NCBI GenBank assembly: GCA_024693065.1
Contig: JAILLP010000004.1
Location: 62,001-126,000 of the forward strand
Reading direction: 5' to 3'
Source: Paludibacteraceae bacterium
Lineage (GTDB): Bacteria; Bacteroidota; Bacteroidia; Bacteroidales; Paludibacteraceae
Length of the DNA: 64,000 bases
The notes beneath the pieces are model-generated. The model was not told the origin of the DNA, searched no databases, and saw only the letters and a program-made list of their open reading frames with translations. The translations under genes and the position numbers were made by a program. Shown piece by piece: positions 1 through 64,000 of this stretch; position 1 is the first letter of the stretch, and the number at the start of each line of letters is the position of its first letter.

Positions 1-19
1 GAAATTAGTTAAAATTGGG

Positions 20-1165
20 CTCGAAGCGTAAGTTCCAGTATAACAAGGATTAAGACGATGATATGATTTTAATTGTTGTTTAATGCTAGACAACTCGAAG
101 CGTAAGTTCCAGTATAACAAGGATTAAGACTGTTGAATGATCTCGATCACCTCATCCATTCCAAGACTCGAAGCGTAAGTTCCAGTATAACAAGGATTAA
201 GACATAGGGTTCTTGAACTTGTCGACCACTCCCGGCTTCGCTCGAAGCGTAAGTTCCAGTATAACAAGGATTAAGACTAATCCAAAACCAATTTAATGAT
301 TTGGTGACAACTGACTCGAAGCGTAAGTTCCAGTATAACAAGGATTAAGACCCCACATCGTAGTAATCTCCGAATATGTGATGAAGACTCGAAGCGTAAG
401 TTCCAGTATAACAAGGATTAAGACTCTCTTGCGTTAAGACTTGATGGTTACTTTTTTCACCTCTCGAAGTGTAAGTTCCAGTACAACAAGGATTAAGACT
501 ATTAGGTTCAACATTCGTTTTGATTACATTACAAATATAACTCGAAGCGTAAGTTCCAGTATAACAAGGATTAAGACACATTGAAATCTGCATAGTTGTA
601 ATCTTTATGTGGCTCGAAGCGTAAGTTCCAGTATAACAAGGATTAAGACTGACATTCGCTTTTGAACAAAAATTCGCCATTATGACTCGAAGCGTAAGTT
701 CCAGTATAACAAGGATTAAGACCTGATGGTTTTTACCGCATCTTTAACTTTTTGATCTCTCGAAGCGTAAGTTCCAGTATAACAAGGATTAAGACATTCA
801 GGATTATTAATAGAATCATCTTCTTCCTCACTCTCGAAGCGTAAGTTCCAGTACAATAAGGATTAAGACAATTTTGTTCTCATAATTGTAAAATTTTTAG
901 TTTGACCTCTCGTAGTGTAAGTTCCAGTACAATAAGGATTAAGACTTATCTATGTTCTCCATAACAATTTCTTTTACTTAATTCGTAGTGTAAGTTCCAG
1001 TACAATAAGGATTAAGACGTCTTTGAGACACCGAAGTGGGGAACATGTTCATCCTCGAAGCGTAAGTTCCAGTATAACAAGGATTGAGACCAACGTAGAG
1101 ACGCAAGGCATTGCGTCTCTACAATAAGTTCGTGACGTATGTTCCAGTATAACAATGATTTGTGT
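20..1165 (+). CRISPR. CRISPR array, trailer end (15 repeats + 1 decayed repeat)
   Basis: Repeats of 37 nt begin CTCGAAGCGTAAGTTCC and end GGATTAAGAC. They start at 20, 94, 167, 241, 315, 388, 463, 541, 613, 686, 759, 833, 909, 982 and 1054, with spacers of 35-41 nt. A badly decayed sixteenth repeat lies at 1129-1165. The repeat ending ATTAAGAC resembles the 8-nt 5' handle of Cas6-processed (type I-B/III-like) crRNAs, so I infer transcription on the + strand. Repeats at 833, 909, 982 and 1054 carry substitutions (GTAGTG, TACAATAAGG, GGATTGAGAC), which marks the right side as the old trailer end, and a terminator follows at 1224. The leader and any cas genes lie left of the window; bases 1-19 are part of a spacer. 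The open frames here with recurring SLNPCYTGTYASS peptides are artefacts. Confidence 0.97.
1095..1122. repeat. Dispersed palindrome copy in the last CRISPR spacer slot
   Basis: GTAGAGACGCAAGGCATTGC continuing into GTCTCTAC forms a near-perfect palindrome inside the 38-nt interval 1091-1128. The same palindrome family recurs at about 12870, 12928, 14311, 14369, 30211, 30325 and 35165. Confidence 0.85.
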
Positions 1166-1223
1166 TGGCTGTTCGTTTTGCTAATAACGCATGTATTTTT
1201 TGGGGGAAAGGGAAGAAAAAACA

Positions 1224-1262
1224 AGGGCTGGCTCCTCTATGGAACCAGCCCTATTTTTTTTA
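1224..1262. terminator. Rho-independent terminator after the CRISPR array
   Basis: Stem AGGGCTGG (1224-1231) pairs with CCAGCCCT (1245-1252) and is followed by a T-run. An A-run on the left makes it usable from both strands, so it can end the CRISPR transcript (+) and the thioesterase transcript (-). Confidence 0.8.
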
Positions 1263-1335
1263 CTTGTTAAAAATGTTTTGTGGTGATGGTGGCGATATTA
1301 CAGATGCTTCGCCCAGGCGCCCATCTAATCCCCAA

Positions 1336-1812
1336 CTATTCCCCCTCCACCTTACATTGAAGGAAGCCCATCTCCTTGGATTTCTCCTCGTTTATCAGGA
1401 AGTAGACCACCTCGCCTTCGTTGCAGAGCTCGCCTTTGCTGTTCGTTATCTCTGCGTGGAGGTAGACGAGGTTGCGGACCTGCTTATCCACCTTGGCTCG
1501 GATTGTCAGTTCGGGTTCGTTGGTCGGGACCGCTTTGCGGAACTTCACGTTCAGCTGCACGGTATAGCCGCTCGCCTGCATTTTGCGGGTGACGACCCAT
1601 CCGCACACCTCGTCGATCAGTGTGCTCAGAATGCCTCCGTGCATCGTGTCGATCCAGCCTTGGTAGTTCTTGCTGGGATGCCAGGTGCTCACGATGTAAT
1701 CCCCATCCTCGTAGAAGCTCAGATGGAGGCCGATAGGGTTGTCGGGGCTACAGCCGAAGCAGTTGTAGCCGGGGTAATTATACCATGGATTGATAATCTT
1801 TTTTAGTGCCAT
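1336..1812 (-). CDS. PaaI-type hotdog thioesterase
   Basis: 158 residues. It is a hotdog-fold protein of the PaaI/YdiI acyl-CoA thioesterase group: the signature GWIDTMHGGILSTLIDEVCG lies at about residues 52-71, with HGG and the acidic residue expected for catalysis. An N-terminal CFGC pair (about 18-21) is common in Bacteroidetes members. I start at ATG 1812 (MALKK). A longer frame from GTG 1857 would run through a terminator-like hairpin and is unlikely. It is a cytoplasmic enzyme hydrolysing an acyl-CoA thioester; the substrate cannot be told. It lies downstream of the secreted-protein pair but is separated from it by a terminator. Confidence 0.85.
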   Translation of the reverse strand: MALKKIINPWYNYPGYNCFGCSPDNPIGLHLSFYEDGDYIVSTWHPSKNYQGWIDTMHGGILSTLIDEVCGWVVTRKMQASGYTVQLNVKFRKAVPTNEPELTIRAKVDKQVRNLVYLHAEITNSKGELCNEGEVVYFLINEEKSKEMGFLQCKVEGE

Positions 1813-1819
1813 ACTCGTT

Positions 1820-1857
1820 CTATAAAAATGTGGAGGTACATTATCCTGCACCTCCAC
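1820..1857 (-). terminator. Terminator between the secreted-protein operon and the thioesterase
   Basis: A perfect 8-bp inverted repeat, GTGGAGGT (1830-1837) and ACCTCCAC (1850-1857), is followed on the minus strand by ATTTTTATA. It ends the 3904-1933 operon and sits only 17 nt before the thioesterase ATG, so it could also act as an attenuator of that gene. Confidence 0.6.
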
Positions 1858-1932
1858 AAATGTAATAAAAATACCCTAAAATATGCTATTCCGTTATGTT
1901 TCTTTCCCTGTTGGAGGGAACTTGCTATTCGT

Positions 1933-3432
1933 TCATTTGGTGACAACCCCACTGATAGGCGTTTCGCCATCGAATTTCACATCGAATTTCGTGCCGTCCA
2001 CGTTGAACGTATACTTCTTGTTGAGGTGCAGCCCCATCACTTTGGTGGTGATGTCGTAGGTGCAAGTGCATTTGCACCATTCATCTCCCTCTTCCGTCGT
2101 GGTGATAGTGATGTCGCTTGCATCTATGGTTGTTTGGGAACCCTTCTCGCTGCAGCAATTCAGTTGAAGGTTGTGGGATACGATGAGTCCCGTGCCAGTT
2201 GTCGGGTCGAACTGATAAGAGACCAGCGTGTCGCTTCCCTCAAGTCGTTCAGGTGTGGTAGGCGTCGGTTCCGGTTCGAAGTCTTCTTTGTCGCCGGACA
2301 GTTCCTCGTTTTTGCATGGGCTGTTCTTGACGAACAATCCACGTTCGAAATCGTATATCGTGTTGCTAAGTACAGTGTCTTTCTCCAAATCTATTTTGAA
2401 CTCCGTGCCGTCCACGATGAAGATGTACTTTTTAGGCTTCAGATTCTCTATCGTGGTTGAGATATCGTACGGGCAAACGCAATCGCACATCTCCTCCTCG
2501 CTCGTGAAGATTTCGTGCGAGTTGACGAATACCGTGTCGCCTGAAACACTCACCTTGGAACCTTTTGAGGTGCAGCAGTTGAACATTCTATTGACGGAGA
2601 CGATGAAAGCCGTTCCGGTTTCTGGCTCGAAGATGTATTTCACCAATGCGTGACTCTCCTTTGTCATGTCAATATCCGTGTCTTGGTTAGGCGCAGTTGG
2701 GGAGATAGGAGGAAAAGCGTCTTCCCGAGGGATGATATCGTTGAATCCGTCGTCGACGTACTTGCAATCGCTGCTTCTATTGTAGTGGCCTCTTGGAACG
2801 TCCAGGATAATACCCTCCGTGCTTTCTGTGAGGTCGATGCTGAATTTGTCATCCCTCACCACGAAGTGGTATAGACGAGGCTCTATGTTCAATAGATCCA
2901 CCTCCACATCGTACGAGCAAATGCAGTTGCATACCCCTTCACCGGTCTGAACAGGATTTAGGATAATGGTATTGCCCTGTGTGGCTGCGTTTACGACCCA
3001 TCCGTCGCCACAGCAATCACCAATGAGTGATATTAGTTTGAAGTTCAACACCTTACTCTTGCGATTGTATTTGTAGATGGCAATGGTGTCGTTGTGGTGA
3101 GGGGAGAGCGCATTGCTGTTCCCGTTTGTCTTTCCCCCCTTGCAACCGCTGAAAGAGGCGAGTTTCGTGTCGATCTTATTATCGCCAGGGGTGAAATAGA
3201 TCTGGTCCAGATTTTTTGCTGGATAGATGTCGTGACTGTGACGGCTCATCATGACCTTCACTTGCGGAACGGAGTCCACTGTTTGATGGACAACGGAATC
3301 AATCACGGAGACTTCATATATATGAGTTTGGATTCCATCGCTTACTTTTTCATCCACGTACATTTTGGGTGTAGCGGTGGCTGTGATGGCACAAAAAAGC
3401 GTCACCACGCCTGTGAGTATATATTTTTTCAT
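1933..3432 (-). CDS. Exported protein with three CC/CxCxC repeat domains
   Basis: 499 residues with an N-terminal signal peptide (MKKYILTGVVTLFCAITATA) and no clear lipobox. Three copies of one beta-rich domain follow, each with an adjacent Cys pair (140-141, 286-287, 426-427), then 26-30 residues later a CxCxCxYD motif (168-174, 316-322, 453-459), then a short strand ending in VDGTxFxxD. The spacing of about 145 residues implies duplication of a single unit. Segments rich in P, E and T link the domains. Such CC/CxCxC modules occur in many uncharacterised Bacteroidales exported proteins; disulfide or metal binding is only inferred. It starts 4 nt after the 3437-3904 gene and is probably co-transcribed with it. 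Function unknown. Confidence 0.75.
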   Translation of the reverse strand: MKKYILTGVVTLFCAITATATPKMYVDEKVSDGIQTHIYEVSVIDSVVHQTVDSVPQVKVMMSRHSHDIYPAKNLDQIYFTPGDNKIDTKLASFSGCKGGKTNGNSNALSPHHNDTIAIYKYNRKSKVLNFKLISLIGDCCGDGWVVNAATQGNTIILNPVQTGEGVCNCICSYDVEVDLLNIEPRLYHFVVRDDKFSIDLTESTEGIILDVPRGHYNRSSDCKYVDDGFNDIIPREDAFPPISPTAPNQDTDIDMTKESHALVKYIFEPETGTAFIVSVNRMFNCCTSKGSKVSVSGDTVFVNSHEIFTSEEEMCDCVCPYDISTTIENLKPKKYIFIVDGTEFKIDLEKDTVLSNTIYDFERGLFVKNSPCKNEELSGDKEDFEPEPTPTTPERLEGSDTLVSYQFDPTTGTGLIVSHNLQLNCCSEKGSQTTIDASDITITTTEEGDEWCKCTCTYDITTKVMGLHLNKKYTFNVDGTKFDVKFDGETPISGVVTK

Positions 3433-3436
3433 GACT

Positions 3437-3904
3437 TTACTTTTTTACGATTTTGATAGATTGATTGTCCACTTTCAAAACATAGACACCTTTGTCGTTA
3501 GGCAATTTGAATTGAAGCGCTTCGCCATCTTTTGTGCTCTTCTTTTCAATCAGTTGACCCAACAAGGAGAACAATTCAACGTTCGAACCTGCCTTCAGTC
3601 CCTCGACCAAAATGTTTTGGTTGTCTAAGTAGGTGACGCGTACCTCGTTTGATGCGACGGCTGGTATTCCAGACTCCTCGCTATCCTCGAAATAGAACTT
3701 GCTTACGTTCTGGAATGGATAGGCGGTTGAAGCGCTTCCGTTCACGACCAAACTGTCGTTCCTGTACTGGAATTTTGGTGATTCTGACAATACAAATGAT
3801 TTCTTTGTTAGGTCTTTGAATTCAATAGAAACCACTTTCGTGTTCGCGCAAACCGTTCCACAGACCCCAATTGCAGCTGCTAATAATAACCCTTTCTTTT
3901 TCAT
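3437..3904 (-). CDS. Small secreted protein with type IX-like C-terminal tail
   Basis: 155 residues. A signal peptide (MKKKGLLLAAAIGVCGTVCA) precedes a short beta-strand protein. The last 70 residues (VEGLKAGSNVELFSLLGQLI ... GVYVLKVDNQSIKIVKK) have the layout of a type IX secretion type A sorting domain: a strand with a G-Q turn and a terminal GVYVLKV..KIVKK. The N-terminal half (VSIEFKDLTKKSFVLSESPK) resembles segments in other Bacteroidales exported proteins. It is the first gene of a pair with the Cys-repeat protein downstream. Whether the tail truly directs type IX secretion depends on the host encoding that system, which is not visible here. Confidence 0.65.
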   Translation of the reverse strand: MKKKGLLLAAAIGVCGTVCANTKVVSIEFKDLTKKSFVLSESPKFQYRNDSLVVNGSASTAYPFQNVSKFYFEDSEESGIPAVASNEVRVTYLDNQNILVEGLKAGSNVELFSLLGQLIEKKSTKDGEALQFKLPNDKGVYVLKVDNQSIKIVKK

Positions 3905-4135
3905 GGTGTAATAATTTTTATGTTAATACTATATCCTCATGGCCCATGTCAGAAGGGAAAATGGTTCCATGAAGATTTTACCCTATTAAAAACGCTCTAA
4001 GATAGTGCTTTTGAGGGTAGGTTGTGCAAAATAATCTTTTTATTTTTATCAATCTTTTTATTTTTTGATTTATTTCAATCTAAAATAATGCATAAAAAAG
4101 TTTAATTATGTTATTGAAGGAAGTAGAAGAATACC

Positions 4136-5350
4136 TCATCTCAGCCCTTCGTGGCTAGGTGTGAAGCCCTCTTGAATGGCTGCGGCGAAGTAGTGGGCGA
4201 TCTCCTTGCGGGAGTAGCCGAGAAGGTCTTCTCCGATGTTGTAGAGGAGGTCGAGCTCCTTCGGGTCGAACCGTTTGTCCGCGATGATGATGCCCATGAT
4301 GTAGAGCAACATGGTGTCGCGTAGGGTAGGGTTGATCTCTAAGATGTTCTTGACGGATTCCTCGAATAGTTTCGAGATGTTCTGCTTGGAGAGTTCCTCG
4401 ATGTATTGGATAGGAAATATCTGCAGGGAGGCGAGGTTGTCCAGTATCTGGTCGGTCTCGTTCGGGTTGATGTAGCCGTCGCAGGAGGCGATGATGAGAC
4501 CCGCCGTGGCGATGAAGACCGAGAGGTTCTTGTCCAGTTCGGAACTGCGCACCTTCATGAGTATCTCGATGAGTCCCTGCATCTTCTCCGTCAACTCCTT
4601 GTCGCTTTGCGCCTCGGAGAAGAGGTGGATGGCCTCCACGCGGATCGGGTTGATCGGGTGGTCGTCGCAGCTGAGACCCTCTTCTTCCTTGAAGTAGTTC
4701 AGGCGTTTGATGTTCTCCTTGATGAAGGAGTCGAAGTCGATGCCCATCTTGTCGAAGTCGAGTCCGGAAGACATCTTGAAGAAGGCTGATATGCAGCTAT
4801 TTAGGTTTCCGACCGCCATGTATCCGTAGCGGTCCGCCACCAATTCGGCGAGCTGTTGCCACAGCCTGATTTTGTGCGTGAGCAGCACGGGGATATCTCC
4901 GTCCTGGAAGACGAAAGTCACCAGGTTGAGCAGGCGCGCGTCCTGGTTGATGAGGTGCCCGAGCTCATGACCGATGACGAACTTCAGCTCCTCTTCCGTC
5001 ATGAGTTGGATCAGGGCGGAGTTGATGTTGATGATATGCGCTTCGTCCTTCTCCTGCGCCATGATGGCGAATGCGTTGACTTCGGAGCTTCCTGTGATGT
5101 AGAAATCCACCTTCTCCTTGAAGCCCAGTTTATTCTTCACCTCGTTGAAGAGGTTGTAGTATTTGTTCAGGAGTTTTTCGTCCACCTTGATGCTATGGCC
5201 TTCCAGCGAGTTTTTCCAGTAGTTCTGCTTGGTAGGTATGCGGGTCGCCTTGATGATTTCTTGCAGGACATCTCCCTGCATGGACTTATAGATTTGTTTG
5301 AAGAGGTCCTTCTCCAGTTGGATGGAGGTGTTTAATTTTTTTGCTGACAT
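4136..5350 (-). CDS. M48-family zinc metallopeptidase with TerB-like C-terminal domain
   Basis: 404 residues from ATG 5350; the frame is open 47 codons further upstream, but that part overlaps the flavin reductase and has no coding look. HELGH at 128-132 with E169LVAD173 as third zinc ligand identifies an M48 gluzincin. No membrane helices are seen, so it resembles the soluble M48 members. Residues about 305-400 (SVFIATAGLIIASCDGYINP, DPKELDLLYNIGEDLLGYS) form an all-helical module resembling the TerB tellurite-resistance fold, which often accompanies stress or defence proteins. Substrate unknown. It lies 25 nt downstream of the flavin reductase and could be co-transcribed with it. Confidence 0.8.
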   Translation of the reverse strand: MSAKKLNTSIQLEKDLFKQIYKSMQGDVLQEIIKATRIPTKQNYWKNSLEGHSIKVDEKLLNKYYNLFNEVKNKLGFKEKVDFYITGSSEVNAFAIMAQEKDEAHIININSALIQLMTEEELKFVIGHELGHLINQDARLLNLVTFVFQDGDIPVLLTHKIRLWQQLAELVADRYGYMAVGNLNSCISAFFKMSSGLDFDKMGIDFDSFIKENIKRLNYFKEEEGLSCDDHPINPIRVEAIHLFSEAQSDKELTEKMQGLIEILMKVRSSELDKNLSVFIATAGLIIASCDGYINPNETDQILDNLASLQIFPIQYIEELSKQNISKLFEESVKNILEINPTLRDTMLLYIMGIIIADKRFDPKELDLLYNIGEDLLGYSRKEIAHYFAAAIQEGFTPSHEGLR

Positions 5351-5375
5351 TGTTGTCTGATTATAAAAGTTTGTG

Positions 5376-5936
5376 TTAAAGGTTCTTACCGTCGTGGAAG
5401 GCTTTGCCGACGGTCTGTCCGAGGCGGATATATCCCTTGTGGATCGGGTCGTAGGCGATGAGGTGCATCTTCTCGACGTCCGGCTTCCCATCCTCCGCGA
5501 GACACTTCTCGTCTGCGAGGATGTTCACGATCTCTGCGATGATGTTGTAGCCGTTCTCGTCCGCACCGACCTTCTCTTTGATGCGGCACTCCAAGGTCAT
5601 GGGGAAGACGTCGAACACAGGTGCGTTCACGTGAGGCGCCTTGCTCTCCTTCCAACCTGTCTTCTTCATCTTGTCGGGGTCTTTCCTTGCGCTTACGATA
5701 CCCACGTAGTCGCAGGCGGTCAGGGTCTCCTCGGTACCGAAGGCCACGGTGAACTCTCCGCAGCGGTTCAAGTTGTCTGTCGTGGCGTGGGAGCCCATGC
5801 AGATCATGATCTCGTTCTCCTCCCATTGACCTCCCCAGGCAGCGTTCATGGCGTTGGCCTTGCCGTTGGCGTCGTAGGTGCCTATGATCAGTACCGGGAG
5901 GGGGAGCATCCACGGACCTGGTTTAAAGTTCTTCAT
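5376..5936 (-). CDS. Flavin reductase-like (flavoredoxin) protein
   Basis: 186 residues, full length for the flavin reductase/flavoredoxin family with an FMN-binding split barrel. It opens with the family pattern PLPVLIIGTYDANGKANAMN and continues with AAWGGQ and VAFGTEETLTACDYVGIVSA, the strand and flavin-binding loop of these proteins. It would bind FMN and act as a small electron-transfer or flavin-reducing enzyme in the cytoplasm; the partner is not evident. The start ATG at 5936 gives the usual family N-terminus. It lies 35 nt downstream of the HAD phosphatase. Confidence 0.85.
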   Translation of the reverse strand: MKNFKPGPWMLPLPVLIIGTYDANGKANAMNAAWGGQWEENEIMICMGSHATTDNLNRCGEFTVAFGTEETLTACDYVGIVSARKDPDKMKKTGWKESKAPHVNAPVFDVFPMTLECRIKEKVGADENGYNIIAEIVNILADEKCLAEDGKPDVEKMHLIAYDPIHKGYIRLGQTVGKAFHDGKNL

Positions 5937-5971
5937 TTATTGTTTGGTTAAAAGATTATTATTCAGTTTGT

Positions 5972-6601
5972 TTAATTGGCTTGTCGCGAAAGTAGGTCAC
6001 GCAGTTCCTTCTCCCACTTCCGTTCCCTGTCCGCCAGGAGCGTATGGAACCCTAGCCGTTTGGCGCTGTCGAGGTTCTCCTGTGTGTCGTCGATGAAGAC
6101 GGTCTCTTCCGGACGGATATTGCTTTGCTGGGCTACTTGGCGGAATATCTCAGGGTCGGGCTTCTCCAAACCCATCTCATGGCTGAAGAACACCTTGTCG
6201 AAGTGTTGCGTTATGTTAGCCCGTTCACCCCCGAACCAGCGGTCGAGCACCGCATTGTAGTGCAGGTCGTTGATGTTGCTGAGCAGGTAGGTGGGGTGTT
6301 GTACGTGCAGTTGGTCTATCATGCCGAGGATATGGTCGGGCAGGGTGATGAGTACGCTGTTGAAGGTGTCGCATATCTCCTTGTCCGTGGTGTTTTTCCC
6401 GCAGTGCCGTTTCAGCCACGCCACGAAGTCCGCCGTGCTGGTTTTGCCGCACATGTAGAGGGACATCTCCTTCTTGATGGATCTTTTGCGGAAGATCATG
6501 AACCATTTGGACATGCCGATTGAGCGGAAGCCGCGCGATAGTTGCTCCATGTCTATGTCCACAATTACTCCGCCAAGGTCGAATAGTATGTTTTTTATCA
6601 T
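5972..6601 (-). CDS. HAD-superfamily (IA) phosphatase
   Basis: 209 residues from ATG 6601; the open frame extends upstream but without coding character. Motif I is FDLGGVIVDID, whose second aspartate is replaced by Gly as in the YihX/sEH-type subgroup. Motif II is at SNIND, the motif III lysine at GLEKPDPEIF and motif IV at FIDDTQENLDSA. The helical cap lies between residues 15 and 90. This matches the glucose-1-phosphatase/YihX-like class of HAD-IA enzymes, so it probably dephosphorylates a small sugar phosphate; the substrate is not determinable. It heads a probable three-gene minus-strand run with the flavin reductase and M48 peptidase. Confidence 0.85.
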   Translation of the reverse strand: MIKNILFDLGGVIVDIDMEQLSRGFRSIGMSKWFMIFRKRSIKKEMSLYMCGKTSTADFVAWLKRHCGKNTTDKEICDTFNSVLITLPDHILGMIDQLHVQHPTYLLSNINDLHYNAVLDRWFGGERANITQHFDKVFFSHEMGLEKPDPEIFRQVAQQSNIRPEETVFIDDTQENLDSAKRLGFHTLLADRERKWEKELRDLLSRQAN

Positions 6602-6831
6602 GATAATTGTTCTGCTTTTTGTCGTTTGATGTGTTTTTTCTTTCGGCAATGCAAATATAATGTAAGTTGGTGTTGTTTCAAATTTTTCTGAAGGGGAGGT
6701 GGATGATAATTGTCGGAAGGAGGAATGCATCATGGATTAGTTTGGAATATGATGGCTGAGTGTGTATTCGTAATACATTGATAATCTGTTTGTTGTATAA
6801 TTCCATAAAAATTTTTGTTAAATATTTTTTG

Positions 6832-6868
6832 CTACGAAAAAAGAGTGCGTTCACCCCTCGTTACTTTG
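6832..6868 (+). promoter_or_regulatory. Promoter of the tRNA cluster with the shared CTACG element
   Basis: CTACGAAAAAAGAGTGCGT starts at 6832 and TTACTTTG (a -7 box) lies at 6861-6868. The whole 37-bp arrangement matches the rtcB promoter at 13024-13060 (16 of the first 19 positions and all 8 of the -7 box) and the structured-RNA promoter at 8168-8132. It lacks the usual TTTG -33 box. tRNA-Ser starts 17 nt further on. Confidence 0.7.
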
Positions 6869-6884
6869 TATCCGTAAACGAAAG

Positions 6885-6970
6885 GGAAGTATGGCTGAGT
6901 GGTCGAAAGCGGCACACTGCTAACGTGTTGGACTCCTTGGGTCCCGGAGGTTCGAATCCTTCTGCTTCCG
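6885..6970 (+). tRNA. tRNA-Ser (GCT)
   Basis: 86 nt. Acceptor GGAAGTA pairs with TGCTTCC, discriminator G. The anticodon loop CTGCTAA gives GCT. There is a long variable arm, as expected for Ser, and a T arm with GGTTCGAATCC. It is first of a four-tRNA transcript. Confidence 0.93.
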
Positions 6971-7002
6971 CTATCGATGGCTCGTTTGAGGTGACAAGGT
7001 AT

Positions 7003-7075
7003 GGAACTTTGGCAGACAAGGTGTATGCGCAGGACTGAAAATCCTGAGAACGTGGTTCGACTCCACGAGGTTCCA
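7003..7075 (+). tRNA. tRNA-Phe (GAA)
   Basis: 73 nt. Acceptor GGAACTT/AGGTTCC, anticodon stem CAGGA/TCCTG, loop CTGAAAA (GAA), T arm CGTGG-TTCGACT-CCACG. The D arm (GCA...TGC, 3 bp, loop ACAAGGTGTA region) is not the common TAGCTCAG type, which is somewhat unusual for Phe. Confidence 0.85.
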
Positions 7076-7082
7076 CTCATAT

Positions 7083-7164
7083 TCGGGAGTGCTCCAGCGG
7101 CAACGAGAACGGACTGTAAATCCGCCGTCTAACGACTTCGTAGGTTCGAGTCCTACCTCCCGAA
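7083..7164 (+). tRNA. tRNA-Tyr (GTA)
   Basis: 82 nt. Acceptor TCGGGAG/CTCCCGA, anticodon loop CTGTAAA (GTA), a long variable arm as usual for bacterial Tyr, and T arm TAGGTTCGAGTCCTA. Confidence 0.93.
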
Positions 7165-7201
7165 CGAATCGATGCCTAAGGTTCTCTAGGGGCATCTGCA
7201 T

Positions 7202-7275
7202 GGAGGATGTAGCTCAGTGGGTAGAGCGTCAGATTGTGGCTCTGATGGTCGCAGGTTCGAATCCTGCCTTTCTCC
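7202..7275 (+). tRNA. tRNA-His (GTG)
   Basis: 74 nt including the extra 5' G(-1), which faces C73 as expected for tRNA-His. The anticodon loop TTGTGGC gives GTG, and the D arm is AGCTCAGTGGGTAGAGC. The acceptor helix has one T-T mismatch at position 6-67. Confidence 0.92.
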
Positions 7276-7328
7276 CTAATTCCTGTGCTGTCACTTCCCT
7301 TTTTTGGGGAATGATCTTTCTGAAGGAA

Positions 7329-7376
7329 AAGGCTCCTTCCCAAGCGTTGAAGCGAGGGAAGGAGCCTTCCTTTTTT
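7329..7376 (+). terminator. Terminator of the tRNA cluster
   Basis: A 13-bp perfect inverted repeat, AAGGCTCCTTCCC (7329-7341) and GGGAAGGAGCCTT (7356-7368), is followed by CCTTTTTT. Confidence 0.9.
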
Positions 7377-7414
7377 CGTGCGGAGTGGCCGGGAAAAGAT
7401 TCCGCGGCGCACAT

Positions 7415-7828
7415 CTATGCGAAGTTCAGGATGGTGGTCAGCCGGTTCTGAACCTTCGCGAGCACCCTCCGCATCCTCTCCTCGTCGGGGTTCTCCCTGT
7501 TCCCGAGGAGTGCGATGGCCTCCTTGATGAGCTTGCAGTCATCCATGGATAGAGGCATCTCCGTGATGGAGTAGTCTGGGTCCGCGTATCTGTAGTAGAT
7601 CTTGTCGTACACCTCTATCGGGGCGTTGTAGCCCAGTTTGTCGGACCGCATGATCTGGATGTCCATCTGCACGGTCCGGGTGCACACCCCCTTGGTGATT
7701 CCCTCCATGTCGTACAGCGCATCGCTGCATGCGTCCACGAGGTCGTCGATCGTCCATCTTCTGAATCTGTTTCTCAAACAGTTGTCTATCGTTTTGTACC
7801 TTATCAAGGCATTCTTATTGGCTGGCAT
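7415..7828 (-). CDS. WYL-less paralogue of the WYL regulator (HTH part only)
   Basis: 137 residues. The first 100 or so match the N-terminus of the WYL regulator at 11695-12768 nearly word for word (MPANKNALIRYKTIDNCLRN, TVQ.DIQIMRSDKLGYNAPI, YYRYA..DYSI..MP.S..D). It has the winged-HTH and following helical segment, then ends just before the WYL domain with a divergent tail (RRVLAKVQNRLTTILNFA). It should bind DNA but lacks the WYL ligand- or nucleic-acid-sensing domain, so it may compete with or dimerise with its paralogue. The ATG is 21 nt beyond the terminator T-run of the structured RNA on the same strand, so it may be expressed by read-through. Confidence 0.75.
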   Translation of the reverse strand: MPANKNALIRYKTIDNCLRNRFRRWTIDDLVDACSDALYDMEGITKGVCTRTVQMDIQIMRSDKLGYNAPIEVYDKIYYRYADPDYSITEMPLSMDDCKLIKEAIALLGNRENPDEERMRRVLAKVQNRLTTILNFA

Positions 7829-7849
7829 AATTGTTTCTTCATTTTGTGA

Positions 7850-7894
7850 TAAAAAAATAGTTGGGATTTCCTTCGGTAAGGATGTCCCAACTAT
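7850..7894 (-). terminator. Terminator of the structured RNA
   Basis: On the minus strand a perfect 10-bp stem, ATAGTTGGGA with TCCCAACTAT (7885-7894 and 7857-7866), is followed by a run of seven T. Confidence 0.9.
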
Positions 7895-8125
7895 CTCTTG
7901 TTTCTTGCTCTCTGTCCGGTCTATTCCGCCGGGAAGAAATAACTATGCTTCGGGTGTTGAGGTGATCCTATACCGTTTGTGCGAGTTAGACTAAAAAAAT
8001 AGCGCTCATAACTCTTCCGCTCAAAACGATGATATCGTTGAGCTGAAGTCTTTGATGTTATGTCCGCAAATAGTCTCATTCCGTATAGGATTTAATTCAT
8101 TATTGGTGCATTCTTTTTTGGAATG
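7850..8125 (-). ncRNA. Structured RNA of about 270 nt (6S-like rod or leader of the HTH gene)
   Basis: A promoter (-7 box at 8139-8132) and a strong terminator frame a region with no open frame. Its core folds as one nested rod: 8083-8091 pairs with 7965-7973 (9 bp), 8071-8076 with 7988-7993, 8065-8067 with 8002-8004, 8057-8062 with 8007-8012, and at the tip GCTCA(aa)ACGAT pairs with ATCGTTGAGC. Internal loops of 6/14 and 3/8 nt interrupt the rod. This shape recalls 6S RNA, but family membership cannot be confirmed by eye. Because the terminator lies 21 nt before the 7828 start codon, the RNA could instead be a leader controlling that gene. Confidence 0.6.
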
Positions 8126-8131
8126 CGGGTG

Positions 8132-8168
8132 CAAATTTATAACATTAGAACGAAATCTTTTTGCGTAG
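8132..8168 (-). promoter_or_regulatory. Promoter of the structured RNA with the shared CTACG element
   Basis: Read on the minus strand, CTACGCAAAAAGATTTCGT begins at 8168 and TAAATTTG (-7 box, perfect TAnnTTTG) lies at 8139-8132. Spacing from element to -7 box equals that at 6832-6868 and 13024-13060. Confidence 0.7.
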
Positions 8169-8400
8169 TTGGGGAAAAATTTGTGTGGCAGTTGTCAAGT
8201 AATCCTTGACAACTGTATCCTACAGAGATTATCATGTCTAAATTATAAAAATCAATTTGGTGTGTCACCTTCCTGTTCCCTTCTTGTCGAACTACTCTAA
8301 TTTTTTGAGTAGTTGATTCAGGTTCGAGTTCACGGGTTGTATATATGCCTCGTATATGATAGGTTATGTTATTTTCTTTCACACCGAACAGAATAGACAT
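8137..8400 (-). pseudogene. RhuM-family remnant
   Basis: An 87-codon frame whose first 63 residues (LFGVKENNITYHIRGIYTTR ... DFYNLDMIISVGYS) match the N-terminal region of RhuM-type proteins (LFGV..N.I..H...I...EL...ST, FYNLD.IISVGYR). The normal start is missing, and homology stops near 8212 at the point where the family continues with RVNSKR. What follows overlaps the structured-RNA promoter. It is a decayed fragment of a gene class common on islands. Confidence 0.75.
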
Positions 8401-8717
8401 CTGTTGTACTATTTAACCATTTACAATTTACTTTTTTCTCTGTTTTCTCTTCCCCTATTCAAAAAGAACCATTACCTTTGCGGAAAATATTGTCTAACCC
8501 TTTTAAATTTAAAGTTAGGAAAGGGTAGAGAAAATGAGTAGAAAGTAGTTTATACATCCATTGAGTTTAGGAGCCTACGGCTGGAAAAAGGTCGTAGCAG
8601 TGTTTGTTTTGTCATTTTCATCTAAACTCTTCATTCCAAATTCATTTAGTTTATTACGTTGATGGCAATGCCTTTAAACTTGTGTGTGGCATTGGCTTCA
8701 TAACAGCTTATTTTATC
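8401..8717 (+). other. Promoter region and structured 5' leader of rtcB-prfH
   Basis: A -7 box TACCTTTG at 8473-8480 suggests a transcript start near 8487 and a leader of about 230 nt with no gene. It holds three hairpins: CTAACCCTTT/AAAGGGTAG (8494-8528), CTACG/CGTAG (8574-8597) and CAATGCC/GGCATTG (8666-8672 with 8688-8694). No tRNA-like fold and no CTACG element are seen. A long structured leader may allow control after initiation. Confidence 0.45.
8473..8480 (+). promoter_or_regulatory. -7 box of the rtcB-prfH promoter
   Basis: TACCTTTG is a perfect TAnnTTTG match. No clear -33 TTTG is seen in the pyrimidine-rich stretch upstream. Confidence 0.5.
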
Positions 8718-10115
8718 ATGGGCAATATTAAAACAAAAGAATTGACCAGACTTGGATACAAGGATAATTTGGCGAAAAGCATGATCGTGCAGATTGTGGC
8801 GCGTCATTGCAAGCATGTGCCGAACGAAGAGATTCTGTCCACGTTGGTTGATATACAGAACCAGCCTGAGAAGTTCAGGCAAAATGCGGTGTGGAGACCG
8901 CTGATTGATCTCCTCCGCCCGATCGAACCGGAGGTGCATCTATATGATCTTCTTCCTCAAACCATCGGCTATAGGGTTTACGGGGAGGAGGAGATCGAGC
9001 CCTTGGCTCGGCAACAGATCGAGATGGCCATGAGGCTACCCGTCACCGTCGGTGGGGCCTTGATGCCTGACGGGCATGCCGGATATGGACTCCCTATCGG
9101 AGGTGTGCTTGCCACTGAGGGCGTCGTGATTCCCTATGCGGTGGGGTTGGACATAGCCTGCAGAATGTCTCTCACTCTCCTCGATGCGGACGCCTCCTTC
9201 ATCGACAGACATCATGATCTGTGCGTGTCGGCATTGCAAAGGAACACTGCCTTTGGCATCAATGCGCAGATGCCTGTTGCGCAATACCACCCTGTGTTTG
9301 ACAAGCCGGAGTTCAAAGAGATCCCTTTGCTGAAAGGCTTCCGCGAAAAGGCGATCCGTCAGTTGGGTAGCAGTGGCAAGGGGAATCACTTCGTCGACAT
9401 CTGTGAGGTGGTGTTGAAGGGGGGTAATGCGCTCGGCTTGCCGCAAGGCTCTTACGTCGGACTCTTGTCCCACTCTGGCTCCAGAGGGTTGGGGGCGAAG
9501 ATCGCCGAGCATTTCACCTCCATCGCGAAATCCACATGCAGACTGCCCGTTGAGGCGGGTGCGTTTGCTTGGCTCGATCTGAAAACGGAGGCGGGTGAGG
9601 AGTATTGGCGGTGCATGACAATCGCTGGCGAATATTCGGAGGCTAACCACGAACGCATCCATGGCAATGTGATGGAGGCGCTGGGTTTGAGACCTTTGGC
9701 GAGCGTGAGCAACCATCATAACTTCGCATGGAAAGAGATCCTTTGCGGTGGACGTGAGGTGATTGTGCACCGTAAAGGTGCGACGCCTGCTCATCTCGGT
9801 GAACTGGGACTGATCCCTGGCAGTATGGCCTCGCCCGGGTATCTTGTGAGCGGTCTCGCTCATGCCGACTCGCTCTGCTCCGCTTCGCATGGGGCTGGTC
9901 GGGCAATGTCACGGCAGGAGGCCCGTAACACGTTCAGCCGCCACGCCTTGCGTAAGTATCTGGCGGAACGGAACGTCACATTGATTGGTGGTTCCACGGA
10001 GGAGGCGCCGCTCGCCTATAAGGATATCGATCATGTGATGGCCTCTCAGCAAGAGCTGGTGAGGATTGAGGGAACCGTCATCCCTCGTGTGGTAAGAATG
10101 GCGGAAGAGGAATAA
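8718..10115 (+). CDS. rtcB: RtcB-type RNA ligase, PrfH-linked (RtcB2 type)
   Basis: 465 residues from ATG 8718; the frame is open upstream but lies in the leader. RtcB ligases join 2',3'-cyclic phosphate/3'-phosphate and 5'-OH RNA ends using GTP and Mn2+. Ligands are visible at D145 and C148 (GLDIAC), H224 (GNHF), H252 (HSGSR) and H333 (SNHHN), and the guanylylated histidine is H391 in SHGAGRAMSR. The Gly-rich nucleotide loop HRKGATPAH is intact. prfH follows after 16 nt in the same direction. This pairing is the known RtcB2-PrfH operon, in which PrfH releases ribosomes stalled with a cleaved 16S decoding centre and RtcB re-ligates the rRNA. All catalytic residues are present, so the enzyme should be active. 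Confidence 0.93.
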   Translation: MGNIKTKELTRLGYKDNLAKSMIVQIVARHCKHVPNEEILSTLVDIQNQPEKFRQNAVWRPLIDLLRPIEPEVHLYDLLPQTIGYRVYGEEEIEPLARQQIEMAMRLPVTVGGALMPDGHAGYGLPIGGVLATEGVVIPYAVGLDIACRMSLTLLDADASFIDRHHDLCVSALQRNTAFGINAQMPVAQYHPVFDKPEFKEIPLLKGFREKAIRQLGSSGKGNHFVDICEVVLKGGNALGLPQGSYVGLLSHSGSRGLGAKIAEHFTSIAKSTCRLPVEAGAFAWLDLKTEAGEEYWRCMTIAGEYSEANHERIHGNVMEALGLRPLASVSNHHNFAWKEILCGGREVIVHRKGATPAHLGELGLIPGSMASPGYLVSGLAHADSLCSASHGAGRAMSRQEARNTFSRHALRKYLAERNVTLIGGSTEEAPLAYKDIDHVMASQQELVRIEGTVIPRVVRMAEEE

Positions 10116-10131
10116 CTGATAAAAAAAAACA

Positions 10132-10749
10132 ATGGGAAGATATATACAAGTTACATCGGGACGGGGTCCCGTGGAGTGCTGCCGGGTGGTGGTGCTCGTG
10201 ATGAAGAAACTGGTCGCCGACGCCAATGCCAAAGGCTTGAAAGCGGAGGTCGTCGACCGTGAAGAGTGCGCATGCGACGGATGCCTCTATTCGGTGGTTC
10301 TATCGCTAGAAGGTGAGAACGTTGATTCGTTTGCCGCCGAGTGGGAGGGCAGTGTGCAATGGGTAAGCACGCAGAATCCATTCCGTCCCCATCATGAGCG
10401 GAAGAATTGGTTCGTGGGTGTCCATGCCTTCGATCTGCGACAGCCTGCCCATGTCAAGGACTCGGACATCGTATATGAGACCACTCGCTCCAGCAAGAAG
10501 GCGGGTGGACAACACCTCAACACGACGGATTCGGCCGTGAAGGCGATTCATCTGCCCACAGGCGTTTCGGCCATGGGCGAGGATGAACGTAACCAACACA
10601 AAAACAGGCGCTTGGCACATGATCGTCTTCTGTTGAAACTCATGGAGATGGAAGATGAGAAGAAGGCGGAGCAGGACCGTGTCATTTGGATGAATCACAA
10701 TTTGTTGAAACGTGGCAATCCGGTGAAGAGATTCAAGGGGGAACTGTGA
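10132..10749 (+). CDS. prfH: Peptide chain release factor H
   Basis: 205 residues. It has the class I release-factor catalytic domain with GGQ at 125-127 in RSSKKAGGQHLNTTDSAVKA, a short N-terminal region in place of the stop-codon-reading domains, and a basic C-terminus ending NPVKRFKGEL. Length and layout match PrfH, not RF1/RF2. PrfH recognises ribosomes whose 16S rRNA has been cut in the decoding centre and releases the peptide so that the partner RtcB can repair the break. It is 16 nt downstream of rtcB and surely co-transcribed. A large inverted repeat follows the stop codon. Confidence 0.95.
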   Translation: MGRYIQVTSGRGPVECCRVVVLVMKKLVADANAKGLKAEVVDREECACDGCLYSVVLSLEGENVDSFAAEWEGSVQWVSTQNPFRPHHERKNWFVGVHAFDLRQPAHVKDSDIVYETTRSSKKAGGQHLNTTDSAVKAIHLPTGVSAMGEDERNQHKNRRLAHDRLLLKLMEMEDEKKAEQDRVIWMNHNLLKRGNPVKRFKGEL

Positions 10750-10794
10750 TGCTTTTTCAGTTAATCATTAGAGGAAAGCCTTGATAAAATAATA

Positions 10795-10850
10795 TAACGG
10801 GCGATATACGTTAAAATTTTTTATGGTATTTGCGGTTATATCGTCCGTTA
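10795..10850 (+). repeat. Long inverted repeat downstream of prfH
   Basis: TAACGGGCGATATA (10795-10808) and TATATCGTCCGTTA (10837-10850) are complementary at 13 of 14 positions across a 28-nt AT-rich loop. It may terminate the rtcB-prfH transcript, although no T-run follows, or serve as a protein-binding site. The rest of 10750-11080 holds no gene. Confidence 0.6.
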
Positions 10851-11080
10851 TTATTATCTTTACATATTCGATGGATGTTAGATGATGACCCAAAATCGTT
10901 TCTGTCGGATTTTAAGCAACGTATTTTAGGTTTATGAGTGACACGGGAAAGTACATCGAGTAGAATGGCTGTGCGATGTGATAAGTAAATCTGTGAGTTC
11001 CCAACGAAACCGTCGAATGGGTGCGGTTGCCAAACTTGCAGTGGATTGAGAGTGGATGTTTTAACCTTAAATCATAATAC

Positions 11081-11725
11081 ATGGAACAGAATGTGAAACC
11101 AATTGAAAGGAAGGATTCCCCTGCGGTGAGCGTCATGGTCTTGATGGAGCTGGCGGCCCTGCTTTGGTGCTGCGCGCAGTTGATGAGTTGCCAACCTAAA
11201 TCCGCTGAACCGACGAGCGTGGTGGAGCCGAGCGTCTGTGATACCGTAGCCGTGGAGATAGAGACGAATTATTTCCCCGCCATTGAACGTTACTTCGTGA
11301 ATGAAATCGGCAAACAGTATGCCGAGGCGGAGTATTGCGTGCCTTTCCATAAGATCGTCTCGGTTGACGAGCGTGACGCGGAGAACATCTTGGTGTGGGG
11401 CGATTTCTGGGTGTTCAACTACAATCGGTCGGGCGATACGCTGAAGACGGTGTCGGGCGGAAACCACGCTGGTTTGCTGCATATCCGACAAACCGACACT
11501 GGCTTCGAGGTGGCCTCTTTCGACCAGGTGGCTGACGGTTCAGACAATCTGAAGAGCGCCCAACAGATCTTCGGGGATAAGTACGAGGCTTTCCACGATT
11601 TCCATAGCAATGAACAGAAACGTGAACAACGTAGGTTGGAGGTTCTTACGGAGTATGTGCGGAAACAAAACATCCCAGTCTCCTATGTCTTGGATTATGG
11701 TTGGCCGGCTATACCGCTGAAATGA
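11081..11725 (+). CDS. Putative lipoprotein, unknown function
   Basis: 214 residues. A hydrophobic stretch after a short charged N-terminus (VMVLMELAALLWCCAQLMSC) ends in a lipobox-like QLMSC, suggesting an envelope lipoprotein. The body is mixed alpha/beta with EIETNYFPAIERYFVNEIGK and a hydrophilic helical tail. No family is recognised, but the layout (conserved helix, then DAENILVWGDFWVFNYN and GGNHAGLLHI) resembles small NTF2-like lipoproteins of Bacteroidales; this is weak. Its 3' end overlaps the convergent WYL gene by 31 bp. No obvious link to RNA repair. Confidence 0.7.
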   Translation: MEQNVKPIERKDSPAVSVMVLMELAALLWCCAQLMSCQPKSAEPTSVVEPSVCDTVAVEIETNYFPAIERYFVNEIGKQYAEAEYCVPFHKIVSVDERDAENILVWGDFWVFNYNRSGDTLKTVSGGNHAGLLHIRQTDTGFEVASFDQVADGSDNLKSAQQIFGDKYEAFHDFHSNEQKREQRRLEVLTEYVRKQNIPVSYVLDYGWPAIPLK

Positions 11726-12768
11726 CAAATTCCCTCTTCGGGGTCTTTCATCTCCTTCTCATACATGCTCGCCGCTTGCTTCAATTTGTCCCGCATGTAT
11801 TCTCTGGCATTCCGTGGCCGAAGAATCTGAATGCCCGGTCCGTACGACATGAAGACGGAGTACATCTCGAAATTGATCACCACATTGATGCTGAAGGTGC
11901 AGCTGCCATCCTCCTTGTTCTCTTGGATAATCTTCTGAGAGGAGTGGATAGGCTTTGTCTTGATATATTTGCTTTGCTCACGGTTCGCCCAGAAGATGAT
12001 TTTTCTGGGCGTGTTGTTGATGTTTTTACTCACACCTATCACATCGTCGAAAAAGTGCTCCGGGTCGAAGTCCGGATTCTCCCGGAAAGGCGCATCCGAA
12101 GGCTCGACGCTTACGATGCGGTCCAGCGCTAGGTTGTATAGCTGGAGGTTGGTCGCCTTCGAACCGAACAGGAACCAACGGTTGCGGAACTCCTTCAGCA
12201 GATAGGGGCAGAGTATGTACTCGACAGGCTCCCTAGCGGAGAACGATTGGTACATGATCCGCAAGGTCTGCTTATTGCTGATATAGTTGTAAAGTGGCGT
12301 GAGCAGACGGATGCCCTTCAGGTCGGGCACGCTGTCGAAGTGGATGATGGGTTTCCTGTTGTTGCGCGTGATGGAGAGCTTGTCCTGCAGACGACTCACC
12401 ACGTCCGACATCTCGGAGAACTGCTCAAAGCCCTCCAACTGCCTTAGCATGTCTACCGCCTCCTGCATGACATCGTAGTCGTTTTGCGACATGGGCATGT
12501 TCATGATGGAATAATCCTCCTCCGCGTAACGGTAGTACTTGTGGTCGTACACCTCGATGGGCGCATTGTACCCTAGCTTGTCGGAGCGCATTATCTGGAT
12601 GTCGCTCTGTACGGTGCGCACGGAAACCCCTTTGCTGATCCCCTCCATCTCGTAGAGCGCGTCGGAGCAGGCCTCGACTAAATCCTCGAGCGTCCAACGC
12701 CGATAGGGGTTGCGTAGACAGTTGTCTATGGTCTTGTAGCGTATCAACGCATTCTTGTTGGCTGGCAT
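11695..12768 (-). CDS. WYL-domain transcriptional regulator
   Basis: 357 residues: an N-terminal winged-HTH region (1-120), a WYL domain (about 150-240: SNKQTLRIMYQSFSAREPVE, YILCPYLLKEFRNRWFLFGS, LYNLALDRIVSVE) and a C-terminal WCX extension (260-345). WYL regulators often control defence, DNA-damage and RNA-repair genes and bind a ligand or nucleic acid through the WYL barrel. It is transcribed away from the second rtcB across a 367-bp intergenic region that contains the palindromic CTACGCAA-N5-TTGCGTAG site. By position it is the prime candidate regulator of that site and of the two others like it. Its N-terminus is almost duplicated at 7415-7828. Confidence 0.9.
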   Translation of the reverse strand: MPANKNALIRYKTIDNCLRNPYRRWTLEDLVEACSDALYEMEGISKGVSVRTVQSDIQIMRSDKLGYNAPIEVYDHKYYRYAEEDYSIMNMPMSQNDYDVMQEAVDMLRQLEGFEQFSEMSDVVSRLQDKLSITRNNRKPIIHFDSVPDLKGIRLLTPLYNYISNKQTLRIMYQSFSAREPVEYILCPYLLKEFRNRWFLFGSKATNLQLYNLALDRIVSVEPSDAPFRENPDFDPEHFFDDVIGVSKNINNTPRKIIFWANREQSKYIKTKPIHSSQKIIQENKEDGSCTFSINVVINFEMYSVFMSYGPGIQILRPRNAREYMRDKLKQAASMYEKEMKDPEEGICHFSGIAGQP

Positions 12769-12867
12769 ATTTTTTATTAATATCTGATGGGTCTATAATT
12801 CATTTCGTGGGATATTTGAATCTGTTTCGGGGTCGGTTTACGTGAATACACGTTACCACGTTTCCAA

Positions 12868-12955
12868 TTGTACAGACGCAATATTTTGCGTCTCTACGTC
12901 CCCCGCCCCGGCATCACGGTGTCGATTGTACAGACGCAATATTTTGCGTCTCTAC
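12868..12955. repeat. Dispersed palindrome dimer, left of the second rtcB
   Basis: Two copies of GTACAGACGCAATATTTTGC-GTCTCTAC (12870-12897 and 12928-12955) are separated by about 30 nt containing CCCCGCCCCGGCATCACGGT. A near-identical dimer occurs right of the gene at 14311-14396. Confidence 0.9.
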
Positions 12956-13023
12956 GGTGACAATTATGCTAATATAACCTTTTCTGCAGAAAAAAATCCG
13001 TTCGAATGTAAAAATTTTTTCAG

Positions 13024-13060
13024 CTACGCAAATAGATTGCGTAGTGACATTCTTACTTTG
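13024..13060 (+). promoter_or_regulatory. Promoter/operator of the second rtcB
   Basis: A perfect inverted repeat, CTACGCAA (13024-13031) and TTGCGTAG (13037-13044), is followed 8 nt later by the -7 box TTACTTTG (13053-13060). It occupies the place of the -33 element. Related elements at the same distance from a -7 box lie at 6832-6868 (+) and 8168-8132 (-). Confidence 0.75.
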
Positions 13061-13135
13061 CATCGTGAATCTTCCATTCGGGTTGTCGGGTGGGGTGCCA
13101 CAAGAAGAAAAGTGTAATTTAATAGATTGATAACG

Positions 13136-14308
13136 ATGGTAATAAAAACGATTAACAACCGTTTGGTTAAGATTTGGACCGACGATGTGGAGGAGTCGGC
13201 CATGCGTCAGATTGAGAACCTGACCACCCTTCCGTTCCTCTTCCACCACCTGGCCATCATGCCTGACGTGCACGCTGGTATGGGTATGCCGATCGGTGGG
13301 GTGCTCGCCTGCAAGGATGTTGTCATCCCTAATGCGGTGGGCGTTGATATCGGTTGCGGAATGTGCGCCGTGAAGACCAATTGGAAGGTGGGCGACATCC
13401 CTATGGAGGTGCTCCGTAAGCAGATTATGCGAGGAATCCGGAAACGTATTCCTTTGGGTATGGACCACCACAAGGAGCCTCAAGACGAGCAGTACCTGCC
13501 TCAAGGTTATGACCTGGATAAGCTGGAGGTGGTGAACCGTCGCCAGCACTCCATCCGGCACGAGGTGGGTACGTTGGGAGGTGGTAACCACTTCATCGAG
13601 CTGCAGAAGGATGAGGAGGATACGCTTTGGATCATGATCCACTCGGGTTCGCGTAACCTGGGAAAGCAGGTGGGCGATTTCTACAATAAGCTGGCTGCTT
13701 CCCTGAACGAACGTTGGTACTCCAGCGTCGCCCCTGAGCTGCGTCTGCCTTTCCTGGCCCGTGGATGCAAGGAGTTCGGTATGTACTGGGAGGAGATGAA
13801 GTATTGCATCGACTTCGCTTTGTGCAACCGTAGACTGATGATGGAGCGCATTGAGGAGATCCTTGCGGATGCGCTCAAGGGTATCGAGTTCGAACCGATG
13901 ATCAACATCGCCCACAACTACGCCGCCGTCGAGAACCACTTCGGGTCGGACGTCATCGTGCACCGCAAGGGCGCCACGCTTGCCCGAGAGGGTGTCGTCG
14001 GTATCATCCCGGGCTCGCAGGGTACGGCTTCGTATATCGTCGAAGGCCTTGGCAACCCTGACTCGTTCTGCTCCTGCTCGCACGGTGCGGGTCGCGTCAT
14101 GTCGCGCAAGATGGCCATCGATACGCTGGATATGCGACAGGAGGTGGAGATGCTGGAGGCGAAGGGGATCGTCCACGCCATCCGCTCCCAAGATGATATG
14201 CAGGAGGCCTCGGGTGCCTACAAGGACATCGATACGGTCATCGCCAACGAGGCGGATCTGGTCAGGGTGAAAACAAAATTGTTGCCGGTGGCGGTGATCA
14301 AGGGGTGA
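13136..14308 (+). CDS. rtcB: RtcB-type RNA ligase (canonical short form)
   Basis: 390 residues from ATG 13136; a TTG three codons earlier is unlikely. All RtcB signatures are intact: MPDVHAGMGMPIGGV, Mn ligands D71 and C74 (VDIGCG), H152 (GNHF), H169 (HSGSR) and H260 (AHNYAA), and the guanylylated histidine H316 in CSHGAGRVMSR. The HRKGAT nucleotide loop is present. It is clearly distinct from the 465-residue PrfH-linked paralogue 4.4 kb upstream, so the cell has two RNA ligases in one island. It is followed by three structured RNAs and the 755-residue TerD-like protein on the same strand. It is flanked on both sides by near-identical palindrome dimers. Its likely substrates are cleaved tRNAs or the neighbouring tRNA-like RNAs (inference). 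Confidence 0.94.
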   Translation: MVIKTINNRLVKIWTDDVEESAMRQIENLTTLPFLFHHLAIMPDVHAGMGMPIGGVLACKDVVIPNAVGVDIGCGMCAVKTNWKVGDIPMEVLRKQIMRGIRKRIPLGMDHHKEPQDEQYLPQGYDLDKLEVVNRRQHSIRHEVGTLGGGNHFIELQKDEEDTLWIMIHSGSRNLGKQVGDFYNKLAASLNERWYSSVAPELRLPFLARGCKEFGMYWEEMKYCIDFALCNRRLMMERIEEILADALKGIEFEPMINIAHNYAAVENHFGSDVIVHRKGATLAREGVVGIIPGSQGTASYIVEGLGNPDSFCSCSHGAGRVMSRKMAIDTLDMRQEVEMLEAKGIVHAIRSQDDMQEASGAYKDIDTVIANEADLVRVKTKLLPVAVIKG

Positions 14309-14396
14309 TTGTACAGACGCAATATTTTACGTCTCTACGTACCCCGCCCCGGCATCACGATGTCGATTGTACAGACGCAATATTTTGCGTCTCTAC
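14309..14396. repeat. Dispersed palindrome dimer, right of the second rtcB
   Basis: Palindromes at 14311-14338 and 14369-14396, with the same GC-rich CCCCGCCCCGGCATCACGAT linker as the left dimer at 12868-12955. The first copy begins 2 nt after the rtcB stop codon, so these hairpins may also stabilise or end the rtcB mRNA. Confidence 0.9.
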
Positions 14397-14442
14397 GGAA
14401 CCCGCCCCCGATTTGTGGTCCGATTGATGTTTTAAAATACAT

Positions 14443-14494
14443 TCACGATTTTTCCGTCATTATTTCGTGATTAAACAAAATGTATGTATTTTTA
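14443..14494 (+). promoter_or_regulatory. Candidate promoter for the structured-RNA array
   Basis: A -7 like TATTTTTA (14487-14494, one mismatch to TAnnTTTG) lies 7 nt before the first stem of the small RNA. An inverted repeat, TCACGA (14443-14448) and TCGTGA (14465-14470), lies just upstream and may be an operator. Confidence 0.4.
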
Positions 14495-14501
14495 CGTTCA
14501 T

Positions 14502-14586
14502 AAGACGGACTAAATGGTTCTTACTTCTATTAGTATGAGACCTTCGGGGCTCAAACAGGGCAGAACCGTGATTTCCGTCTTTTTTT
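14502..14586 (+). ncRNA. Small structured RNA with terminator-like closing stem
   Basis: AAGACGGA (14502-14509) pairs perfectly with TCCGTCTT (14574-14581), nested over GGTTCT/AGAACC and an apical GAG-CC-TTCG-GG-CTC hairpin. A run of T (14579-14586) follows the closing stem. The fold is a compact multi-stem RNA of about 85 nt that would end transcription, or partly end it, just before the first tRNA-like RNA. It has no open frame. It may be an independent sRNA or an attenuator for the downstream array. Confidence 0.6.
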
Positions 14587-14588
14587 AT

Positions 14589-14678
14589 GCGGCGGTAAGC
14601 TTTGTAATTGCCTCTTCCAAGGCCTAAACGTATGCTTACTCCTAATGGTTACTGTTGGTTCGAATCCAACCCGCCGCT
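14589..14678 (+). ncRNA. tRNA-like RNA 1 (acceptor and T arm, no anticodon arm)
   Basis: A perfect 7-bp acceptor GCGGCGG (14589-14595)/CCGCCGC (14671-14677) and a canonical T arm GTTGG-TTCGAAT-CCAAC (14654-14670) are present. In place of the D and anticodon arms is a 58-nt insert closed by TAAGC/GCTTA (14596-14600, 14634-14638), with an inner GCCT/AGGC hairpin. No 5-bp stem with a 7-nt loop can be found, so it cannot decode. Length is 90 nt. It begins 3 nt after the T-run of the preceding RNA. Likely a non-coding tRNA mimic, in the way bacterial Y RNAs carry tRNA-like modules; identity with that family is not shown. Confidence 0.75.
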
Positions 14679-14686
14679 CAATAAGG

Positions 14687-14760
14687 AAAAGGTCAAGAGC
14701 AACTTGCTTCTGTAACACTTTGCTAAAGAGGCTCCATCAGTTGTTCGATTACCTCTCTTT
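14687..14760 (+). other. Structured linker between the tRNA-like RNAs
   Basis: 74 nt with AGAGG (14727-14731) pairing with CCTCT (14752-14756). It starts with AAAAGGTCAAGAGCA, resembling AACAAGGTCAAGGTCAGCA after tRNA-like RNA 2, so the array looks like two [tRNA-like + hairpin] modules. Confidence 0.45.
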
Positions 14761-14763
14761 TAT

Positions 14764-14951
14764 ACCGCGATAGCTCAGTTGGTAGAGCAATAGTTTTATT
14801 TGTGATGTCATTTCCTCCCGAAGGATTAATCATCGTATAACGGTTGTGTGAAGCCCTTCTTCACCCCGTGATGTCATTCCCTTCCAAAGGATCAATCATC
14901 ATATACTTCTATTTCTACTATGTGTCGCAGGTTCGATTCCTGCTCGCGGTG
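14764..14951 (+). ncRNA. tRNA-like RNA 2: full tRNA body with about 115-nt anticodon-loop insertion
   Basis: Every tRNA element is canonical except the anticodon loop. Acceptor ACCGCGA (14764-14770)/TCGCGGT (14944-14950), D arm GCTCAGTTGGTAGAGC, anticodon stem ATAGT (14790-14794)/ACTAT (14917-14921), 5-nt variable loop, T arm GCAGG-TTCGATT-CCTGC (14927-14943). The loop (14795-14916) is 122 nt instead of 7. It carries two 38-nt repeats (14802-14839 and 14868-14905; 33 of 38 identical, all five differences transitions), each able to fold as GATG..CATC around an inner CCT/AGG stem, flanking a GTGAAG/CTTCAC hairpin (14848-14864). It is too small for a normal group I intron. Between rtcB and the TerD-like gene it is a candidate ligase substrate, sensor or scaffold RNA. 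Confidence 0.8.
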
Positions 14952-14964
14952 CGCTTTTTATAAC

Positions 14965-15024
14965 AAGGTCAAGGTCAGCATACTTCAAATCCGAATTGTA
15001 GTTTCTCTGCTGACCCATTACCTT
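14965..15024 (+). promoter_or_regulatory. Hairpin just before the TerD-like gene
   Basis: GGTCAGCA (14973-14980) pairs perfectly with TGCTGACC (15008-15015), extended by AAGGT (14965-14969)/ACCTT (15020-15024). It ends 16 nt before the ATG at 15041, so it may sequester the ribosome-binding region or protect the 3' end of the tRNA-like RNA. Confidence 0.6.
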
Positions 15025-15040
15025 TTAAAATTTTAATGTT

Positions 15041-17308
15041 ATGGATAACAATGTTTTAACAGAAGTGGCCTTGCGCTACAAGGCGGTGTTCCTGGATGTG
15101 AACCGTGCGGATATCAACCTGCAGTCGGAGGCGACCGCTCCCGTCTTGGCGCTCGTCCGCCGCTTGCAGGAGAATGGTTACTGCGTCAGCGAGGAGTTGC
15201 TCCATGCGTTGAACAATGTCCCTGTGGATCGCCTCGCGGAGATCACTTCGTGCATCAATGAGGTGATGGGTGTGGACCTCAACTGGACACCGCTCGTCAA
15301 GGGCTGGGATGTGCCTACGGGTGAATCCTTGGCCGATCATCTCATCACGTGGGTCGCTAATATCTTTGGCAAGAAGGCTGGTTTCAAAGGCACTACATTG
15401 CCTTGCGGTCACCTGATCCCGGAGGGTACTTTCCCCCTGGAACGCTATAACGGATGCCCTTTCTGCGGCAAGCCTTTCGAAACGTCCGACTTTGTCTACA
15501 AGGGGCAGGGTAGCAAACTGAAGGAACTGCGCCTCTTCACGATGGAGGATATGGTGTATGTGTTCCGCTCGCTCCTGACGTCCGCCACACCGTTGGATGG
15601 TACGCAGCAGGATTCGTTGAGCCAGTTGTTGAGGCTCTTCCCGCTGCCTGACGATGTCGAGGTGACGATGAAGGAGACCGCCATGCTCGTCATCAGGATG
15701 CTGGTGGAGCAGGGTAGGGCTGACGAGGCGATGCGCTTCCTGAAGACTCCGACCGACATCCTCCGCTACCTCTGGTTCGAGAAGACGGGCTTCGCGCAGA
15801 TCATCGAGCCGAAGACGCTTGTGGCCCACGCCAGCAAGTTGTACTTCCACCTGTGGGGACCGCTCGACAGAAGCCAGGACGCGGCCATTGACATGAAGCG
15901 TAAGCTGATGCTGAAGTACGATCGTAAGGCTTGCCTGCGTGTGGCGAAGTGGCTGAACGATATCCCGATGACGGCTGCCCAGTCGGCCGAGAACATGAAC
16001 CCGAAGCGTGGCATGTGGGTGCGCATGATCCGTGCGCTCCGTTTGGGCGAATACTCCCGCAAGAAGGGCTTCGACCGCTTGGCGGAGATCCTCGATGTCT
16101 TCTATAAACAAGACTATTCCACATGGCAGGGGCGTGTCGACAAGGCTCGTTCCGCGAATGATGCGGAGGCCACGCTGGCGCTGCTGAGGGAGCGTCCGGG
16201 ACTCTTTGCCCGTTGCCTCTTCGCTTCTATGTTGCGCTTCGGTACAGACAAGACGCTGGCGGCCTTCTCGGAGGTTGAGGATCGTATGCCTGCCCGCTTG
16301 CTGCTCTCGCTCTGCAATGCGGCGGAGACCTACTTCGACCCGAAGGCGGAGCGCCTGGCTCGCCCTATCACAGGGGGCGTCAAAACGATTGAACCGAATA
16401 AACTGCTGGTGCTCTACGACGAGGAGACCCTCCAAGGAATGATGGAGGCGATCAAAACACTCTACCAACGTTCCATGAACAAACGTTTCGCGGCGCAACC
16501 GTGTGAGGCGAAGCGCATCTATATCGATCCTTCGCTCTATAATATCCCTGTGAGCGTGGGCGACCGTTCCGCCACCATCCAGGACGCCTCCTGCGCATTG
16601 ATGGGTACGCGCTTCCCGGTGTCGGGCGATGCGGTGCGACTCTTCCTCCACTGGGGAAAAGGTCTCGGTTGCCGCCCGATCGACATGGACTTGAGCTGCC
16701 GTGTCGCCTTGCCGAACAACCAAATCGCTGAGTGCGCCTACTACAGCCTGACCTGCGTGGGGGCGAAACACTCGGGCGACATCCGTTGGGTGCCAAAAGG
16801 CGAGATGGGTACGGCCGAGTACATCGAGCTCTCCCTCCCTGAGTTGGAGGCTGCCGGCGCCACGTACGTGACCTTCACTTGCAACGCCTACTCCTCGGGT
16901 ACGCTCTCGCCAAACCTCATGGTGGGTTGGATGGATTCCGCCTACAAGATGAAGGTGTCGGAGGAGACAGGTGTGGCCTACGACCCGTCGTGCGTGCAGC
17001 ACATGGTGCGCATCAGCGAGGGGAACCTCACCAAGGGATTGGTTTTCGGTGTGCTGGATGTGGCGAAGCGTGAGATCATCTGGCTTGAGATGCCTTTCAC
17101 GGCGCAGACGTTGCGGGGAGCGGACAGTGCCTCCATCGAGGCGTTGCTCCATAGGCTGGAGAACAAAATCACGGTGGGCCAGCTCCTCGACATCATGGCG
17201 GAGGCGCAACACCTCGAACGGGTGGAGCGTGCCGACGAGGCCGACGAAACCTACACCTACGAGTGGGCGCTCAACCCGGCGGAGGTGACGAAACTGCTGA
17301 CAGTGTGA
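15041..17308 (+). CDS. Zinc-ribbon / helical-repeat / TerD-like protein of the RNA-repair island
   Basis: 755 residues, no signal or membrane segment. Residues 120-146 form a zinc-binding knuckle pair (PCGH, then CPFCG: C122, H124, C139, C142). Residues about 150-480 are all-helical, with repeats such as RGMWVRMIRALRLGEYSRKK and ERPGLFARCLFASMLRFG that resemble HEAT-like blocks in large Ter-linked proteins. Residues about 495-690 look like a TerD-type beta-sandwich (IDMDLSCRVAL, then KHSGDIRWVPKGEMGTAEYI and MVGWMDS). I infer an RNA- or protein-binding scaffold; a Ro/TROVE-like role is possible but no vWA MIDAS motif is present. It lies directly downstream of rtcB and the tRNA-like RNAs on the same strand and ends at a strong terminator. 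Confidence 0.7.
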   Translation: MDNNVLTEVALRYKAVFLDVNRADINLQSEATAPVLALVRRLQENGYCVSEELLHALNNVPVDRLAEITSCINEVMGVDLNWTPLVKGWDVPTGESLADHLITWVANIFGKKAGFKGTTLPCGHLIPEGTFPLERYNGCPFCGKPFETSDFVYKGQGSKLKELRLFTMEDMVYVFRSLLTSATPLDGTQQDSLSQLLRLFPLPDDVEVTMKETAMLVIRMLVEQGRADEAMRFLKTPTDILRYLWFEKTGFAQIIEPKTLVAHASKLYFHLWGPLDRSQDAAIDMKRKLMLKYDRKACLRVAKWLNDIPMTAAQSAENMNPKRGMWVRMIRALRLGEYSRKKGFDRLAEILDVFYKQDYSTWQGRVDKARSANDAEATLALLRERPGLFARCLFASMLRFGTDKTLAAFSEVEDRMPARLLLSLCNAAETYFDPKAERLARPITGGVKTIEPNKLLVLYDEETLQGMMEAIKTLYQRSMNKRFAAQPCEAKRIYIDPSLYNIPVSVGDRSATIQDASCALMGTRFPVSGDAVRLFLHWGKGLGCRPIDMDLSCRVALPNNQIAECAYYSLTCVGAKHSGDIRWVPKGEMGTAEYIELSLPELEAAGATYVTFTCNAYSSGTLSPNLMVGWMDSAYKMKVSEETGVAYDPSCVQHMVRISEGNLTKGLVFGVLDVAKREIIWLEMPFTAQTLRGADSASIEALLHRLENKITVGQLLDIMAEAQHLERVERADEADETYTYEWALNPAEVTKLLTV

Positions 17309-17314
17309 TGGATT

Positions 17315-17344
17315 AAGAGGAGACCAACATCTCCTCTTTTTTTA
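17315..17344 (+). terminator. Terminator of the rtcB/TerD-like locus
   Basis: AAGAGGAGA (17315-17323) pairs with TCTCCTCTT (17330-17338), followed by T8. Confidence 0.9.
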
Positions 17345-17355
17345 TGCGCTAGGAC

Positions 17356-17454
17356 AAACATTTCCGTATTTTCGTACGAATTGGGCAAAAACATTTCCGT
17401 ATTTTCGTACGAAATTGGCAAAAACATTTCCGTATTTTCGTACGAATTGGGCTA
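17356..17454 (+). repeat. 33-bp tandem repeat x3, upstream of the DUF4143 ATPase
   Basis: Units starting at 17356, 17389 and 17422 read AAACATTTCCGTATTTTCGT-ACGAATTGGGC with period exactly 33. Similar units recur on the far side of the ATPase gene at 18883 and 18916. Confidence 0.95.
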
Positions 17455-17460
17455 AAAAAT

Positions 17461-17491
17461 TTTGGTAAAATAAAATATTAGCCTATTTTTG
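17461..17491 (+). promoter_or_regulatory. Canonical promoter of the DUF4143 ATPase
   Basis: TTTG (17461-17464), a 19-nt spacer and TATTTTTG (17484-17491) match the Bacteroidetes -33/-7 consensus. It sits immediately after the 33-bp repeats. Confidence 0.8.
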
Positions 17492-17516
17492 CGCTCATAA
17501 TCAATACGATAACAGT

Positions 17517-18848
17517 ATGGAACGAGTCTTCAAACGGAAATTGTACAATAGACTGCTTGAGTGGAAGCGCATTCAGAACGGAAAGACGGCCATCTTGGTG
17601 GAAGGCGCAAGGCGTGTGGGCAAATCCACTCTCGTTGAACAATTCGCTAAAAACGAATATGAATCCTACATCTTGATTGATTTCAACGAGGCCTCGGAAG
17701 CGGTCAAATCATTGTTCAGCAATCTGATGAACAAGGATTTCCTCTTTTTGCAACTTCAGTCCATCTACAATGTGGTGCTGAAAGAGCGTAAGTCGGTCAT
17801 TGTGTTCGATGAAGTGCAAAACTGCCCGTCTGCTCGTCAGGCCATAAAATATCTTGTCAAAGATGGTCGATACGATTATATTGAGACGGGTTCACTTATC
17901 AGTATTAAGAAAAATACAAGGAATATCACGCTTCCTAGCGAGGAAGAGCGTGTGACGCTCTATCCGATGGATTTTGAAGAGTTCCGTTGGGCTTTGGGGG
18001 ATGAGGCTACGGTACCTCTGTTGCGTACGTTCTTCGATAGACGTTTGCCACTCGACAAGGCACACCGCGACAAAATGCGTGATTTCAGGCTCTACATGCT
18101 TGTCGGTGGTATGCCACAGGCAGTAAACACATACTTGGAAACCAATAACTTCAGTATGGTTGACCTTGCTAAGAGGGGTATTATTAGAATCTATCAGGAT
18201 GATTTCCAGAAACTTGACCCTACAGGGCGTTTGGAAACTCTCTTTATGGGAATTCCCTCTCAATTGAGTCAAACGAGTAATCGTTACAGACCGTTCTCCG
18301 TGCTTGGCAATGTGAATGATGATAAGTTGGCGGAACTCCTGAAAGACCTGGAAGATAGCAAGACAACCCTCTTCTCGTACCATTCCAACGACCCGAATGT
18401 GGGTATGTCGCTCACGAAGGATATTTCTAAGTACAAGATTTTCTGTGCTGATACGGGTTTGTTTGTCACCCTCGCCTTTTGGGACAAAGACCATACCGAG
18501 AATGTTATTTACCAAAAACTGTTGAATGACAAACTCAGTACGAACCTCGGTTATATCTATGAAAACATGGTGGCACAGACGCTTGCCACATCGGGGAACA
18601 AGCTTTTCTACTATACATGGGAAAAGGATGCCACACATTATTACGAGGTGGATTTTCTGCTTTCCAGAGGTTCAAAGTTATATCCTATCGAGGTGAAGTC
18701 GTCTGGTTATAACTCGCATAAGTCGCTCGATGCGTTCTGTGAAAAGTTCTCGCATCTCATAGGTAACCGATATCTTGTCTATACCAAAGACCTGAAGAAG
18801 GACATGGAGACGTTGCTGCTGCCTGTGTATATGGCGCAGTTTTTATAG
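17517..18848 (+). CDS. AAA (AAA_14) ATPase with DUF4143 nuclease-like domain
   Basis: 443 residues. N-terminal AAA_14 ATPase with Walker A GARRVGKS (about residues 30-37), Walker B VIVFDEVQ (about 94-101) and sensor region YIETGSLIS. The C-terminal DUF4143 domain contains FYYTWEKDATHYYEVDFLLS and LYPIEVKSS, i.e. a D...E-K core of a PD-(D/E)XK-like fold. These ATPases are abundant and variable in Bacteroidetes, with unknown cellular role; mobility or defence functions have been suggested. It has its own promoter and is bracketed by the 33-bp repeats, which suggests gain as a unit. Confidence 0.9.
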   Translation: MERVFKRKLYNRLLEWKRIQNGKTAILVEGARRVGKSTLVEQFAKNEYESYILIDFNEASEAVKSLFSNLMNKDFLFLQLQSIYNVVLKERKSVIVFDEVQNCPSARQAIKYLVKDGRYDYIETGSLISIKKNTRNITLPSEEERVTLYPMDFEEFRWALGDEATVPLLRTFFDRRLPLDKAHRDKMRDFRLYMLVGGMPQAVNTYLETNNFSMVDLAKRGIIRIYQDDFQKLDPTGRLETLFMGIPSQLSQTSNRYRPFSVLGNVNDDKLAELLKDLEDSKTTLFSYHSNDPNVGMSLTKDISKYKIFCADTGLFVTLAFWDKDHTENVIYQKLLNDKLSTNLGYIYENMVAQTLATSGNKLFYYTWEKDATHYYEVDFLLSRGSKLYPIEVKSSGYNSHKSLDAFCEKFSHLIGNRYLVYTKDLKKDMETLLLPVYMAQFL

Positions 18849-18882
18849 AGGATAATGTTGCCGTGAATGTCTGTGTACAAGC

Positions 18883-18960
18883 AAACATTTCGGTATTTTC
18901 GGACGAAATTAACAAAAACATTTCCGTATTTTCGGACTTTTGGGGCTAAAAAATTTTGGT
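18883..18960 (+). repeat. 33-bp repeat x2, downstream of the DUF4143 ATPase
   Basis: Units at 18883 and 18916 (AAACATTTCSGTATTTTCGGA) keep the 33-bp period. They are followed by GGGGCTAAAAAATTTTGGTA, the same sequence that carries the -33 box before the ATPase, but here no -7 box follows. It looks like the other end of a duplicated boundary. Confidence 0.9.
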
Positions 18961-18976
18961 AAAATATGTTATTGTC

Positions 18977-19270
18977 TTAATTCTCAGGTAAATATGAGTG
19001 CGTTTGAAAGAAGGCGACCAAAGCTTCTTGGGCAAAGCATGTTTCCATCCGAATAAGCTCTTCTTTTACTAGCTTCTTGTCGCAATTGAATTCTTTAGAA
19101 ATCCATGCCATGTCTTCCTCGCATACATTATCGTCCTCTAGAAATCTTGTAAGAATATCATCCCATAAAACATCATCTCTTGAGCTGTAGTTCGGCAAAT
19201 AGGATTCTATGAATCTCCAAAACATGTTATGCATGTTATCTTTTTGTGCGATATTGTTCATAGTGTGCAA
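18977..19270 (-). CDS. Small protein linked to the HNH gene, unknown function
   Basis: 97 residues (95 or fewer if a later Met is used). Acidic and helical, with aromatic positions (MFWRFIESYLPNYSSRDDVL, FNCDKKLVKEELIRMETCFA). No family recognised. It overlaps the end of the HNH gene by 35 bp in another frame, so the two are translationally coupled. It might be an accessory or immunity-like partner of the nuclease (inference from coupling only). Confidence 0.6.
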   Translation of the reverse strand: MHTMNNIAQKDNMHNMFWRFIESYLPNYSSRDDVLWDDILTRFLEDDNVCEEDMAWISKEFNCDKKLVKEELIRMETCFAQEALVAFFQTHSYLPEN

Positions 19271-19997
19271 GTAATAAGTTTTTGTCGGGAGAGAATTTTT
19301 CAGGCATCAATATTGCTTTGCCATTTAGTTGTACGAGGTATTTGCGGAATGTTTCTTCCGCTCCATCAATCATCTCTTCTGAGATTTCAATAGTGTATTG
19401 GGGTGTGACCGTGAAAAGAAATTTATCAAAGGCTTTGTGAAAAAGTGGATTCATGCATAGCCCATTTTTAGGGTTTGTACGGTTCTTGACATCCTCAACC
19501 CATGATGAGATGTGACATGCTTCAAGTAATTGACGATGGCTTATGCCTGTGATGCAGCAACGATTGTCGTAGGAACATAGCACTACATCGTGAAAGAACT
19601 GCTGATTTATACGTTGCCGTGTAATAGTTGTTCGTTCTTTCCCTTCTGGCAAATCTGATAAGTCTACTTTTGTCGATTCCTCTATTGTTTGATGGCGGAG
19701 CTCCGCAATGATTTTTTCGCTTTCGTATGCTAATTTTTCAGGGTTCTCAAAAAACTCATTCCACACCATCTCATCCATTTTACTGGAGTGGACTAACCCA
19801 ACTATGCCTTTCTCTTTCAGAATTGGGTCAAAACTCCCTAGGTTTCCGATTTTTAGGTTTAATGCGGCTGGTGTTCTTCCGATAATTTGGGCGTATTCTT
19901 TAATCAAAGGGTGATGCGCACTACTATTCTTGAATGGTATTTTACAATATACATTCAAAGCGACAATGGTTTCTTCTCTTGTCCAATTATTTGACAT
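19236..19997 (-). CDS. HNH endonuclease domain protein
   Basis: 253 residues. The C-terminal half has an HNH_2-type core: CCITGISHRQLLEACHISSW, then NGLCMNPLFHKAFDKFLF, in which LEACHI, N and the final HKAFD supply the metal and catalytic residues. The N-terminal region (MSNNWTREETIVALNVYCKI) is the helical segment found in Bacteroidetes members annotated as putative restriction endonucleases and is probably DNA-binding. No methyltransferase is adjacent, so a restriction role is not shown; modification-dependent cutting or another defence role is possible. It is coupled to the small gene at 18977-19270. Confidence 0.85.
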   Translation of the reverse strand: MSNNWTREETIVALNVYCKIPFKNSSAHHPLIKEYAQIIGRTPAALNLKIGNLGSFDPILKEKGIVGLVHSSKMDEMVWNEFFENPEKLAYESEKIIAELRHQTIEESTKVDLSDLPEGKERTTITRQRINQQFFHDVVLCSYDNRCCITGISHRQLLEACHISSWVEDVKNRTNPKNGLCMNPLFHKAFDKFLFTVTPQYTIEISEEMIDGAEETFRKYLVQLNGKAILMPEKFSPDKNLLLAHYEQYRTKR

Positions 19998-20204
19998 GGT
20001 AGTTGTGCGATTAATATTGGGGGCTTTCGATTTAAGATTTTGCCATCATATTTCCTCTTGATCGTTTTGTGCAAATTTAGGATATAATCTTCTAATCGAC
20101 AAATTTGAAAAATTGAATAAGTTTGATCTCAGAATATTAATGTTCATTAGGTTGTCTTTTGAAAATAATCCGTATATTGCATTGAATTATCGAGACACCA
20201 TGTT

Positions 20205-20903
20205 ATGGATATGACGAAAGATGTATATGAAGCTATCAAGGCCCGTCACAGCGTAAGGGCTTACAAGGAACTGCCTCTGTCGGAGGAGGTGGTCAAGACG
20301 TTGGAAGAGGAGATCGCTGCCATCAACCGCGAGAACCAACTGCACATTCAGCTGATCCTGAACGAACCGAAGGCTTTCCTGGGTACCATGGCCAAGTACG
20401 GTAAGTTCCGCCATGTGTCCAACTACCTCGTGATGGCGGGCCCTAAGTCGGATGACCTCGACGAACGGGTGGGCTACTACGGTGAGCGCTTGGTGCTCTT
20501 GGCCCAGATGCTGGGTCTGAATACCTGTTGGGTGGGCCTCAGCTACTCTAAAGTGCCTGGTACGTATGTGCTCGATGAGGGTGAAAGGATCGCTTGTTAC
20601 ATCTCCATCGGCTATGGTGAGACGCAGGGCGTCGCCCATAAGATCAAACGGGTGGACCAGGTGAGCAATGTCAGCGAGAGTACTCCTTCCTGGTTTAGGG
20701 CGGGTGTCGAGGCGGCGCTGCTCGCTCCTACGGCGGTCAACCAACAGAAGTTCTCGTTCGAGTATGTCGGCCAACAGGAGGGGCGCCATCTGGTATGCGC
20801 CAAGAGGGGCTTCTCCCTGATCGGCTACACACGGATGGACTTGGGCATCGCCAAGTATCACTTCGAACTGGGTGCCGGTAAGGATAATTTTGAGTGGATA
20901 TGA
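20205..20903 (+). CDS. Nitroreductase-family protein
   Basis: 232 residues. It opens with the family signature AIKARHSVRAYKELPLSEEV (FMN phosphate-binding Arg residues), then GERLVLLAQMLGLNTCWVGL and a C-terminal half SWFRAGVEAALLAPTAVNQQ that repeats the fold, as in the larger TM1586-type nitroreductases. It probably binds FMN; the substrate is unknown. First gene of a tight + strand run: its TGA stop overlaps the ATG of the next gene (ATGA). Confidence 0.88.
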   Translation: MDMTKDVYEAIKARHSVRAYKELPLSEEVVKTLEEEIAAINRENQLHIQLILNEPKAFLGTMAKYGKFRHVSNYLVMAGPKSDDLDERVGYYGERLVLLAQMLGLNTCWVGLSYSKVPGTYVLDEGERIACYISIGYGETQGVAHKIKRVDQVSNVSESTPSWFRAGVEAALLAPTAVNQQKFSFEYVGQQEGRHLVCAKRGFSLIGYTRMDLGIAKYHFELGAGKDNFEWI

Positions 20904-21718
20904 AAAAGATTCTATTTCTTCACGGATTCTTCGCGAGTGGCCAGTGCGTTCCTGCCTTGGCTCTGCAGGAGGCGTTTGCGGAAAAGGCGCAGGTGATCTC
21001 GCCTGACCTCCCTAGGTACCCCCATGCGGCGATGATGCAGATCAGGGAGATCATTGACCGGGAGAGGCCTGACCTCTTGGTGGGCAATAGTTGCGGCGCT
21101 TTCTATGCGCAGATGCTGGCACCCGTCGTGGGCATACCGGCGCTACTGGGTAACCCGCACTTCCAGATGACGGAGTTTCTGAAACTGCGTCTTGGCGAAC
21201 ATGAGTATAAGTCGCCCCGAAAGGACGGCAACCAGAAGTTCATCATCGACGAGGAGCTGATCGCCGTATTCGCCGAGTGGGAAGCAGTGCAGTTCAACCA
21301 TTGCAACCCTTACTACAAGGAGCGTGTCTGGGGAATTTTCGGCGAGCAGGATAAGGTGGCGCACTTCGAACCGCTCTTCCAGGAGCACTACAACCACGCT
21401 TTCCACTTCCCGGGCGCTCATACCCCGACGGCGGAGGAGGTCTCCACCTGGTACGTGCCTCTGGCGGAGAAGCTGTTGTTGCAGTATCCTGCGCCGCAAG
21501 ACCATATGCGCTACTTCCAGCATTTCAACGGTGGATATTATCGTTACATACTCTCGGCTTTCGATTCCGAGACCGAGGAGCGCATGGTCGTCTATCAGTC
21601 CATGTCTGGTGATGGCAAGTATTGGGTGCGTCCCGAAAACATGTTCTTTGATTCTATTGTCCGTGACGGCCGCAAGTTCGCGAGGTTCACGGAGGTCGAT
21701 GTGGAAGAGATTGTATAG
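20900..21718 (+). CDS. YqiA-like alpha/beta-hydrolase fused to DUF1653
   Basis: 272 residues from ATG 20900 (ATGA overlap with the nitroreductase; an earlier GTG is less likely). Residues 1-190 are a YqiA/YcfP-type esterase with LHGFFASGQ (oxyanion) and GNSCGAFYAQ, in which the nucleophile Ser is at the GNSCG elbow; His in FPGAHTPTAEEV completes the triad. Residues about 200-265 (YFQHFNGGYYRYILSAFDSE, VVYQSMSGDGKYWVRPENMF) are a DUF1653 domain, normally a separate small protein. The fusion is unusual outside Bacteroidetes. Cytoplasmic; substrate unknown. Confidence 0.82.
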   Translation: MKKILFLHGFFASGQCVPALALQEAFAEKAQVISPDLPRYPHAAMMQIREIIDRERPDLLVGNSCGAFYAQMLAPVVGIPALLGNPHFQMTEFLKLRLGEHEYKSPRKDGNQKFIIDEELIAVFAEWEAVQFNHCNPYYKERVWGIFGEQDKVAHFEPLFQEHYNHAFHFPGAHTPTAEEVSTWYVPLAEKLLLQYPAPQDHMRYFQHFNGGYYRYILSAFDSETEERMVVYQSMSGDGKYWVRPENMFFDSIVRDGRKFARFTEVDVEEIV

Positions 21719-21731
21719 TTTATAAGTGGAT

Positions 21732-22853
21732 ATGGATCGTAGTTCTCAAATCATTCGTACCAGTTGGGTGGGTATTGTCACCAACGTGTTATTAGCGGCT
21801 TTCAAGGCTGTCGTGGGTATTCTCTCCAGTAGCGTGGCTATCGTGATGGACGCAGTCAATAACTTGAGCGATGCGCTGTCGAGCGTCATCACTATCGTCG
21901 GCACGAAGCTCTCGCAACGTCCGGCCGACCGCCAACATCCCTTCGGCTTTGGGCGCATAGAGTATTTCAGCGCCATCATCATCGCGGTCATCGTGCTCTC
22001 GGCGGGTATCACTTCGCTCATCGAGTCGGTCAAGAAGATCTTCGACCCTACGGAACCTAGCTATACGAAGGGTACGCTGGTGATCATTGTGGTGGCCATC
22101 GTGGTGAAACTGGTGTTGGGACAGTATGTGAAGCGCAAGGGCGAGCAACTGAAGAGTGACGCACTGATCGCTTCTGGCTCGGATGCGCTGTTCGATGCGG
22201 TCATCACGCTGGCGACGCTCATCTCGGCGGGTGTCATGCTGCTGTGGAACGTGTCGCTCGACGGTATCTTAGGTGCCCTGATCTCCGCAGTCATCATCAA
22301 GGCGGGTGTTGAGATGCTTGCCTCGCCCGTCAATGAGCTCTTGGGCAAGAGCATCCCGGCGGAGCTCACCGATCAGATCAAGGAGGAGGTCTCTTCGATC
22401 GAGGGCGTGCACGGGGTGTTCGACCTTATCCTGCATAACTACGGACCGGACGTGAAGATTGGTTCGATGCACGTCAACGTCTATGATACAATGTCCGCCC
22501 ATGATATCCATGGCCTGACACGCAAGATCTCCATGCTGATGCACGAGCGGCACGGCATCATCATGACCGTCGGTATCTATGCCATCGCTACGGGCGAAAA
22601 CAAGCAGTCTGAGCTGCAGTCGAAGGTGTTGCATATCCTCGCCTCCCATAAGGAGATCATTCAGGTGCACGGACTCTATTACTCGGAGTGCGATAACTTC
22701 CTCTCCGTCGATGTCATCCCTGACTATACCGTCCACGATGACGATGCGCTGAGTCGTCAGCTCGCTGCCGAAATTGAACCGTTGGTGCCTGGCGTGCGGG
22801 TGGCTGTCGTGGTGGAACACAATTACAGCGAGGAACCGAATATTAACCGTTAA
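21732..22853 (+). CDS. Cation diffusion facilitator (CDF) metal transporter
   Basis: 373 residues with about six membrane helices between 10 and 210. Metal-site sequences are MDAVNNLSDALSS in TM2 and GSDALFDA in TM5, and HPFGFGRIEYFSA matches the CDF signature. The cytosolic C-terminal part contains two ferredoxin-like dimerisation domains (HNYGPDVKIGSMHVNVYDTM). It would export Zn2+, Mn2+ or Fe2+ in exchange for protons. The start is ATG 21732, 13 nt after the esterase stop; a GTG at 21726 is also in frame. Neighbour to a zinc-dependent carbonic anhydrase. Confidence 0.9.
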   Translation: MDRSSQIIRTSWVGIVTNVLLAAFKAVVGILSSSVAIVMDAVNNLSDALSSVITIVGTKLSQRPADRQHPFGFGRIEYFSAIIIAVIVLSAGITSLIESVKKIFDPTEPSYTKGTLVIIVVAIVVKLVLGQYVKRKGEQLKSDALIASGSDALFDAVITLATLISAGVMLLWNVSLDGILGALISAVIIKAGVEMLASPVNELLGKSIPAELTDQIKEEVSSIEGVHGVFDLILHNYGPDVKIGSMHVNVYDTMSAHDIHGLTRKISMLMHERHGIIMTVGIYAIATGENKQSELQSKVLHILASHKEIIQVHGLYYSECDNFLSVDVIPDYTVHDDDALSRQLAAEIEPLVPGVRVAVVVEHNYSEEPNINR

Positions 22854-22873
22854 TCATAAAATCGGAGGCTGTT

Positions 22874-23419
22874 ATGATAGACCAAATCATTGATTACAAC
22901 AAGACTTTCGTGGCTGAGAAGGGGTATGAGAAGTATGTGACGGACAAATACCCTGACAAGAAACTGGCTGTGCTATCATGTATGGACACCCGTTTGACCG
23001 AGCTTCTTCCTGCGGCGCTCGGTCTGAAGAACGGTGACGCTAAAATCATCAAGAATGCGGGGGGCTTGGTCATCTCGCCTTTCGACTCGGCCATGCGTAG
23101 CCTGATCGTCTCCATCTATGAGTTGGGTGTGGAGGAGATCATGGTGGTGGCGCACTCCCATTGCGGGGCTTGCCACATGAGCTACGACCATTTCCACCAT
23201 GAGATGATTGCCCGTGGCGTGACCGACCAGACGCTCGACACCATCCGCAAGTGCGGCATCGATCTCAACACTTGGCTGGAGGGCTTCAAGGATACGCCAA
23301 CCTCTGTCCGCAGGACGGTGGAGACCATCAAGACCCACCCGCTCGTGCCGAAGGATATTGTGGTCAGGGGCTTCGTCATCGATTCGGAAACGGGGGCGTT
23401 GGAGGAATTTAAAGATTGA
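22874..23419 (+). CDS. Beta-class carbonic anhydrase
   Basis: 181 residues. Zinc ligands and the catalytic dyad are visible in LSCMDTRLTELLPAALGL (Cys, Asp-Arg) and VVAHSHCGACHM (His, Cys). The length fits the short beta-CA clade that many Bacteroidales carry. It interconverts CO2 and bicarbonate in the cytoplasm. It lies 20 nt after the CDF transporter and 4 nt before the GNAT gene, so it is within one operon. Confidence 0.92.
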   Translation: MIDQIIDYNKTFVAEKGYEKYVTDKYPDKKLAVLSCMDTRLTELLPAALGLKNGDAKIIKNAGGLVISPFDSAMRSLIVSIYELGVEEIMVVAHSHCGACHMSYDHFHHEMIARGVTDQTLDTIRKCGIDLNTWLEGFKDTPTSVRRTVETIKTHPLVPKDIVVRGFVIDSETGALEEFKD

Positions 23420-23423
23420 TAAG

Positions 23424-23825
23424 ATGTTGGAATATAAAGATATACATGAATTTAGGAAGGAAGACTTGGAGTCTTTGTTCCTTTCCGTCGAATGGTCTTC
23501 CGGCCATTATCCGGAGAAACTGGTGGTCGCCATGCGCAACTTCGAAACGGTCTATACCGCATGGGATGGTGACCAACTCGTGGGACTGATCTGCGCGATG
23601 GACGATGGTGTCATGACGGCCTATGTCCACTACCTGCTTGTTCGTCCGACACACCAAGACCAGGGCATCGGACGACGCTTGGTGGAGATGATGAAGGAAC
23701 ACTACAAGGATTACCTGCGCATTGTTGTTGTCGCCTACAACGAGGAGTTGGACTTCTACGGGGCGTGCGGCTTCAAAAAGGCGGACGATGCCAGTCCGAT
23801 GTTCATCACTAGCCTATGGACCTGA
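23424..23825 (+). CDS. GNAT-family N-acetyltransferase
   Basis: 133 residues from ATG 23424. The acetyl-CoA pyrophosphate loop is in VRPTHQDQGIGRRLVEMM (QGIGRR), followed by VVVAYNEELDFYGACGFKKA, the typical motif B. It is a single-domain acetyltransferase with an unknown acceptor. It follows the carbonic anhydrase by 4 nt. Confidence 0.88.
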   Translation: MLEYKDIHEFRKEDLESLFLSVEWSSGHYPEKLVVAMRNFETVYTAWDGDQLVGLICAMDDGVMTAYVHYLLVRPTHQDQGIGRRLVEMMKEHYKDYLRIVVVAYNEELDFYGACGFKKADDASPMFITSLWT

Positions 23826-23839
23826 AAACTATTTGAGAT

Positions 23840-24073
23840 ATGCTGACCGTCGACACCACCAATATGTGCTCGCACCTGCAGAAGAAACTATTCGAGGAGG
23901 AGGGTGTCTATCACTCCCTTTGGCAGGCCATGCAGGCAGACCCCGAACTGACGGCTGTGGTCCGTTCACGCCAGCTCCACATCTACCGCAACGGAAAGAA
24001 AGTGCTGGTGCTGGCGGGGAAGTCCGCACCCAAGATCATACGGGAAGACCCTATCTGTGAGTTGCTCCACTGA
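23840..24073 (+). CDS. Small conserved-looking protein, unknown
   Basis: 77 residues. N-terminal helices (MCSHLQKKLFEEEGVYHSLW) are followed by a basic beta hairpin SRQLHIYRNGKKVLVLAGKS and an IIREDP motif. No family recognised. It is the last gene of the + strand run (14 nt after GNAT) and converges on the FKBP gene. Confidence 0.6.
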   Translation: MLTVDTTNMCSHLQKKLFEEEGVYHSLWQAMQADPELTAVVRSRQLHIYRNGKKVLVLAGKSAPKIIREDPICELLH

Positions 24074-24108
24074 TGGATAATATATTCCCTGGAATTTTAG
24101 AACCGCTA

Positions 24109-24507
24109 TCAGGCGATCCCCAACAGTTCCACCTCGAAGATTAGTGTCGAACCGCCCGGAATGCCTGGCTGGGAGAACTTGCCGTAACCCATTTCGGCGG
24201 GGATGTAGAGCTCCCATTTATCGCCTATGTGCATCTCTTGCATGGCGATGATCCAACCCTCGATCAGGTCGCAAAGCCTGCAAGCCAAAGGTACGCCGCC
24301 ACGGCTGCTGTCGAACTCTTTACCGTCGATGGTCTTCCCCGTGTAGTGGGCGGTGATGACGCTGCGGACCGTCGGTTTCGCACTTGCCTGGTCGCCTTCG
24401 CTCAGCACTTTGTAGTAGACCCCCTTGGGCAACGCCTTGATGCCCGCTTCTTTCGCCTTCTCCTCAAGCCATTGCTTGTTCGCTTGTATGTACTCTTGTT
24501 TCGCCAT
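24109..24507 (-). CDS. FKBP-type peptidyl-prolyl isomerase
   Basis: 132 residues: a short helix (AKQEYIQANKQWLEEKAKEA), then a single FKBP domain (VITAHYTGKTIDGKEFDSSR, GWIIAMQEMHIGDKWELYIP, YGKFSQPGIPGGSTLIFEVE). The active-site aromatic and Asp positions (Y, F, D) are kept. No signal peptide, so probably cytoplasmic, catalysing proline isomerisation. Monocistronic on the minus strand. Confidence 0.93.
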   Translation of the reverse strand: MAKQEYIQANKQWLEEKAKEAGIKALPKGVYYKVLSEGDQASAKPTVRSVITAHYTGKTIDGKEFDSSRGGVPLACRLCDLIEGWIIAMQEMHIGDKWELYIPAEMGYGKFSQPGIPGGSTLIFEVELLGIA

Positions 24508-24585
24508 TTCTGTGTTTTTGCAATTTAGTGGAAATGTAATGTGTATTGGGTTCCGAAGTGATAGCTCCGTTGGGGTATGTTGAGG

Positions 24586-25545
24586 CTATTTTTTCTTCTT
24601 CAGCTCCTTGATGGCTTCTTCCGCCATGGCTTTCGTTTCCTCGTCTCCGCTTTTAGCCATCTTCTCGTAGTATTTGATGGCTTTTTTCGTGTCGCCTTTC
24701 TTCTCGTAACATGAGGCGATGTTAGCGATGACGGTCACATCGTCAGGATAGTCCTTGTGTATGCCAGTGAAACATTCTATCGCTTTGTCGTACTCCTTTT
24801 TCCTCGCCAACAAGTACCCCTTGTCGTTCCGGAACTTCAACGTCTGCTTTTTAGTGAGCAGTTTGTCCACCAGTTTCTCGGCCGCTTCCATCTCGCCAGC
24901 TGATACTATATCAGCGAAATAGGATTGCATGCTTTCGTAGAAGACATCCTCGCTCTCTTCGATTTTCTTGTCGTTAGTCCATAGCCAGCTGTTATGGTCT
25001 TTCTCGTCGATAAGTTTGCACAAATAGTCTGTCACCTTGTCGACTGTAGGTTTTTCCGCCCAGGGTTCCTTCTCCGAATTGCCACATGAATTGGTCATTT
25101 GCTTGTCAGACAATTCTAGCATCACGTGTATGCGTCCGAAATGCAGATCCAATCGTTTGGGGTTATATGACAATCCTTTGTCTATCATCTGGAAGGCTAT
25201 TTCTATGGAGTCTTTGCAGTAGGTTTTGACGGGATAGACATATCCGGTTATGGCTCCGGTCGAATCGGTAAGTGGCATGTAATCGTCAACTCCCTCCGGC
25301 AAGGTGGTGGCGGTTCCGATATGTTCGGTCTCCCCGACCCAATAGTAGTAGTTGAACCATGCGGCATAGAGGTCGGCCGACTTGGGTTCCTCTTTTTCCC
25401 AAACCAAAAGCTCGTTTCTAGCTTTAATGGTATCTTTCGCATGAATGTATTTGAAAACCTCGTCGTGGTGATTGGCTGCCGAAAGACTATTGCAAACCAT
25501 GATAAAAGATGCTAAAAGAATTTGTTGGGCGATATGTTTCCTCAT
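24586..25545 (-). CDS. Exported TPR-repeat protein
   Basis: 319 residues from ATG 25545 (MRKHIAQQILLASFIMVCNS is a signal peptide, followed by LSAANHHD). The C-terminal third holds TPR units (YLLARKKEYDKAIECFTGIH, NIASCYEKKGDTKKAIKYYE) and ends in Lys-rich EAIKELKKKK. The central part has conserved Trp/Tyr residues (LYAAWFNYYYWVGET). Probably periplasmic and involved in protein-protein contacts; no specific role can be given. Confidence 0.8.
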   Translation of the reverse strand: MRKHIAQQILLASFIMVCNSLSAANHHDEVFKYIHAKDTIKARNELLVWEKEEPKSADLYAAWFNYYYWVGETEHIGTATTLPEGVDDYMPLTDSTGAITGYVYPVKTYCKDSIEIAFQMIDKGLSYNPKRLDLHFGRIHVMLELSDKQMTNSCGNSEKEPWAEKPTVDKVTDYLCKLIDEKDHNSWLWTNDKKIEESEDVFYESMQSYFADIVSAGEMEAAEKLVDKLLTKKQTLKFRNDKGYLLARKKEYDKAIECFTGIHKDYPDDVTVIANIASCYEKKGDTKKAIKYYEKMAKSGDEETKAMAEEAIKELKKKK

Positions 25546-25725
25546 GACTTCGTTATTTTTTGCTTTATACAAAAATAATAAAGTTTATGATGTGTGTTGC
25601 AATTAGGGACTAAATAAATCCTTGCCCATATTTTAATCGGATCATGCGTTTCCCTCTTGTTTCCCTTGGTTTTGCGGTAGATGATGCGTAATTTTGATGG
25701 ATTGTAAACGTAAGCGAAACTTTTG

Positions 25726-26226
25726 ATGACTCATATCCGAAAAATACAGAAAGAAGAGATCCCCGTGTTGGACGATTTCCTCTACGAAGCCATCTTTATC
25801 CCTCAAGGTGTGGTGCCACCGCCACGTTCCATCATCGAGCAGGAGGATCTGCAGCTCTATGTGCGTGGTTTCGGGAAGTCTCCTCACGACCATTGCCTGG
25901 TGGCGGAGTGTGACGGCAAGATCGTCGGCGCCGTGTGGGTGCGGGTGATGGACGATTATGGCCATGTGGACAACCAGACCCCTTCGCTGGCCATCTCACT
26001 CTATCCGGACTATCGTGGACAAGGCATTGGTACACAACTGCTGCACCAGATGATGGAGCTGCTCCGTCAGAAAGGCTATGCGCAAGTATCGTTGTCGGTG
26101 CAGAAGGAGAACTATGCGCTCCGCATGTATCAAAAGGCAGGTTTCAAGATTATGGAGGATAGGGGAGAGGAGCTCCTGATGCTCGCTCGATTCAACTCGT
26201 TAAACCATCAACCTGCCAATCCATAA
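25726..26226 (+). CDS. GNAT-family N-acetyltransferase
   Basis: 166 residues from ATG 25726. LYPDYRGQGIGTQLLHQMME is the acetyl-CoA-binding loop, followed by VSLSVQKENYALRMYQKAGF. The N-terminal segment with FIPQGVVPPPRSIIEQ is shared by a Bacteroidetes subgroup. Acceptor substrate unknown. Its stop lies about 100 bp before the WYL gene. Confidence 0.88.
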   Translation: MTHIRKIQKEEIPVLDDFLYEAIFIPQGVVPPPRSIIEQEDLQLYVRGFGKSPHDHCLVAECDGKIVGAVWVRVMDDYGHVDNQTPSLAISLYPDYRGQGIGTQLLHQMMELLRQKGYAQVSLSVQKENYALRMYQKAGFKIMEDRGEELLMLARFNSLNHQPANP

Positions 26227-26299
26227 TGTTTCAATCGAAATTCCCTGGCCCTCCCATAAAAAATCCACTCCTATGCCACGATTTGGCACACCCCTTTCT

Positions 26300-26307
26300 T
26301 ATATTTG
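26300..26307 (+). promoter_or_regulatory. -7 box of the WYL/exonuclease pair
   Basis: TATATTTG, a perfect TAnnTTTG match, 18 nt before the ATG at 26325. No convincing -33 box. Confidence 0.5.
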
Positions 26308-26324
26308 CAAAAAAATCATTCGAT

Positions 26325-27248
26325 ATGGCAGGGAAAGGACCAAATCTAATTAGAAAGTATGTCTGGTTGGTAGACACTATCAACCGCAATCAAAAGATTT
26401 CCTTTGACGATCTGAACAAGAAGTGGAAGGAAAACGAGGACCTCAGCGGAGGAACCGATCTTCCTAAGCGCACCTTCGAGAACTGGCGCACTGCTATTGA
26501 GGAAATGTTTGATATCAATATTGAGAACGAGCGTTGTGATGAGTATCGCTACTACATAGAGAACAGTGATGACCTCAATAACGGCGGACTGCGTTCGTGG
26601 ATCATCAACACGTTCTGCGTCAGCAACACCTTGCTCGGCAGCCAAAGCGTCAAGGACCGTATCTTGCTGGAGTACGTACCCTCCGGACAGGCATACCTGC
26701 AAACCATCATCGAGGCCATGAAGGAGAACCGTGTGCTCAACATGACCTATCATAGTTTCTGGAAAGACAAAGAGGGAAACTATGATGTGCACCCCTATTG
26801 CGTGAAGTTATTCCGTCAACGATGGTATATGGTGGCACAGGGAACCTATCATGATGAGCCAAGGATATATGCATTGGATCGTATTCAAGAATTGAATGTG
26901 AAGGACGAGACATTTGAGTTGCCAAAAGATTGGGATGCGAATGAATACTTTGATGGTAGTTACGGTATTATTACCAACCCTCATGAGGAGAAACAGATAG
27001 TCAAGATAAAGGTGTCGGCGAGTCAAGCCAATTACATACGTAGCCTGAAGATACATGAATCGCAAGAGGAGGTGGAAAGCAATGAAGAATACAGTATCTT
27101 CACCTTCTTCCTCCGTCCCGAGCTTGATTTCCAGCAAGAGTTGTTGAAGAATGGGGAAGATGTGGAAGTGATTGAGCCTCAATGGTTTCGCAATGATATA
27201 GGAGAAAAGATAAAAAGGATGTGGGATAAATATAAAAGAAAGAAATGA
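26325..27248 (+). CDS. WYL-domain transcriptional regulator
   Basis: 307 residues from ATG 26325; the upstream extension of the frame overlaps the GNAT gene end and has no coding look. N-terminal HTH region (RKYVWLVDTINRNQKISFDD), WYL domain at about 125-210 (ENRVLNMTYHSFWKDKEGNY, HPYCVKLFRQRWYMVAQGTY, YALDRIQEL) and a C-terminal WCX domain. Distinct from the WYL regulator at 11695. It overlaps the exonuclease gene by 4 nt (ATGA), so the two form a regulator-nuclease pair. Confidence 0.88.
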   Translation: MAGKGPNLIRKYVWLVDTINRNQKISFDDLNKKWKENEDLSGGTDLPKRTFENWRTAIEEMFDINIENERCDEYRYYIENSDDLNNGGLRSWIINTFCVSNTLLGSQSVKDRILLEYVPSGQAYLQTIIEAMKENRVLNMTYHSFWKDKEGNYDVHPYCVKLFRQRWYMVAQGTYHDEPRIYALDRIQELNVKDETFELPKDWDANEYFDGSYGIITNPHEEKQIVKIKVSASQANYIRSLKIHESQEEVESNEEYSIFTFFLRPELDFQQELLKNGEDVEVIEPQWFRNDIGEKIKRMWDKYKRKK

Positions 27249-27739
27249 AAGACTTTGCAGCAATAGATTTTGAGACGGCCAACAATGAGCGCTCTTCCGT
27301 GTGCTCCGTCGGCATCGTCATCGTGCGGGATGGTGAGTTCGTGGACTCGTTCTACTCCCTTATTCAGCCAGAGCCCAACTATTACAATTACTGGTGTTCG
27401 CAGGTCCATGGCCTTTGTCACGAGGACACGGACGACGCCCCCATCTTCCCCAAGGTGTGGGCGCAGATCGAACCGTTGATTGAGGGTCTGCCCCTTGTGG
27501 CGCACAACAGTTCATTTGACGAGAGTTGTCTGAAGGCCGTCTTCCGCACTTACCTGATGGACTATCCTGATTACGAGTTCCATTGCACTTGCGTTGCGGC
27601 CCGTAGACATTTCGGGAAACGCTTGCCCAACCACCAGCTGCACGTCGTTGCCGAAGCCTGCGGCTACCATCTGGAGAACCACCATCACGCACTGGCGGAT
27701 GCGGAGGCCTGTGCTTGGATTGCTAGGGAGATATTGTAA
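27245..27739 (+). CDS. DEDDh 3'-5' exonuclease (DnaQ-like)
   Basis: 164 residues. ExoI FAAIDFETAN (D, E), ExoII VAHNSSFDESCL (D) and ExoIII HHALADAEACAW (H, D) give the complete DEDDh set. A single-domain nuclease acting on DNA or RNA; the substrate cannot be told. Translationally coupled to the WYL regulator by an ATGA overlap, which suggests a stress-regulated nuclease. Confidence 0.92.
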   Translation: MKDFAAIDFETANNERSSVCSVGIVIVRDGEFVDSFYSLIQPEPNYYNYWCSQVHGLCHEDTDDAPIFPKVWAQIEPLIEGLPLVAHNSSFDESCLKAVFRTYLMDYPDYEFHCTCVAARRHFGKRLPNHQLHVVAEACGYHLENHHHALADAEACAWIAREIL

Positions 27740-27761
27740 TTCTAACTAAAAACGATAGATT

Positions 27762-28568
27762 ATGAGGTATTCAAAAGATTTTAATGATCTTCTTTCCGTG
27801 GAAAGTGAAGAATGTTTAGTTGGTTGGGGTAATCCTAATTCAAAAATCTTAATTATAGCATGTGAGCCTTCCATACAAAAAGACGACGGCGATCAGATAG
27901 ACCGCGAAATAAAAAAAAACAAGATTCTGTGGCAAAGAATCAAAGATGAACATGCTCAAATGGATGAATGGTTACACACATTTGATCCCGATAAAAATCC
28001 TTGTAAAGGTTTGGTAGATAGACCAAATTATAATCCCTTTTATCCTTATTATGGACAGAAAAACAGCCCTTCACAAAAGAATGGTGGCACTTCAAGATCG
28101 TGGTATTATTATCAAAAAATAATTGAAGGAATTTTAGAATATCGTAAGCCACCAATAATAGATCTTTTTCGGAATTGTTTTGTTACTGATCTAAGTGTAG
28201 AAAATGCACCAAATCAAGAACAGACAGATAAAACTAACACCAAAAAATCTATCGAAAAAAGAACAAACGAACTGTTTTCTCATCCGTTCTTTCAGAACTT
28301 TCAAATTGTCATCATGTGTTGTGGTCATTATGTTAAGGATTATGGCATAAGACCAGACGAACTTTTTAACATTCCTTTTATTCATGATGGAAGAGAAACC
28401 AACAAAAACAAGGAATGGATAAATTATCATTGTGTTCACGGTAATCATCCAAGACTTTTATTGCACACAAAGCATCTTACTGCACGTGGTTTAAAAGTGA
28501 ATGATTATATTGAAACAATAGTGAAACTATGTCTTGAGTTTGTGGAAAAGAACAATGTCAAACTGTAA
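27762..28568 (+). CDS. Unknown protein, AT-rich region
   Basis: 268 residues, clearly more AT-rich than the flanking genes. It begins with CLVGWGNPNSKILIIACEPS, a hydrophobic strand with a Gly/Pro-rich loop, and has later strands (FQIVIMCCGHYVKDYGI) and a conserved-looking HGNHPRLLLHTKHL near the end. That order (strand, catalytic-type loop, late HP motif) recalls the uracil-DNA-glycosylase-like fold, but the match is weak. The gene at 29108-29947 has a similar layout. Signs of recent transfer: base composition and repeat-flanked position. Function unknown. Confidence 0.65.
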   Translation: MRYSKDFNDLLSVESEECLVGWGNPNSKILIIACEPSIQKDDGDQIDREIKKNKILWQRIKDEHAQMDEWLHTFDPDKNPCKGLVDRPNYNPFYPYYGQKNSPSQKNGGTSRSWYYYQKIIEGILEYRKPPIIDLFRNCFVTDLSVENAPNQEQTDKTNTKKSIEKRTNELFSHPFFQNFQIVIMCCGHYVKDYGIRPDELFNIPFIHDGRETNKNKEWINYHCVHGNHPRLLLHTKHLTARGLKVNDYIETIVKLCLEFVEKNNVKL

Positions 28569-28624
28569 CATGATTGAATTTTATTCTTTTTTGATTATTG
28601 TGAAAGCAAAGATAATTTGTTACT

Positions 28625-28669
28625 CGCAAAACGTTGCGGTAGCCTGATTATGAGATGTTTGTGAATAAA
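28625..28669 (+). repeat. Dispersed repeat R2, copy 1
   Basis: CGCAAAACGTTGCGGTAGCC followed by TGATTATGAGATGTTTGTGA. Copies recur at 30251-30292 and 30365-30410, and the tail recurs near 35122. The inner CGCAA/TTGCG is an inverted repeat. Confidence 0.9.
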
Positions 28670-28730
28670 CAAATGAATTGTTTTATCCTCTGCTCTCATT
28701 TGGCGTAGGTCGTGAATATGTTTGCGGAAA

Positions 28731-28916
28731 ATGGAGATACCGATAGCCATAAGTGGAGGTGAAATTTTAAACAAAAACGATATGTATCAGTTAAATTTTC
28801 CGAACGGGAACGTTCAAACGTACAATTCTTTTGGAGAGTTGGATCGAGCGGTAAAAGCAATGGGTGGTAAAGCACAGCTAATTGGTGGTAAAACCTATGT
28901 TTTTGTGAAGAATTAA
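28731..28916 (+). CDS. Small protein, unknown
   Basis: 61 residues from ATG 28731 (MEIPIAISGGEILNKNDMYQ). It ends in an alternating beta pattern GGKAQLIGGKTYVFVKN. Composition is coding-like (Gly, Asn, Lys). It lies just after the R2 repeat copy in the AT-rich region. No family recognised. Confidence 0.5.
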   Translation: MEIPIAISGGEILNKNDMYQLNFPNGNVQTYNSFGELDRAVKAMGGKAQLIGGKTYVFVKN

Positions 28917-29107
28917 ATGGAATTGTGGCTGGCTGTAATGTCAGCCACTTGTTTCTGTGGGGGGTATCTGTAATAAAATGTTTTTGCCTGATTTTTATTC
29001 TTTTGGATTTTTTTGTTATTATTGCAGAAGAAGAGCTAGGTGTTTGGATAGACACACTTGTGGCATGAGAGTTAAAGTAATGGATTGTTGAATTTATAAT
29101 TCGTATT

Positions 29108-29947
29108 ATGAGTAACATTAATTATGAACTTGAATTTTTATTCGGAAGATGGTATGAGCGAATAATTCAAAATGGTGGTAAAAACATTACCAAAGATGGT
29201 ATAATGTTTCAGAATGATAAGTCCCCCGAAGAAACTGTACAGATGTGGATTTCATCGCCTAAACGTGTGGTATTCTTGTTAAAAGACCAAAATCAAGGCA
29301 ACGATGACAAATGGGATGAGGATATTCGATATTGGCTTAAAAATGTTGATTGGAAAGATATAGAGAAAAAAGAAAAATGGAATGCTAATGCCGCAGCCAA
29401 CCGTAACATCAAAAACAGATTCATTAAAAACATTGCCTACATTCTTTGGGGCCTGGCAAAGGCTGATAATAATGGTAGATGTTATCACGAAGCAGAAAAC
29501 CATCACAACGAAGTCAAATCCTTTTTTAATACTCAACCATTTGCATTAGTGGAATGTAAAAAAGAGCCAGGGGGTAGTTCTCTCGATGAAAATATACTTC
29601 GTAAGCATTTTGATATTTATGGTGACTTGTTAAAAGAAGAAATAGACATTCTTCATCCGAATATAATTGTTTGCTGTGATGGACAAGGTGCCATATTTGA
29701 TTTTGTCACAAACTCATATTTAAAGGATAAGGAATATATTCCATTCGGAGGTCAATATGTACTTGATGATGGCACTGACTTGCATTTTGAAACACGCCTT
29801 CGGTACTATCCAAATAATAAAGTTGTTGTGATAGACTCATTTCACCCTAAAGCGCAAGGGAAGGATAATTGGATAATTTTTGATAGAGTTTTAAGTCCAT
29901 TTAGAAAATTTATGGCATCAGAATACGTATCAGATTTCTTGAAATAA
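29108..29947 (+). CDS. Unknown protein, AT-rich region
   Basis: 279 residues with AT-rich codon use. SPKRVVFLLKDQNQGNDDKW is a strand plus polar loop, IDILHPNIIVCCDGQGAIFD a second strand, and KVVVIDSFHPKAQGKDNW a late strand ending in a HP motif. As with 27762-28568, this order faintly recalls the uracil-DNA-glycosylase-like fold; not proven. A 13-bp hairpin follows the stop. Likely transferred with the AT-rich block. Confidence 0.65.
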   Translation: MSNINYELEFLFGRWYERIIQNGGKNITKDGIMFQNDKSPEETVQMWISSPKRVVFLLKDQNQGNDDKWDEDIRYWLKNVDWKDIEKKEKWNANAAANRNIKNRFIKNIAYILWGLAKADNNGRCYHEAENHHNEVKSFFNTQPFALVECKKEPGGSSLDENILRKHFDIYGDLLKEEIDILHPNIIVCCDGQGAIFDFVTNSYLKDKEYIPFGGQYVLDDGTDLHFETRLRYYPNNKVVVIDSFHPKAQGKDNWIIFDRVLSPFRKFMASEYVSDFLK

Positions 29948-29973
29948 ACTTTTCCCCAAAAAAATATAATTCT

Positions 29974-30006
29974 CCGATGCTGTGCATGGATGTTGCACAG
30001 CATCGG
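29974..30006 (+). terminator. Hairpin after the AT-rich gene
   Basis: CCGATGCTGTGCA (29974-29986) and TGCACAGCATCGG (29994-30006) form a perfect 13-bp stem. No T-run follows, so termination is probable but not certain. Confidence 0.55.
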
Positions 30007-30210
30007 TCATTCAATCACGCTGTAATTGCTAAGCTAATAAAAAAATAAAGATTAGTGCATTGGTAAAAGAATTAGAGAACATCTGCACTGGATTCAGAGT
30101 TTCTGCCTATGGTGGCGGAGTGAATGAGGTTAGATGTTTGGGTATGAAAGGCTTTTTCGCTAGCCATTATTTTTGCCTGTGTTTCAGACGATCGTGCTGT
30201 GCCTATGGTT

Positions 30211-30410
30211 GTACAGACGCAAAATTTTGCGTCTCTACAATGGGACGTAATTGCAAAACGTTGCGATAGCCTGATTATGAGATGTTTGTGATGTGCGAAA
30301 AATGGGTTGCGTAGGTGCCGTTCCGTACAGACGCAAAATCTTGCGTCTCTACAATGGGACGTAATTGTAAAACGTTGCGATAGCCTGATTATGAGATGTT
30401 TGCGAATAAA
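30211..30410. repeat. Repeat cluster: two palindromes and two R2 copies
   Basis: Within the 547-bp gene-free stretch 29948-30494, palindromes (core GACGCAAAATTTTGCGTC) at 30211-30238 and 30325-30352 alternate with R2 copies at 30251-30292 and 30365-30410. The block [palindrome + ACAATGGGACGTAATTG + R2] is a tandem duplication of about 114 bp. No credible gene lies here; open frames across it are repeat artefacts. Confidence 0.9.
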
Positions 30411-30430
30411 ATATATTAATTTCTTAACCT

Positions 30431-30465
30431 CTGCCACAAACTGGCAGACCCTCCTCCTTCCTTTG
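30431..30465 (+). promoter_or_regulatory. Candidate operator-promoter of the AAA/RavA/ViaA cassette
   Basis: Perfect inverted repeat CTGCCA (30431-30436)/TGGCAG (30442-30447), then TTCCTTTG (30458-30465), a -7 like box. The layout (palindrome in the -33 position) parallels that of the second rtcB. Confidence 0.5.
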
Positions 30466-30480
30466 TACCATAAAACATCA

Positions 30481-30490
30481 AAAAGGAGGT
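30481..30490 (+). promoter_or_regulatory. Strong Shine-Dalgarno sequence
   Basis: AAAAGGAGGT, 4 nt before the ATG at 30495; unusually strong for this order. Confidence 0.7.
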
Positions 30491-30494
30491 AATT

Positions 30495-32150
30495 ATGGAA
30501 ACAATGGAAAAGAAAACGGAACAGATGGACCTGCTGATGGCAGTGGAAAAGGTAGTGGAACTGTCGAAAGGCTCTCATTTGGATGAGGATTTCTTCCAAA
30601 AAGCGGCGTCGCCTCTCAAGATGATTGGTGACACGTTGGATCTCAGCGTGGAACAAAGTGTGTTGATGTCATTGCTGATAGAGAAAAGTGAGTCTGGTTA
30701 TGTCTCGATTTCTAATCTGGCAGACTATTTGCAATGTACCACGACTCGCATAATCCGCTATACGCATACCATTGATGAACTGAAAGAAAGAAAATTAGTA
30801 CGTTATCGTCATTACGATGACAAATCAGTAGCATATCGGGTTCCCGCAGATGTTGTCGAAGCCTTTAAACGGGGAGAGAAATATACACCCCAAAGTAGTA
30901 CATGTCTAAGTTGTGTTGAATTCTTTTGCGCCGTAAATGACATCATGGAAGACAGAATTGATAAAGGAATAATTACAGAGGAAGAATCTATTTCAAATCT
31001 TCTGGATTTATGTGAAGACAACAAGCATTTGCCGTTTGTGAAAAAAATGGATGAATATGGTCTGAATAGAGACGAAAAGACGATTCTTCTCTTGTTTTCT
31101 CATAAATGCGTTAACGAAGAGAAAGATATCCATTTCTATGATTTCATTTCCTTCTATGGCAAACCGATTATTGCGCGGCATAGGTGGAATCCCTTTGTGG
31201 AAAACAAACATATACTGCAACAATTGGGACTTGTTGAACATTGTAATGAGAATGGTTTTGCCAGCATTGATTCGTTTTGCCTAAGTAAGAAGGCTAAAGA
31301 GTCTCTATTCCCTGAATTGAAACTGACATCAAATAGTGGGGAAAAGGTGAGAAATATTGTCAAACATGATAGTATTGTCCCTAAGCAACTCTATTACGAT
31401 AGCGGGGTGGCGACACAAGTGTCAGACCTGAATCGCTTGCTGGAGGAAACCACCTATCACACCATTTGCGAACGGATGAAAGAGAAGGGCTATCGCTATG
31501 GATTCACTTGCCTCTTCTACGGGTCACCTGGCACGGGAAAGACAGAGGCAGTCCTCCAATTGGCTCGTCAGACGGGTCGCGACATCCTGCAGGTGAATAT
31601 CCCTGAAATTAAAAGTTGTTGGGTGGGCGAAAGTGAGAAAAACATAAAGGAAGTATTTGATCAATATCGTATGCTAGTTGCGCAATCAGACATTGCCCCC
31701 ATCCTGCTTTTCAACGAGGCGGACGCTATCATCGGCAAGCGACGTGAAGGTGCGGACCAAGCGGTTGACAAGATGGAGAACGCCATCCAAAACATTATTC
31801 TACAGGAGATGGAGACCCTCGACGGTATTCTTATCGCCACGACGAATCTTGCCCAAAATATGGATAAGGCTTTTGAACGACGGTTCCTCTACAAAATCCA
31901 ATTCAACAAGCCTACGCTTGAGGTCCGTACTAGCATTTGGCACACCATGTTGCCGGATCTGGCAGAGGAGAATATCCGCTTGTTGGCTGAAAAATATGAT
32001 TTCAGCGGTGGCCAAATAGAGAACGTCGCCCGCCACTATACCATCGACACCATCCTCCACAGCGAAACATCATCGTCTATGGAATCTCTCTTTTACCATT
32101 GCGAGAATGAACAGCTGGGTAATGCGACAAAGAGACGTGTTGGTTTTTAA
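30495..32150 (+). CDS. AAA+ ATPase with N-terminal helical/wHTH region
   Basis: 551 residues. Residues 1-300 are helical, with a winged-helix-like segment (YVSISNLADYLQCTTTRIIR, about 69-88). The AAA+ module has Walker A GSPGTGKT (343-350), Walker B ILLFNEAD (403-410; Asn in place of the usual Asp), sensor 1 N451 and an arginine finger ERRF (461-464), as in Cdc48/SpoVK-type unfoldases. First gene of a three-gene cassette: 12 nt to the RavA-like gene. It could deliver or remodel clients for the RavA-ViaA-like pair. The N-for-D change in Walker B may reduce ATP turnover. Confidence 0.85.
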   Translation: METMEKKTEQMDLLMAVEKVVELSKGSHLDEDFFQKAASPLKMIGDTLDLSVEQSVLMSLLIEKSESGYVSISNLADYLQCTTTRIIRYTHTIDELKERKLVRYRHYDDKSVAYRVPADVVEAFKRGEKYTPQSSTCLSCVEFFCAVNDIMEDRIDKGIITEEESISNLLDLCEDNKHLPFVKKMDEYGLNRDEKTILLLFSHKCVNEEKDIHFYDFISFYGKPIIARHRWNPFVENKHILQQLGLVEHCNENGFASIDSFCLSKKAKESLFPELKLTSNSGEKVRNIVKHDSIVPKQLYYDSGVATQVSDLNRLLEETTYHTICERMKEKGYRYGFTCLFYGSPGTGKTEAVLQLARQTGRDILQVNIPEIKSCWVGESEKNIKEVFDQYRMLVAQSDIAPILLFNEADAIIGKRREGADQAVDKMENAIQNIILQEMETLDGILIATTNLAQNMDKAFERRFLYKIQFNKPTLEVRTSIWHTMLPDLAEENIRLLAEKYDFSGGQIENVARHYTIDTILHSETSSSMESLFYHCENEQLGNATKRRVGF

Positions 32151-32162
32151 ACAGATAAATAT

Positions 32163-33725
32163 ATGAAGCCCGATAGCCAAATAAAATCATTGCTCAAAGC
32201 CCTCTCTCAAGGGGTCTATGAGAAAGAACATATTATTGCTATGGCAATGCTTTGTGCCATAGCAGGTGAGAGTTTCTTCCTGCTCGGACCTCCAGGGACG
32301 GCGAAGAGTTTAGTGGCTCGTCGTCTGAAACTCGCCTTCAAAGAGGGTCAATCGTTCGAATATCTTATGTCTCGTTTCAGTACGCCAGATGAGATATTCG
32401 GACCCGTATCTATTTCCTTGCTGAAAAACGAGGATAGATACGAACGTGTGGTGGATGGTTTCCTACCCACCGCCACCATTGTTTTCCTTGATGAGATATG
32501 GAAAGCTAGTCCGAGCATACAGAATGCCTTGCTGACTGCCCTCAATGAGCGTATATTCCAAAACGGACGTAACACCATCTCTTTGCCCATGAAACTCTTG
32601 ATAGCCGCAAGCAATGAACTACCAGCTGAGGATGAAGGTCTCGAAGCATTGTGGGATAGGTTTCTGGTGCGCATGGTGTCAAACTGTATTCAGAATGAGA
32701 AAACTTTCTATAAAATGATTCGTCAACAATCGTTTGAGTCACCTATGATAGGAGAAAACTCACTGATAACAGAAGAACAGTACAGCCAGTGGCAGAAAGA
32801 GATAGATGCGATTGATGTTCCCAATGAGATATGCGACATCATCACCTTAATACGCAAAGGTTTCAAGAAGGAGATTCAAAAGGAGGAAATAAACAAAATG
32901 AACTACTATGTCTCTGACCGTCGTTGGAAGAAATGTGTCCATCTAATGCAGGCATCCGCTTTTTTGAACGGCAGGAAGAGTATTGACATGACGGATGTTC
33001 CTATCCTTATGCACTGTCTATGGAATAGGGATGAGACAATTCCCACTGTGATTGATGTGATAGGACGTAGTTTTACAGAAGCAATAGACAGTAAACTAAA
33101 GAAGTTGGAAAAGGAGATTGAACAAGCCTTGAAGAAGGCATCGGAACTGCCAAAAGAGGAGGGTGATAAGAATAACTTGCCCCCAAAATTTGCGTTGTTC
33201 AACTATTTCTATTATACAATACGTGATTACAAAGATGGTAAATGTCTTTTCTACAAATCTGACTACAATTATATCAGTGTTGATACTCCATTGGATGGTA
33301 TCATCTATAAGGATGATAAGAAACAAGCATGGATTATTCATGCCATCTATACGGGAGCTCCATTTGACTATAAAGTGAGGGATAATACAGACGTGAAGAA
33401 AATCAAACTGCAGAAATGCAAAAATGGTATAATCATTGATGGCACTCCCTATGGTTTTGAGAGACAGCCTGGAGATTCGTCATCAGAGGATAGAATGTTG
33501 GACGATGAGAATGGTAAGGCACCCAACATGGCAGATCTCGTTATTGCAACAATAGACAATGAGATACGACCACAATTTGCAAAACTGCAAGCATTGTTCA
33601 CTAAGACGAAAAACACCTTTCTTTCTGATGATGACTTGAGTCTAATGAAGAATTATCTTACGAAATGCGGCATGCACATTGAGGAGATTTATGTGAAAGC
33701 ACAGAATACACAGAAATTGCTCTGA
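32163..33725 (+). CDS. MoxR-family AAA+ ATPase, RavA-like
   Basis: 520 residues. MoxR/RavA AAA+ core: FFLLGPPGTAKSLVARRLKL (Walker A), RFSTPDEIFGPVSISLLKNE, IVFLDEIWKA (Walker B), LLTALNERIF and IAASNELP (sensor 1). A RavA-type C-terminal region follows (DRRWKKCVHLMQASAFLNGR), then about 200 extra residues with a basic strand-rich part. RavA-like ATPases work with vWA partners as chaperone-like motors, acting on membrane or metal-cofactor proteins in E. coli. It is 5 nt upstream of the vWA gene. Confidence 0.88.
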   Translation: MKPDSQIKSLLKALSQGVYEKEHIIAMAMLCAIAGESFFLLGPPGTAKSLVARRLKLAFKEGQSFEYLMSRFSTPDEIFGPVSISLLKNEDRYERVVDGFLPTATIVFLDEIWKASPSIQNALLTALNERIFQNGRNTISLPMKLLIAASNELPAEDEGLEALWDRFLVRMVSNCIQNEKTFYKMIRQQSFESPMIGENSLITEEQYSQWQKEIDAIDVPNEICDIITLIRKGFKKEIQKEEINKMNYYVSDRRWKKCVHLMQASAFLNGRKSIDMTDVPILMHCLWNRDETIPTVIDVIGRSFTEAIDSKLKKLEKEIEQALKKASELPKEEGDKNNLPPKFALFNYFYYTIRDYKDGKCLFYKSDYNYISVDTPLDGIIYKDDKKQAWIIHAIYTGAPFDYKVRDNTDVKKIKLQKCKNGIIIDGTPYGFERQPGDSSSEDRMLDDENGKAPNMADLVIATIDNEIRPQFAKLQALFTKTKNTFLSDDDLSLMKNYLTKCGMHIEEIYVKAQNTQKLL

Positions 33726-33730
33726 CGATT

Positions 33731-35116
33731 ATGGATATAGCAAAGAAAATAGAAGAATATGATGAGGCGTTTGACTTCTATATGGACAGGGGTGAACTAC
33801 CTGACTATATTCCTCATGATGATCTGTTGGGTGGGTTCCTTGCTCAGACGATTCATGACAACCCCCAATTGGAGAGCCAAGATCCATTGTGGAAGGATTT
33901 ACTGAAAGAGGAGGTGATGAAATTCATAGATGTTATGCTCCAAGTGTTCCAACCGATGGAGGAACAATACCGAAAGGAGAAAGATTTTATTCTTGCATTC
34001 CTTGATGGTAGTTTGGAAGCGAAACGACAAATGTGGTTTCATGCAAAGAACATCATCACTTCTGATTATTTAAAGGAGCAAGTTAATATCAGTGGCTATG
34101 AAGAACTATTGAGGAAAACAGACGCTCACGACATAGAGAAAAAGGAAGTCATTCTGACTACCTTGGCAAAAGACTGGGATAAAGCTTGTGACGAGGAATT
34201 CAAACGAAAGGAACAAACTGCTTTGCATCATTACCGTAAAAACTGGGAGATGCACTTGAGAGAATGTGGACTTTCTGACTACAAGGAACACAAACGTATT
34301 GAGAAGATTGTCTATTCATATCCTGCATTGGCAGAGATCGTTCGTGTCATCGGACGGGAACAACCGAACCGAATAGATGAAATGGACGAGATGATCAAAA
34401 AGTATCTGCCCATCTTGCCCTCGCCACCCAAGCCTGCCGTGGAGATTGAGGAAATCACGACAGGACAAAACTTGCAACACATGATGCCTGTTGAAATGGC
34501 TATCATGTCTGACCATGAAACAGAAGATTTATTCTATCTGAAATATACTTCGCAGAAACTTCAGTTGTTTGCCAGCAAACCGAAAGAGGAAAGTAAAATA
34601 AAGTTGGACAAACAGCGTATGGTAAAGCCACGACTGGAAAAAGGTCCAATCATTGTATGTCTTGATACTAGCGGATCTATGGGAGGAAAACCTATTCAGT
34701 TGGCAAAATGCTTGTTGCTTCAACTCTTGAGTATGGCAAAGAAACAGAAACGGAAATGCTTTTTGATAACATTCTCAGTTCGGGCCAATTGTCTTGATCT
34801 GTCTCGATATGGTGCATGGAATCAGTTGAATAAGTTCTTAGAAAACTATTTCTCGGGAGGAACAGATGGGGAAGAGATGCTGAATGCCGCATTGAAGATG
34901 TTGCAGAGTTCCAACTTCGCCATGGCAGACGTTCTTGTCATCAGCGATTTCTGCTTCAACACACCTTTAGAACGAACCCGAAAGAAAATGAATACGGAAC
35001 ACGACAAAGGAACACGATTCTATGGACTTCAGATTGACAATATATCTGACTGTTATAATGAAATTCTCGATAAGATTTGGCATGTAAAGATAGATAATAA
35101 GCTCATTTTGGGGTGA
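33731..35116 (+). CDS. vWA-domain protein, ViaA-like
   Basis: 461 residues. A helical N-terminal region of about 270 residues is followed by a C-terminal von Willebrand A domain with the MIDAS motif DTSGSMGG (DxSxS), the Thr in SGGTDGEE and the Asp in DVLVISDF. This is the order of ViaA, the partner of RavA. It would bind a divalent cation and couple the MoxR ATPase to clients. Third gene of the cassette; the right flank carries a palindrome copy at 35165. Confidence 0.88.
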   Translation: MDIAKKIEEYDEAFDFYMDRGELPDYIPHDDLLGGFLAQTIHDNPQLESQDPLWKDLLKEEVMKFIDVMLQVFQPMEEQYRKEKDFILAFLDGSLEAKRQMWFHAKNIITSDYLKEQVNISGYEELLRKTDAHDIEKKEVILTTLAKDWDKACDEEFKRKEQTALHHYRKNWEMHLRECGLSDYKEHKRIEKIVYSYPALAEIVRVIGREQPNRIDEMDEMIKKYLPILPSPPKPAVEIEEITTGQNLQHMMPVEMAIMSDHETEDLFYLKYTSQKLQLFASKPKEESKIKLDKQRMVKPRLEKGPIIVCLDTSGSMGGKPIQLAKCLLLQLLSMAKKQKRKCFLITFSVRANCLDLSRYGAWNQLNKFLENYFSGGTDGEEMLNAALKMLQSSNFAMADVLVISDFCFNTPLERTRKKMNTEHDKGTRFYGLQIDNISDCYNEILDKIWHVKIDNKLILG

Positions 35117-35121
35117 ATTTT

Positions 35122-35192
35122 AAATGTTTGTGATATAAAATACGGGTTGTGTTGGTGCCGTGCCGTACAGACGCAATGCATTGCGTCTCTAT
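35122..35192. repeat. Right-flank repeat of the AAA/RavA/ViaA cassette
   Basis: ATGTTTGTGAT...GGGTTGTGTTGGTGCCGTGC leads into the palindrome at 35165-35192 (GTACAGACGCAATGCATTGC...). The same order occurs left of the cassette at 30282-30352 (ATGTTTGTGAT...GGGTTGCGTAGGTGCCGTTC, then the palindrome). Confidence 0.85.
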
Positions 35193-35256
35193 AAGGAACC
35201 ATTGTCGCAATACATCTAAAGAATTTTTGTATATTTGACAAACAGATTTATAGCCC

Positions 35257-35631
35257 ATGAAACGTAAAATTATAACCGCAATAATTGGTATAGTCATCCT
35301 GATACCTTTGGGACTGATCTCAAGGCGTATCAGTTGGATCCCCGCGGAAACGGGCGATGCGCTTTGGGCGATGATGGTCTTTTGCTTCTGGCGCATCATC
35401 TTGTGCAGAAAAGCCTTGCTTACCGTTGCGGTCGTAAGCTTAGCCACCGCCTATCTCGTGGAGTTCTCTCAGCTGATCACCTGGCCGTGGCTCGTCTCCT
35501 TTCGCAGCACCACCCTCGGTCACTTGGTGCTCGGACAAGGTTTCCTCTGGGTCGATTTGCTGGCCTATACGATAGGTGTCGGGTGCATCTATTGGGTGTT
35601 TAGTAGGATGCGGCACGAAAGAATGTGTTGA
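35257..35631 (+). CDS. DUF2809 membrane protein
   Basis: 124 residues with four predicted membrane helices. WRIILCRKALLTVAVVSLAT, ATAYLVEFSQL and STTLGHLVLGQGFLWVDLLAYT match the DUF2809 family of small inner-membrane proteins. Function unknown. Monocistronic, between the repeat-flanked cassette and the duplicated secreted genes. Confidence 0.85.
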   Translation: MKRKIITAIIGIVILIPLGLISRRISWIPAETGDALWAMMVFCFWRIILCRKALLTVAVVSLATAYLVEFSQLITWPWLVSFRSTTLGHLVLGQGFLWVDLLAYTIGVGCIYWVFSRMRHERMC

Positions 35632-35649
35632 ACGTGAGATATTTACAAT

Positions 35650-36072
35650 ATGATTGCCAAAAAGTTAATACTAGTTCTGCTTCTGCTAATTCCCTCTTTA
35701 ATGTCCTATCCGAAACAAGGAGCGGACAGGACTGTGAGATTGCAGGTTAACGTGTTTGGGCGTGATTGGACATTTCCGCAAGATACGGTCACACAAAAAA
35801 TCATCCTTGAGTTTATCGAGGATGCGCAACTGGCAGAAGACGAGTTTTTGGAAGTCAGAGCAAGAGGGAAAAAAGAGTATAAAGAGTATAGTATACGATT
35901 GTCTCAAGAGAAGGCCAATTGGCTAAGACAATGGATTCTTGAAAATGTTTCTGTCCCAATAAAGGTCGTAGCTGTAGGCGTTGCCGATCACGATCCTTTG
36001 GTGGAAAATCCCCAAACGGACTACGAACGGGAGATGAACATGTTTGTGGATATTAGGGTGGCGCTGGAATGA
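35650..36072 (+). CDS. Exported protein, copy 1 of a local duplication
   Basis: 140 residues with a signal peptide (MIAKKLILVLLLLIPSLMSY). The mature part (VNVFGRDWTFPQDTVTQKII, SQEKANWLRQWILENVSVPI, VAVGVADHDPLVENPQTDYE, MNMFVDIRV) has the periodicity of an OmpA-C-like fold: SQ-R-A..V..., then a GVAD.. loop and a final strand. Nearly identical to 37291-37713. Peptidoglycan binding is a weak inference. Confidence 0.75.
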   Translation: MIAKKLILVLLLLIPSLMSYPKQGADRTVRLQVNVFGRDWTFPQDTVTQKIILEFIEDAQLAEDEFLEVRARGKKEYKEYSIRLSQEKANWLRQWILENVSVPIKVVAVGVADHDPLVENPQTDYEREMNMFVDIRVALE

Positions 36073-36257
36073 GTTGCTATGACAAGGAGAAATTTCACGA
36101 GATGGGCATAAATCTACAGTTTTTGCGACGCAACGAAGAGATCCGCTATAAGCAGTATTCTGATGAGTTTGTTCAAGATCTGAGCATCATTGATTTGATG
36201 ATGTTCTGTTCGCGAGACGAGTTGCATGAAATATTGATTCGGTATCATTTTTTATGA
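36069..36257 (+). CDS. Small protein coupled to the copy-1 gene
   Basis: 62 residues. The ATG overlaps the stop of the preceding gene (ATGA), which supports translation. Acidic and helical at the end (FVQDLSIIDLMMFCSRDELH). No family recognised, and no counterpart after copy 2. Confidence 0.5.
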   Translation: MSCYDKEKFHEMGINLQFLRRNEEIRYKQYSDEFVQDLSIIDLMMFCSRDELHEILIRYHFL

Positions 36258-36296
36258 AAATGTTTCTTTTTTTCATAGATTTGTCGCTCACGAACA

Positions 36297-37241
36297 ATGT
36301 CAAGTATGTTGAAAGCGATAAAATATTTTCTTCCCCTTCTTTCTGTATTTCTCCTTTGTTGTTCGAATAGTGCAAAAAAGGAAGAGAGGAAGTCTGAATG
36401 TACACAGGGGAAAGACTCTACTTCAGTTTTCAGTTTGATAAATAAGAAAACCGATTGGGAAGTGGATGGTCTTAAAGGAAAAGTACAAGAGGTGGATTTT
36501 CATGAAGGAAAGGTGCAAGAGGTGGATGGAAAGGTACAAGAGGTGAATATTCCTTGGTCCTCGGGTTACGCAATGTATAACATAAAGGGTAAGCGAATTA
36601 AGCAATATAAAGATGGCGTTCTAACATCTTATTTATATGATGAAGAAGGAAACTGCATAGGGTCAACAAATACCATATCTGAATGTGAGGAAAGAGGTTA
36701 TTTCTATGTACCAACAAAAAGGGTCTTCAAACTGGATGAAAGGGGTAACAAAATAAAAGAACTAAGATATAATGGAAATGGAACTTTGCTTGGATGGAGC
36801 GAATACATCTATGATGACATTACAAATGAGAGGAACGAACTGTCGTATAGGTCGGGAGGAAATTTGGAGAGTACCTGTTTGCTCAAATACGATATGAATG
36901 GGAATATGGTTGAATCATTAGGTATAACCTACTTTAATAAGGGGGATACCCTTATCCGCAAGAACAGTTGGAACTATGTGCGTACATACAATGAGAAGGG
37001 TTACATAACACATGAGAAGGAAAAATGGGGTAATAAATGGGATAAATCTGTTGAGTATATATACGACGAGAAAGGAAACCTTGCGGAAAAAAATGAAAGA
37101 GGGAACGATTACTATACGAAATTTGTTTATAAACACGACTCAATAGGAAACATAATAGAGGAAACCCAAATTAGGACTTGGAATCGGACAAAGAAAAAAG
37201 ATACAATAGTCGAAAGACATAGTTATAAATATTATGAGTAA
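36297..37241 (+). CDS. Lipoprotein with YD/RHS-like repeats
   Basis: 314 residues with a lipoprotein signal (YFLPLLSVFLLCCSNSAKKE). After a hydrophilic stretch, three imperfect GKVQEV units occur at about 62-85. The rest is made of RHS/YD-type repeats (YDEEGN, LDERGNKIKELRYNGNGTLL, YNEKGYITHEKEK, YDEKGNLAEKNERGN). There is no C-terminal toxin-like domain. Such YD-repeat lipoproteins are common in Bacteroidales envelopes, with unknown role. It lies between two near-identical genes, so it may have been inserted by, or carried along in, the duplication. Confidence 0.8.
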   Translation: MSSMLKAIKYFLPLLSVFLLCCSNSAKKEERKSECTQGKDSTSVFSLINKKTDWEVDGLKGKVQEVDFHEGKVQEVDGKVQEVNIPWSSGYAMYNIKGKRIKQYKDGVLTSYLYDEEGNCIGSTNTISECEERGYFYVPTKRVFKLDERGNKIKELRYNGNGTLLGWSEYIYDDITNERNELSYRSGGNLESTCLLKYDMNGNMVESLGITYFNKGDTLIRKNSWNYVRTYNEKGYITHEKEKWGNKWDKSVEYIYDEKGNLAEKNERGNDYYTKFVYKHDSIGNIIEETQIRTWNRTKKKDTIVERHSYKYYE

Positions 37242-37290
37242 TTCGTTGTACATGAAATGGTTAGCAGTAATGGCAACGTATATCTATAAT

Positions 37291-37713
37291 ATGATTACCA
37301 AAAGGTTAATCCTGCTTCTGCTTCTGCTCATTCCCTCTTTAATGTCCTATTCGAAACAAGGATCGGACAGGATCTTGAGATTGCAGGTTAACGTGTTTGG
37401 GCGTGATTGGACATTTCCGCAAGATACGGTCACACAAAAAATCATCCTTGAGTTTATCGAGGATGCGCAACTGGCAGAAGACGAGTTTTTGGAAGTCAGA
37501 GCAAGAGGGGAAAAAGAGTATAAAGAGTATAGTATACGATTGTCTCAAGAGAAGGCCAATTGGCTAAGACAATGGATACTTGAAAATGTTTCTGTCCCAA
37601 TAAAGATTGTGGCTGTCGGCATAGCCGATCATGAACCCCTGGTGGAGAATCCCCAAACGGACTATGAACGAGATTTGAATATGTTTGTGGATATTAGGGT
37701 GGTGCGGGAATAG
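37291..37713 (+). CDS. Exported protein, copy 2 of a local duplication
   Basis: 140 residues from ATG 37291, the position equivalent to copy 1; the frame is open upstream without homology. Long stretches are identical to 35650-36072 at the DNA level (for example 37384-37506 against 35743-35865). Differences cluster at the signal peptide and C-terminus (VRE for ALE). The duplication is recent or maintained by gene conversion. Confidence 0.78.
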   Translation: MITKRLILLLLLLIPSLMSYSKQGSDRILRLQVNVFGRDWTFPQDTVTQKIILEFIEDAQLAEDEFLEVRARGEKEYKEYSIRLSQEKANWLRQWILENVSVPIKIVAVGIADHEPLVENPQTDYERDLNMFVDIRVVRE

Positions 37714-37871
37714 ATTTTTTATGCAATAAATACTTTGTACTGCATAAAATTGTATGTTTTTTATGCAATAGACTTTATAACCCCCCAAAAAGTGTTTGGA
37801 AGACGTTGCCTCCGTAACTCCGTACATGCGTAGCGAAATGGAGGATGTGCGAAGGAGGTTACTGAAAAAAA

Positions 37872-37906
37872 CACGAAAAGGTTGTGACGTTACAACCTTT
37901 TTCGTG
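37872..37906. terminator. Bidirectional terminator
   Basis: CACGAAAAGGTTGT (37872-37885) with ACAACCTTTTTCGTG (37892-37906), between convergent genes. Confidence 0.85.
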
Positions 37907-37928
37907 GTTTATGAGTTATGCTTGCCGC

Positions 37929-38741
37929 TCAGTTTTTAGCGTTGATGAGATCCCTAAAATCATCGTAAATGACCTCCACGAAATCGGTGTCTGACAGGTT
38001 GATTTGTCCCTGAAACACAGATGAGAACATAATGTGTTTCGCTTCCTTCTTCCATTCTTCGACTTCGTGGGAGTCCCAACCGTCGTATCCATTGAGGTAT
38101 TCATAGGTCCGTGCGTATTCCCTTAGACGATCTGCGGTGTAATTGAGATTGTCGACGATTGATCCTGTCGGACCTTGGTCGGCACAGATGATCACATCCT
38201 TGCAGCCAAACAACTTTGCCCGATTGTATATCTGCATCCGGTAATCGTGCAGCCGTTCTCTGTTTTCGTCCAGTTGATGGAATGTCCTTTCCAAGTGGTT
38301 CCATCTTCCTTGACTGTGTATGTCGAGATCTACGTTTTCTTTGAAGATACGAATGCCTAAGTTCCTCTCATCATCCTCTATTTCGTATAGTTCGAAGGGC
38401 TCTTCCGGCTCATATAGTATGTCTGATGCCCAATCATTCGCGAAAGTCGCCTTGCGCAATTTGTCTATGCCTACTAAATCCTGTATCTGCTTCACTTGGT
38501 AGTCCGCGACAGTCATCAGTAGGGGACTCTTGGAATCGTCCACTTCGTATCTTCCCAGCTCAATTAATTCCTGCTTGTTTTTGTAATGTATGACATTACT
38601 TGCAATATCATACTCGTATTTTTTGTAGTAAGCGAGTGTGACATTCCGCTCCATCCTTTTGGCTATCTCTTGGGCGGTTTTATGTGGATCATCAACGGGC
38701 AGGTCATGCCCAAGTCCTATTTGCACTACATCCCATCCCAT
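37929..38741 (-). CDS. Unknown cytoplasmic protein
   Basis: 270 residues, no signal peptide, rich in acidic and aromatic residues. Visible features: HDLPVDDPHKTAQEIAKRME near the start, IYNRAKLFGCKDVIICADQG in the middle, and EVEEWKKEAKHIMFSSVFQG near the end. The ADQGPTGSIVDN loop suggests an alpha/beta fold. The type resembles uncharacterised single-gene proteins found beside toxin-immunity loci, but no family can be named. Monocistronic. Confidence 0.7.
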   Translation of the reverse strand: MGWDVVQIGLGHDLPVDDPHKTAQEIAKRMERNVTLAYYKKYEYDIASNVIHYKNKQELIELGRYEVDDSKSPLLMTVADYQVKQIQDLVGIDKLRKATFANDWASDILYEPEEPFELYEIEDDERNLGIRIFKENVDLDIHSQGRWNHLERTFHQLDENRERLHDYRMQIYNRAKLFGCKDVIICADQGPTGSIVDNLNYTADRLREYARTYEYLNGYDGWDSHEVEEWKKEAKHIMFSSVFQGQINLSDTDFVEVIYDDFRDLINAKN

Positions 38742-38909
38742 GGCTTTCCCTTTTTTTTTCTGTGTAGAATCTATTTGTCGAGGCAGTGAATAATATTTGT
38801 AAATATAAGCAATTGCTTGGATTGTTGGATATGAAGAGGAAATAAAATAGAAAAATACTTGGGAAAGGTTGTATTTTTGTAAATTGACAGAAAATAACAG
38901 ACATCGCTT

Positions 38910-39410
38910 ATGGAATGTATAATAATCATAATAGTCGCCATTATTGTCTTTCTCTTTGTCAAAAATTACACCAAACGGAAACTGACATTTACGGTTTTGG
39001 CTATATCGTTTTTATTTTCAATTTTTCCATGTTCTTTTGTAATAGAGTCTGGCGATGGTCCAGGCGATGGATTTATATTCTTAATTATATATATTTTTGC
39101 TATCGTTCCTTGGCTGATAATGTTGATGATGATAAACACAAAGAATTCCAACACATTTTATGAGCTATGTTGCGGGTTTACTATCATCATGGCTATTGTG
39201 TTCGGCTTTATTTGTTTTGAGGCGAGGTTACAGTCTTCCATCATCTACGCTCTACTTTTATTTATTGTAAACACAGCATTTTATATCCTATGTGCATACA
39301 CTATAGAAAAAGCTAAAACTACGCCAATGAAAATCGTGGCAGTCGCTTTAGCTCTTGCATCCTTTATTGTGCCATACGGTTTTATGGGGCTATGGATTAA
39401 GTGTATATAG
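38910..39410 (+). CDS. Small integral membrane protein, unknown
   Basis: 166 residues with five hydrophobic helices (about 1-17, 24-46, 52-73, 84-105 and 111-165 in part). No catalytic motif visible. AT-rich. The 270 bp up to the HipA gene hold nothing recognisable. Confidence 0.65.
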   Translation: MECIIIIIVAIIVFLFVKNYTKRKLTFTVLAISFLFSIFPCSFVIESGDGPGDGFIFLIIYIFAIVPWLIMLMMINTKNSNTFYELCCGFTIIMAIVFGFICFEARLQSSIIYALLLFIVNTAFYILCAYTIEKAKTTPMKIVAVALALASFIVPYGFMGLWIKCI

Positions 39411-39681
39411 CAGACCTTTTTTATGACAAATTTAGTCTACTTTCCTACGCACCAACGGCAATCCGAAAGTTTTTTGGAAGTAAGTTAAAGTGCAAATGCT
39501 TGATAATAGGTACTATGATGATTTGATTTGTACCATGCCTTTTTGCTCGATTTGAGAAATTCTCGTCTGAATGTATTATTCCATTGAATATCAACGAGTT
39601 TCTTTTTGCTCACTACATGTCCTATTTACGTTGCAAACGTTACACATTTTTCACGAAAAACGTGCGGAATGTGCTTCTTTG

Positions 39682-40932
39682 TTATAGTTCATCCCAATGA
39701 ATAGAGTATGATTCTAACAACTTCGCAGGTATTTGCAGTCCTGTAGCGGTCTCGCGCCAGTCTTTGATGGCTGAGCGAACCTCTTCTATAATCTCTGATG
39801 CATCTTGGCGTTCAAGCATGTAGCTCTCGCTTGCGGAGAGTAGAACATTGATGTCCGATTCTTCTGTGTATGGGTCTATGAGCAAGCATTGATGTGACTT
39901 TATTCCTGGATTGATGTCGTATGCAGGAGAAAGTGTCCAGCCTTTCGGGGTGAGTAGGAACCCATGATTACGGAAGTGGTCATCGATGTTACCATACATG
40001 ATGTTGAATGCCACTCTGCGATAGAGCTCACGGAGATTTTGCCGTACATCTGTACATCCACGAAGGATGAAATCAACGATATCAAGATAGCCGTTTCCTG
40101 TGCTGCTGCCAGCTCCATCGTCAAACCCAAGCAACGACATGGCAGAAGCAAAATGTATGCGCTTGCCTTCTGCGCGTCTATCAAAACGTTCGGAAAGCAA
40201 CATGTTGCGGTCTTTGGAAATCTTGATGGTGCGCGTCTGGGCTACGTTGATACCAGCCTTAGCTGCCAGCCGATGTGAGAAGTGCTCTATGAGTTCAGTG
40301 TTCTCCAAGTCCTTCTTTGATGGAAACTTTGCCACATATAGTTTGCCGTCGGTATCTATGACATTGGCTTTGGGGCGAGCACCGCCAAGCGATGTTCCTG
40401 GGTCGATCAACTGGTCGAGCCAATGTTGCTCTGGCAACTCGTTACGTTCTTCTGCCATCTCAATCTCGTGACAGGCATCGCATAGGGTGCGAAGACTCTC
40501 AATGGGTGGAACAAGATACTTTGTGCTCGCATTGATGTATTCTTCGGAATCGTCACTTTTGTAACGTATCCCGCCCATGCGGGTGAAGTCTTCAATTTCC
40601 GTAAGATAGTCGTAGTTGGTGAGCATTCGCACGGGGCTTCCCTCAGCTTGCGCCTTCAGACGCTCCCTGCGGTCGAGCAACAAACGCCCCCAACGGTCGG
40701 GGAAAGAATCCTTGACGAAACCAAACACACTATCCGTGCCACGAGGATGCTGCAACGAAGGAACATTCATCAGGTCGCCACTCAGCAAGATACCACCATG
40801 CTGTTTCAGCCATTCATGCGAATACTCAAAGACAAAATGATCCTTGCCACGTACACGCTCGTAGCCTAACGTTCCAATCTCCTGTGGCGAAGCAAGGAAA
40901 TCGAAATCTGCTATAACTGTAATTTTTTTCAT
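39682..40932 (-). CDS. hipA: HipA-family serine/threonine kinase toxin
   Basis: 416 residues. HipA-type kinase core: SLGGARPKANVIDTDGKLYV (ATP-binding loop and Lys), MLLSERFDRR, YGNIDDHFRNHGFLL (catalytic N-x-D-x-H-x-x-N loop) and LSPAYDINPG (metal-binding DFG equivalent). HipA toxins phosphorylate glutamyl-tRNA synthetase or other translation targets and cause growth arrest. Overlaps the hipB-like gene by 4 nt. All catalytic residues are present. Confidence 0.9.
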   Translation of the reverse strand: MKKITVIADFDFLASPQEIGTLGYERVRGKDHFVFEYSHEWLKQHGGILLSGDLMNVPSLQHPRGTDSVFGFVKDSFPDRWGRLLLDRRERLKAQAEGSPVRMLTNYDYLTEIEDFTRMGGIRYKSDDSEEYINASTKYLVPPIESLRTLCDACHEIEMAEERNELPEQHWLDQLIDPGTSLGGARPKANVIDTDGKLYVAKFPSKKDLENTELIEHFSHRLAAKAGINVAQTRTIKISKDRNMLLSERFDRRAEGKRIHFASAMSLLGFDDGAGSSTGNGYLDIVDFILRGCTDVRQNLRELYRRVAFNIMYGNIDDHFRNHGFLLTPKGWTLSPAYDINPGIKSHQCLLIDPYTEESDINVLLSASESYMLERQDASEIIEEVRSAIKDWRETATGLQIPAKLLESYSIHWDEL

Positions 40933-41228
40933 TTCCTCAATAATTCAGCATCTTGAAGCTGTCTGCCAAGTGCATCGTCAGCAGCTAGTAGGGTGATGTC
41001 TTTTTCTAGATTAAGCGCATAAAGTACTCGCGCATAAATACCCATGGAAACCGTAGGGTCACCATGTTCTACTTTAGAGACTGTCAGACGTGTCACCGTC
41101 GCCCTGTCTGCTATGTCCTGCATAGACAAATGCCTGCGCTTGCGGGCCAACATGATTTGTTCGCCCATGATTTTCAGGTTCTGAGTCAAAGCCCTTGGCA
41201 TCATTTTTCCAAATGTATCCTTTCCCAT
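40929..41228 (-). CDS. hipB: HipB-like HTH antitoxin
   Basis: 99 residues; ATG codons at residues 9, 10 and 21 are alternative starts. XRE-type HTH: GEQIMLARKRRHLSMQDIAD, then ATVTRLTVSKVEHGDPTVSM. It would bind the operon promoter and neutralise the HipA kinase. Its order before hipA and the 4-nt overlap are typical of the module. Confidence 0.9.
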   Translation of the reverse strand: MGKDTFGKMMPRALTQNLKIMGEQIMLARKRRHLSMQDIADRATVTRLTVSKVEHGDPTVSMGIYARVLYALNLEKDITLLAADDALGRQLQDAELLRK

Positions 41229-41445
41229 GATTGTATGTTATTGAGTGCAAGAATAAGTAAAAATGTTTAATATAACAAACATTATTGTAAGAATTTTACA
41301 TTCGTTTACTCGTTTTTGATCTCTTGACTTCTACATATTTGAAGAGATATGATGCGCTAAATATTGGAGCCTCTTGTATTGTGGAAATGGCTTGTAAGCA
41401 AATATAATTGAATATTGTTTCGTGTAAGAATTGGCCACGCAGAAT

Positions 41446-42858
41446 TTACTTTCCCACGCAGAATTTCGCAAATATATTCCCCAAGACCTCGTCGTTGGTG
41501 ATTTCTCCTCCCGTGATTTCGGCGAGGAAGAAGAGGCAGTCGCGGATGTCGCGGCTGAGGAGGTCGCCTGAGAGGTTCTCCTGCAGTCCGTCACGGACTC
41601 GGTCGATGGCGCTGAGGGCGTTGCGAAGGGCTTCGTAGTGGCGGAGGTTCGTCACGACCACACCTTCGGACTCCGCCTCGTGGATGCCGGACCGCTGGAT
41701 GAGCTCGTCCAGCACGGCTTGCTTGTTGAGGTTGTTCTTGGCGGAGATGCGTATGCTGGATAGCCCGTGAGATGCCACGAGTTGCTGTAGCTCCGTTTGC
41801 TGCGCCTCGCTCGATAGGTCTACCTTGTTCAGCAACGCCACCGCCTCTTTCCCTTCCCAGTGCGGGGCGTTCTGGCGCATGAAGTCGCTGTTGCGCTCGA
41901 TGGTCTCTGTCGTGTCGAGCACCACCAGGACGATCCTTGCCTCGTCCATCTTCTTGAAGGTGCGCTCGATGCCCATCGCCTCCACCTTGTCGGAGGTCTT
42001 GCGGATGCCCGCCGTGTCGATGAAGCGGAAGAGCGTGCCGTTGATCTGCATGGTGTCCTCGATGATGTCCCTTGTGGTGCCGTGCACGTCGCTCACGATG
42101 GCGCGGTCCTCGTTCAGCAACCAGTTGAGCAGGGTGGACTTGCCTACGTTCGTCTCACCGATGATGGCCACCGGTATGCCGTTCTTGATGGCGTTGCCGT
42201 ACTGGAACGTGTCCGCCAGGGAGCCGATCCTCGTGTGGATCTCCTCCACCAACTGTGTCAGGTGGCTTCTATCCGCGAACTCCACGTCCTCTTCGCTGAA
42301 GTCCAGCTCCAGCTCGATGAGGGAGACGAACTGCAGCAGCTTGTCGCGCAGTTGACCCAGTTCCCTCGAGAAGCCGCCACGCATCTGCTTGATCGCCAGA
42401 CGGTGGGCGGCGGATGAGTTGGAGGCGATGACGTCCGCCACGGCTTCCGCTTGCGAGAGGTCCATCTTGCCGTTCAGGAAGGCCCGTTGCGTGAATTCAC
42501 CTGGTTGCGCCATGCGGCAACCCTTCTCCAGAAGCAACTGTATGATGCGTTGTTGGATGAATGTGGAGCCGTGGCAGGCTATCTCCACCGAGTTCTCTCC
42601 CGTGAAGGAGTGCGGGGCGATGTAGAGGGTGGCGACCACCTCGTCGATGATCTCCCCTTCGTCGTTTCGTATGGTGCCGAAATGGGCGGTGTGGCTTGGG
42701 GCGTCGGCTAGTCTCTTCTCCTTCTTCACGGAGACGAAAAGCTTGTCCGCAATGTGGATCGCGTCATTGCCCGAAAGGCGTATGATGGCGATGGCTCCCA
42801 TGCCGGGGGCGGTTGAGATGGCACATATCGTGTCGGCTGTCGTATTGAATCTTTCCAT
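41446..42858 (-). CDS. mnmE: tRNA modification GTPase MnmE
   Basis: 470 residues, full length. N-terminal folate-binding domain (DTICAISTAPGMGAIAIIRL), helical domain with an inserted G domain: G1 GETNVGKSTLL, G2 GTTRD, G3 DTAGIR, G4 NKVD, and the C-terminal CVGK with the catalytic Cys (family CIGK). With MnmG it installs the 5-carboxymethylaminomethyl group on U34 of several tRNAs. A core gene, not part of the accessory material. Confidence 0.97.
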   Translation of the reverse strand: MERFNTTADTICAISTAPGMGAIAIIRLSGNDAIHIADKLFVSVKKEKRLADAPSHTAHFGTIRNDEGEIIDEVVATLYIAPHSFTGENSVEIACHGSTFIQQRIIQLLLEKGCRMAQPGEFTQRAFLNGKMDLSQAEAVADVIASNSSAAHRLAIKQMRGGFSRELGQLRDKLLQFVSLIELELDFSEEDVEFADRSHLTQLVEEIHTRIGSLADTFQYGNAIKNGIPVAIIGETNVGKSTLLNWLLNEDRAIVSDVHGTTRDIIEDTMQINGTLFRFIDTAGIRKTSDKVEAMGIERTFKKMDEARIVLVVLDTTETIERNSDFMRQNAPHWEGKEAVALLNKVDLSSEAQQTELQQLVASHGLSSIRISAKNNLNKQAVLDELIQRSGIHEAESEGVVVTNLRHYEALRNALSAIDRVRDGLQENLSGDLLSRDIRDCLFFLAEITGGEITNDEVLGNIFAKFCVGK

Positions 42859-42867
42859 GCTCTAAAA

Positions 42868-44346
42868 TCATTTTTCCCAACCGTCGAAGATCTCCTCTCC
42901 GTACTGGTTGTGTTCTTCCTTGCTATGTGTAGGATACCATATTTGGGCGAAGAAGGGGTTCCCCTTCGCTATTTCGTCGTAGTTCCAAGGCGACGGCAGG
43001 CATTCGGGGCACCAATGTCCGCCGAGCAGCACGAGGGTGGGGGAGGCCTTGAAGCGGTGGCCGAATTGGCATTCCCACTCGATCGGGGTGTGGCGGTCTC
43101 CCTTGATCATCTCCTCGCTGACGCATCGTCCTCCCCGGAAGCGGGCCGCCTGGCGCATGTCGTCGATGTCCCACTCCTCCGTAGGCTTGGACTCATCGTA
43201 GCCATGGTCCAGTACGATGGCTTTCTCCGAAGGGTGGGATAGGTTCTGGTGCCGCCAGTCCGGTATTTTTTCCCAAGCCTCCTTGGTGCCGTAGTAGGCG
43301 GCTATCCGTTTCTTGTCGTCGTTCTTGATCCACCATTGCGTGCCCCATTTCTCTTTGTAGGCCAATGGACGGATGAACTGCTTGATGAGGCATCCGGGCA
43401 CGATGGCCGCCAGGTGGTAATACCAAGGCACTTGCCTGCCCATCTGCTTGAAGTAATCGTCCACCGGCACGTTGCCACGGAAGTGCAGGTAATCCTCCAG
43501 CACTTGTGAGTCCAGGTACCAGTAGCCGTGGAAGTTGCGCAGGACGAACCATTTCGGGTCGAATATCTTCTCCGGCTTAGGGCAGTGGATCGCCTTGAGC
43601 AGCTTGCATTCCAGTTCGTAGTTGCTGAGACGGTAGGCCGGACCGCTTCCGATGTTGTAGAAACGGTTCCAGAAACTCTCTGGAAGTTCCGTGTCGCACA
43701 GGTTGGCGAGCACCCGTCCGCTGTCCTCTATCGTTGTCCATTCCAGCACGCCACGGAGCGGCACGTGGAACATGATCGGGTCGAACTGCTTGATGATGTT
43801 AGGGTACAGGATGCCTGATTGGCGGAGGGATACCCATCTTTTGAGCCCCGACTCCGCAAAGATGCGTTCCGCCACGGTCTTGCTGATGGCGTAGTGGTCA
43901 TATACGCTGATGCAGATGGGGTCGCCCGTACGTCCCCAATGGTTCGGTTCGTTGCGGTCGCTCGTTTGGGCGACGGAACCGATGTAGCACACCCGGATGT
44001 CGTCCGCGTTAGGCTGGGCCAGCACCGCCTTCACCACGTTCTCCGCCGCGGTCCTGTTCACGAGGCGGGTCTTGTTGGGGAAGTAGTCGGCGGAAGGGGA
44101 AACCATGCCTCCCACATGCAGCACGTAGTCGGCGCCCTCTGTCGCCTTGAGCACATCCTCGTATCGCATGAGGTCACCCCAAACGACTCGAATCCGATCC
44201 ATGAGGGGCGCCAGTTTCTGCTGGTTCTTCCGGCTTGGGCGCGCGAGGACGGTGATGTCGAACCGTTCACTCCTTTTGACGAGTTCCTGCAGACCAGCCC
44301 AACCCATGGTGCCCGTCGCTCCGGTTAAGAAAATCTTTTTTTTCAT
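42868..44346 (-). CDS. NAD-dependent epimerase/dehydratase with C-terminal zinc-ribbon segment
   Basis: 492 residues from ATG 44346 (MKKKIFLTGATGTMGWAGLQ); the long upstream extension is not coding. Extended SDR fold: GATGTMG nucleotide loop, VLHVGGMVSP, YAISKTVAE as the active-site YxxxK. The last 130 residues add a cysteine-containing module WECQFGHRFKASPTLVLLGG followed by HWCPEC, like the zinc-ribbon repeats in DNA-associated proteins. The fusion is unusual. Its sugar or steroid-type substrate is unknown. 9 nt upstream of mnmE. Confidence 0.82.
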   Translation of the reverse strand: MKKKIFLTGATGTMGWAGLQELVKRSERFDITVLARPSRKNQQKLAPLMDRIRVVWGDLMRYEDVLKATEGADYVLHVGGMVSPSADYFPNKTRLVNRTAAENVVKAVLAQPNADDIRVCYIGSVAQTSDRNEPNHWGRTGDPICISVYDHYAISKTVAERIFAESGLKRWVSLRQSGILYPNIIKQFDPIMFHVPLRGVLEWTTIEDSGRVLANLCDTELPESFWNRFYNIGSGPAYRLSNYELECKLLKAIHCPKPEKIFDPKWFVLRNFHGYWYLDSQVLEDYLHFRGNVPVDDYFKQMGRQVPWYYHLAAIVPGCLIKQFIRPLAYKEKWGTQWWIKNDDKKRIAAYYGTKEAWEKIPDWRHQNLSHPSEKAIVLDHGYDESKPTEEWDIDDMRQAARFRGGRCVSEEMIKGDRHTPIEWECQFGHRFKASPTLVLLGGHWCPECLPSPWNYDEIAKGNPFFAQIWYPTHSKEEHNQYGEEIFDGWEK

Positions 44347-44547
44347 CGATTTTTCCCCTTTTTTAGAATAACGGATTGCTTTATTTCGTACCTTTGGAAA
44401 TGTGAGCGATATGATGATTATTCTGCACAAAGTTAGTAATTTTTCCTTTGGGCAGGCGGATGTGAGCGGACATTTGAGCGTGAATTGAAAAAAGATGCTG
44501 TGTAATATCTTTTTGAAAAAGTTTTTAACAAAAAAAATGTCTCCACA

Positions 44548-44580
44548 TTTGTTGCAAATCATTAATATTTCGTACTTTTG
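44548..44580 (+). promoter_or_regulatory. Canonical promoter of the winged-helix gene
   Basis: TTTG (44548-44551), 21-nt spacer, TACTTTTG (44573-44580). Confidence 0.8.
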
Positions 44581-44626
44581 TAGAGATGTGAATAAATTCT
44601 AACATATTTTAAACATTTTATTAACC

Positions 44627-44827
44627 ATGCTACAGAACGTAATTGGAGAAAATTCCGGTAAGGTTTGGCGTTTGCTGAATGAAAAGGGAGAATTGACCTT
44701 TAACCAGATTAAGAAAGAACTGAAGTTGAAGAACGAGGAGATCTATCTCGCCTTGGGTTGGCTCTTCCGTGAGGATGTTATCTATTCTTGCGAGAAGGAT
44801 GAGACTCTCTACTTTGGTTGCCGTTAA
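44627..44827 (+). CDS. Winged-helix domain protein (DUF2582 type)
   Basis: 66 residues made entirely of a small winged helix (KVWRLLNEKGELTFNQIKKE, LALGWLFREDVIYSCEKDET). Conserved in Bacteroidales; may bind DNA or act as a protein adaptor. Own promoter and terminator, monocistronic. Confidence 0.88.
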   Translation: MLQNVIGENSGKVWRLLNEKGELTFNQIKKELKLKNEEIYLALGWLFREDVIYSCEKDETLYFGCR

Positions 44828-44974
44828 TCTTACCTTGTTGATGGTGGGTTCACGAACCGATATGTTTATGAAACCCATTGTTTGACGAATTATTAACTCA
44901 CTGTGAGTCTTCGGATTCACACAAGTCTTATTGTATTATGTGACAGCCCTTCGGGGAATGTATGAAAAAATTTA

Positions 44975-45010
44975 AAGGAAGGTTGCTCTCTGAAGCTTCC
45001 TTCCTTTTTT
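44975..45010 (+). terminator. Terminator of the winged-helix gene
   Basis: AAGGAAG (44975-44981) with CTTCCTT (44996-45002), then CCTTTTTT. Confidence 0.85.
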
Positions 45011-45033
45011 ATGCTTGTTACCCATGCTATTTC

Positions 45034-46488
45034 CTAGGCTTGCGGTGGAACTTTCAGCTCCAGAATGTGCTGGATGCAAGGGGGCATCTCTTCCTTGAGG
45101 TGGGTGACGTAGATGAGCGTCTTCCCTGGTTGTTCGCAAAAGCGTTCGATGATGTCTAGTGCGTGCCGTTTGTGCTGTGCGTCGAGTCCGTGCAGGGGTT
45201 CGTCGAGGATGAGCAGGTCCGGGTTCTTCACCATGGTGCGGGCGAGGAGCGTCAGACGTTGTTCGCCGCCGGATAGGCTGGTGTAGGAGCGCTCTTTCAG
45301 GTCTCCTATGCCGAACAGTTCCATCCACTCCTGTGATAGCTTGTATTCCTCCTCCGTGCATTGGCGGAAGAGTCCGATGGTGTCGAAAAGCCCTGAGGCC
45401 ACGATTTTTCCGCAGGTCTGGTCGCCTTGGAAGTAGAGGTGCATTTCGGAGGAGATGTACCCGATGTGGCGTTTGATGTCCCATATGCTTTCCCCAGTCC
45501 CCCGTTTGCGGTCGAATAGGGTGATGTCCTGCGAATAGGCGTGCGGATTGTCCGCCGCAAGCAGGCTCAGGAGCGTGGACTTGCCAGAACCGTTGGGACC
45601 CAGCAGCGCCCATTTCTCCCCCTTCCTGACGGTCCAGTTGAGTTTGTCGAAGACAATCTTTCCCGCATAGTCCAGGTGGATATCCTTCATCTTCAGCACA
45701 TAGTCGTATTGCTTGTCCGTCGTGATCGGCGAGGCTGGCAACTCCTCCACGCTTGTCTGTCCGTGGGCGGGGAAGATCTCTTCCAACGCCTGTGGAGTTA
45801 GCTTGGTGCGCTCCCCTAGAACAGAGTATTGGAGGTGTTGGGCCGTGAGTATGTGTGTGGTGGCCTGCGGTATTTCGTCAGGGGTCGGGACGATGAAGAG
45901 CATGGATTGTTGCTTGGAGAGCGACACGAGGAACGCGTCCAATTCCTTTCTGGTCCGTGCGTCCAACCCTATGAAGGGGTTGTCGAAGATGATGAGCTCA
46001 GGTTTCTTGGCGAGGTATAGCGTGATCAGCACCCTGCGTAGTTCGCCGGAGGAGAGCATGATGAGCCGCTTCTCCATGAGCGGGTGGATGTTCAGTTTGT
46101 CACACAATTGTTTCGTGTGCTCAGGGTCTTTCCCTTCCCGGAGGATCAGTTCCCGCACGGTGGGTGTCCCTTCGTTCTCCATGGCGTGGAACCGTTGCTG
46201 GTAGTACATGCTTCTGTAATCGGCGAGGCTGTAGGCAGATTCGAAACATACTTTCCGTATGCGGTCGGTGGGGTATCTCTCCCCTTGGAACCCGTATTGG
46301 ATGGTGCCTGAACGGATGGCGTGTTTGCCTGCGATGAAATCGGCCAAGAGCGTTTTCCCTGACCCGTTCGGACCGATGATGCACCATTGTTCGCCCCTGC
46401 GGACGCTCCATTCGATGGGTTGGATCGGTGCCATCCCGTAGATGCGGGGTGTGGCTTGTCGAAGGGAAAAAAGTATCTCTTTTTCCAT
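45034..46488 (-). CDS. ModF-like ABC protein with two ATPase domains
   Basis: 484 residues, tandem ABC ATPases without membrane segments. Domain 1: IIGPNGSGKTLL, LSSGELRRV, LIIFDNPFIGLD (Asn replaces the catalytic Glu). Domain 2: LLGPNGSGKSTLL, LSGGEQRLTL, LILDEPLHGLD (intact). This matches ModF/PhrA-type proteins sometimes linked to molybdate or photorepair. The role here is unknown. 6 nt after smpB, so in one operon. Confidence 0.88.
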   Translation of the reverse strand: MEKEILFSLRQATPRIYGMAPIQPIEWSVRRGEQWCIIGPNGSGKTLLADFIAGKHAIRSGTIQYGFQGERYPTDRIRKVCFESAYSLADYRSMYYQQRFHAMENEGTPTVRELILREGKDPEHTKQLCDKLNIHPLMEKRLIMLSSGELRRVLITLYLAKKPELIIFDNPFIGLDARTRKELDAFLVSLSKQQSMLFIVPTPDEIPQATTHILTAQHLQYSVLGERTKLTPQALEEIFPAHGQTSVEELPASPITTDKQYDYVLKMKDIHLDYAGKIVFDKLNWTVRKGEKWALLGPNGSGKSTLLSLLAADNPHAYSQDITLFDRKRGTGESIWDIKRHIGYISSEMHLYFQGDQTCGKIVASGLFDTIGLFRQCTEEEYKLSQEWMELFGIGDLKERSYTSLSGGEQRLTLLARTMVKNPDLLILDEPLHGLDAQHKRHALDIIERFCEQPGKTLIYVTHLKEEMPPCIQHILELKVPPQA

Positions 46489-46494
46489 CTCCGC

Positions 46495-46953
46495 CTATCG
46501 TTTCATGGCTCTGTCCATCTGCCGCTTGTCATCCTTCTCCTTGAGGGATTCCCTCTTGTCGTACTCTTTCTTACCCTTCGCCACGGCGATTTCCAGCTTG
46601 GCGAGACCCTTCTCGTTGAGGAAGAGCTTGGTAGGTACGATGGTGAAACCGGTCTCCTTCGTCTGCCTGCGGATCTTGGAAAGCTCCTTTTTGTTCAGCA
46701 ATAGCTTGCGGTCCCTGCGAGGCAGGTGGTTGTTGTAGGTGCCGTAGAAGTATTCGGATATGTTCATGCCCTTCACCCAAAGCTCTCCGTCGTTGAAGTA
46801 GCAGAAGGTGTCCACCAGGCTCGCTTTCCCTAGGCGTATGGACTTGATCTCCGTGCCCACTAGTACGATGCCGGCTTGGTATTTGTCTATCAACTCGTAG
46901 TCGAAGGTGGCCCGTTTGTTTTTGATGACTATGTCGTTCTTTAGTTTTTCCAT
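46495..46953 (-). CDS. smpB: SsrA-binding protein SmpB
   Basis: 152 residues, full length. [40 protein letters not shown], the [14 protein letters not shown] strand and the basic C-terminal tail [20 protein letters not shown] are diagnostic. It binds tmRNA and brings it to stalled ribosomes for trans-translation. The tmRNA gene is not in this window. Confidence 0.97.
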
Positions 46954-46965
46954 AAGAATAATTGT

Positions 46966-47553
46966 CTAATTTTTCATGATGAACTTCATCAGATTTTCCA
47001 TCGCCACGGGGGTGATGCAGATGATGAAGGCGGCATAGAGGGAGAACTTGGTGTATTTCTCTTTCTCAAGGGAAGGAAATACATACGGAATGCCAAACCA
47101 GATGATGTATATGAGATATAATAGTGCCACGTATAGGAAGGCGAAAAGGGAGAAAAGCGTCGCTAATATCTTGATGAAGATATAGAACGATAGCGTGTGG
47201 GTCGCCAGCCTAGCGCAGGAGGTGTAGTCCGGCCGGTCGTGGAACAGTTTGGAGGTGAGCTTGCTGTTCAGGATGAGCACGGCGAGGTGGAATCCTATGA
47301 AGATGGCGGAGATGCAAGTCACGATCTCCTTGGAGCATATCTTCAGGATATGTTCCCATGTGATGGTGTCGTAAGCGTCTTTGGTGAAGCCGATGATGTT
47401 GCTGATCAGCGTGGCGATGATGACCATCTCCATGAGCGGAAGGATATAAGTGTTGCGTAGATCGCTGATGGAGGTTTTCTCCTCCGCGATCCTGCGCCAT
47501 TCCCTTTGCGGGAAACGGACCAGTCTGTACAACCGTTGAAATATTTGTTTCAT
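46966..47553 (-). CDS. Yip1-family membrane protein
   Basis: 195 residues with five membrane helices after an amphipathic N-terminus (FQRLYRLVRFPQREWRRIAE). The pattern matches bacterial Yip1/DUF1282-like proteins. Function unknown. 12 nt upstream of smpB. Confidence 0.8.
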   Translation of the reverse strand: MKQIFQRLYRLVRFPQREWRRIAEEKTSISDLRNTYILPLMEMVIIATLISNIIGFTKDAYDTITWEHILKICSKEIVTCISAIFIGFHLAVLILNSKLTSKLFHDRPDYTSCARLATHTLSFYIFIKILATLFSLFAFLYVALLYLIYIIWFGIPYVFPSLEKEKYTKFSLYAAFIICITPVAMENLMKFIMKN

Positions 47554-47746
47554 ACCTTCCCTTGTCCTTCTTTTACGCGAATTTAACTATTTTCCCTCAT
47601 ATTCTCTTTCCGCTTGTCAAAAATGGTTGTGGCATTCTCTCTTTTTATCCTTTTAATTCTTACTTTTGTGAGAGGTTGGGCTTGCGGAGGGCGATGGTCG
47701 CCTTCTCTTCCCTCCTATGTTGTTTTTCTTGTAAAATAGTGGCTTT

Positions 47747-48640
47747 ATGGCTTTGATTCATATACAAAATGCGGGCGTCGAGGCGACGGTTCTTTTGAAT
47801 GTCGGTGGACGTATCGTCTCTTTCCATCGTGTGGGCAAACCGAACGTGTTGGAGTCTGATCCTTCGTTGTGGGAGGAGTCCGAACGACTTCATCCCGCGC
47901 CTGACATGCTGGATTTCAGGGCTTACAACGGACACGAGGTGTGGGTGGGTCCGCAGAGCCAGTGGTGGCGGCAACAGGACCTCAATCGGGAGAAGTACGA
48001 TTCGGACCTCTTCTGGCCGCCGGATCCCTACATTAGCTTCGGTGCGTACGAGGTGGTGGAGCAGTCCGCGCACTCCGTCACGATCGTGGGCGAGCCTTCT
48101 CCCCTCAGCGGGGTGCGGATGACGAAGCGGATGACGATAGAGGCGGATGGTTCCCTCTTCTTCGAGGTCTCTGCGCAGAATATCCGCCAAACACCTGTTT
48201 CATGGGATCTATGGCTGATCACGAGGGTGAACGGTCATAACCCTAATTTCGTGCCGGTCTCTTCCGAGAAGGATGTCTTCTTGGGCGAGCCTTCCCATCC
48301 GTACCAGGGACGGCCGACCTATAAGGTGGAGAATGGTTTCTTCTCCTTCACGCCTTTGGTCAACGACGGCAGGTTCGAGGAGTGCACCGGAAAGGCTTAT
48401 ATCAAGGCTTCCAAGCCTATGATCATCACGCATTGTGGCGATGAGTGCCTGACGCTGGAATTCGAGCATCATGACCCTGTCACGATACATCCTGAGCAGG
48501 CTGAGATCGAACTCTATAATTTCGTGCACAAGGAGGCGGCTAAGTCACTGCTGGAGTTGGAGTACCACTCTCCGTACGTGACGCTTCAACCGGGCGAGCG
48601 CATGAGCACGTGGTCACGGTGGCGGCTTTCGGCTTTGTGA
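47747..48640 (+). CDS. DUF4380 protein, aldose-epimerase-like fold
   Basis: 297 residues, no signal peptide. The N-terminal half has galactose-mutarotase-like strands (GGRIVSFHRVGKPNVLESDP, GHEVWVGPQSQWW). EFEHHDPVTIHPEQAEIELY and YVTLQPGERMSTWSRWRL are DUF4380 features. Likely binds a carbohydrate; no enzymatic role established. Monocistronic. Confidence 0.82.
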   Translation: MALIHIQNAGVEATVLLNVGGRIVSFHRVGKPNVLESDPSLWEESERLHPAPDMLDFRAYNGHEVWVGPQSQWWRQQDLNREKYDSDLFWPPDPYISFGAYEVVEQSAHSVTIVGEPSPLSGVRMTKRMTIEADGSLFFEVSAQNIRQTPVSWDLWLITRVNGHNPNFVPVSSEKDVFLGEPSHPYQGRPTYKVENGFFSFTPLVNDGRFEECTGKAYIKASKPMIITHCGDECLTLEFEHHDPVTIHPEQAEIELYNFVHKEAAKSLLELEYHSPYVTLQPGERMSTWSRWRLSAL

Positions 48641-48644
48641 AATT

Positions 48645-48775
48645 TACTATTTAGCTATTTACGATTTACTATTTAGTTGGTTGGAGCGTGTGATTTAGCT
48701 ATTAGCAATTTACCATTTAATGATTTACCATTTGTGATTTACTATTTAGCTATTTACGATTTACTATTTACGGGT
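48645..48775. repeat. AT-rich micro-repeats (ATTTACTATTTAGC type)
   Basis: About ten degenerate units such as ATTTACTATTTAGCTATTTA and ATTTACCATTT fill the 3' flank of the DUF4380 gene. Similar short runs occur at 8410-8430 and 54046-54085. No gene. Confidence 0.8.
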
Positions 48776-48783
48776 ATAAAAAA

Positions 48784-48812
48784 AGCGTCCGATTGATGTC
48801 GGACGCTCTCTT
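48784..48812. terminator. Bidirectional terminator
   Basis: AGCGTCCGA (48784-48792) with TCGGACGCT (48799-48807), A-run left and T-run right, between convergent genes. Confidence 0.9.
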
Positions 48813-48830
48813 TTTCCTATGTTGGAATAA

Positions 48831-49595
48831 TTATTCCTTTCCTTGTTCTTCAGAAGCCAATTCTGGGTCGATCAAGATTCTACCGCAGTACTCGCATACG
48901 ATGATTTTTTTCCTGATACGGATATCCAATTGTCTTTGAGGCGGTATCTTGTTGAAGCAGCCTCCGCAAGCGTCACGCTCTACAGGAACGACAGCCAAAC
49001 CGTTTCTCGCGTTCTTTCTGATTCTCTTGAAAGCGGTGAGCAATCTCTCTTCGATCTTGCTTTCGATCTCCTTCGCCTTGTCGCGGAGGTTCTCTTCTTC
49101 TTGCTTCGTCTCGGAGATCACTTCGTCCAACTCCTTCTTCTTCAATACGAGGTCCTCGTTTCTTTCCACGATGAGGTTCTTGGCTTTCTCCAACTCCTCT
49201 TTGCGGATGCCTGACAAGTTGATGGCTTCGTTGATTCTCTTCTCGCTCAACTCGATTTCCAACGTTTGGAACTCGATCTCCTTGGCGAGGTTTTCGTATT
49301 CACGGTTGTTGCGGACATTGTCCTGTTGCTCTTTATACTTGGTGATGAGGGATTTGGACATCTCGATGTCGCTCTTCCTTCCAGTGATGGATGCTTCAAT
49401 CTGACGGATTTCTTCGCTCAGGTTGGCGACACGGGTGTTCAATCCTGCGATCTCGTCTTCCAAGTCTTGTACTTCCAATGGAAGATCACCCCTTAATGTT
49501 TTGATCTTGTCAATTCCGGAACTAACCAATTGGAGGTCATAGAGAGCCTTCAGTTTCTCTTCTACCGTAATCTCTTTCGAATCTTTCTCTGACAT
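48831..49595 (-). CDS. Coiled-coil protein with C4 zinc ribbon
   Basis: 254 residues. A long coiled coil (about 20-190) is followed by a C4-type zinc ribbon, CGGCFNKIPPQ ... CEYCGRIL, of the DUF164/CT398 family. Such proteins form hook-like dimers and are proposed to bind nucleic acids or flagellar parts in other groups. In Bacteroidetes they are usually next to the Nif3-like gene, as here (3-nt gap). Confidence 0.92.
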   Translation of the reverse strand: MSEKDSKEITVEEKLKALYDLQLVSSGIDKIKTLRGDLPLEVQDLEDEIAGLNTRVANLSEEIRQIEASITGRKSDIEMSKSLITKYKEQQDNVRNNREYENLAKEIEFQTLEIELSEKRINEAINLSGIRKEELEKAKNLIVERNEDLVLKKKELDEVISETKQEEENLRDKAKEIESKIEERLLTAFKRIRKNARNGLAVVPVERDACGGCFNKIPPQRQLDIRIRKKIIVCEYCGRILIDPELASEEQGKE

Positions 49596-49598
49596 ACT

Positions 49599-50387
49599 TT
49601 ATAAGTAATTTATCGGATTTGTTTTACTTTCTGATATATGGACTGCAAATTTAGGATTTATTTTTGAAATAATTTCATAAAAAATCTCTTTTGTGAATTG
49701 CTCTGACTCAAAATGTCCTATGTCTGCGAGGATGATGTGATCCTCCACGTCGAAAAACTGGTGGTATTTGATGTCCGCCGTCAGGTAGATGTCCGCCTTG
49801 CCTGCGATAGCTTTGCCGAGGAACTCCGATGCGGAGCCGCCGCACAAGGCCACTTTTTTCACCTTCGCACCCTCTTTGATGTGGGTGTGTCGTAGGCTTC
49901 CCACTTCGAATGTCTCCTTCACCCTTTTGAGGAATGCCAGGGCATCCTCCTCGCGGGGCAGTGTGCCGATGATTCCCAGCCCTATGATTTTGTCGTCATG
50001 CTTCTCCTCGTCGAGTGGACGGATATCCGTCAGCCCGATCTTCTCCGCCATCTTCGCGCTCACGCCTCCCGTGGTCTTGTCCATGCAGGTGTGGCTGGAG
50101 TAGATGGCGATGTCATGCTTGATCGCCTTGATGATGCATCGCTCGATGTAGTTGTTCCCGCAAATCTTCTTGGGACCCTTGAAGATGAGCGGGTGGTGGG
50201 ATACGATGAGGTTGCAGCCCTTTTGGATGGCTTCGTCGATGACGGTCTCCGTGACGTCCAGGGTGATGAGTACGCCTGATACATCCTGCTTGGGGTCGCC
50301 CACCTGCATGCCGCAGTTGTCGTAGCTCTCCTGGTAGGCGAGGGGGGCGTATGCCTCAATGGCTGACGTTATCTCATTGACTTTCAT
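49599..50387 (-). CDS. Nif3-like dinuclear metal-centre protein
   Basis: 262 residues, the short NIF3/YbgI form. Metal ligands are in SHHPLIFKGPKK, SSHTCMD and LADIGHFESEQF. The family forms hexameric toroids and has a proposed GTP cyclohydrolase-I-like fold. Role unclear despite wide conservation. Overlaps the phosphoesterase gene by 14 nt. Confidence 0.93.
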   Translation of the reverse strand: MKVNEITSAIEAYAPLAYQESYDNCGMQVGDPKQDVSGVLITLDVTETVIDEAIQKGCNLIVSHHPLIFKGPKKICGNNYIERCIIKAIKHDIAIYSSHTCMDKTTGGVSAKMAEKIGLTDIRPLDEEKHDDKIIGLGIIGTLPREEDALAFLKRVKETFEVGSLRHTHIKEGAKVKKVALCGGSASEFLGKAIAGKADIYLTADIKYHQFFDVEDHIILADIGHFESEQFTKEIFYEIISKINPKFAVHISESKTNPINYL

Positions 50388-51573
50388 GCTCTTTCTTCTT
50401 TTTCTTTAGGGTGATGATGGTGAATCTCGGAGAGATACCTAATCGGGCCGGTATGCCTACGCAACCCATTCCGCGGGAGACGTAGATATATTTATCATCT
50501 TCTTTGTAGAGTCCGTCCCAATATTTGATCATGAACATGGCGGGGGATATCCTGAACCATTTCGTTTCGATACCGATTTGTCCTCCGTGGGTATGCCCGC
50601 AGAGCGTTAACACGATGTCGGTCGTGTCCCTGACGCCCCTAGGCCATGTGGTAGGGTCGTGCGAGAGTAGTATCTTGGTCTTAATCCGTTCTGTCCCCTT
50701 GTAGGCCTTCGGGAAGTCTGCCTTGTTTTTCAATCGTCTGGATTCTCCCCAATTCTCCACGCCGATGAAGGCGATGGTGTCGTTCCCTCGGGTGATGAAG
50801 TGGTGGCTATTCAGCAATAGCTTGAATCCGAAGTCCCTGATTTCCTGACGTATGGCGATCTCATTCATCGACCGCAGGTCTTCGTTGTCCCAATCGTAGT
50901 AGGCGCCGTAGTCATGGTTGCCTAGGATGGCCAGCTTGGTGTCGGGACAGTGCAATTTGTCGAACAGATATTTCCAACCGTTACATTCCGTGGCGAAGTT
51001 GTTGACCATGTCACCTGTGAATACGATGATGTCCGGGTGTTGTGCCTCCATGGAGTCGAAGACGTACTCCAGACGTTTTTGCGAGTGGCCGAAACTACCT
51101 AGATGAAAGTCACTTACGTGTAGGATGCGGTAGCCGTCGAACGAGTCGGGCAGGTCTTCTATCTCCACTGTTTCCTCTGTTTTGATGAAGTGGAAACGTC
51201 CCACATGTATGGCGTATAGGATGGTGCAGAAGGTGAGGCCCGCCGCGAGATATCCTAAGTATTGTATTTTCCTCCATCGCTTTTTTGTGAGGAAGAAGAC
51301 CAAGTCGAAGGTGCAGAAGACAACCTTGGTGGTGTACACCAGACCGAGGATGCAGACGAACATGATCATCTTGAAATGCGTCGTCGGTGAGATGATATGG
51401 TTGATGTTGAAGAGTATACCGCACGACATGATGAGGAAATACGCCGATATGAGCCAGTGCAGAATAGCAGTGGATTTATTGGTCCTATTTCTCATGAACC
51501 GGCAATAGAGGTAAATGTCCGGTATGAGCACCATCGTGATGATTAATATGAGCGTTATCGGGTATACTTGCAT
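50374..51573 (-). CDS. Membrane-anchored metallophosphoesterase
   Basis: 399 residues. About four N-terminal membrane helices (1-125) are followed by a calcineurin-like domain with DFHLGSFG, TGDMVN, LGNHDYG, a late His and GHTHGGQIG, the complete dinuclear metal set. Close to UDP-2,3-diacylglucosamine hydrolase- or YkuE-like phosphodiesterases. The active site probably faces the periplasm. Co-transcribed with the nif3-like and zinc-ribbon genes. Confidence 0.9.
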   Translation of the reverse strand: MQVYPITLILIITMVLIPDIYLYCRFMRNRTNKSTAILHWLISAYFLIMSCGILFNINHIISPTTHFKMIMFVCILGLVYTTKVVFCTFDLVFFLTKKRWRKIQYLGYLAAGLTFCTILYAIHVGRFHFIKTEETVEIEDLPDSFDGYRILHVSDFHLGSFGHSQKRLEYVFDSMEAQHPDIIVFTGDMVNNFATECNGWKYLFDKLHCPDTKLAILGNHDYGAYYDWDNEDLRSMNEIAIRQEIRDFGFKLLLNSHHFITRGNDTIAFIGVENWGESRRLKNKADFPKAYKGTERIKTKILLSHDPTTWPRGVRDTTDIVLTLCGHTHGGQIGIETKWFRISPAMFMIKYWDGLYKEDDKYIYVSRGMGCVGIPARLGISPRFTIITLKKKKKEHESQ

Positions 51574-51592
51574 GACTCTGTCATCTACTGTT

Positions 51593-53005
51593 TTATTCGG
51601 TTCTTAATTCTAGCGCCACCACGTTTTCGACATGGTGGGTGTGAGGGAACATGTCCACGGGTTGCACCTCCGTCACCTTGTACTTGGCGTCCAATAGGTT
51701 GAGGTCCCTAGCCTGTGTGGCTGGGTTGCAGCTGACGTAGACGATTCTTTTAGGCTCTGCGGCGAGGATGGTTTCCACCACGTCCGGGTGCATGCCGTCG
51801 CGCGGCGGGTCTGTGATGATCACGTCCGGTCGACCGTGCTCCGCGATGAAGTCATTGGTCAGTATCGCCTTCATGTCGCCTGCGAAGAAGAGCGTGTTGT
51901 CGATGTTGTTGTTGACTGCATTGACCTTGGCGTCTTCTATCGCCTCCGGAACGTATTCTATGCCGACCACCTTCTTGGCGTGCTTCGCCACGAAGCAGGC
52001 GATGGTGCCTGTGCCGGTGTAGAGGTCGTATACCAGTTCGTCTCCCTTGAGTTGGGCGAACTCCCTCGCCACTTTGTAGAGCTCGTAGGCCTGTTGACTG
52101 TTGGTCTGGTAGAATGACTTCGGACCGATCTTGAACTTCAGTCCTTCCATCTCCTCGTAGATACAGTCGCGACCCTTGTAGACGATGGTCTCCTGGTCTG
52201 TGATCGTGTCGTTGCACTTTCCGTTGATCACGTAGATGAGGGAGGTGATTTGAGGGAATTGCTCCACCAAATGGTTCAGCAGCCCTTCCCTGAGCTCCTT
52301 GTCTTCGTGGTAGAAGACGACGATCAGCATGATCTCACCCGTGCTGGCGGTGCGTACGACGATGGTGCGCAGGAAGCCCTCCTTCTTCCTCAGGTCGAAG
52401 AAAGGCAGGTTGTGCGCATGGGCGTATGCCTTGATGCAGTCACGTATCTGGTCGCACACCTCGTCCTGCAGGTGACACTTGTCGATGTCCAACACCTTGT
52501 CGAACATTCCAGGAATGTGGAATCCGAGGGCGTCCATGTTATCGAACTTCTCGCCGGCGGCCACCTGTTCGTAGGTGAGCCACTTCTTGTTGGAGAAGGT
52601 GAATTCCAGCTTGTTGCGGTAACGCTGTGTCTTAGCGGAACCTAATATGGGTTTGAGCGGCGGCAACTCGACCTTGCCTATCCTGGTGAGGTTGTTGAAC
52701 ACCTGGTCTTGCTTCGCCTTCAACTGGTCTTCGTAGGGTAGGATCTGCCATTTGCAGCCTCCACACACTCCGTAGTGGGAGCAGAATGCCTCCTCGCGCC
52801 TGTCGGAGTACTTGTGGATCTTGGTGACGCGACCCTCCATGTAACTGTTTTTTTTGCGGGTCACTTGCAGGTCCACGATGTCACCTGGGACGACAAACTG
52901 CGTGAAAACGACCATGTCATTCACCCGCGCGATCGCTTTCCCTTCGTTGGCGACGCCCGTTATCTCAATGTTTTCCAGCAGAGGAAGTTCCTTTTTCCGT
53001 CCCAT
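51593..53005 (-). CDS. rlmD: 23S rRNA (uracil-5-)-methyltransferase, RlmD/RumA type
   Basis: 470 residues: N-terminal TRAM domain (about 1-65), [4Fe-4S] cluster cysteines (HYGVCGGCKWQ and a further Cys), central domain and C-terminal SAM-binding methyltransferase (DLYTGTGTIACFVAKHAKKV, DPPRDGMHPDV, catalytic Cys in YVSCNPATQARDL). It makes m5U in rRNA or tRNA; the exact position (747 or 1939) cannot be assigned by eye. Confidence 0.93.
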   Translation of the reverse strand: MGRKKELPLLENIEITGVANEGKAIARVNDMVVFTQFVVPGDIVDLQVTRKKNSYMEGRVTKIHKYSDRREEAFCSHYGVCGGCKWQILPYEDQLKAKQDQVFNNLTRIGKVELPPLKPILGSAKTQRYRNKLEFTFSNKKWLTYEQVAAGEKFDNMDALGFHIPGMFDKVLDIDKCHLQDEVCDQIRDCIKAYAHAHNLPFFDLRKKEGFLRTIVVRTASTGEIMLIVVFYHEDKELREGLLNHLVEQFPQITSLIYVINGKCNDTITDQETIVYKGRDCIYEEMEGLKFKIGPKSFYQTNSQQAYELYKVAREFAQLKGDELVYDLYTGTGTIACFVAKHAKKVVGIEYVPEAIEDAKVNAVNNNIDNTLFFAGDMKAILTNDFIAEHGRPDVIITDPPRDGMHPDVVETILAAEPKRIVYVSCNPATQARDLNLLDAKYKVTEVQPVDMFPHTHHVENVVALELRTE

Positions 53006-53222
53006 AATGTAATAGATGATGTCGTGTGACTTTTAGTTTTGCAAATGTACTAATTTTTGGGGAAAAGGAATTCTGTTTCCCTCGTTTTTTCGAATGAGTT
53101 TAATCGTCTACTGCATTAAATACGTATTTGATATATATAGGAAGATTATGGATGATGCGAGAAAAAATATACTAATCGTTGGAGAGATGCTTTTCCGTAT
53201 TTGTTTCTATTGAGGTGACAAT

Positions 53223-53909
53223 CTATTTGGGCAGGAGTTTCATCTTATCGCCAATGCCTGTAATATCCTGAAGGTATTCCATGTCTTCCGTTTCGAATTG
53301 AGCGTAGGATAGTACATCCTTGGATTTAGGATAATATATTTTCTCCAAATGACAATCCGTAAATGCACCGATGTTGATTTCCTTGACATGGGATGGAATG
53401 GTAAAGGCTTTCCCTTCCTTCATCGGCGGGTATTTCAGCAAATGCAACTTGTCTTTGGAGTAGAGGATTCCGTCGATGCTTCTGAAGTGTTTGTTGTTAT
53501 TATCCACGATGATCGCTTTAAGTTTCTCGCATTTGATGTGGGCATGCTCAGAGGTGCATCGATCATGGAGAAGCTCGACGCTCTTCGAGATATATAGTTT
53601 TTCCAAGCGGGGTAGATTCATTTCCGTTATGGTGAGATAACCATCGGGAACAACCAGAACCCTTGGGGAGGGCGATTTGACAATGCATATGGTTTTGATG
53701 TCGGTGATTTTCCCCTTGAACATTACTTGTTGGGGCAGTACGACCGAGTCTTGTTCCGCCTCAAATCCGCATATCCATATTTCCCTGCCATCGTAGGCGT
53801 AGTGTATACCGTCCACTGTGACGTACGGCGGGTTTTCTTTGAGGCATGCCATTGCGACAATGGTGGAAAAAAGCATGAGCAAGAGTGTGGGAATCAGTCT
53901 TTTCTTCAT
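53223..53909 (-). CDS. BspA-type LRR lipoprotein/exported protein
   Basis: 228 residues. The signal peptide MKKRLIPTLLLMLFSTIVAM is followed by AC, a lipobox-like end. The repeats VTVDGIHYAYDGREIWICGF, NKHFRSIDGILYSKD and KAFTIPSHVKEINIGAFTDC are LRR_5/BspA units. Surface-exposed; adhesion is the usual proposal. Monocistronic, AT-richer than its neighbours. Confidence 0.82.
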   Translation of the reverse strand: MKKRLIPTLLLMLFSTIVAMACLKENPPYVTVDGIHYAYDGREIWICGFEAEQDSVVLPQQVMFKGKITDIKTICIVKSPSPRVLVVPDGYLTITEMNLPRLEKLYISKSVELLHDRCTSEHAHIKCEKLKAIIVDNNNKHFRSIDGILYSKDKLHLLKYPPMKEGKAFTIPSHVKEINIGAFTDCHLEKIYYPKSKDVLSYAQFETEDMEYLQDITGIGDKMKLLPK

Positions 53910-54012
53910 TTAGGTTGTATTAAGGGTTTGCCATGTGTCGCAAAATTAATTGTTTACTTGAGAGTGGCAATGTTTTTTGCATCTTTCTCGCTAAGGTCGG
54001 TTGGTAGATAAT

Positions 54013-54045
54013 ATGCGGGGATGTCATATCATGGCATCCCCGCAT
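54013..54045. terminator. Inverted repeat after the ABC operon
   Basis: ATGCGGGGATG (54013-54023) and CATCCCCGCAT (54035-54045), perfect 11 bp. No T-run on the minus strand, so termination is probable only. Confidence 0.55.
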
Positions 54046-54078
54046 TTCAACTCTTAATTCTTAACTCTTAACTATTAA

Positions 54079-55101
54079 CTATTTACATATCTCATCCATG
54101 TACGCCGTGATGGTCTTCACGTAGTTGGCGTACTCTTCCGTGTTGAATACCCACTCCCCGCGAGGCTTGGTCTCCTCGCCCGTGTAGTGGATGTCGATTT
54201 CCTTGAAGATGCGGCATGGATTGGCCTGCAGGATGAATACCTTGTTGCTGATGTAGCAAACCTCCTCGATGCTGTGGGAGACGTTGATGATGGTAGGGTC
54301 CATCTTCATCTCGTAGAATATCTTGAGGATGATGTTCTGCACTTCACGCTTCATCTTGATGTCCAACGCACCCGTCGCCTCGTCGAAGAGGATGATCTGG
54401 GACTCGCAGGCGAGGCATCTGGCGATGGCGACCCTTTGTTGCTGGCCACCACTCAGCTTGGCTGGATACTTGTCCATTTGATCCTCCAGACCCACCCGTT
54501 TCAGAAGATCCTTGGCCTTCGCCTCTGCGGTTGCCTTGTCCACGCCCTTGACGAGCATAGGCAACATCACGTTCTGCAGGACGGTGTACCATTCGAAGTT
54601 ACTGTATGTTTGGAACACCATAGGGAAGTTGTGGTTCTCCGACAGTTTCTCTCCGTATATCTCCACCGTTCCCTCGTTGAACTTGTTGAGACCTGCTATC
54701 ACCTTGAGCATCTGTGACTTGCCGCAGCCTGACGCACCCATGATGGAGACGAGCTGTCCCTGGTTAGGCATGTCGGGTATGGTGAGGTTGAAGTTCTCGA
54801 ACAGCTTGTATTCGTTCTTCTCTCCCTTGTTGAAGATGTGGGTGATGTTCCTGAGCCGGATGACATCCACCTCGCCGTCGCCTCTCGGACTTGCGCTTTT
54901 CTTCGTGCTCTTCGTTGGGCGAGGCTCCTCCGTCTCGATAGGCTCCTCTTTCGGGTGATTATCCCTCATGAGGGCATCGATGTTGATATCCGAGTCGGTC
55001 TCGTTCACTGTTTCGGTCTGCTCCTCCCTGATGTCGTTTGCCGGGGTCTCTTCGTCCCTGCTATGCTTCATTAAGCTGTCAATGTCTATATTTCTGTCCA
55101 T
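54079..55101 (-). CDS. NitT/TauT-type ABC transporter ATPase with N-terminal extension
   Basis: 340 residues from ATG 55101. The first 75 residues are a hydrophilic extension with two copies of a short motif (NIDIDSLMKHSRDEE and DINIDALMRDNHPKE), then PTKSTKKS. The ATPase has Walker A GASGCGKSQML, signature LSGGQQQRVAI and Walker B ILFDEATGALD. Family relatives energise uptake of nitrate, sulfonates or similar ions. Last gene of a five-gene operon with its permease 26 nt upstream. The extension may contact the coiled-coil partners. Confidence 0.88.
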   Translation of the reverse strand: MDRNIDIDSLMKHSRDEETPANDIREEQTETVNETDSDINIDALMRDNHPKEEPIETEEPRPTKSTKKSASPRGDGEVDVIRLRNITHIFNKGEKNEYKLFENFNLTIPDMPNQGQLVSIMGASGCGKSQMLKVIAGLNKFNEGTVEIYGEKLSENHNFPMVFQTYSNFEWYTVLQNVMLPMLVKGVDKATAEAKAKDLLKRVGLEDQMDKYPAKLSGGQQQRVAIARCLACESQIILFDEATGALDIKMKREVQNIILKIFYEMKMDPTIINVSHSIEEVCYISNKVFILQANPCRIFKEIDIHYTGEETKPRGEWVFNTEEYANYVKTITAYMDEICK

Positions 55102-55127
55102 AACGTTATCTGTTTTAGAGCACACCT

Positions 55128-55934
55128 TTAGGCGCGGCGGTGTTTGAAAATAATTGGTTCACACTTCTTGAAGATAAAGTCCTGTATGATGCCTATCGCG
55201 ATGATGATCAGCAGCAGGGCATATACGCAGTCCATGGAGCTCTGGCGCGTCATCGTGGTGATGCAGGCGCCGATACCGCCCTCGCGGTTGATGTTCTCCG
55301 CTATGGTGACGTAGGTGTATGAGATGGCCACGAGTCCGCGGATGTCGCTGTAGACGCTGGACATCACGTAAGGGAAGTATACGTGGCGGAACATCTGCCA
55401 ATTGGTCATGCCGATCGTCTTGGCGGTCTGTAGATAGACGTTGTCCTTCGGATTGTTCGGGTTCTGCAGGTCCAGCACCTTCTGCGTCACGACGGGCAGG
55501 ATGTAGATCAAGATACCCAAGGCGAGGAAGCTGGCCTTCATGTTGAATCCGAGACCGAAGATGGCCACCATGATACCGCTGACCGCCGGCAAAGGCAGGA
55601 AGCGGATGGCCTCGAACGGTTTCTGGAACATGGAGCGTAGGATAGGGTAGATGCCTATCAGGAAGCCCATAGGGATGGCGATCACCAAGGCGATGACGTA
55701 GCCGGCGAGGTTGAGTCCTACGGTGTAGCCTATGTTGCCGAAGAGGTTGCGCTCCGAGATCAGTTTAGGGATGGCCCTGAGAACGTCTATCGGGTTGGGT
55801 AGGATTTTGGGGGAGATCCACCCCGTGATGGTGACGATATACCAGATGACAAGTAGCACGAATCCTCCCACTATGCCAGTTATCATCGAGTCCCTGGTGG
55901 ATAAATTTCCTCCGAATTTAAATAGTTCTTTCAT
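55128..55934 (-). CDS. NitT/TauT-type ABC transporter permease
   Basis: 268 residues with six or so membrane helices. The EAA loop of BPD_transp_1 permeases is seen in TAKTIGMTNWQMFRHVYFPY. N-terminal MKELFKFGGNLSTRDSM is cytoplasmic. Pairs with the ATPase downstream and the binding-protein fusion upstream. A terminator-like hairpin separates it from the upstream gene. Confidence 0.9.
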   Translation of the reverse strand: MKELFKFGGNLSTRDSMITGIVGGFVLLVIWYIVTITGWISPKILPNPIDVLRAIPKLISERNLFGNIGYTVGLNLAGYVIALVIAIPMGFLIGIYPILRSMFQKPFEAIRFLPLPAVSGIMVAIFGLGFNMKASFLALGILIYILPVVTQKVLDLQNPNNPKDNVYLQTAKTIGMTNWQMFRHVYFPYVMSSVYSDIRGLVAISYTYVTIAENINREGGIGACITTMTRQSSMDCVYALLLIIIAIGIIQDFIFKKCEPIIFKHRRA

Positions 55935-55950
55935 TTGTCATTGAAAATAA

Positions 55951-55986
55951 AAAAGTATAGGCGGACACACTGCCACCTATACTTTT
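55951..55986 (-). terminator. Intra-operon hairpin between binding protein and permease
   Basis: AAAAGTATAGG and CCTATACTTTT form the stem, with T-rich flank on the minus strand. It would give more binding protein than permease. Confidence 0.7.
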
Positions 55987-56001
55987 ATGGTTGTTGTAAT
56001 C

Positions 56002-57564
56002 TTATTGGGCGATCAACTGCAGGTCAGTCGTACGGTAGTTCTCGTTGGATTCTTTGACACCATCAGCGATGGCGTGCTTCGGACCATTACCGACTACCAC
56101 GAATCTGTTGCGGTTGATTTTATATTCGTTGGTGAGGTAATCCACTACGGCTTGAGCTCTCTTTCTGGAGAGTTCCACATTGTTGTTGTAGTTACCTGTA
56201 GCGTCTGTGTTTCCCTCGATACGGATGCGAGTGTTCGCGTAGCTCTGCACGATGTCCACGAACTCCCTGTCGATGATGGCGCGTGCCTCGTTGTCAAGGG
56301 TGAATCCGTTGACAGGGAAGTTGATGGTCACCTTCTTGTTGGAGAATGCCTTGACGGTGTCCTCTTTTACTGTAGGTGCGGCGAATTCCTTCTCTGCTGT
56401 TCCTGCGGCTTTCTTTTGCTCTGGAGACAATCCGTTTTTCTCGTTGACCATCTCCACGATGTCTGTGTAAGCCACCTTAGACCAAGGCAATACAGACTTG
56501 CAAAGGCCAAGGCCGGAGTATATGCGGGACATCTTGGAGTAGATGCGCTCACCCGTCATGCCTGAATAATCAGAGTTGAGACCCATCCAATTCATTTCGT
56601 CTTCCAATGAAGCGTAGTTGATGGTTGAGCTTGATGCGAGGGCGAAGTCGACGTCCGTCTCGAATTCTTTCGCGAACACCTGCGCCGCCTCGTTGAATGC
56701 GTTCTTGTTTTGTGACACCTCCGCATTGGCGGCTAAGATAGCCTCCACGATTTTTGCGGCCAAGTTCTTGTTCTTCTCCAACCATTCTTTCTTGGCGATG
56801 AGACCATCGGATACGAGCATGTTGGATTGTGCGGTCGATGTGAGCAGGTGTGCTCCCTTGAATGCGTTGATGCAGTCCACATCGTCCGGGCTCCATACAG
56901 CGGCGCAGTCCACTTGCCTAGCCTTGAATGCTTGTGCGGCGTCGACACCGGAGGATACCTTTACAGGTACGATGTCGTCCATCGTCAGGCTAGAGGTCTC
57001 GAGGGCGTTGATGAGCAACGTGTGGGAGGCGGTACCCTCCGCATAGGCTACCCTTTTGCCCTTCAGGTCGCTGATCTGGTTCACTGCGGCGTTGGCCACG
57101 AGTGCGTCAGCTCCTGCGCTGAAGTTCAGCAACATGAAGTACTTCATGTCCGTCATGGTTCCGCTTGAACTCATCTCTACTGGGAGTGCGTCCAATGTGC
57201 AGTATTCGATCTGCGCGTCGTTGTTCTTCAAGGCGGAACGAGCGGCGTCGAAGTCATCCATGACGATAATCTTCAATTTGAGTCCGTACTTCTTGGCGAA
57301 GTAGGAGTCGTCCTTTGGCTCAAGACCTCCATTTCCCCAAACGATAGGTGAGAAGCCCGTGTAAGGGTTAACGACCATTGTCGCATCGTATTTCTTTTTG
57401 GTCAAAGAACCCAATGAAGGTCCGCCGGTTGGTCCACTTCCGTTGTTGTTCCCTGTGCAACTGCTGAGTATGCCCGTGAAATACAGGATGGCGCAAATGA
57501 TTGCGGCGATGATGCCGAGGATGGTAAATCTTCCTAAGAAAGTAAGTCTGCTAAAAAAACTCAT
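56002..57564 (-). CDS. ABC solute-binding domain fused to OmpA-type domain
   Basis: 520 residues. An N-terminal hydrophobic anchor ends in ILSSC (C36), so either lipoprotein or signal anchor. Residues about 60-370 are an NMT1/TauT-like solute-binding domain (PYTGFSPIVWGNGGLEPKDD, DLKGKRVAYAEGTASHTLLI, CAAVWSPDDVD). Residues about 405-520 are an OmpA-C peptidoglycan-binding domain (FTLDNEARAIIDREFVDIVQ, RIRIEGNTDATGNYNNNVEL, SRKRAQAVVDYL). The fusion would tether the receptor to the cell wall. It is flanked by the permease and the PspA-like gene. Confidence 0.88.
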   Translation of the reverse strand: MSFFSRLTFLGRFTILGIIAAIICAILYFTGILSSCTGNNNGSGPTGGPSLGSLTKKKYDATMVVNPYTGFSPIVWGNGGLEPKDDSYFAKKYGLKLKIIVMDDFDAARSALKNNDAQIEYCTLDALPVEMSSSGTMTDMKYFMLLNFSAGADALVANAAVNQISDLKGKRVAYAEGTASHTLLINALETSSLTMDDIVPVKVSSGVDAAQAFKARQVDCAAVWSPDDVDCINAFKGAHLLTSTAQSNMLVSDGLIAKKEWLEKNKNLAAKIVEAILAANAEVSQNKNAFNEAAQVFAKEFETDVDFALASSSTINYASLEDEMNWMGLNSDYSGMTGERIYSKMSRIYSGLGLCKSVLPWSKVAYTDIVEMVNEKNGLSPEQKKAAGTAEKEFAAPTVKEDTVKAFSNKKVTINFPVNGFTLDNEARAIIDREFVDIVQSYANTRIRIEGNTDATGNYNNNVELSRKRAQAVVDYLTNEYKINRNRFVVVGNGPKHAIADGVKESNENYRTTDLQLIAQ

Positions 57565-57606
57565 AATTATTCTAATATTTATTTAGTTGTTGTTATTCCT
57601 TGATTG

Positions 57607-58659
57607 TTAGCACCATTTGTTTACTTCCACCTTTTCTTTCTCCTTTACGGTACCGAAACTGTTGTTGTCGATCTTCGATTCCTCAGAGAAAGAAGAGAAG
57701 GAGTCCTTCTGACCATATTTCTTGAGGATTTCCTCCACGCGGTCCTCGTTGACGGCCGATTCGAGGTTGTAGTTCTCCAATACGCCGTCGGAGTCGTTGA
57801 TGAAGCCCTCCATCTCCGCCACGCTGGAGTTGATGGTGTTCGTGATGTGCTCGATGGCCATCTCCTCTTCGAGGCTTTGGGAGTCGCCGCGCATGATGCT
57901 GGAGATTGTCTTCAAGGCGCTGCGTTGCTCTTTTGCGGATTCGTAAGCGTCCTTGGTTCTCTTCAGTTCAAGAGAGGAGCGCTCCACCTTCGCCTCGGCG
58001 ATGGTTTCGAGGCGTTCCATCACCTCTTGGTATTTCTTAGAGGTTTCGATGCGCTTCTTCTGGCTCTCGATGATGCTATCCAATTGGGCGATGTCGTTGC
58101 TCAGGTTGCTGATGCTCATCTGGATCTTCAGCTTCTCGTTGGAGGTCAGGTTGCTGGCGCCCGCCAACTGTTCTTTTCTCTTTTTCAGTTTGCGGATATT
58201 ATCATCCTGTTGTGATTTGTAGGAGTCCAGTTTGCTGTTCATGCTGACGAGTATCGTGCGCAGTTTGGTGACGTTCTCGTGCACGGTGTTCAGTTTGTCC
58301 TTCATCTTTCGGATGGAGTTCTCCAAGATGGAGATAGGGTCTATCTTCACGAACATGCCGACGATCTTGCGGTTGATGTGGAGCCAGAAGAGGGATATCC
58401 ACTTCCATGTGTTCTTGTTGAACAATACCGCCAATATGCCTACGATGGCCACGATCTCCAGAATCAGGACGAGCGTGTTGGCCGCTGCTGCCACAAGGAA
58501 CGGCAACGCTTTCGTGAAGAGGTATCCCAAACCTAGTGCGGCGCCTACCGCTGTGATTTTGGCGAATGTTCCACCCGGGCGTTTGAACATCTCTTTGAGT
58601 GACACAGGAGCGCTGTTCTGATCACCTGTGTTGTTTGAACCGAATAAATTGCTATCCAT
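57607..58659 (-). CDS. Membrane-anchored coiled-coil protein, PspA/ESCRT-III-like in layout
   Basis: 350 residues. Two hydrophobic helices (about 32-53, 55-80) are followed by a coiled coil (about 115-260; LENSIRKMKDKLNTVHENVT, KYQEVMERLETIAEAKVERS) and an acidic tail. The ISILENSIRKMKDKL start and the long two-helix hairpin recall PspA/Vipp1-type membrane-remodelling proteins, but homology is not certain. Second gene of the operon. Confidence 0.78.
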   Translation of the reverse strand: MDSNLFGSNNTGDQNSAPVSLKEMFKRPGGTFAKITAVGAALGLGYLFTKALPFLVAAAANTLVLILEIVAIVGILAVLFNKNTWKWISLFWLHINRKIVGMFVKIDPISILENSIRKMKDKLNTVHENVTKLRTILVSMNSKLDSYKSQQDDNIRKLKKRKEQLAGASNLTSNEKLKIQMSISNLSNDIAQLDSIIESQKKRIETSKKYQEVMERLETIAEAKVERSSLELKRTKDAYESAKEQRSALKTISSIMRGDSQSLEEEMAIEHITNTINSSVAEMEGFINDSDGVLENYNLESAVNEDRVEEILKKYGQKDSFSSFSEESKIDNNSFGTVKEKEKVEVNKWC

Positions 58660-58696
58660 TTCTTATTTAGTTTTTATTTTGTTTGTTGACTGTTGG

Positions 58697-59458
58697 TTAC
58701 TGATCCACATTGATATTAGACATCTCTTCCTTGTCGGTCATGAGGTCGCAGATGACGCTGTTGGCGGAGTTGATGAAGACCTGCTCGTCATGGGCGATCT
58801 CCTTCGTGCTGGCTGTGATTTCAGCTTTGAGCTTTTCTGTCTCGTTGGTCAGCTCTTTGTTCCTTTTCTGCAGCTCCTCGATCTGTTTTATGATTCGTTC
58901 GTTCTCCTTGACCATGTCGTCCAGCGACTTTTGCTTCGTGCCGATGGTTTGTTTGCGTTTGGCCGCATACTGGTTGCGTCCGCTTTCAATCTCCTCGTTG
59001 ATGTAGCGGATGTAGGTGTCAATCGATTGCAGCAACTTTTCCTTCGTGAAGTCCGGATATTGCGCTTTCAGCATTTTGAAAGCCGCCTCGTACCTTTTCT
59101 CCTGCGTCAACCCCATGGATTCGAGGGATGCTGAATAACTTTTCAGCTCCAGCATGTCTGGACCGGGGAGGTTCCTTTTAATCAGGGTCTCCCACAACCT
59201 TTTCTTCTTCACGTTGTTCACCTCCGTGATGGAAGAGTTCTCACCTTCCTGTTCCGGCTCCGGGTGCGAATGGATGATGTTTTCCATGTTTATCTGCTCT
59301 GTTGGAGCGGATGGCTCCGGCTCCGGCTCGGGCTGAGGGCGGTTGTTGTTGCTCTCCTCCTTGCGTGGATCCCTCGTGTTAGGGTTGTTGACATTCCGAT
59401 TGCTCTCCTGCTTCTTAGGATTGTTCTCCGGCCTTATGAATAGGTCTTTCAGACTCAT
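58697..59458 (-). CDS. Proline-rich coiled-coil protein, first gene of the ABC operon
   Basis: 253 residues: a disordered, Asn/Pro/Glu-rich N-terminus (PQPEPEPEPSAPTEQIN), a helical middle and a coiled coil (about 180-235; ENERIIKQIEELQKRNKELT). It begins MSLKDLFIRPE, similar to VSLKEMFKRPG in the next gene, which hints at a shared docking motif. No family recognised. Cytoplasmic. Confidence 0.72.
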   Translation of the reverse strand: MSLKDLFIRPENNPKKQESNRNVNNPNTRDPRKEESNNNRPQPEPEPEPSAPTEQINMENIIHSHPEPEQEGENSSITEVNNVKKKRLWETLIKRNLPGPDMLELKSYSASLESMGLTQEKRYEAAFKMLKAQYPDFTKEKLLQSIDTYIRYINEEIESGRNQYAAKRKQTIGTKQKSLDDMVKENERIIKQIEELQKRNKELTNETEKLKAEITASTKEIAHDEQVFINSANSVICDLMTDKEEMSNINVDQ

Positions 59459-59962
59459 AATCGTATCGTTTTTATAATTTTTTATTTTCTCTAATTTAGT
59501 CTTTTTTGCTCAGATAATCAAGAGTGAAATGCTTAAAAAATCTTAATCATCGGGGTTGTATGGGCAAAGATAATCAATATTTATGTTTTATTAAGGGTTT
59601 GAAATGCAAAATATGTATGAATTTCACGGATTTTTTCAAAAGAAGAACTTGTCATGGATGATTCGATTGTGGAATTTATGGAAAAAATGAGTACCTTCGC
59701 ATCCGCATCCACTCATGTGGCGTCGTTTATATGGAAAGAGATGGAAGGGTGTGTGCGAAATGTTCTACATATTGGGGATGCGTTTCTAATGCTTCGTCTT
59801 CGTCATTTTGATGATGGGGCTTCTTTCGAAAGACGTAAGACAAAAATGATCCGATGTACTTAAATCGGTGAAAAGGTAGAAGTTAGATACTTCCTTCCTC
59901 ATGTAGTCACAAATATTGTAGCAGGTCCGGGTTAGAGTGATCTGCGGGAACCAAAAAAAAGC
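59459..59962. other. Gene-free stretch of 504 bp
   Basis: AT-rich divergent region between the ABC operon and the FkbH locus. The open frame at 59654-59863 has no coding character or recognisable family. No clear promoter or repeat seen. Confidence 0.5.
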
Positions 59963-61705
59963 ATGATGTTTCAATTTAAGGAACTAAAAAAGAATTTAAA
60001 ACGTGACGTGACAGGATTCCCTACTGTCAAGGTTTCATTGGTTGGTGATACTGCCACCCAGTTCCTTGCCATTGCCATGAAGGGCATGGGCGTGGAGCGT
60101 GGTTATAACATCGACCTTTTCGAAGCGGAGTATAATCAGGTGGAACGTCAGTTCCTGGATCCGACCAGCACCCTGTATGAATTTGATGCGGATATCATTG
60201 TGGTGTTTCAAAGCACTCACAAGTTGGGCGAACATCATAGCTCCTTGACGCAGGAACAACAGTCAACCTTGGCTGATGACAGGATCGGTTTCTTGGCCTC
60301 CATATGCGAGAATCCCGCATTGTCAGATAAGAAGATTATTTATTTCAATTATCCTGAAATAGAGGATACCGTTTTTGGCAGTTATGCCAACAAGGTCTCT
60401 TCCTCGCTGTCGTATCAGGTCCGTAAACTCAACTTCGAGTTGATGAACCTTTCCCAGCAGTATCCTAATCTATTCATATGTGACGTGGCGGGTCTCCAGA
60501 ATAAGTTGGGTAGGGATGTGATGTTCTCCCCCAATGTCTACGTTAGTACGGAAATGGTGCTGAGTGTGGAAGCTGTCCCTTACGTGGCCAGTCGTGTGAT
60601 GGATATTGTCTGTGCCATCAAAGGTCAGTTCAAGAAGTGCCTGATCCTCGACCTTGACAATACGGTTTGGGGTGGCGTGATAGGTGACGACGGACTGGAG
60701 GGTATCCAATTGGGGCATGGCTTGGGCATCGGTAAGGCATTTACTGAGTTCCAGATGTGGGTGAAAAAACTGAAGCAGCGCGGCATTATTATCTGCGTGG
60801 CTTCCAAAAACAACGAGGAAACGGCTAAAGAGCCTTTCGAAAAACATCCGGACATGGTGCTGAAGCTGGAAGATATTGCTGTGTTCCAGGCTAATTGGGA
60901 GACCAAAGTGGATAATATACGCACCATCCAAAGCATTTTGAATATTGCTTTCGACTCGATGGTGTTCCTTGATGACAATCCTTTTGAACGCAATATGGTG
61001 CGGGAAAATATTCCTGGCATTACAGTGCCGGACTTGCCGGAAGATCCGGGAGAGTACTTGGAGTACCTCTATGGGCTGAACTTGTTCGAGACCGCCAGCT
61101 ATAGCTCCGCGGATAAAGACCGTACCAAGCAGTATCAGGTCGAGGCTAAGCGTGTCTCGCTTTCCAAGACGTTCACGAATGAGGCTGACTTCTTGAAGTC
61201 GCTGGATATGGTCTCGACGGTTAGTGGCTTCACCAAGTTTAACATTCCTCGTGTGGCCCAACTTTCGCAGCGTAGCAATCAGTTCAATCTTAGGACCGTT
61301 CGTTACACGGAGGCGGATGTCGCCGCCATGGCGGAGGATCCGGAGGTGATCGATCTCAGCTTCACGTTGGAGGATAAGTTCGGTGATAATGGCTTAATCG
61401 CTGTTGTCATTATGAGGAAACAGGATGCTGATACCCTTTTCGTCGACACATGGTTCATGAGCTGTCGTGTCCTGAAACGTGGAATGGAGAACTTTACCCT
61501 TAACACTATGGTGGAGCGGGCTAAGGCGGCTGGATATAAACGGATCATCGGTGAGTATTTGCCTACACCCAAAAATAAGATGGTGGAGCCTCATTATACA
61601 GGACTTGGCTTCACGAAGATGGAGGGCTCGGCGTCCGCTCGGTATGAGTTGGTCTTGGATTCATATCAGCAGAGAGAGTGTTATATAGATGCAAAAACAA
61701 TTTAA
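59963..61705 (+). CDS. FkbH-like HAD-IIIC protein
   Basis: 580 residues in three parts. Residues about 1-205 are an SGNH-like N-terminal region. Residues about 215-360 are the HAD-IIIC phosphatase core with motif I LILDLDNTVWGGVIGDDG, ICVASKNNEE and MVFLDDNPFER. Residues about 410-575 are a GNAT-like domain (RVAQLSQRSNQFNLRTVRYT, VDTWFMSCRVLKRGMENFTL). FkbH relatives load a glyceryl group from 1,3-bisphosphoglycerate onto an acyl carrier protein. The ACP gene follows after 7 nt. Confidence 0.9.
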   Translation: MMFQFKELKKNLKRDVTGFPTVKVSLVGDTATQFLAIAMKGMGVERGYNIDLFEAEYNQVERQFLDPTSTLYEFDADIIVVFQSTHKLGEHHSSLTQEQQSTLADDRIGFLASICENPALSDKKIIYFNYPEIEDTVFGSYANKVSSSLSYQVRKLNFELMNLSQQYPNLFICDVAGLQNKLGRDVMFSPNVYVSTEMVLSVEAVPYVASRVMDIVCAIKGQFKKCLILDLDNTVWGGVIGDDGLEGIQLGHGLGIGKAFTEFQMWVKKLKQRGIIICVASKNNEETAKEPFEKHPDMVLKLEDIAVFQANWETKVDNIRTIQSILNIAFDSMVFLDDNPFERNMVRENIPGITVPDLPEDPGEYLEYLYGLNLFETASYSSADKDRTKQYQVEAKRVSLSKTFTNEADFLKSLDMVSTVSGFTKFNIPRVAQLSQRSNQFNLRTVRYTEADVAAMAEDPEVIDLSFTLEDKFGDNGLIAVVIMRKQDADTLFVDTWFMSCRVLKRGMENFTLNTMVERAKAAGYKRIIGEYLPTPKNKMVEPHYTGLGFTKMEGSASARYELVLDSYQQRECYIDAKTI

Positions 61706-61712
61706 ATAGAAT

Positions 61713-61964
61713 ATGTCAATGGAAAGGAATGCGATTTTTGAGAAGTTGAACGAGATCTTCGAGGATGTGTTGGATTTGGATGAAAGCCCCAATCTGACGG
61801 AAGAGACTTCCGCTAATGATATTGAGGAGTGGGATTCTTTGAGCCATATCCAACTTATTGTGGCTATTGAGAAGGAATTCAAGCTGAAGTTCACTTCCCT
61901 CGAAATCATGAAGTGGAATAATGTGGGGGAAATGGTCGATTCCATAGAACAGAAACTAGGATAA
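61713..61964 (+). CDS. Acyl carrier protein
   Basis: 83 residues. Phosphopantetheine site [12 protein letters not shown], where the Ser of DSL carries the arm. Acidic four-helix ACP fold. Between the FkbH-like and MBOAT genes (7 and 3 nt gaps), so it is the dedicated carrier of this locus. Confidence 0.93.
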
Positions 61965-61967
61965 GCG

Positions 61968-63419
61968 ATGGTTGTAAATTCCATTAATTTCTGGTTGTTC
62001 TTCGCGGCTGCGATCATTCCGTATTTTATTTTTTTCAGGAATAATTCGAAGCTGCAAAATCTATGGTTGTTTCTGGCCAGCTATTTCTTTTATGGATGGG
62101 TTGACTGGAAAATGATTCCGTTGTTGCTGATTGTGACAGCTGTTTTTTATTTCCTTGGACGATTCATTAAGGCAAACAATCAGGAAAATCCGAAGCGGGC
62201 TTCTCTCCTCACCACGGTAGGGGTAATCCTCGGTGTGGGCATGTTGGCCTATTTCAAGTATTTGGGCTTCTTCGTCCAGGAATTCGCTTCTTTGTTCGAG
62301 TCGATAGGTCTGAATACTAATTTGAGCACTTTCAATATCATCATGCCGCTTGGTATCAGTTTCTTTACTTTTAAGCTGATGAGCTACGTGATTGAGGTGC
62401 ACCGCGAGAATATCGAGCCGACTAAGGATTTTGTCCAGTTCGGTACGTATGTCGCATTCTTCCCTACTATCCTTTCCGGTCCGATCGATAGGCCCACAGG
62501 CTTTTTGCCTCAGTTGTCCGTGCCCCGGAAATTTGATGAGCATGAGACATCCGAAGGGCTGAAGATGGTGCTGTGGGGCATGTTCTTGAAGATGTGCATA
62601 GCCGATAGGATATCTCCATGGACGGATGCTGTGTTTGGCAACTATGAGCACCATAACGCGACGTCTATAATTGTGGCGGCCATCCTTTACCTGATCCAGA
62701 TGTATGCCGACTTCTGTGGCTATTCGGACATGGCTATCGGAACGAGCAGAATAATGGGTTTGAAGGTTGTTCCCAACTTCAACAGGCCTTTCTTCGCCCA
62801 AAATGTCGCGGAATATTGGCGCAGATGGCACATGAGTTTGACCACATGGATCACCGACTACGTGTTTATGCCTCTCAATGTCGCTTGGCGTGATTGGGGG
62901 AAAACAGGACTCTATTTGGCGACTGTGGTGAACCTTGTCGTGATCGGCGTTTGGCATGGCGCCAATTGGACGTACGCCTTGTTCGGTTTGTATCACGGTC
63001 TTTTGCTTGTGATAACCATGATGGTTGAGAAGAAAAGGAAGAAACTGGAGAAACAGCATGATCTGAAAAAGAACGAGGTGTACAAATGGTCCCGTAGGGC
63101 GTTGACGTTCTGTCTGTTTGCCTTAGGTGCAGTTCTTTTCAGGGCCAATAGCGTGTCTGACTTCTTTGGAACATTAGCGCAGATTCCTAAGGGCTTCGGA
63201 CCGATGTTCACAGGAGGTTTCTTCGCGATCCTGACGTATGCGGTACCTGCTATCTTTGTGATGTTCTTTAGGGAATGGGTGCAGGAGTATAACCGTGACA
63301 TCCATTTCTTCCACTCGAAACATGTATGGATGCGTGTTATTAGCATTGCATTGATGATTAGTTATATTATCTATGCTGGTGAATTAGACGGTCATTCTTT
63401 CATTTATTTCCAATTCTGA
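61968..63419 (+). CDS. MBOAT-family O-acyltransferase (AlgI/DltB-like)
   Basis: 483 residues, 10-12 membrane helices. Conserved MBOAT features: NFNRPFFAQNVAEYWRRWHM and the catalytic His in VIGVWHGANWTYALFGLYHG. It would move an acyl (here perhaps glyceryl) group from the ACP across the membrane to a surface polymer. Coupled to the next gene (TGATG). Confidence 0.93.
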   Translation: MVVNSINFWLFFAAAIIPYFIFFRNNSKLQNLWLFLASYFFYGWVDWKMIPLLLIVTAVFYFLGRFIKANNQENPKRASLLTTVGVILGVGMLAYFKYLGFFVQEFASLFESIGLNTNLSTFNIIMPLGISFFTFKLMSYVIEVHRENIEPTKDFVQFGTYVAFFPTILSGPIDRPTGFLPQLSVPRKFDEHETSEGLKMVLWGMFLKMCIADRISPWTDAVFGNYEHHNATSIIVAAILYLIQMYADFCGYSDMAIGTSRIMGLKVVPNFNRPFFAQNVAEYWRRWHMSLTTWITDYVFMPLNVAWRDWGKTGLYLATVVNLVVIGVWHGANWTYALFGLYHGLLLVITMMVEKKRKKLEKQHDLKKNEVYKWSRRALTFCLFALGAVLFRANSVSDFFGTLAQIPKGFGPMFTGGFFAILTYAVPAIFVMFFREWVQEYNRDIHFFHSKHVWMRVISIALMISYIIYAGELDGHSFIYFQF

Positions 63420-64000
63420 TGAGGCAATTTGTGTATAAAGGTTTAGCGGTTCTTGCGCTGGTCGTTCTGATAGATTTTGCTGTCGGGGTGATCTCGGATC
63501 GGGTGTTTACCTCTCTCCCTGACAAGAACTCCATGATAGCTACCATTCAGCAGTCTTTGTTCAATAAGAAGGCGGATTTGCTGGTTCTTGGACCTTCTAC
63601 GGCCAACCATCATTATGATGCGCAGCTAATGTCGGACTCATTAGGGGTGGATGTCTATAATGCAGGTCTTGACGGAAGGGATATGATTTATTTCGATGTG
63701 GTGCTGCAGTCTTATTTTGACAGGTGCGGGTTGAAATCGGTTATCTTGGATGTGGGGCCTACGCAGTTGGATGGCTCCTGGCTGGAGATGATCAACGACA
63801 CCAAACCCTATTATGGCATCAGCAAACCAGTTACTGAGTATTACGATAATGAGACAGACTGGCAACAACGTCTCAAATTATTTAGTTCTCTTTATCGGTA
63901 TAATAAAACCTTGAGTTATTGGATTCGGGTGCAGATAGATCCTGTGAATGACACGAAGGGGTATGTCCCTCTTTCGCGGGAGCTGGATGCGCTGGAATTG
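63419..64000 (+). CDS. SGNH-like exported protein, runs off the window
   Basis: Open from ATG 63419 (overlaps the MBOAT stop as TGATG) to the window edge, 194 codons seen. An N-terminal membrane anchor (VLALVVLIDFAVGVISD) is followed by LLVLGPSTANHHYDAQLMSD, a G-x-S block of the SGNH type, and VYNAGLDGRDMIYFDVVLQS. This kind of protein usually partners an MBOAT enzyme, completing the transfer outside the membrane. 3' end missing. Confidence 0.8.
   Translation, partial: MRQFVYKGLAVLALVVLIDFAVGVISDRVFTSLPDKNSMIATIQQSLFNKKADLLVLGPSTANHHYDAQLMSDSLGVDVYNAGLDGRDMIYFDVVLQSYFDRCGLKSVILDVGPTQLDGSWLEMINDTKPYYGISKPVTEYYDNETDWQQRLKLFSSLYRYNKTLSYWIRVQIDPVNDTKGYVPLSRELDALEL

Follow-up and report, generated by a model that had tools for sequence, protein, structure and literature searches.

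A shared, permuted RNA module in hairpins and tRNA-like RNAs upstream of RING-TerD genes in Bacteroidota

What is an RNA with a complete tRNA body, whose anticodon loop is replaced by 122 nt, doing next to an RNA ligase gene, and does it stand alone? An initial annotation had placed such an RNA at 14764-14951 of a 64,000-nt stretch of DNA (here the window) from the Paludibacteraceae bacterium MAG GCA_024693065.1 (contig JAILLP010000004.1, 62,001-126,000, forward strand); relatives whose RING proteins are 98-99% identical to that of the window are Paludibacteraceae of rumen or omasum samples. The RNA proves to be one of five structured RNAs, all on the coding strand, that lie within 732 nt without an assigned gene between rtcB and the gene of a RING-helical-TerD (RING-TerD) protein (Table 1). 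The other four, built on the same module, were absent from the annotation; its remark that no RNA of this design had been described holds in that tRNA is the only Rfam class above threshold, but it overlooked that the RNA is one element of a wider array, and its interpretation as a whole is partly supported. No description of these module RNAs was found in the part of the literature that was covered, and the array has the look of an undescribed RNA system with which some gut and rumen bacteria sense or handle damage to RNA.

An RNA array between rtcB and a RING-TerD gene

Table 1 Features of the rtcB-array-RING-TerD region, in window coordinates.
Feature	Position	Strand	Evidence
WYL-domain regulator gene, divergent from rtcB	11695-12768	-	PF13280 41.8 bits; PF25583 40.9 bits
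Palindrome CTACGCA-N7-TGCGTAG before rtcB, likely operator	13024-13044	.	Recurs in relatives
rtcB RNA ligase gene	13127-14308	+	PF01139 360.7 bits (gathering 27)
Module hairpin 1	14502-14581	+	R1 52.4 bits (copy in training set); fold z -4.1
Minihelix RNA	14589-14679	+	R2 40.2 bits; A4 alignment; fold z -4.0
Module hairpin 2, divergent J2 TTGCTTC	14686-14758	+	R1 29.9 bits, E 7e-4; fold z only -1.8
tRNA-like RNA, permuted module in anticodon loop	14764-14952	+	RF00005 51.8 bits; R2 99.9 bits
Module within tRNA-like RNA	14802-14909	+	S2' GTGATG ... J2 ATACTTC; partial duplication and extra hairpin extend it
Module hairpin 3, leader of RING-TerD gene, ends 14 nt before start	14962-15027	+	R1 47.9 bits; fold z -4.1
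RING-helical-TerD protein gene, 755 aa	15041-17308	+	NF041916 154.5 bits (cut-off 600); Prok-RING_4 25.4 (cut-off 27)

The annotated position between rtcB and a TerD-like protein is confirmed by the Pfam score of the ligase and by Foldseek, which matches the C-terminal part of the RING-TerD protein to TerD (3ibz, E 3.2e-5, TM 0.64 by target; also 2qz7). An in-frame ATG at 13136 is a likely start of rtcB, and a palindromic repeat, ACAGACGCAATATTTT(G/A)CGTCTCTACG, flanks the gene in four copies (12872-12898, 12930-12956, 14313-14339 and 14371-14397), for which Rfam matches were sub-threshold only. Some 2.4 kb farther upstream is a second RNA-repair unit (8604-10749), in which prfH (TIGR03072, 231.6 bits, above cut-off) comes after an rtcB relative (PF01139, 262 bits). 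Past the RING-TerD gene, an AAA_14/DUF4143 protein (17517-18848; PADLOC PDC-S01, 310 bits) and an HNH protein that resembles phosphorothioate-DNA restriction enzymes, below cut-off (19236-19997), give a defence-like neighbourhood; PADLOC returned no match for either rtcB, for the RING protein or for P0001, the product of an ORF in a related array (see below).

The tRNA body is complete. The Rfam tRNA model aligns over its full length to 14764-14951, above its gathering score of 29 and with the insertion in the anticodon loop, and the stems can be read directly as acceptor ACCGCGA/TCGCGGT, D GCTC/GAGC, T GCAGG/CCTGC and anticodon ATAGT/ACTAT, the two strands of the last being separated by 122 nt, as the annotation had it. 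The RNA is a cloverleaf by its RF00005 score and lacks the 7-nt loop and anticodon of a tRNA; tRNA-like RNAs without an anticodon loop should not decode, and their maturation probably involves RNase P and the addition of CCA. Plain ARAGORN misses it but in intron mode places it at 14764-14952, with an insert of 115 nt, and ARAGORN called no tmRNA with a tag peptide in the window. Between 12770 and 15050 no Rfam class other than tRNA rose above threshold, and matches to mir-592 (twice) and CLRN1-AS1, all far below their cut-offs, were taken as chance. The predicted fold is much more stable than that of shuffled sequences (-58.8 kcal/mol versus a shuffled mean of -39.1; z -5.1; 0/200 shuffles).

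The insert was described in the annotation as two 38-nt repeats, each folding as a hairpin, around a third hairpin. Our recount agrees on the repeats, which begin at 14802 and 14868 and are identical at 33/38 positions, with five differences that are all transitions, but in the fold of minimum energy they form one long arm by pairing with each other instead of two hairpins. Nor is a three-hairpin insert supported as the defining design, since one permuted module is the norm in relatives: each of 24 related tRNA-like RNAs (set A2, below) has a single module copy, which argues that the duplication is local to the clade of the window. A DNA search found the full 188 nt in 6/121 genomes, all congeners; its remaining matches cover just the 5' end of a tRNA or some short piece. 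The middle hairpin of the insert (14840-14869) recurs as 30 nt at 97% identity on other contigs of two congeners (G010:C52 and G011:C277), and by this sequence match it may be a dispersed repeat that entered the tRNA-like RNA.

One module in two topologies

Hairpins and tRNA-like RNAs share one module, which is permuted between the two forms and covaries in both. It was first recognised by reading intergenic stretches among 80 relative loci (14 loci plus L058, L100, L086 and L034) that had been gathered through the RING protein, which is thus present there by construction. The parts of the module are a helix S1, an internal loop CYAA/NAUU, a helix S2 and a strand UACUYC. In the hairpin form S1 is outermost, and the order is S1, J1 (CYAA), S2 (7 bp and a closing pair), J2 (UACUYC), a variable tip, S2', J3 (NAUU) and S1'; hairpin 1 of the window reads CGGA/TCCG for S1, CTAA for J1, TTACTTC for J2 and GATT for J3. 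The tRNA-like form runs S2'-J3-S1'-loop-S1-J1-S2-J2, so that the module is inside out and the tRNA anticodon stem stands where the hairpins have their tip. The minihelix consists of a tRNA acceptor and T arm in which the module replaces the D and anticodon arms.

Two sets of sequences carry this comparison. The hairpins (A1, n = 41) were chosen by a script that demanded core letters and pairing, and they trained R1, a covariance model of the module hairpins; the tRNA-like RNAs (A2, n = 24) comprise all ARAGORN intron-mode calls in arrays with a 28-63-nt insert, picked independently of the module, and RNAs of this type trained R2, a covariance model of the tRNA-like form. Outside A2 stand the window, whose copy was kept out of R2 training, and five relatives, with inserts of 115-123 nt; A4 is an alignment of 15 minihelix sequences. 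The AA of J1 and the AUU of J3 are present in 41/41 hairpins and 24/24 tRNA-like RNAs, and the UACU of J2 in 41/41 and 23/24, its U, C and U being invariant in both forms and its A the exception, in a comparison for which the hairpins were picked by a pattern holding those letters and the tRNA-like RNAs by ARAGORN intron mode alone.

Pairing was conserved along with the letters. In the hairpins S1 pairs vary (AGGU/ACCU, CGGA/UCCG and others), a pair is possible between the base that precedes S2' and the one that opens J2 in 39/41 cases (29 A-U, 10 U-A), and S2 is 98.6% paired with 6/7 pairs changed on both sides, covariation figures that are partly built in because the selection pattern itself demanded pairing and core letters. 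When sites were picked by letters only in 975,882 bases, 170 fell on the plus strand and 2 on the minus strand, and in the 123 distinct sites S2 was 81% paired versus 58% for shuffled partners (maximum 62%, 1000 shuffles), at least 13 of the 170 sites lying in A2 tRNA-like RNAs, where the hairpin partner rule is wrong. In the A2 set the proportion of paired cells was 99.4% in the acceptor stem, 99.0% in the D stem, 100% in the T stem, 87.0% in S2 and 81.9% in S1; 22/28 pairs had changes on both sides, and 0/500 shuffles matched the observed value on any of five measures. Two of the tRNA-like RNAs, folded alone, only modestly beat their shuffles (L049, z -1.9; L098, z -1.75), and the minimum-energy fold of L049 is without the module.

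Scanning the 80 loci and the window with R2 gave 31 tRNA-like RNAs of at least 75 bits, in 24/80 loci and the window, of which 7/31 lay outside the training set; ordinary tRNAs scored at most 54.5 bits and minihelix forms about 30-48 bits. The annotation had proposed homologous inserts and stem covariation in relatives as its own test, and both were found, in the 24 A2 RNAs and the 31 R2 matches. These data bear directly on the simplest alternative, an ordinary tRNA gene damaged by insertion: the bodies do look like tRNAs for Thr, Phe, Arg, Gly, Ile and His, but an accident would not give 31 such RNAs with conserved inserts, nor compensatory changes in both the tRNA stems and the insert, and we regard it as refuted by conservation and scarcely conceivable. 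Module-less, ordinary tRNA-Phe genes occur in the same arrays at L044:5347-5420, L086:5447-5520 and L102:5212-5287.

Partners and distribution of the array

At the level of loci, R1 gave 157 matches at E<=1 in the 80 loci and the window, all on the plus strand and all upstream of the RING gene, reaching 76/80 loci and the window (41 sequences trained R1); no module was found by R1 in L055, L060, L101 and L051, the last with only 212 nt upstream. Single loci have up to five hairpins (L052, L064 and L097) and up to three tRNA-like RNAs (L052 and L058). In L034, a congener of the window that also carries a different tRNA-like RNA, an extra 282-aa ORF (P0001, 5069-5917), for which Pfam gave no match, lies inside the array (4979-5987) behind its own module hairpin. 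In L132 (3700-5100, minus strand) a palindrome-promoter motif, read by eye, occurs three times, before a small ORF, before a hairpin and tRNA-like RNA, and before a hairpin, tRNA-like RNA, hairpins and RING gene, as if cassettes had been stacked.

An array so placed could be a cis-regulatory leader only, in which the module controls translation or transcript stability of the RING-TerD gene and the tRNA-like RNAs are processing signals for RNase P/Z. The upstream position on the coding strand of every R1 match in the 81 sources fits this, as do the last hairpin, which ends 7-21 nt before the start of the RING match in 66/76 loci, and the ORF of L034 behind a hairpin of its own. However, a leader has no need for three scaffolds, for as many as five hairpins and three tRNA bodies in a locus, or for compensatory conservation of acceptor, D and T stems, and in L098 and L099 a tRNA-like RNA opens the array; we judge it unlikely that the array is a leader and nothing else.

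The link to rtcB proposed in the annotation holds for the window, where the gene adjoins the array, and weakens among relatives: rtcB was found upstream in only 15/61 loci with at least 3 kb upstream, and the link of the array to RING-TerD is the strongest. WYL relatives were found upstream of the RING gene in 19/61 of these loci (one, in L042, at 28% identity). Loci with a tRNA-like RNA had rtcB more often than those without (12/20 versus 3/41; p 2e-5), and likewise WYL (14/20 versus 5/41; p 1e-5) and the palindrome (17/20 versus 5/41; p 4e-8), in Fisher tests on 61 loci that ignore phylogeny and shared ancestry. A TTTGC-type promoter sequence follows the palindrome, both in the window, where the two precede rtcB, and in L048, L054, L062, L067, L069, L082, L083 and L097, where they stand directly before the array without a close rtcB; in three of these eight loci the WYL neighbour is confirmed by Pfam.

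Because rtcB adjoins the array, and because a small invariant core occurs in circularly permuted forms, the module might instead be a self-cleaving ribozyme or splice element whose cyclic-phosphate and 5'-OH ends are joined by RtcB into a spliced tRNA or circular RNA; hammerhead ribozymes are known in circularly permuted forms. Yet no Rfam model of a self-cleaving ribozyme or a group I/II intron matched 12770-15050 at E<=1, an intron match to the insert being what the annotation had named as evidence against its own view. The splicing it had considered also finds no support in the 24 relatives, where, by eye, the sequence around the module varies, no anticodon recurs and excision would leave no constant anticodon loop; moreover, 46/61 loci have no close rtcB in the examined flank and, save in module-less loci, have the module. 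We consider catalysis or splicing very improbable.

Genome searches paired the module with the RING gene in three samples. Within the genus, R1 (150 places scored per genome) matched 10/16 genomes, with one cluster per genome, and the RING protein profile matched exactly the same 10. In a class-level sample the RING protein was found in 5/295 genomes, all five with a module upstream; strict R1 filters gave 2/295, both with RING, and the other three modules were found beside RING by unfiltered search. In an order-level sample all three RING-bearing genomes (3/247) had a module, two by strict R1 and the third by unfiltered search. R2 found tRNA-like RNAs in L132, L134 and L143. The other genomes searched, mostly with strict R1 filters that lose weak matches and that, in the rows listed, passed 16-19 places per genome on to scoring, yielded no module outside RING-bearing ones; a strict-filter R2 scan of 41 whole genomes missed the window's own 188-nt copy, with G005 as its sole match, and its negatives carry little weight. 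Because the genus, class and order samples, in which module and RING were searched for separately, also pair the two, we take the array and RING-TerD to be the core and rtcB to be a frequent partner.

RING matches were also present in 23 plasmid records, seven of which were examined; the Segatella hominis and Hymenobacter volaticus records have hairpins together with tRNA-like RNAs of 91.0 and 76.5 bits, and a Prevotella oral taxon 299 record has one module hairpin. Near four RING relatives outside Bacteroidota (23-29% identity), R1 reached at best 18.8 bits (E 0.024, opposite strand) and neither R2 nor Rfam found a tRNA-like RNA, and no convincing module was seen near the RING relatives of Streptomyces, Vibrio, Niallia and Variovorax. 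Since the module was not found beside these relatives, the basic role of the RING protein may not need the RNA. In Variovorax a distant RING relative has rtcR close by, and in Vibrio another is close to an RNA ligase gene; these are single cases, consistent with a role in RNA repair.

The RING-TerD protein itself resembles the MXAN_6230/SCO0854 RING-TerD family (NF041916) in its RING, helical region and TerD fold, and it differs in reaching only 154.5 of 600 bits, with residues 12-689 of 755 matched; it is a divergent branch, here with an RNA array. Its AlphaFold2 model has a mean pLDDT of 77 overall and 89.8 for residues 160-490. Foldseek gave no match of the helical domain to a solved structure at E<=0.001, and Ro60 was not among the 50 matches listed for either the full model or the helical domain. 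An origin from Ro60/TROVE was rejected, the TROVE family (PF05731) not being found in the genome of the window, which is 100% complete by estimate. A profile search of PDB sequences with alignment A3 gave 12 marginal matches (E 0.006 or worse), ten of them GAPDH. The stretch MNPKRGMWVR is invariant in 37/37 aligned RING-TerD proteins and could contact RNA. Against viral models, the helical domain (window 15518-16510) came closest to a Campylobacter phage protein that is uncharacterised (E 6e-4), and third in rank was a phage protein with the annotation tellurium resistant-like (E 0.011); going by these model matches, phages may carry relatives of the domain.

Cargoes, possible working and known systems

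The module is constant and what it carries is not. Array content differs between congeners, such as L034 and L038, whose RING proteins are 93-99% identical to that of the window. The tip of one hairpin (L058:5744-5893) copies the GTPase-associated centre of 23S rRNA (Rfam, 70.9 bits, LSU model positions 1074-1162) and, across 81 nt, is 82-83% identical to stretches that lack annotation in records of Bacteroides, Phocaeicola and Segatella and are taken to be 23S genes. It is the only clear rRNA cargo, and its length put it outside a scan of 66 distinct hairpin tips against 16S, 23S and 5S rRNA, for which a Prevotella record served as reference because no rRNA genes were found in the window's own MAG. 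In that scan 65 tips had z <=2.0, and the L064 tip, against 16S at about position 1240, is a weak candidate (z 3.2; 0/60 shuffles); with one of 66 distinct tips above z 3, general rRNA mimicry by hairpin tips was rejected. Two weak module hairpins (L132:3905-3983, 16.8 bits; L134:1336-1414, 24.1 bits) have tips that hold GGTTCGA flanked by pairing bases; on sequence grounds, these T-arm-like tips are candidates for a further partial tRNA mimic.

Changing cargoes of this kind would be expected of decoys that titrate or mislead RNases, or phage or toxin factors, recognising tRNA or rRNA, with the module as an anchor or stabiliser while an arms race drives fast cargo turnover. The mimicry of tRNA, of the acceptor-T minihelix and, once, of the 23S GTPase-associated centre favours decoys, as do the differences between congeners with near-identical RING proteins and the RNA-repair setting; however, anticodon nucleases would find no site, as no anticodon is presented, and most tips are unlike any rRNA. 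We consider decoys possible, if somewhat doubtful.

The reading that we give roughly even chances is a ribonucleoprotein (RNP) in which the RING-TerD protein docks on the module and tRNA- or rRNA-like cargo is displayed to RNA-damage or repair enzymes; the decoy and leader readings come close behind, and all three overlap. The structure of the module RNAs and their association with RING-TerD are well supported, and it is from these that we infer a function. In the display reading, an RNA-repair locus of Bacteroidota would stand under a divergent WYL regulator gene, and one transcript, here probably running through rtcB, the RNA array and the RING-TerD gene, would yield several small RNAs, each with the common module and its own cargo: a tRNA body without an anticodon, an acceptor-T minihelix, a plain hairpin or, rarely, a piece of rRNA. 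That rRNA pieces can be carried too is indicated by the L058 copy, a single clear case. The RING-TerD protein would bind the module, and the hairpin just before its start could serve autogenous control, as suggested by the position of this last hairpin, by the L034 ORF behind its own and by analogy with RNA-binding proteins that control their own synthesis. The cargoes would be shown to enzymes, such as RNases and RtcB, by which tRNA and rRNA are cut, processed or repaired; the strict pairing of the tRNA stems, together with the elbow letters, speaks for recognition by tRNA enzymes. The RNP would then sense RNA damage, or serve as bait or adaptor in it, working in the manner of Rsr-YrlA.

More tentatively, the RNPs could form an undescribed bacterial class in which RING-TerD carries changing bait RNAs that copy tRNA, minihelix and rRNA. 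It is a similarly speculative idea that the array serves as a bank of baits, in which damage to or capture of a displayed copy would report attack and engage RtcB repair, under selection in conflict. Either way, the array gives RtcB and TerD-domain proteins, whose bacterial roles are in our view poorly understood, a concrete candidate for a partner RNA, and the ideas can be tested in named hosts: Prevotella ruminicola KHT3, Palleniella intestinalis PINT, Segatella hominis HDD12 and Hymenobacter volaticus.

Among known RNAs, tRNA (RF00005) shares with the tRNA-like RNA the acceptor, D and T arms, the GG of the D loop and the TTCGA of the T loop, but the insert of the latter is a conserved module common to hairpins that are not tRNAs. 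Intron-containing tRNAs (group I, or bulge-helix-bulge with RtcB) likewise have an insert in the anticodon loop and rtcB nearby, whereas the module RNA has no intron family match and, by eye, no recurrent exon junction or anticodon. Nearest in logic is the Rsr-YrlA-RtcBA system of Salmonella, an RNA-repair operon with a tRNA-like RNA that has a stem for protein binding (PMC7790460, PMC8394870, PMC7824862); YrlA combines that stem with a tRNA-mimic domain and lies beside rtcB in some RNA-repair operons (PMC8394870, PMC7790460). In the protein site of Y RNA, one strand of a helix has a bulged C and the other a bulge of 3 nt (PMC4726728), a loose likeness to the CYAA/NAUU loop of the module in that both offer offset unpaired bases. 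The YrlA model (RF02553) gave no match at E<=1 in 12770-15050 and at best 35.2 bits, against a cut-off of 69, in five related loci; because these scores are far below cut-off and TROVE was not found, the module RNAs are not filed as Y RNA, and the likeness to Rsr-YrlA-RtcBA is one of logic. Where YrlA has its tRNA-mimic domain, the arrays have a full tRNA cloverleaf whose anticodon loop holds the module, besides hairpins and minihelices, and the linked gene is RING-TerD. The arrays present a conserved, covarying RNA family with an Rfam class only for its tRNA body. One RNA module, in either of two mirrored topologies, is built into at least three scaffolds and goes with one protein family, which hints that RNPs that mimic tRNA and serve RNA repair may have had an origin apart from Ro60 and Y RNA.
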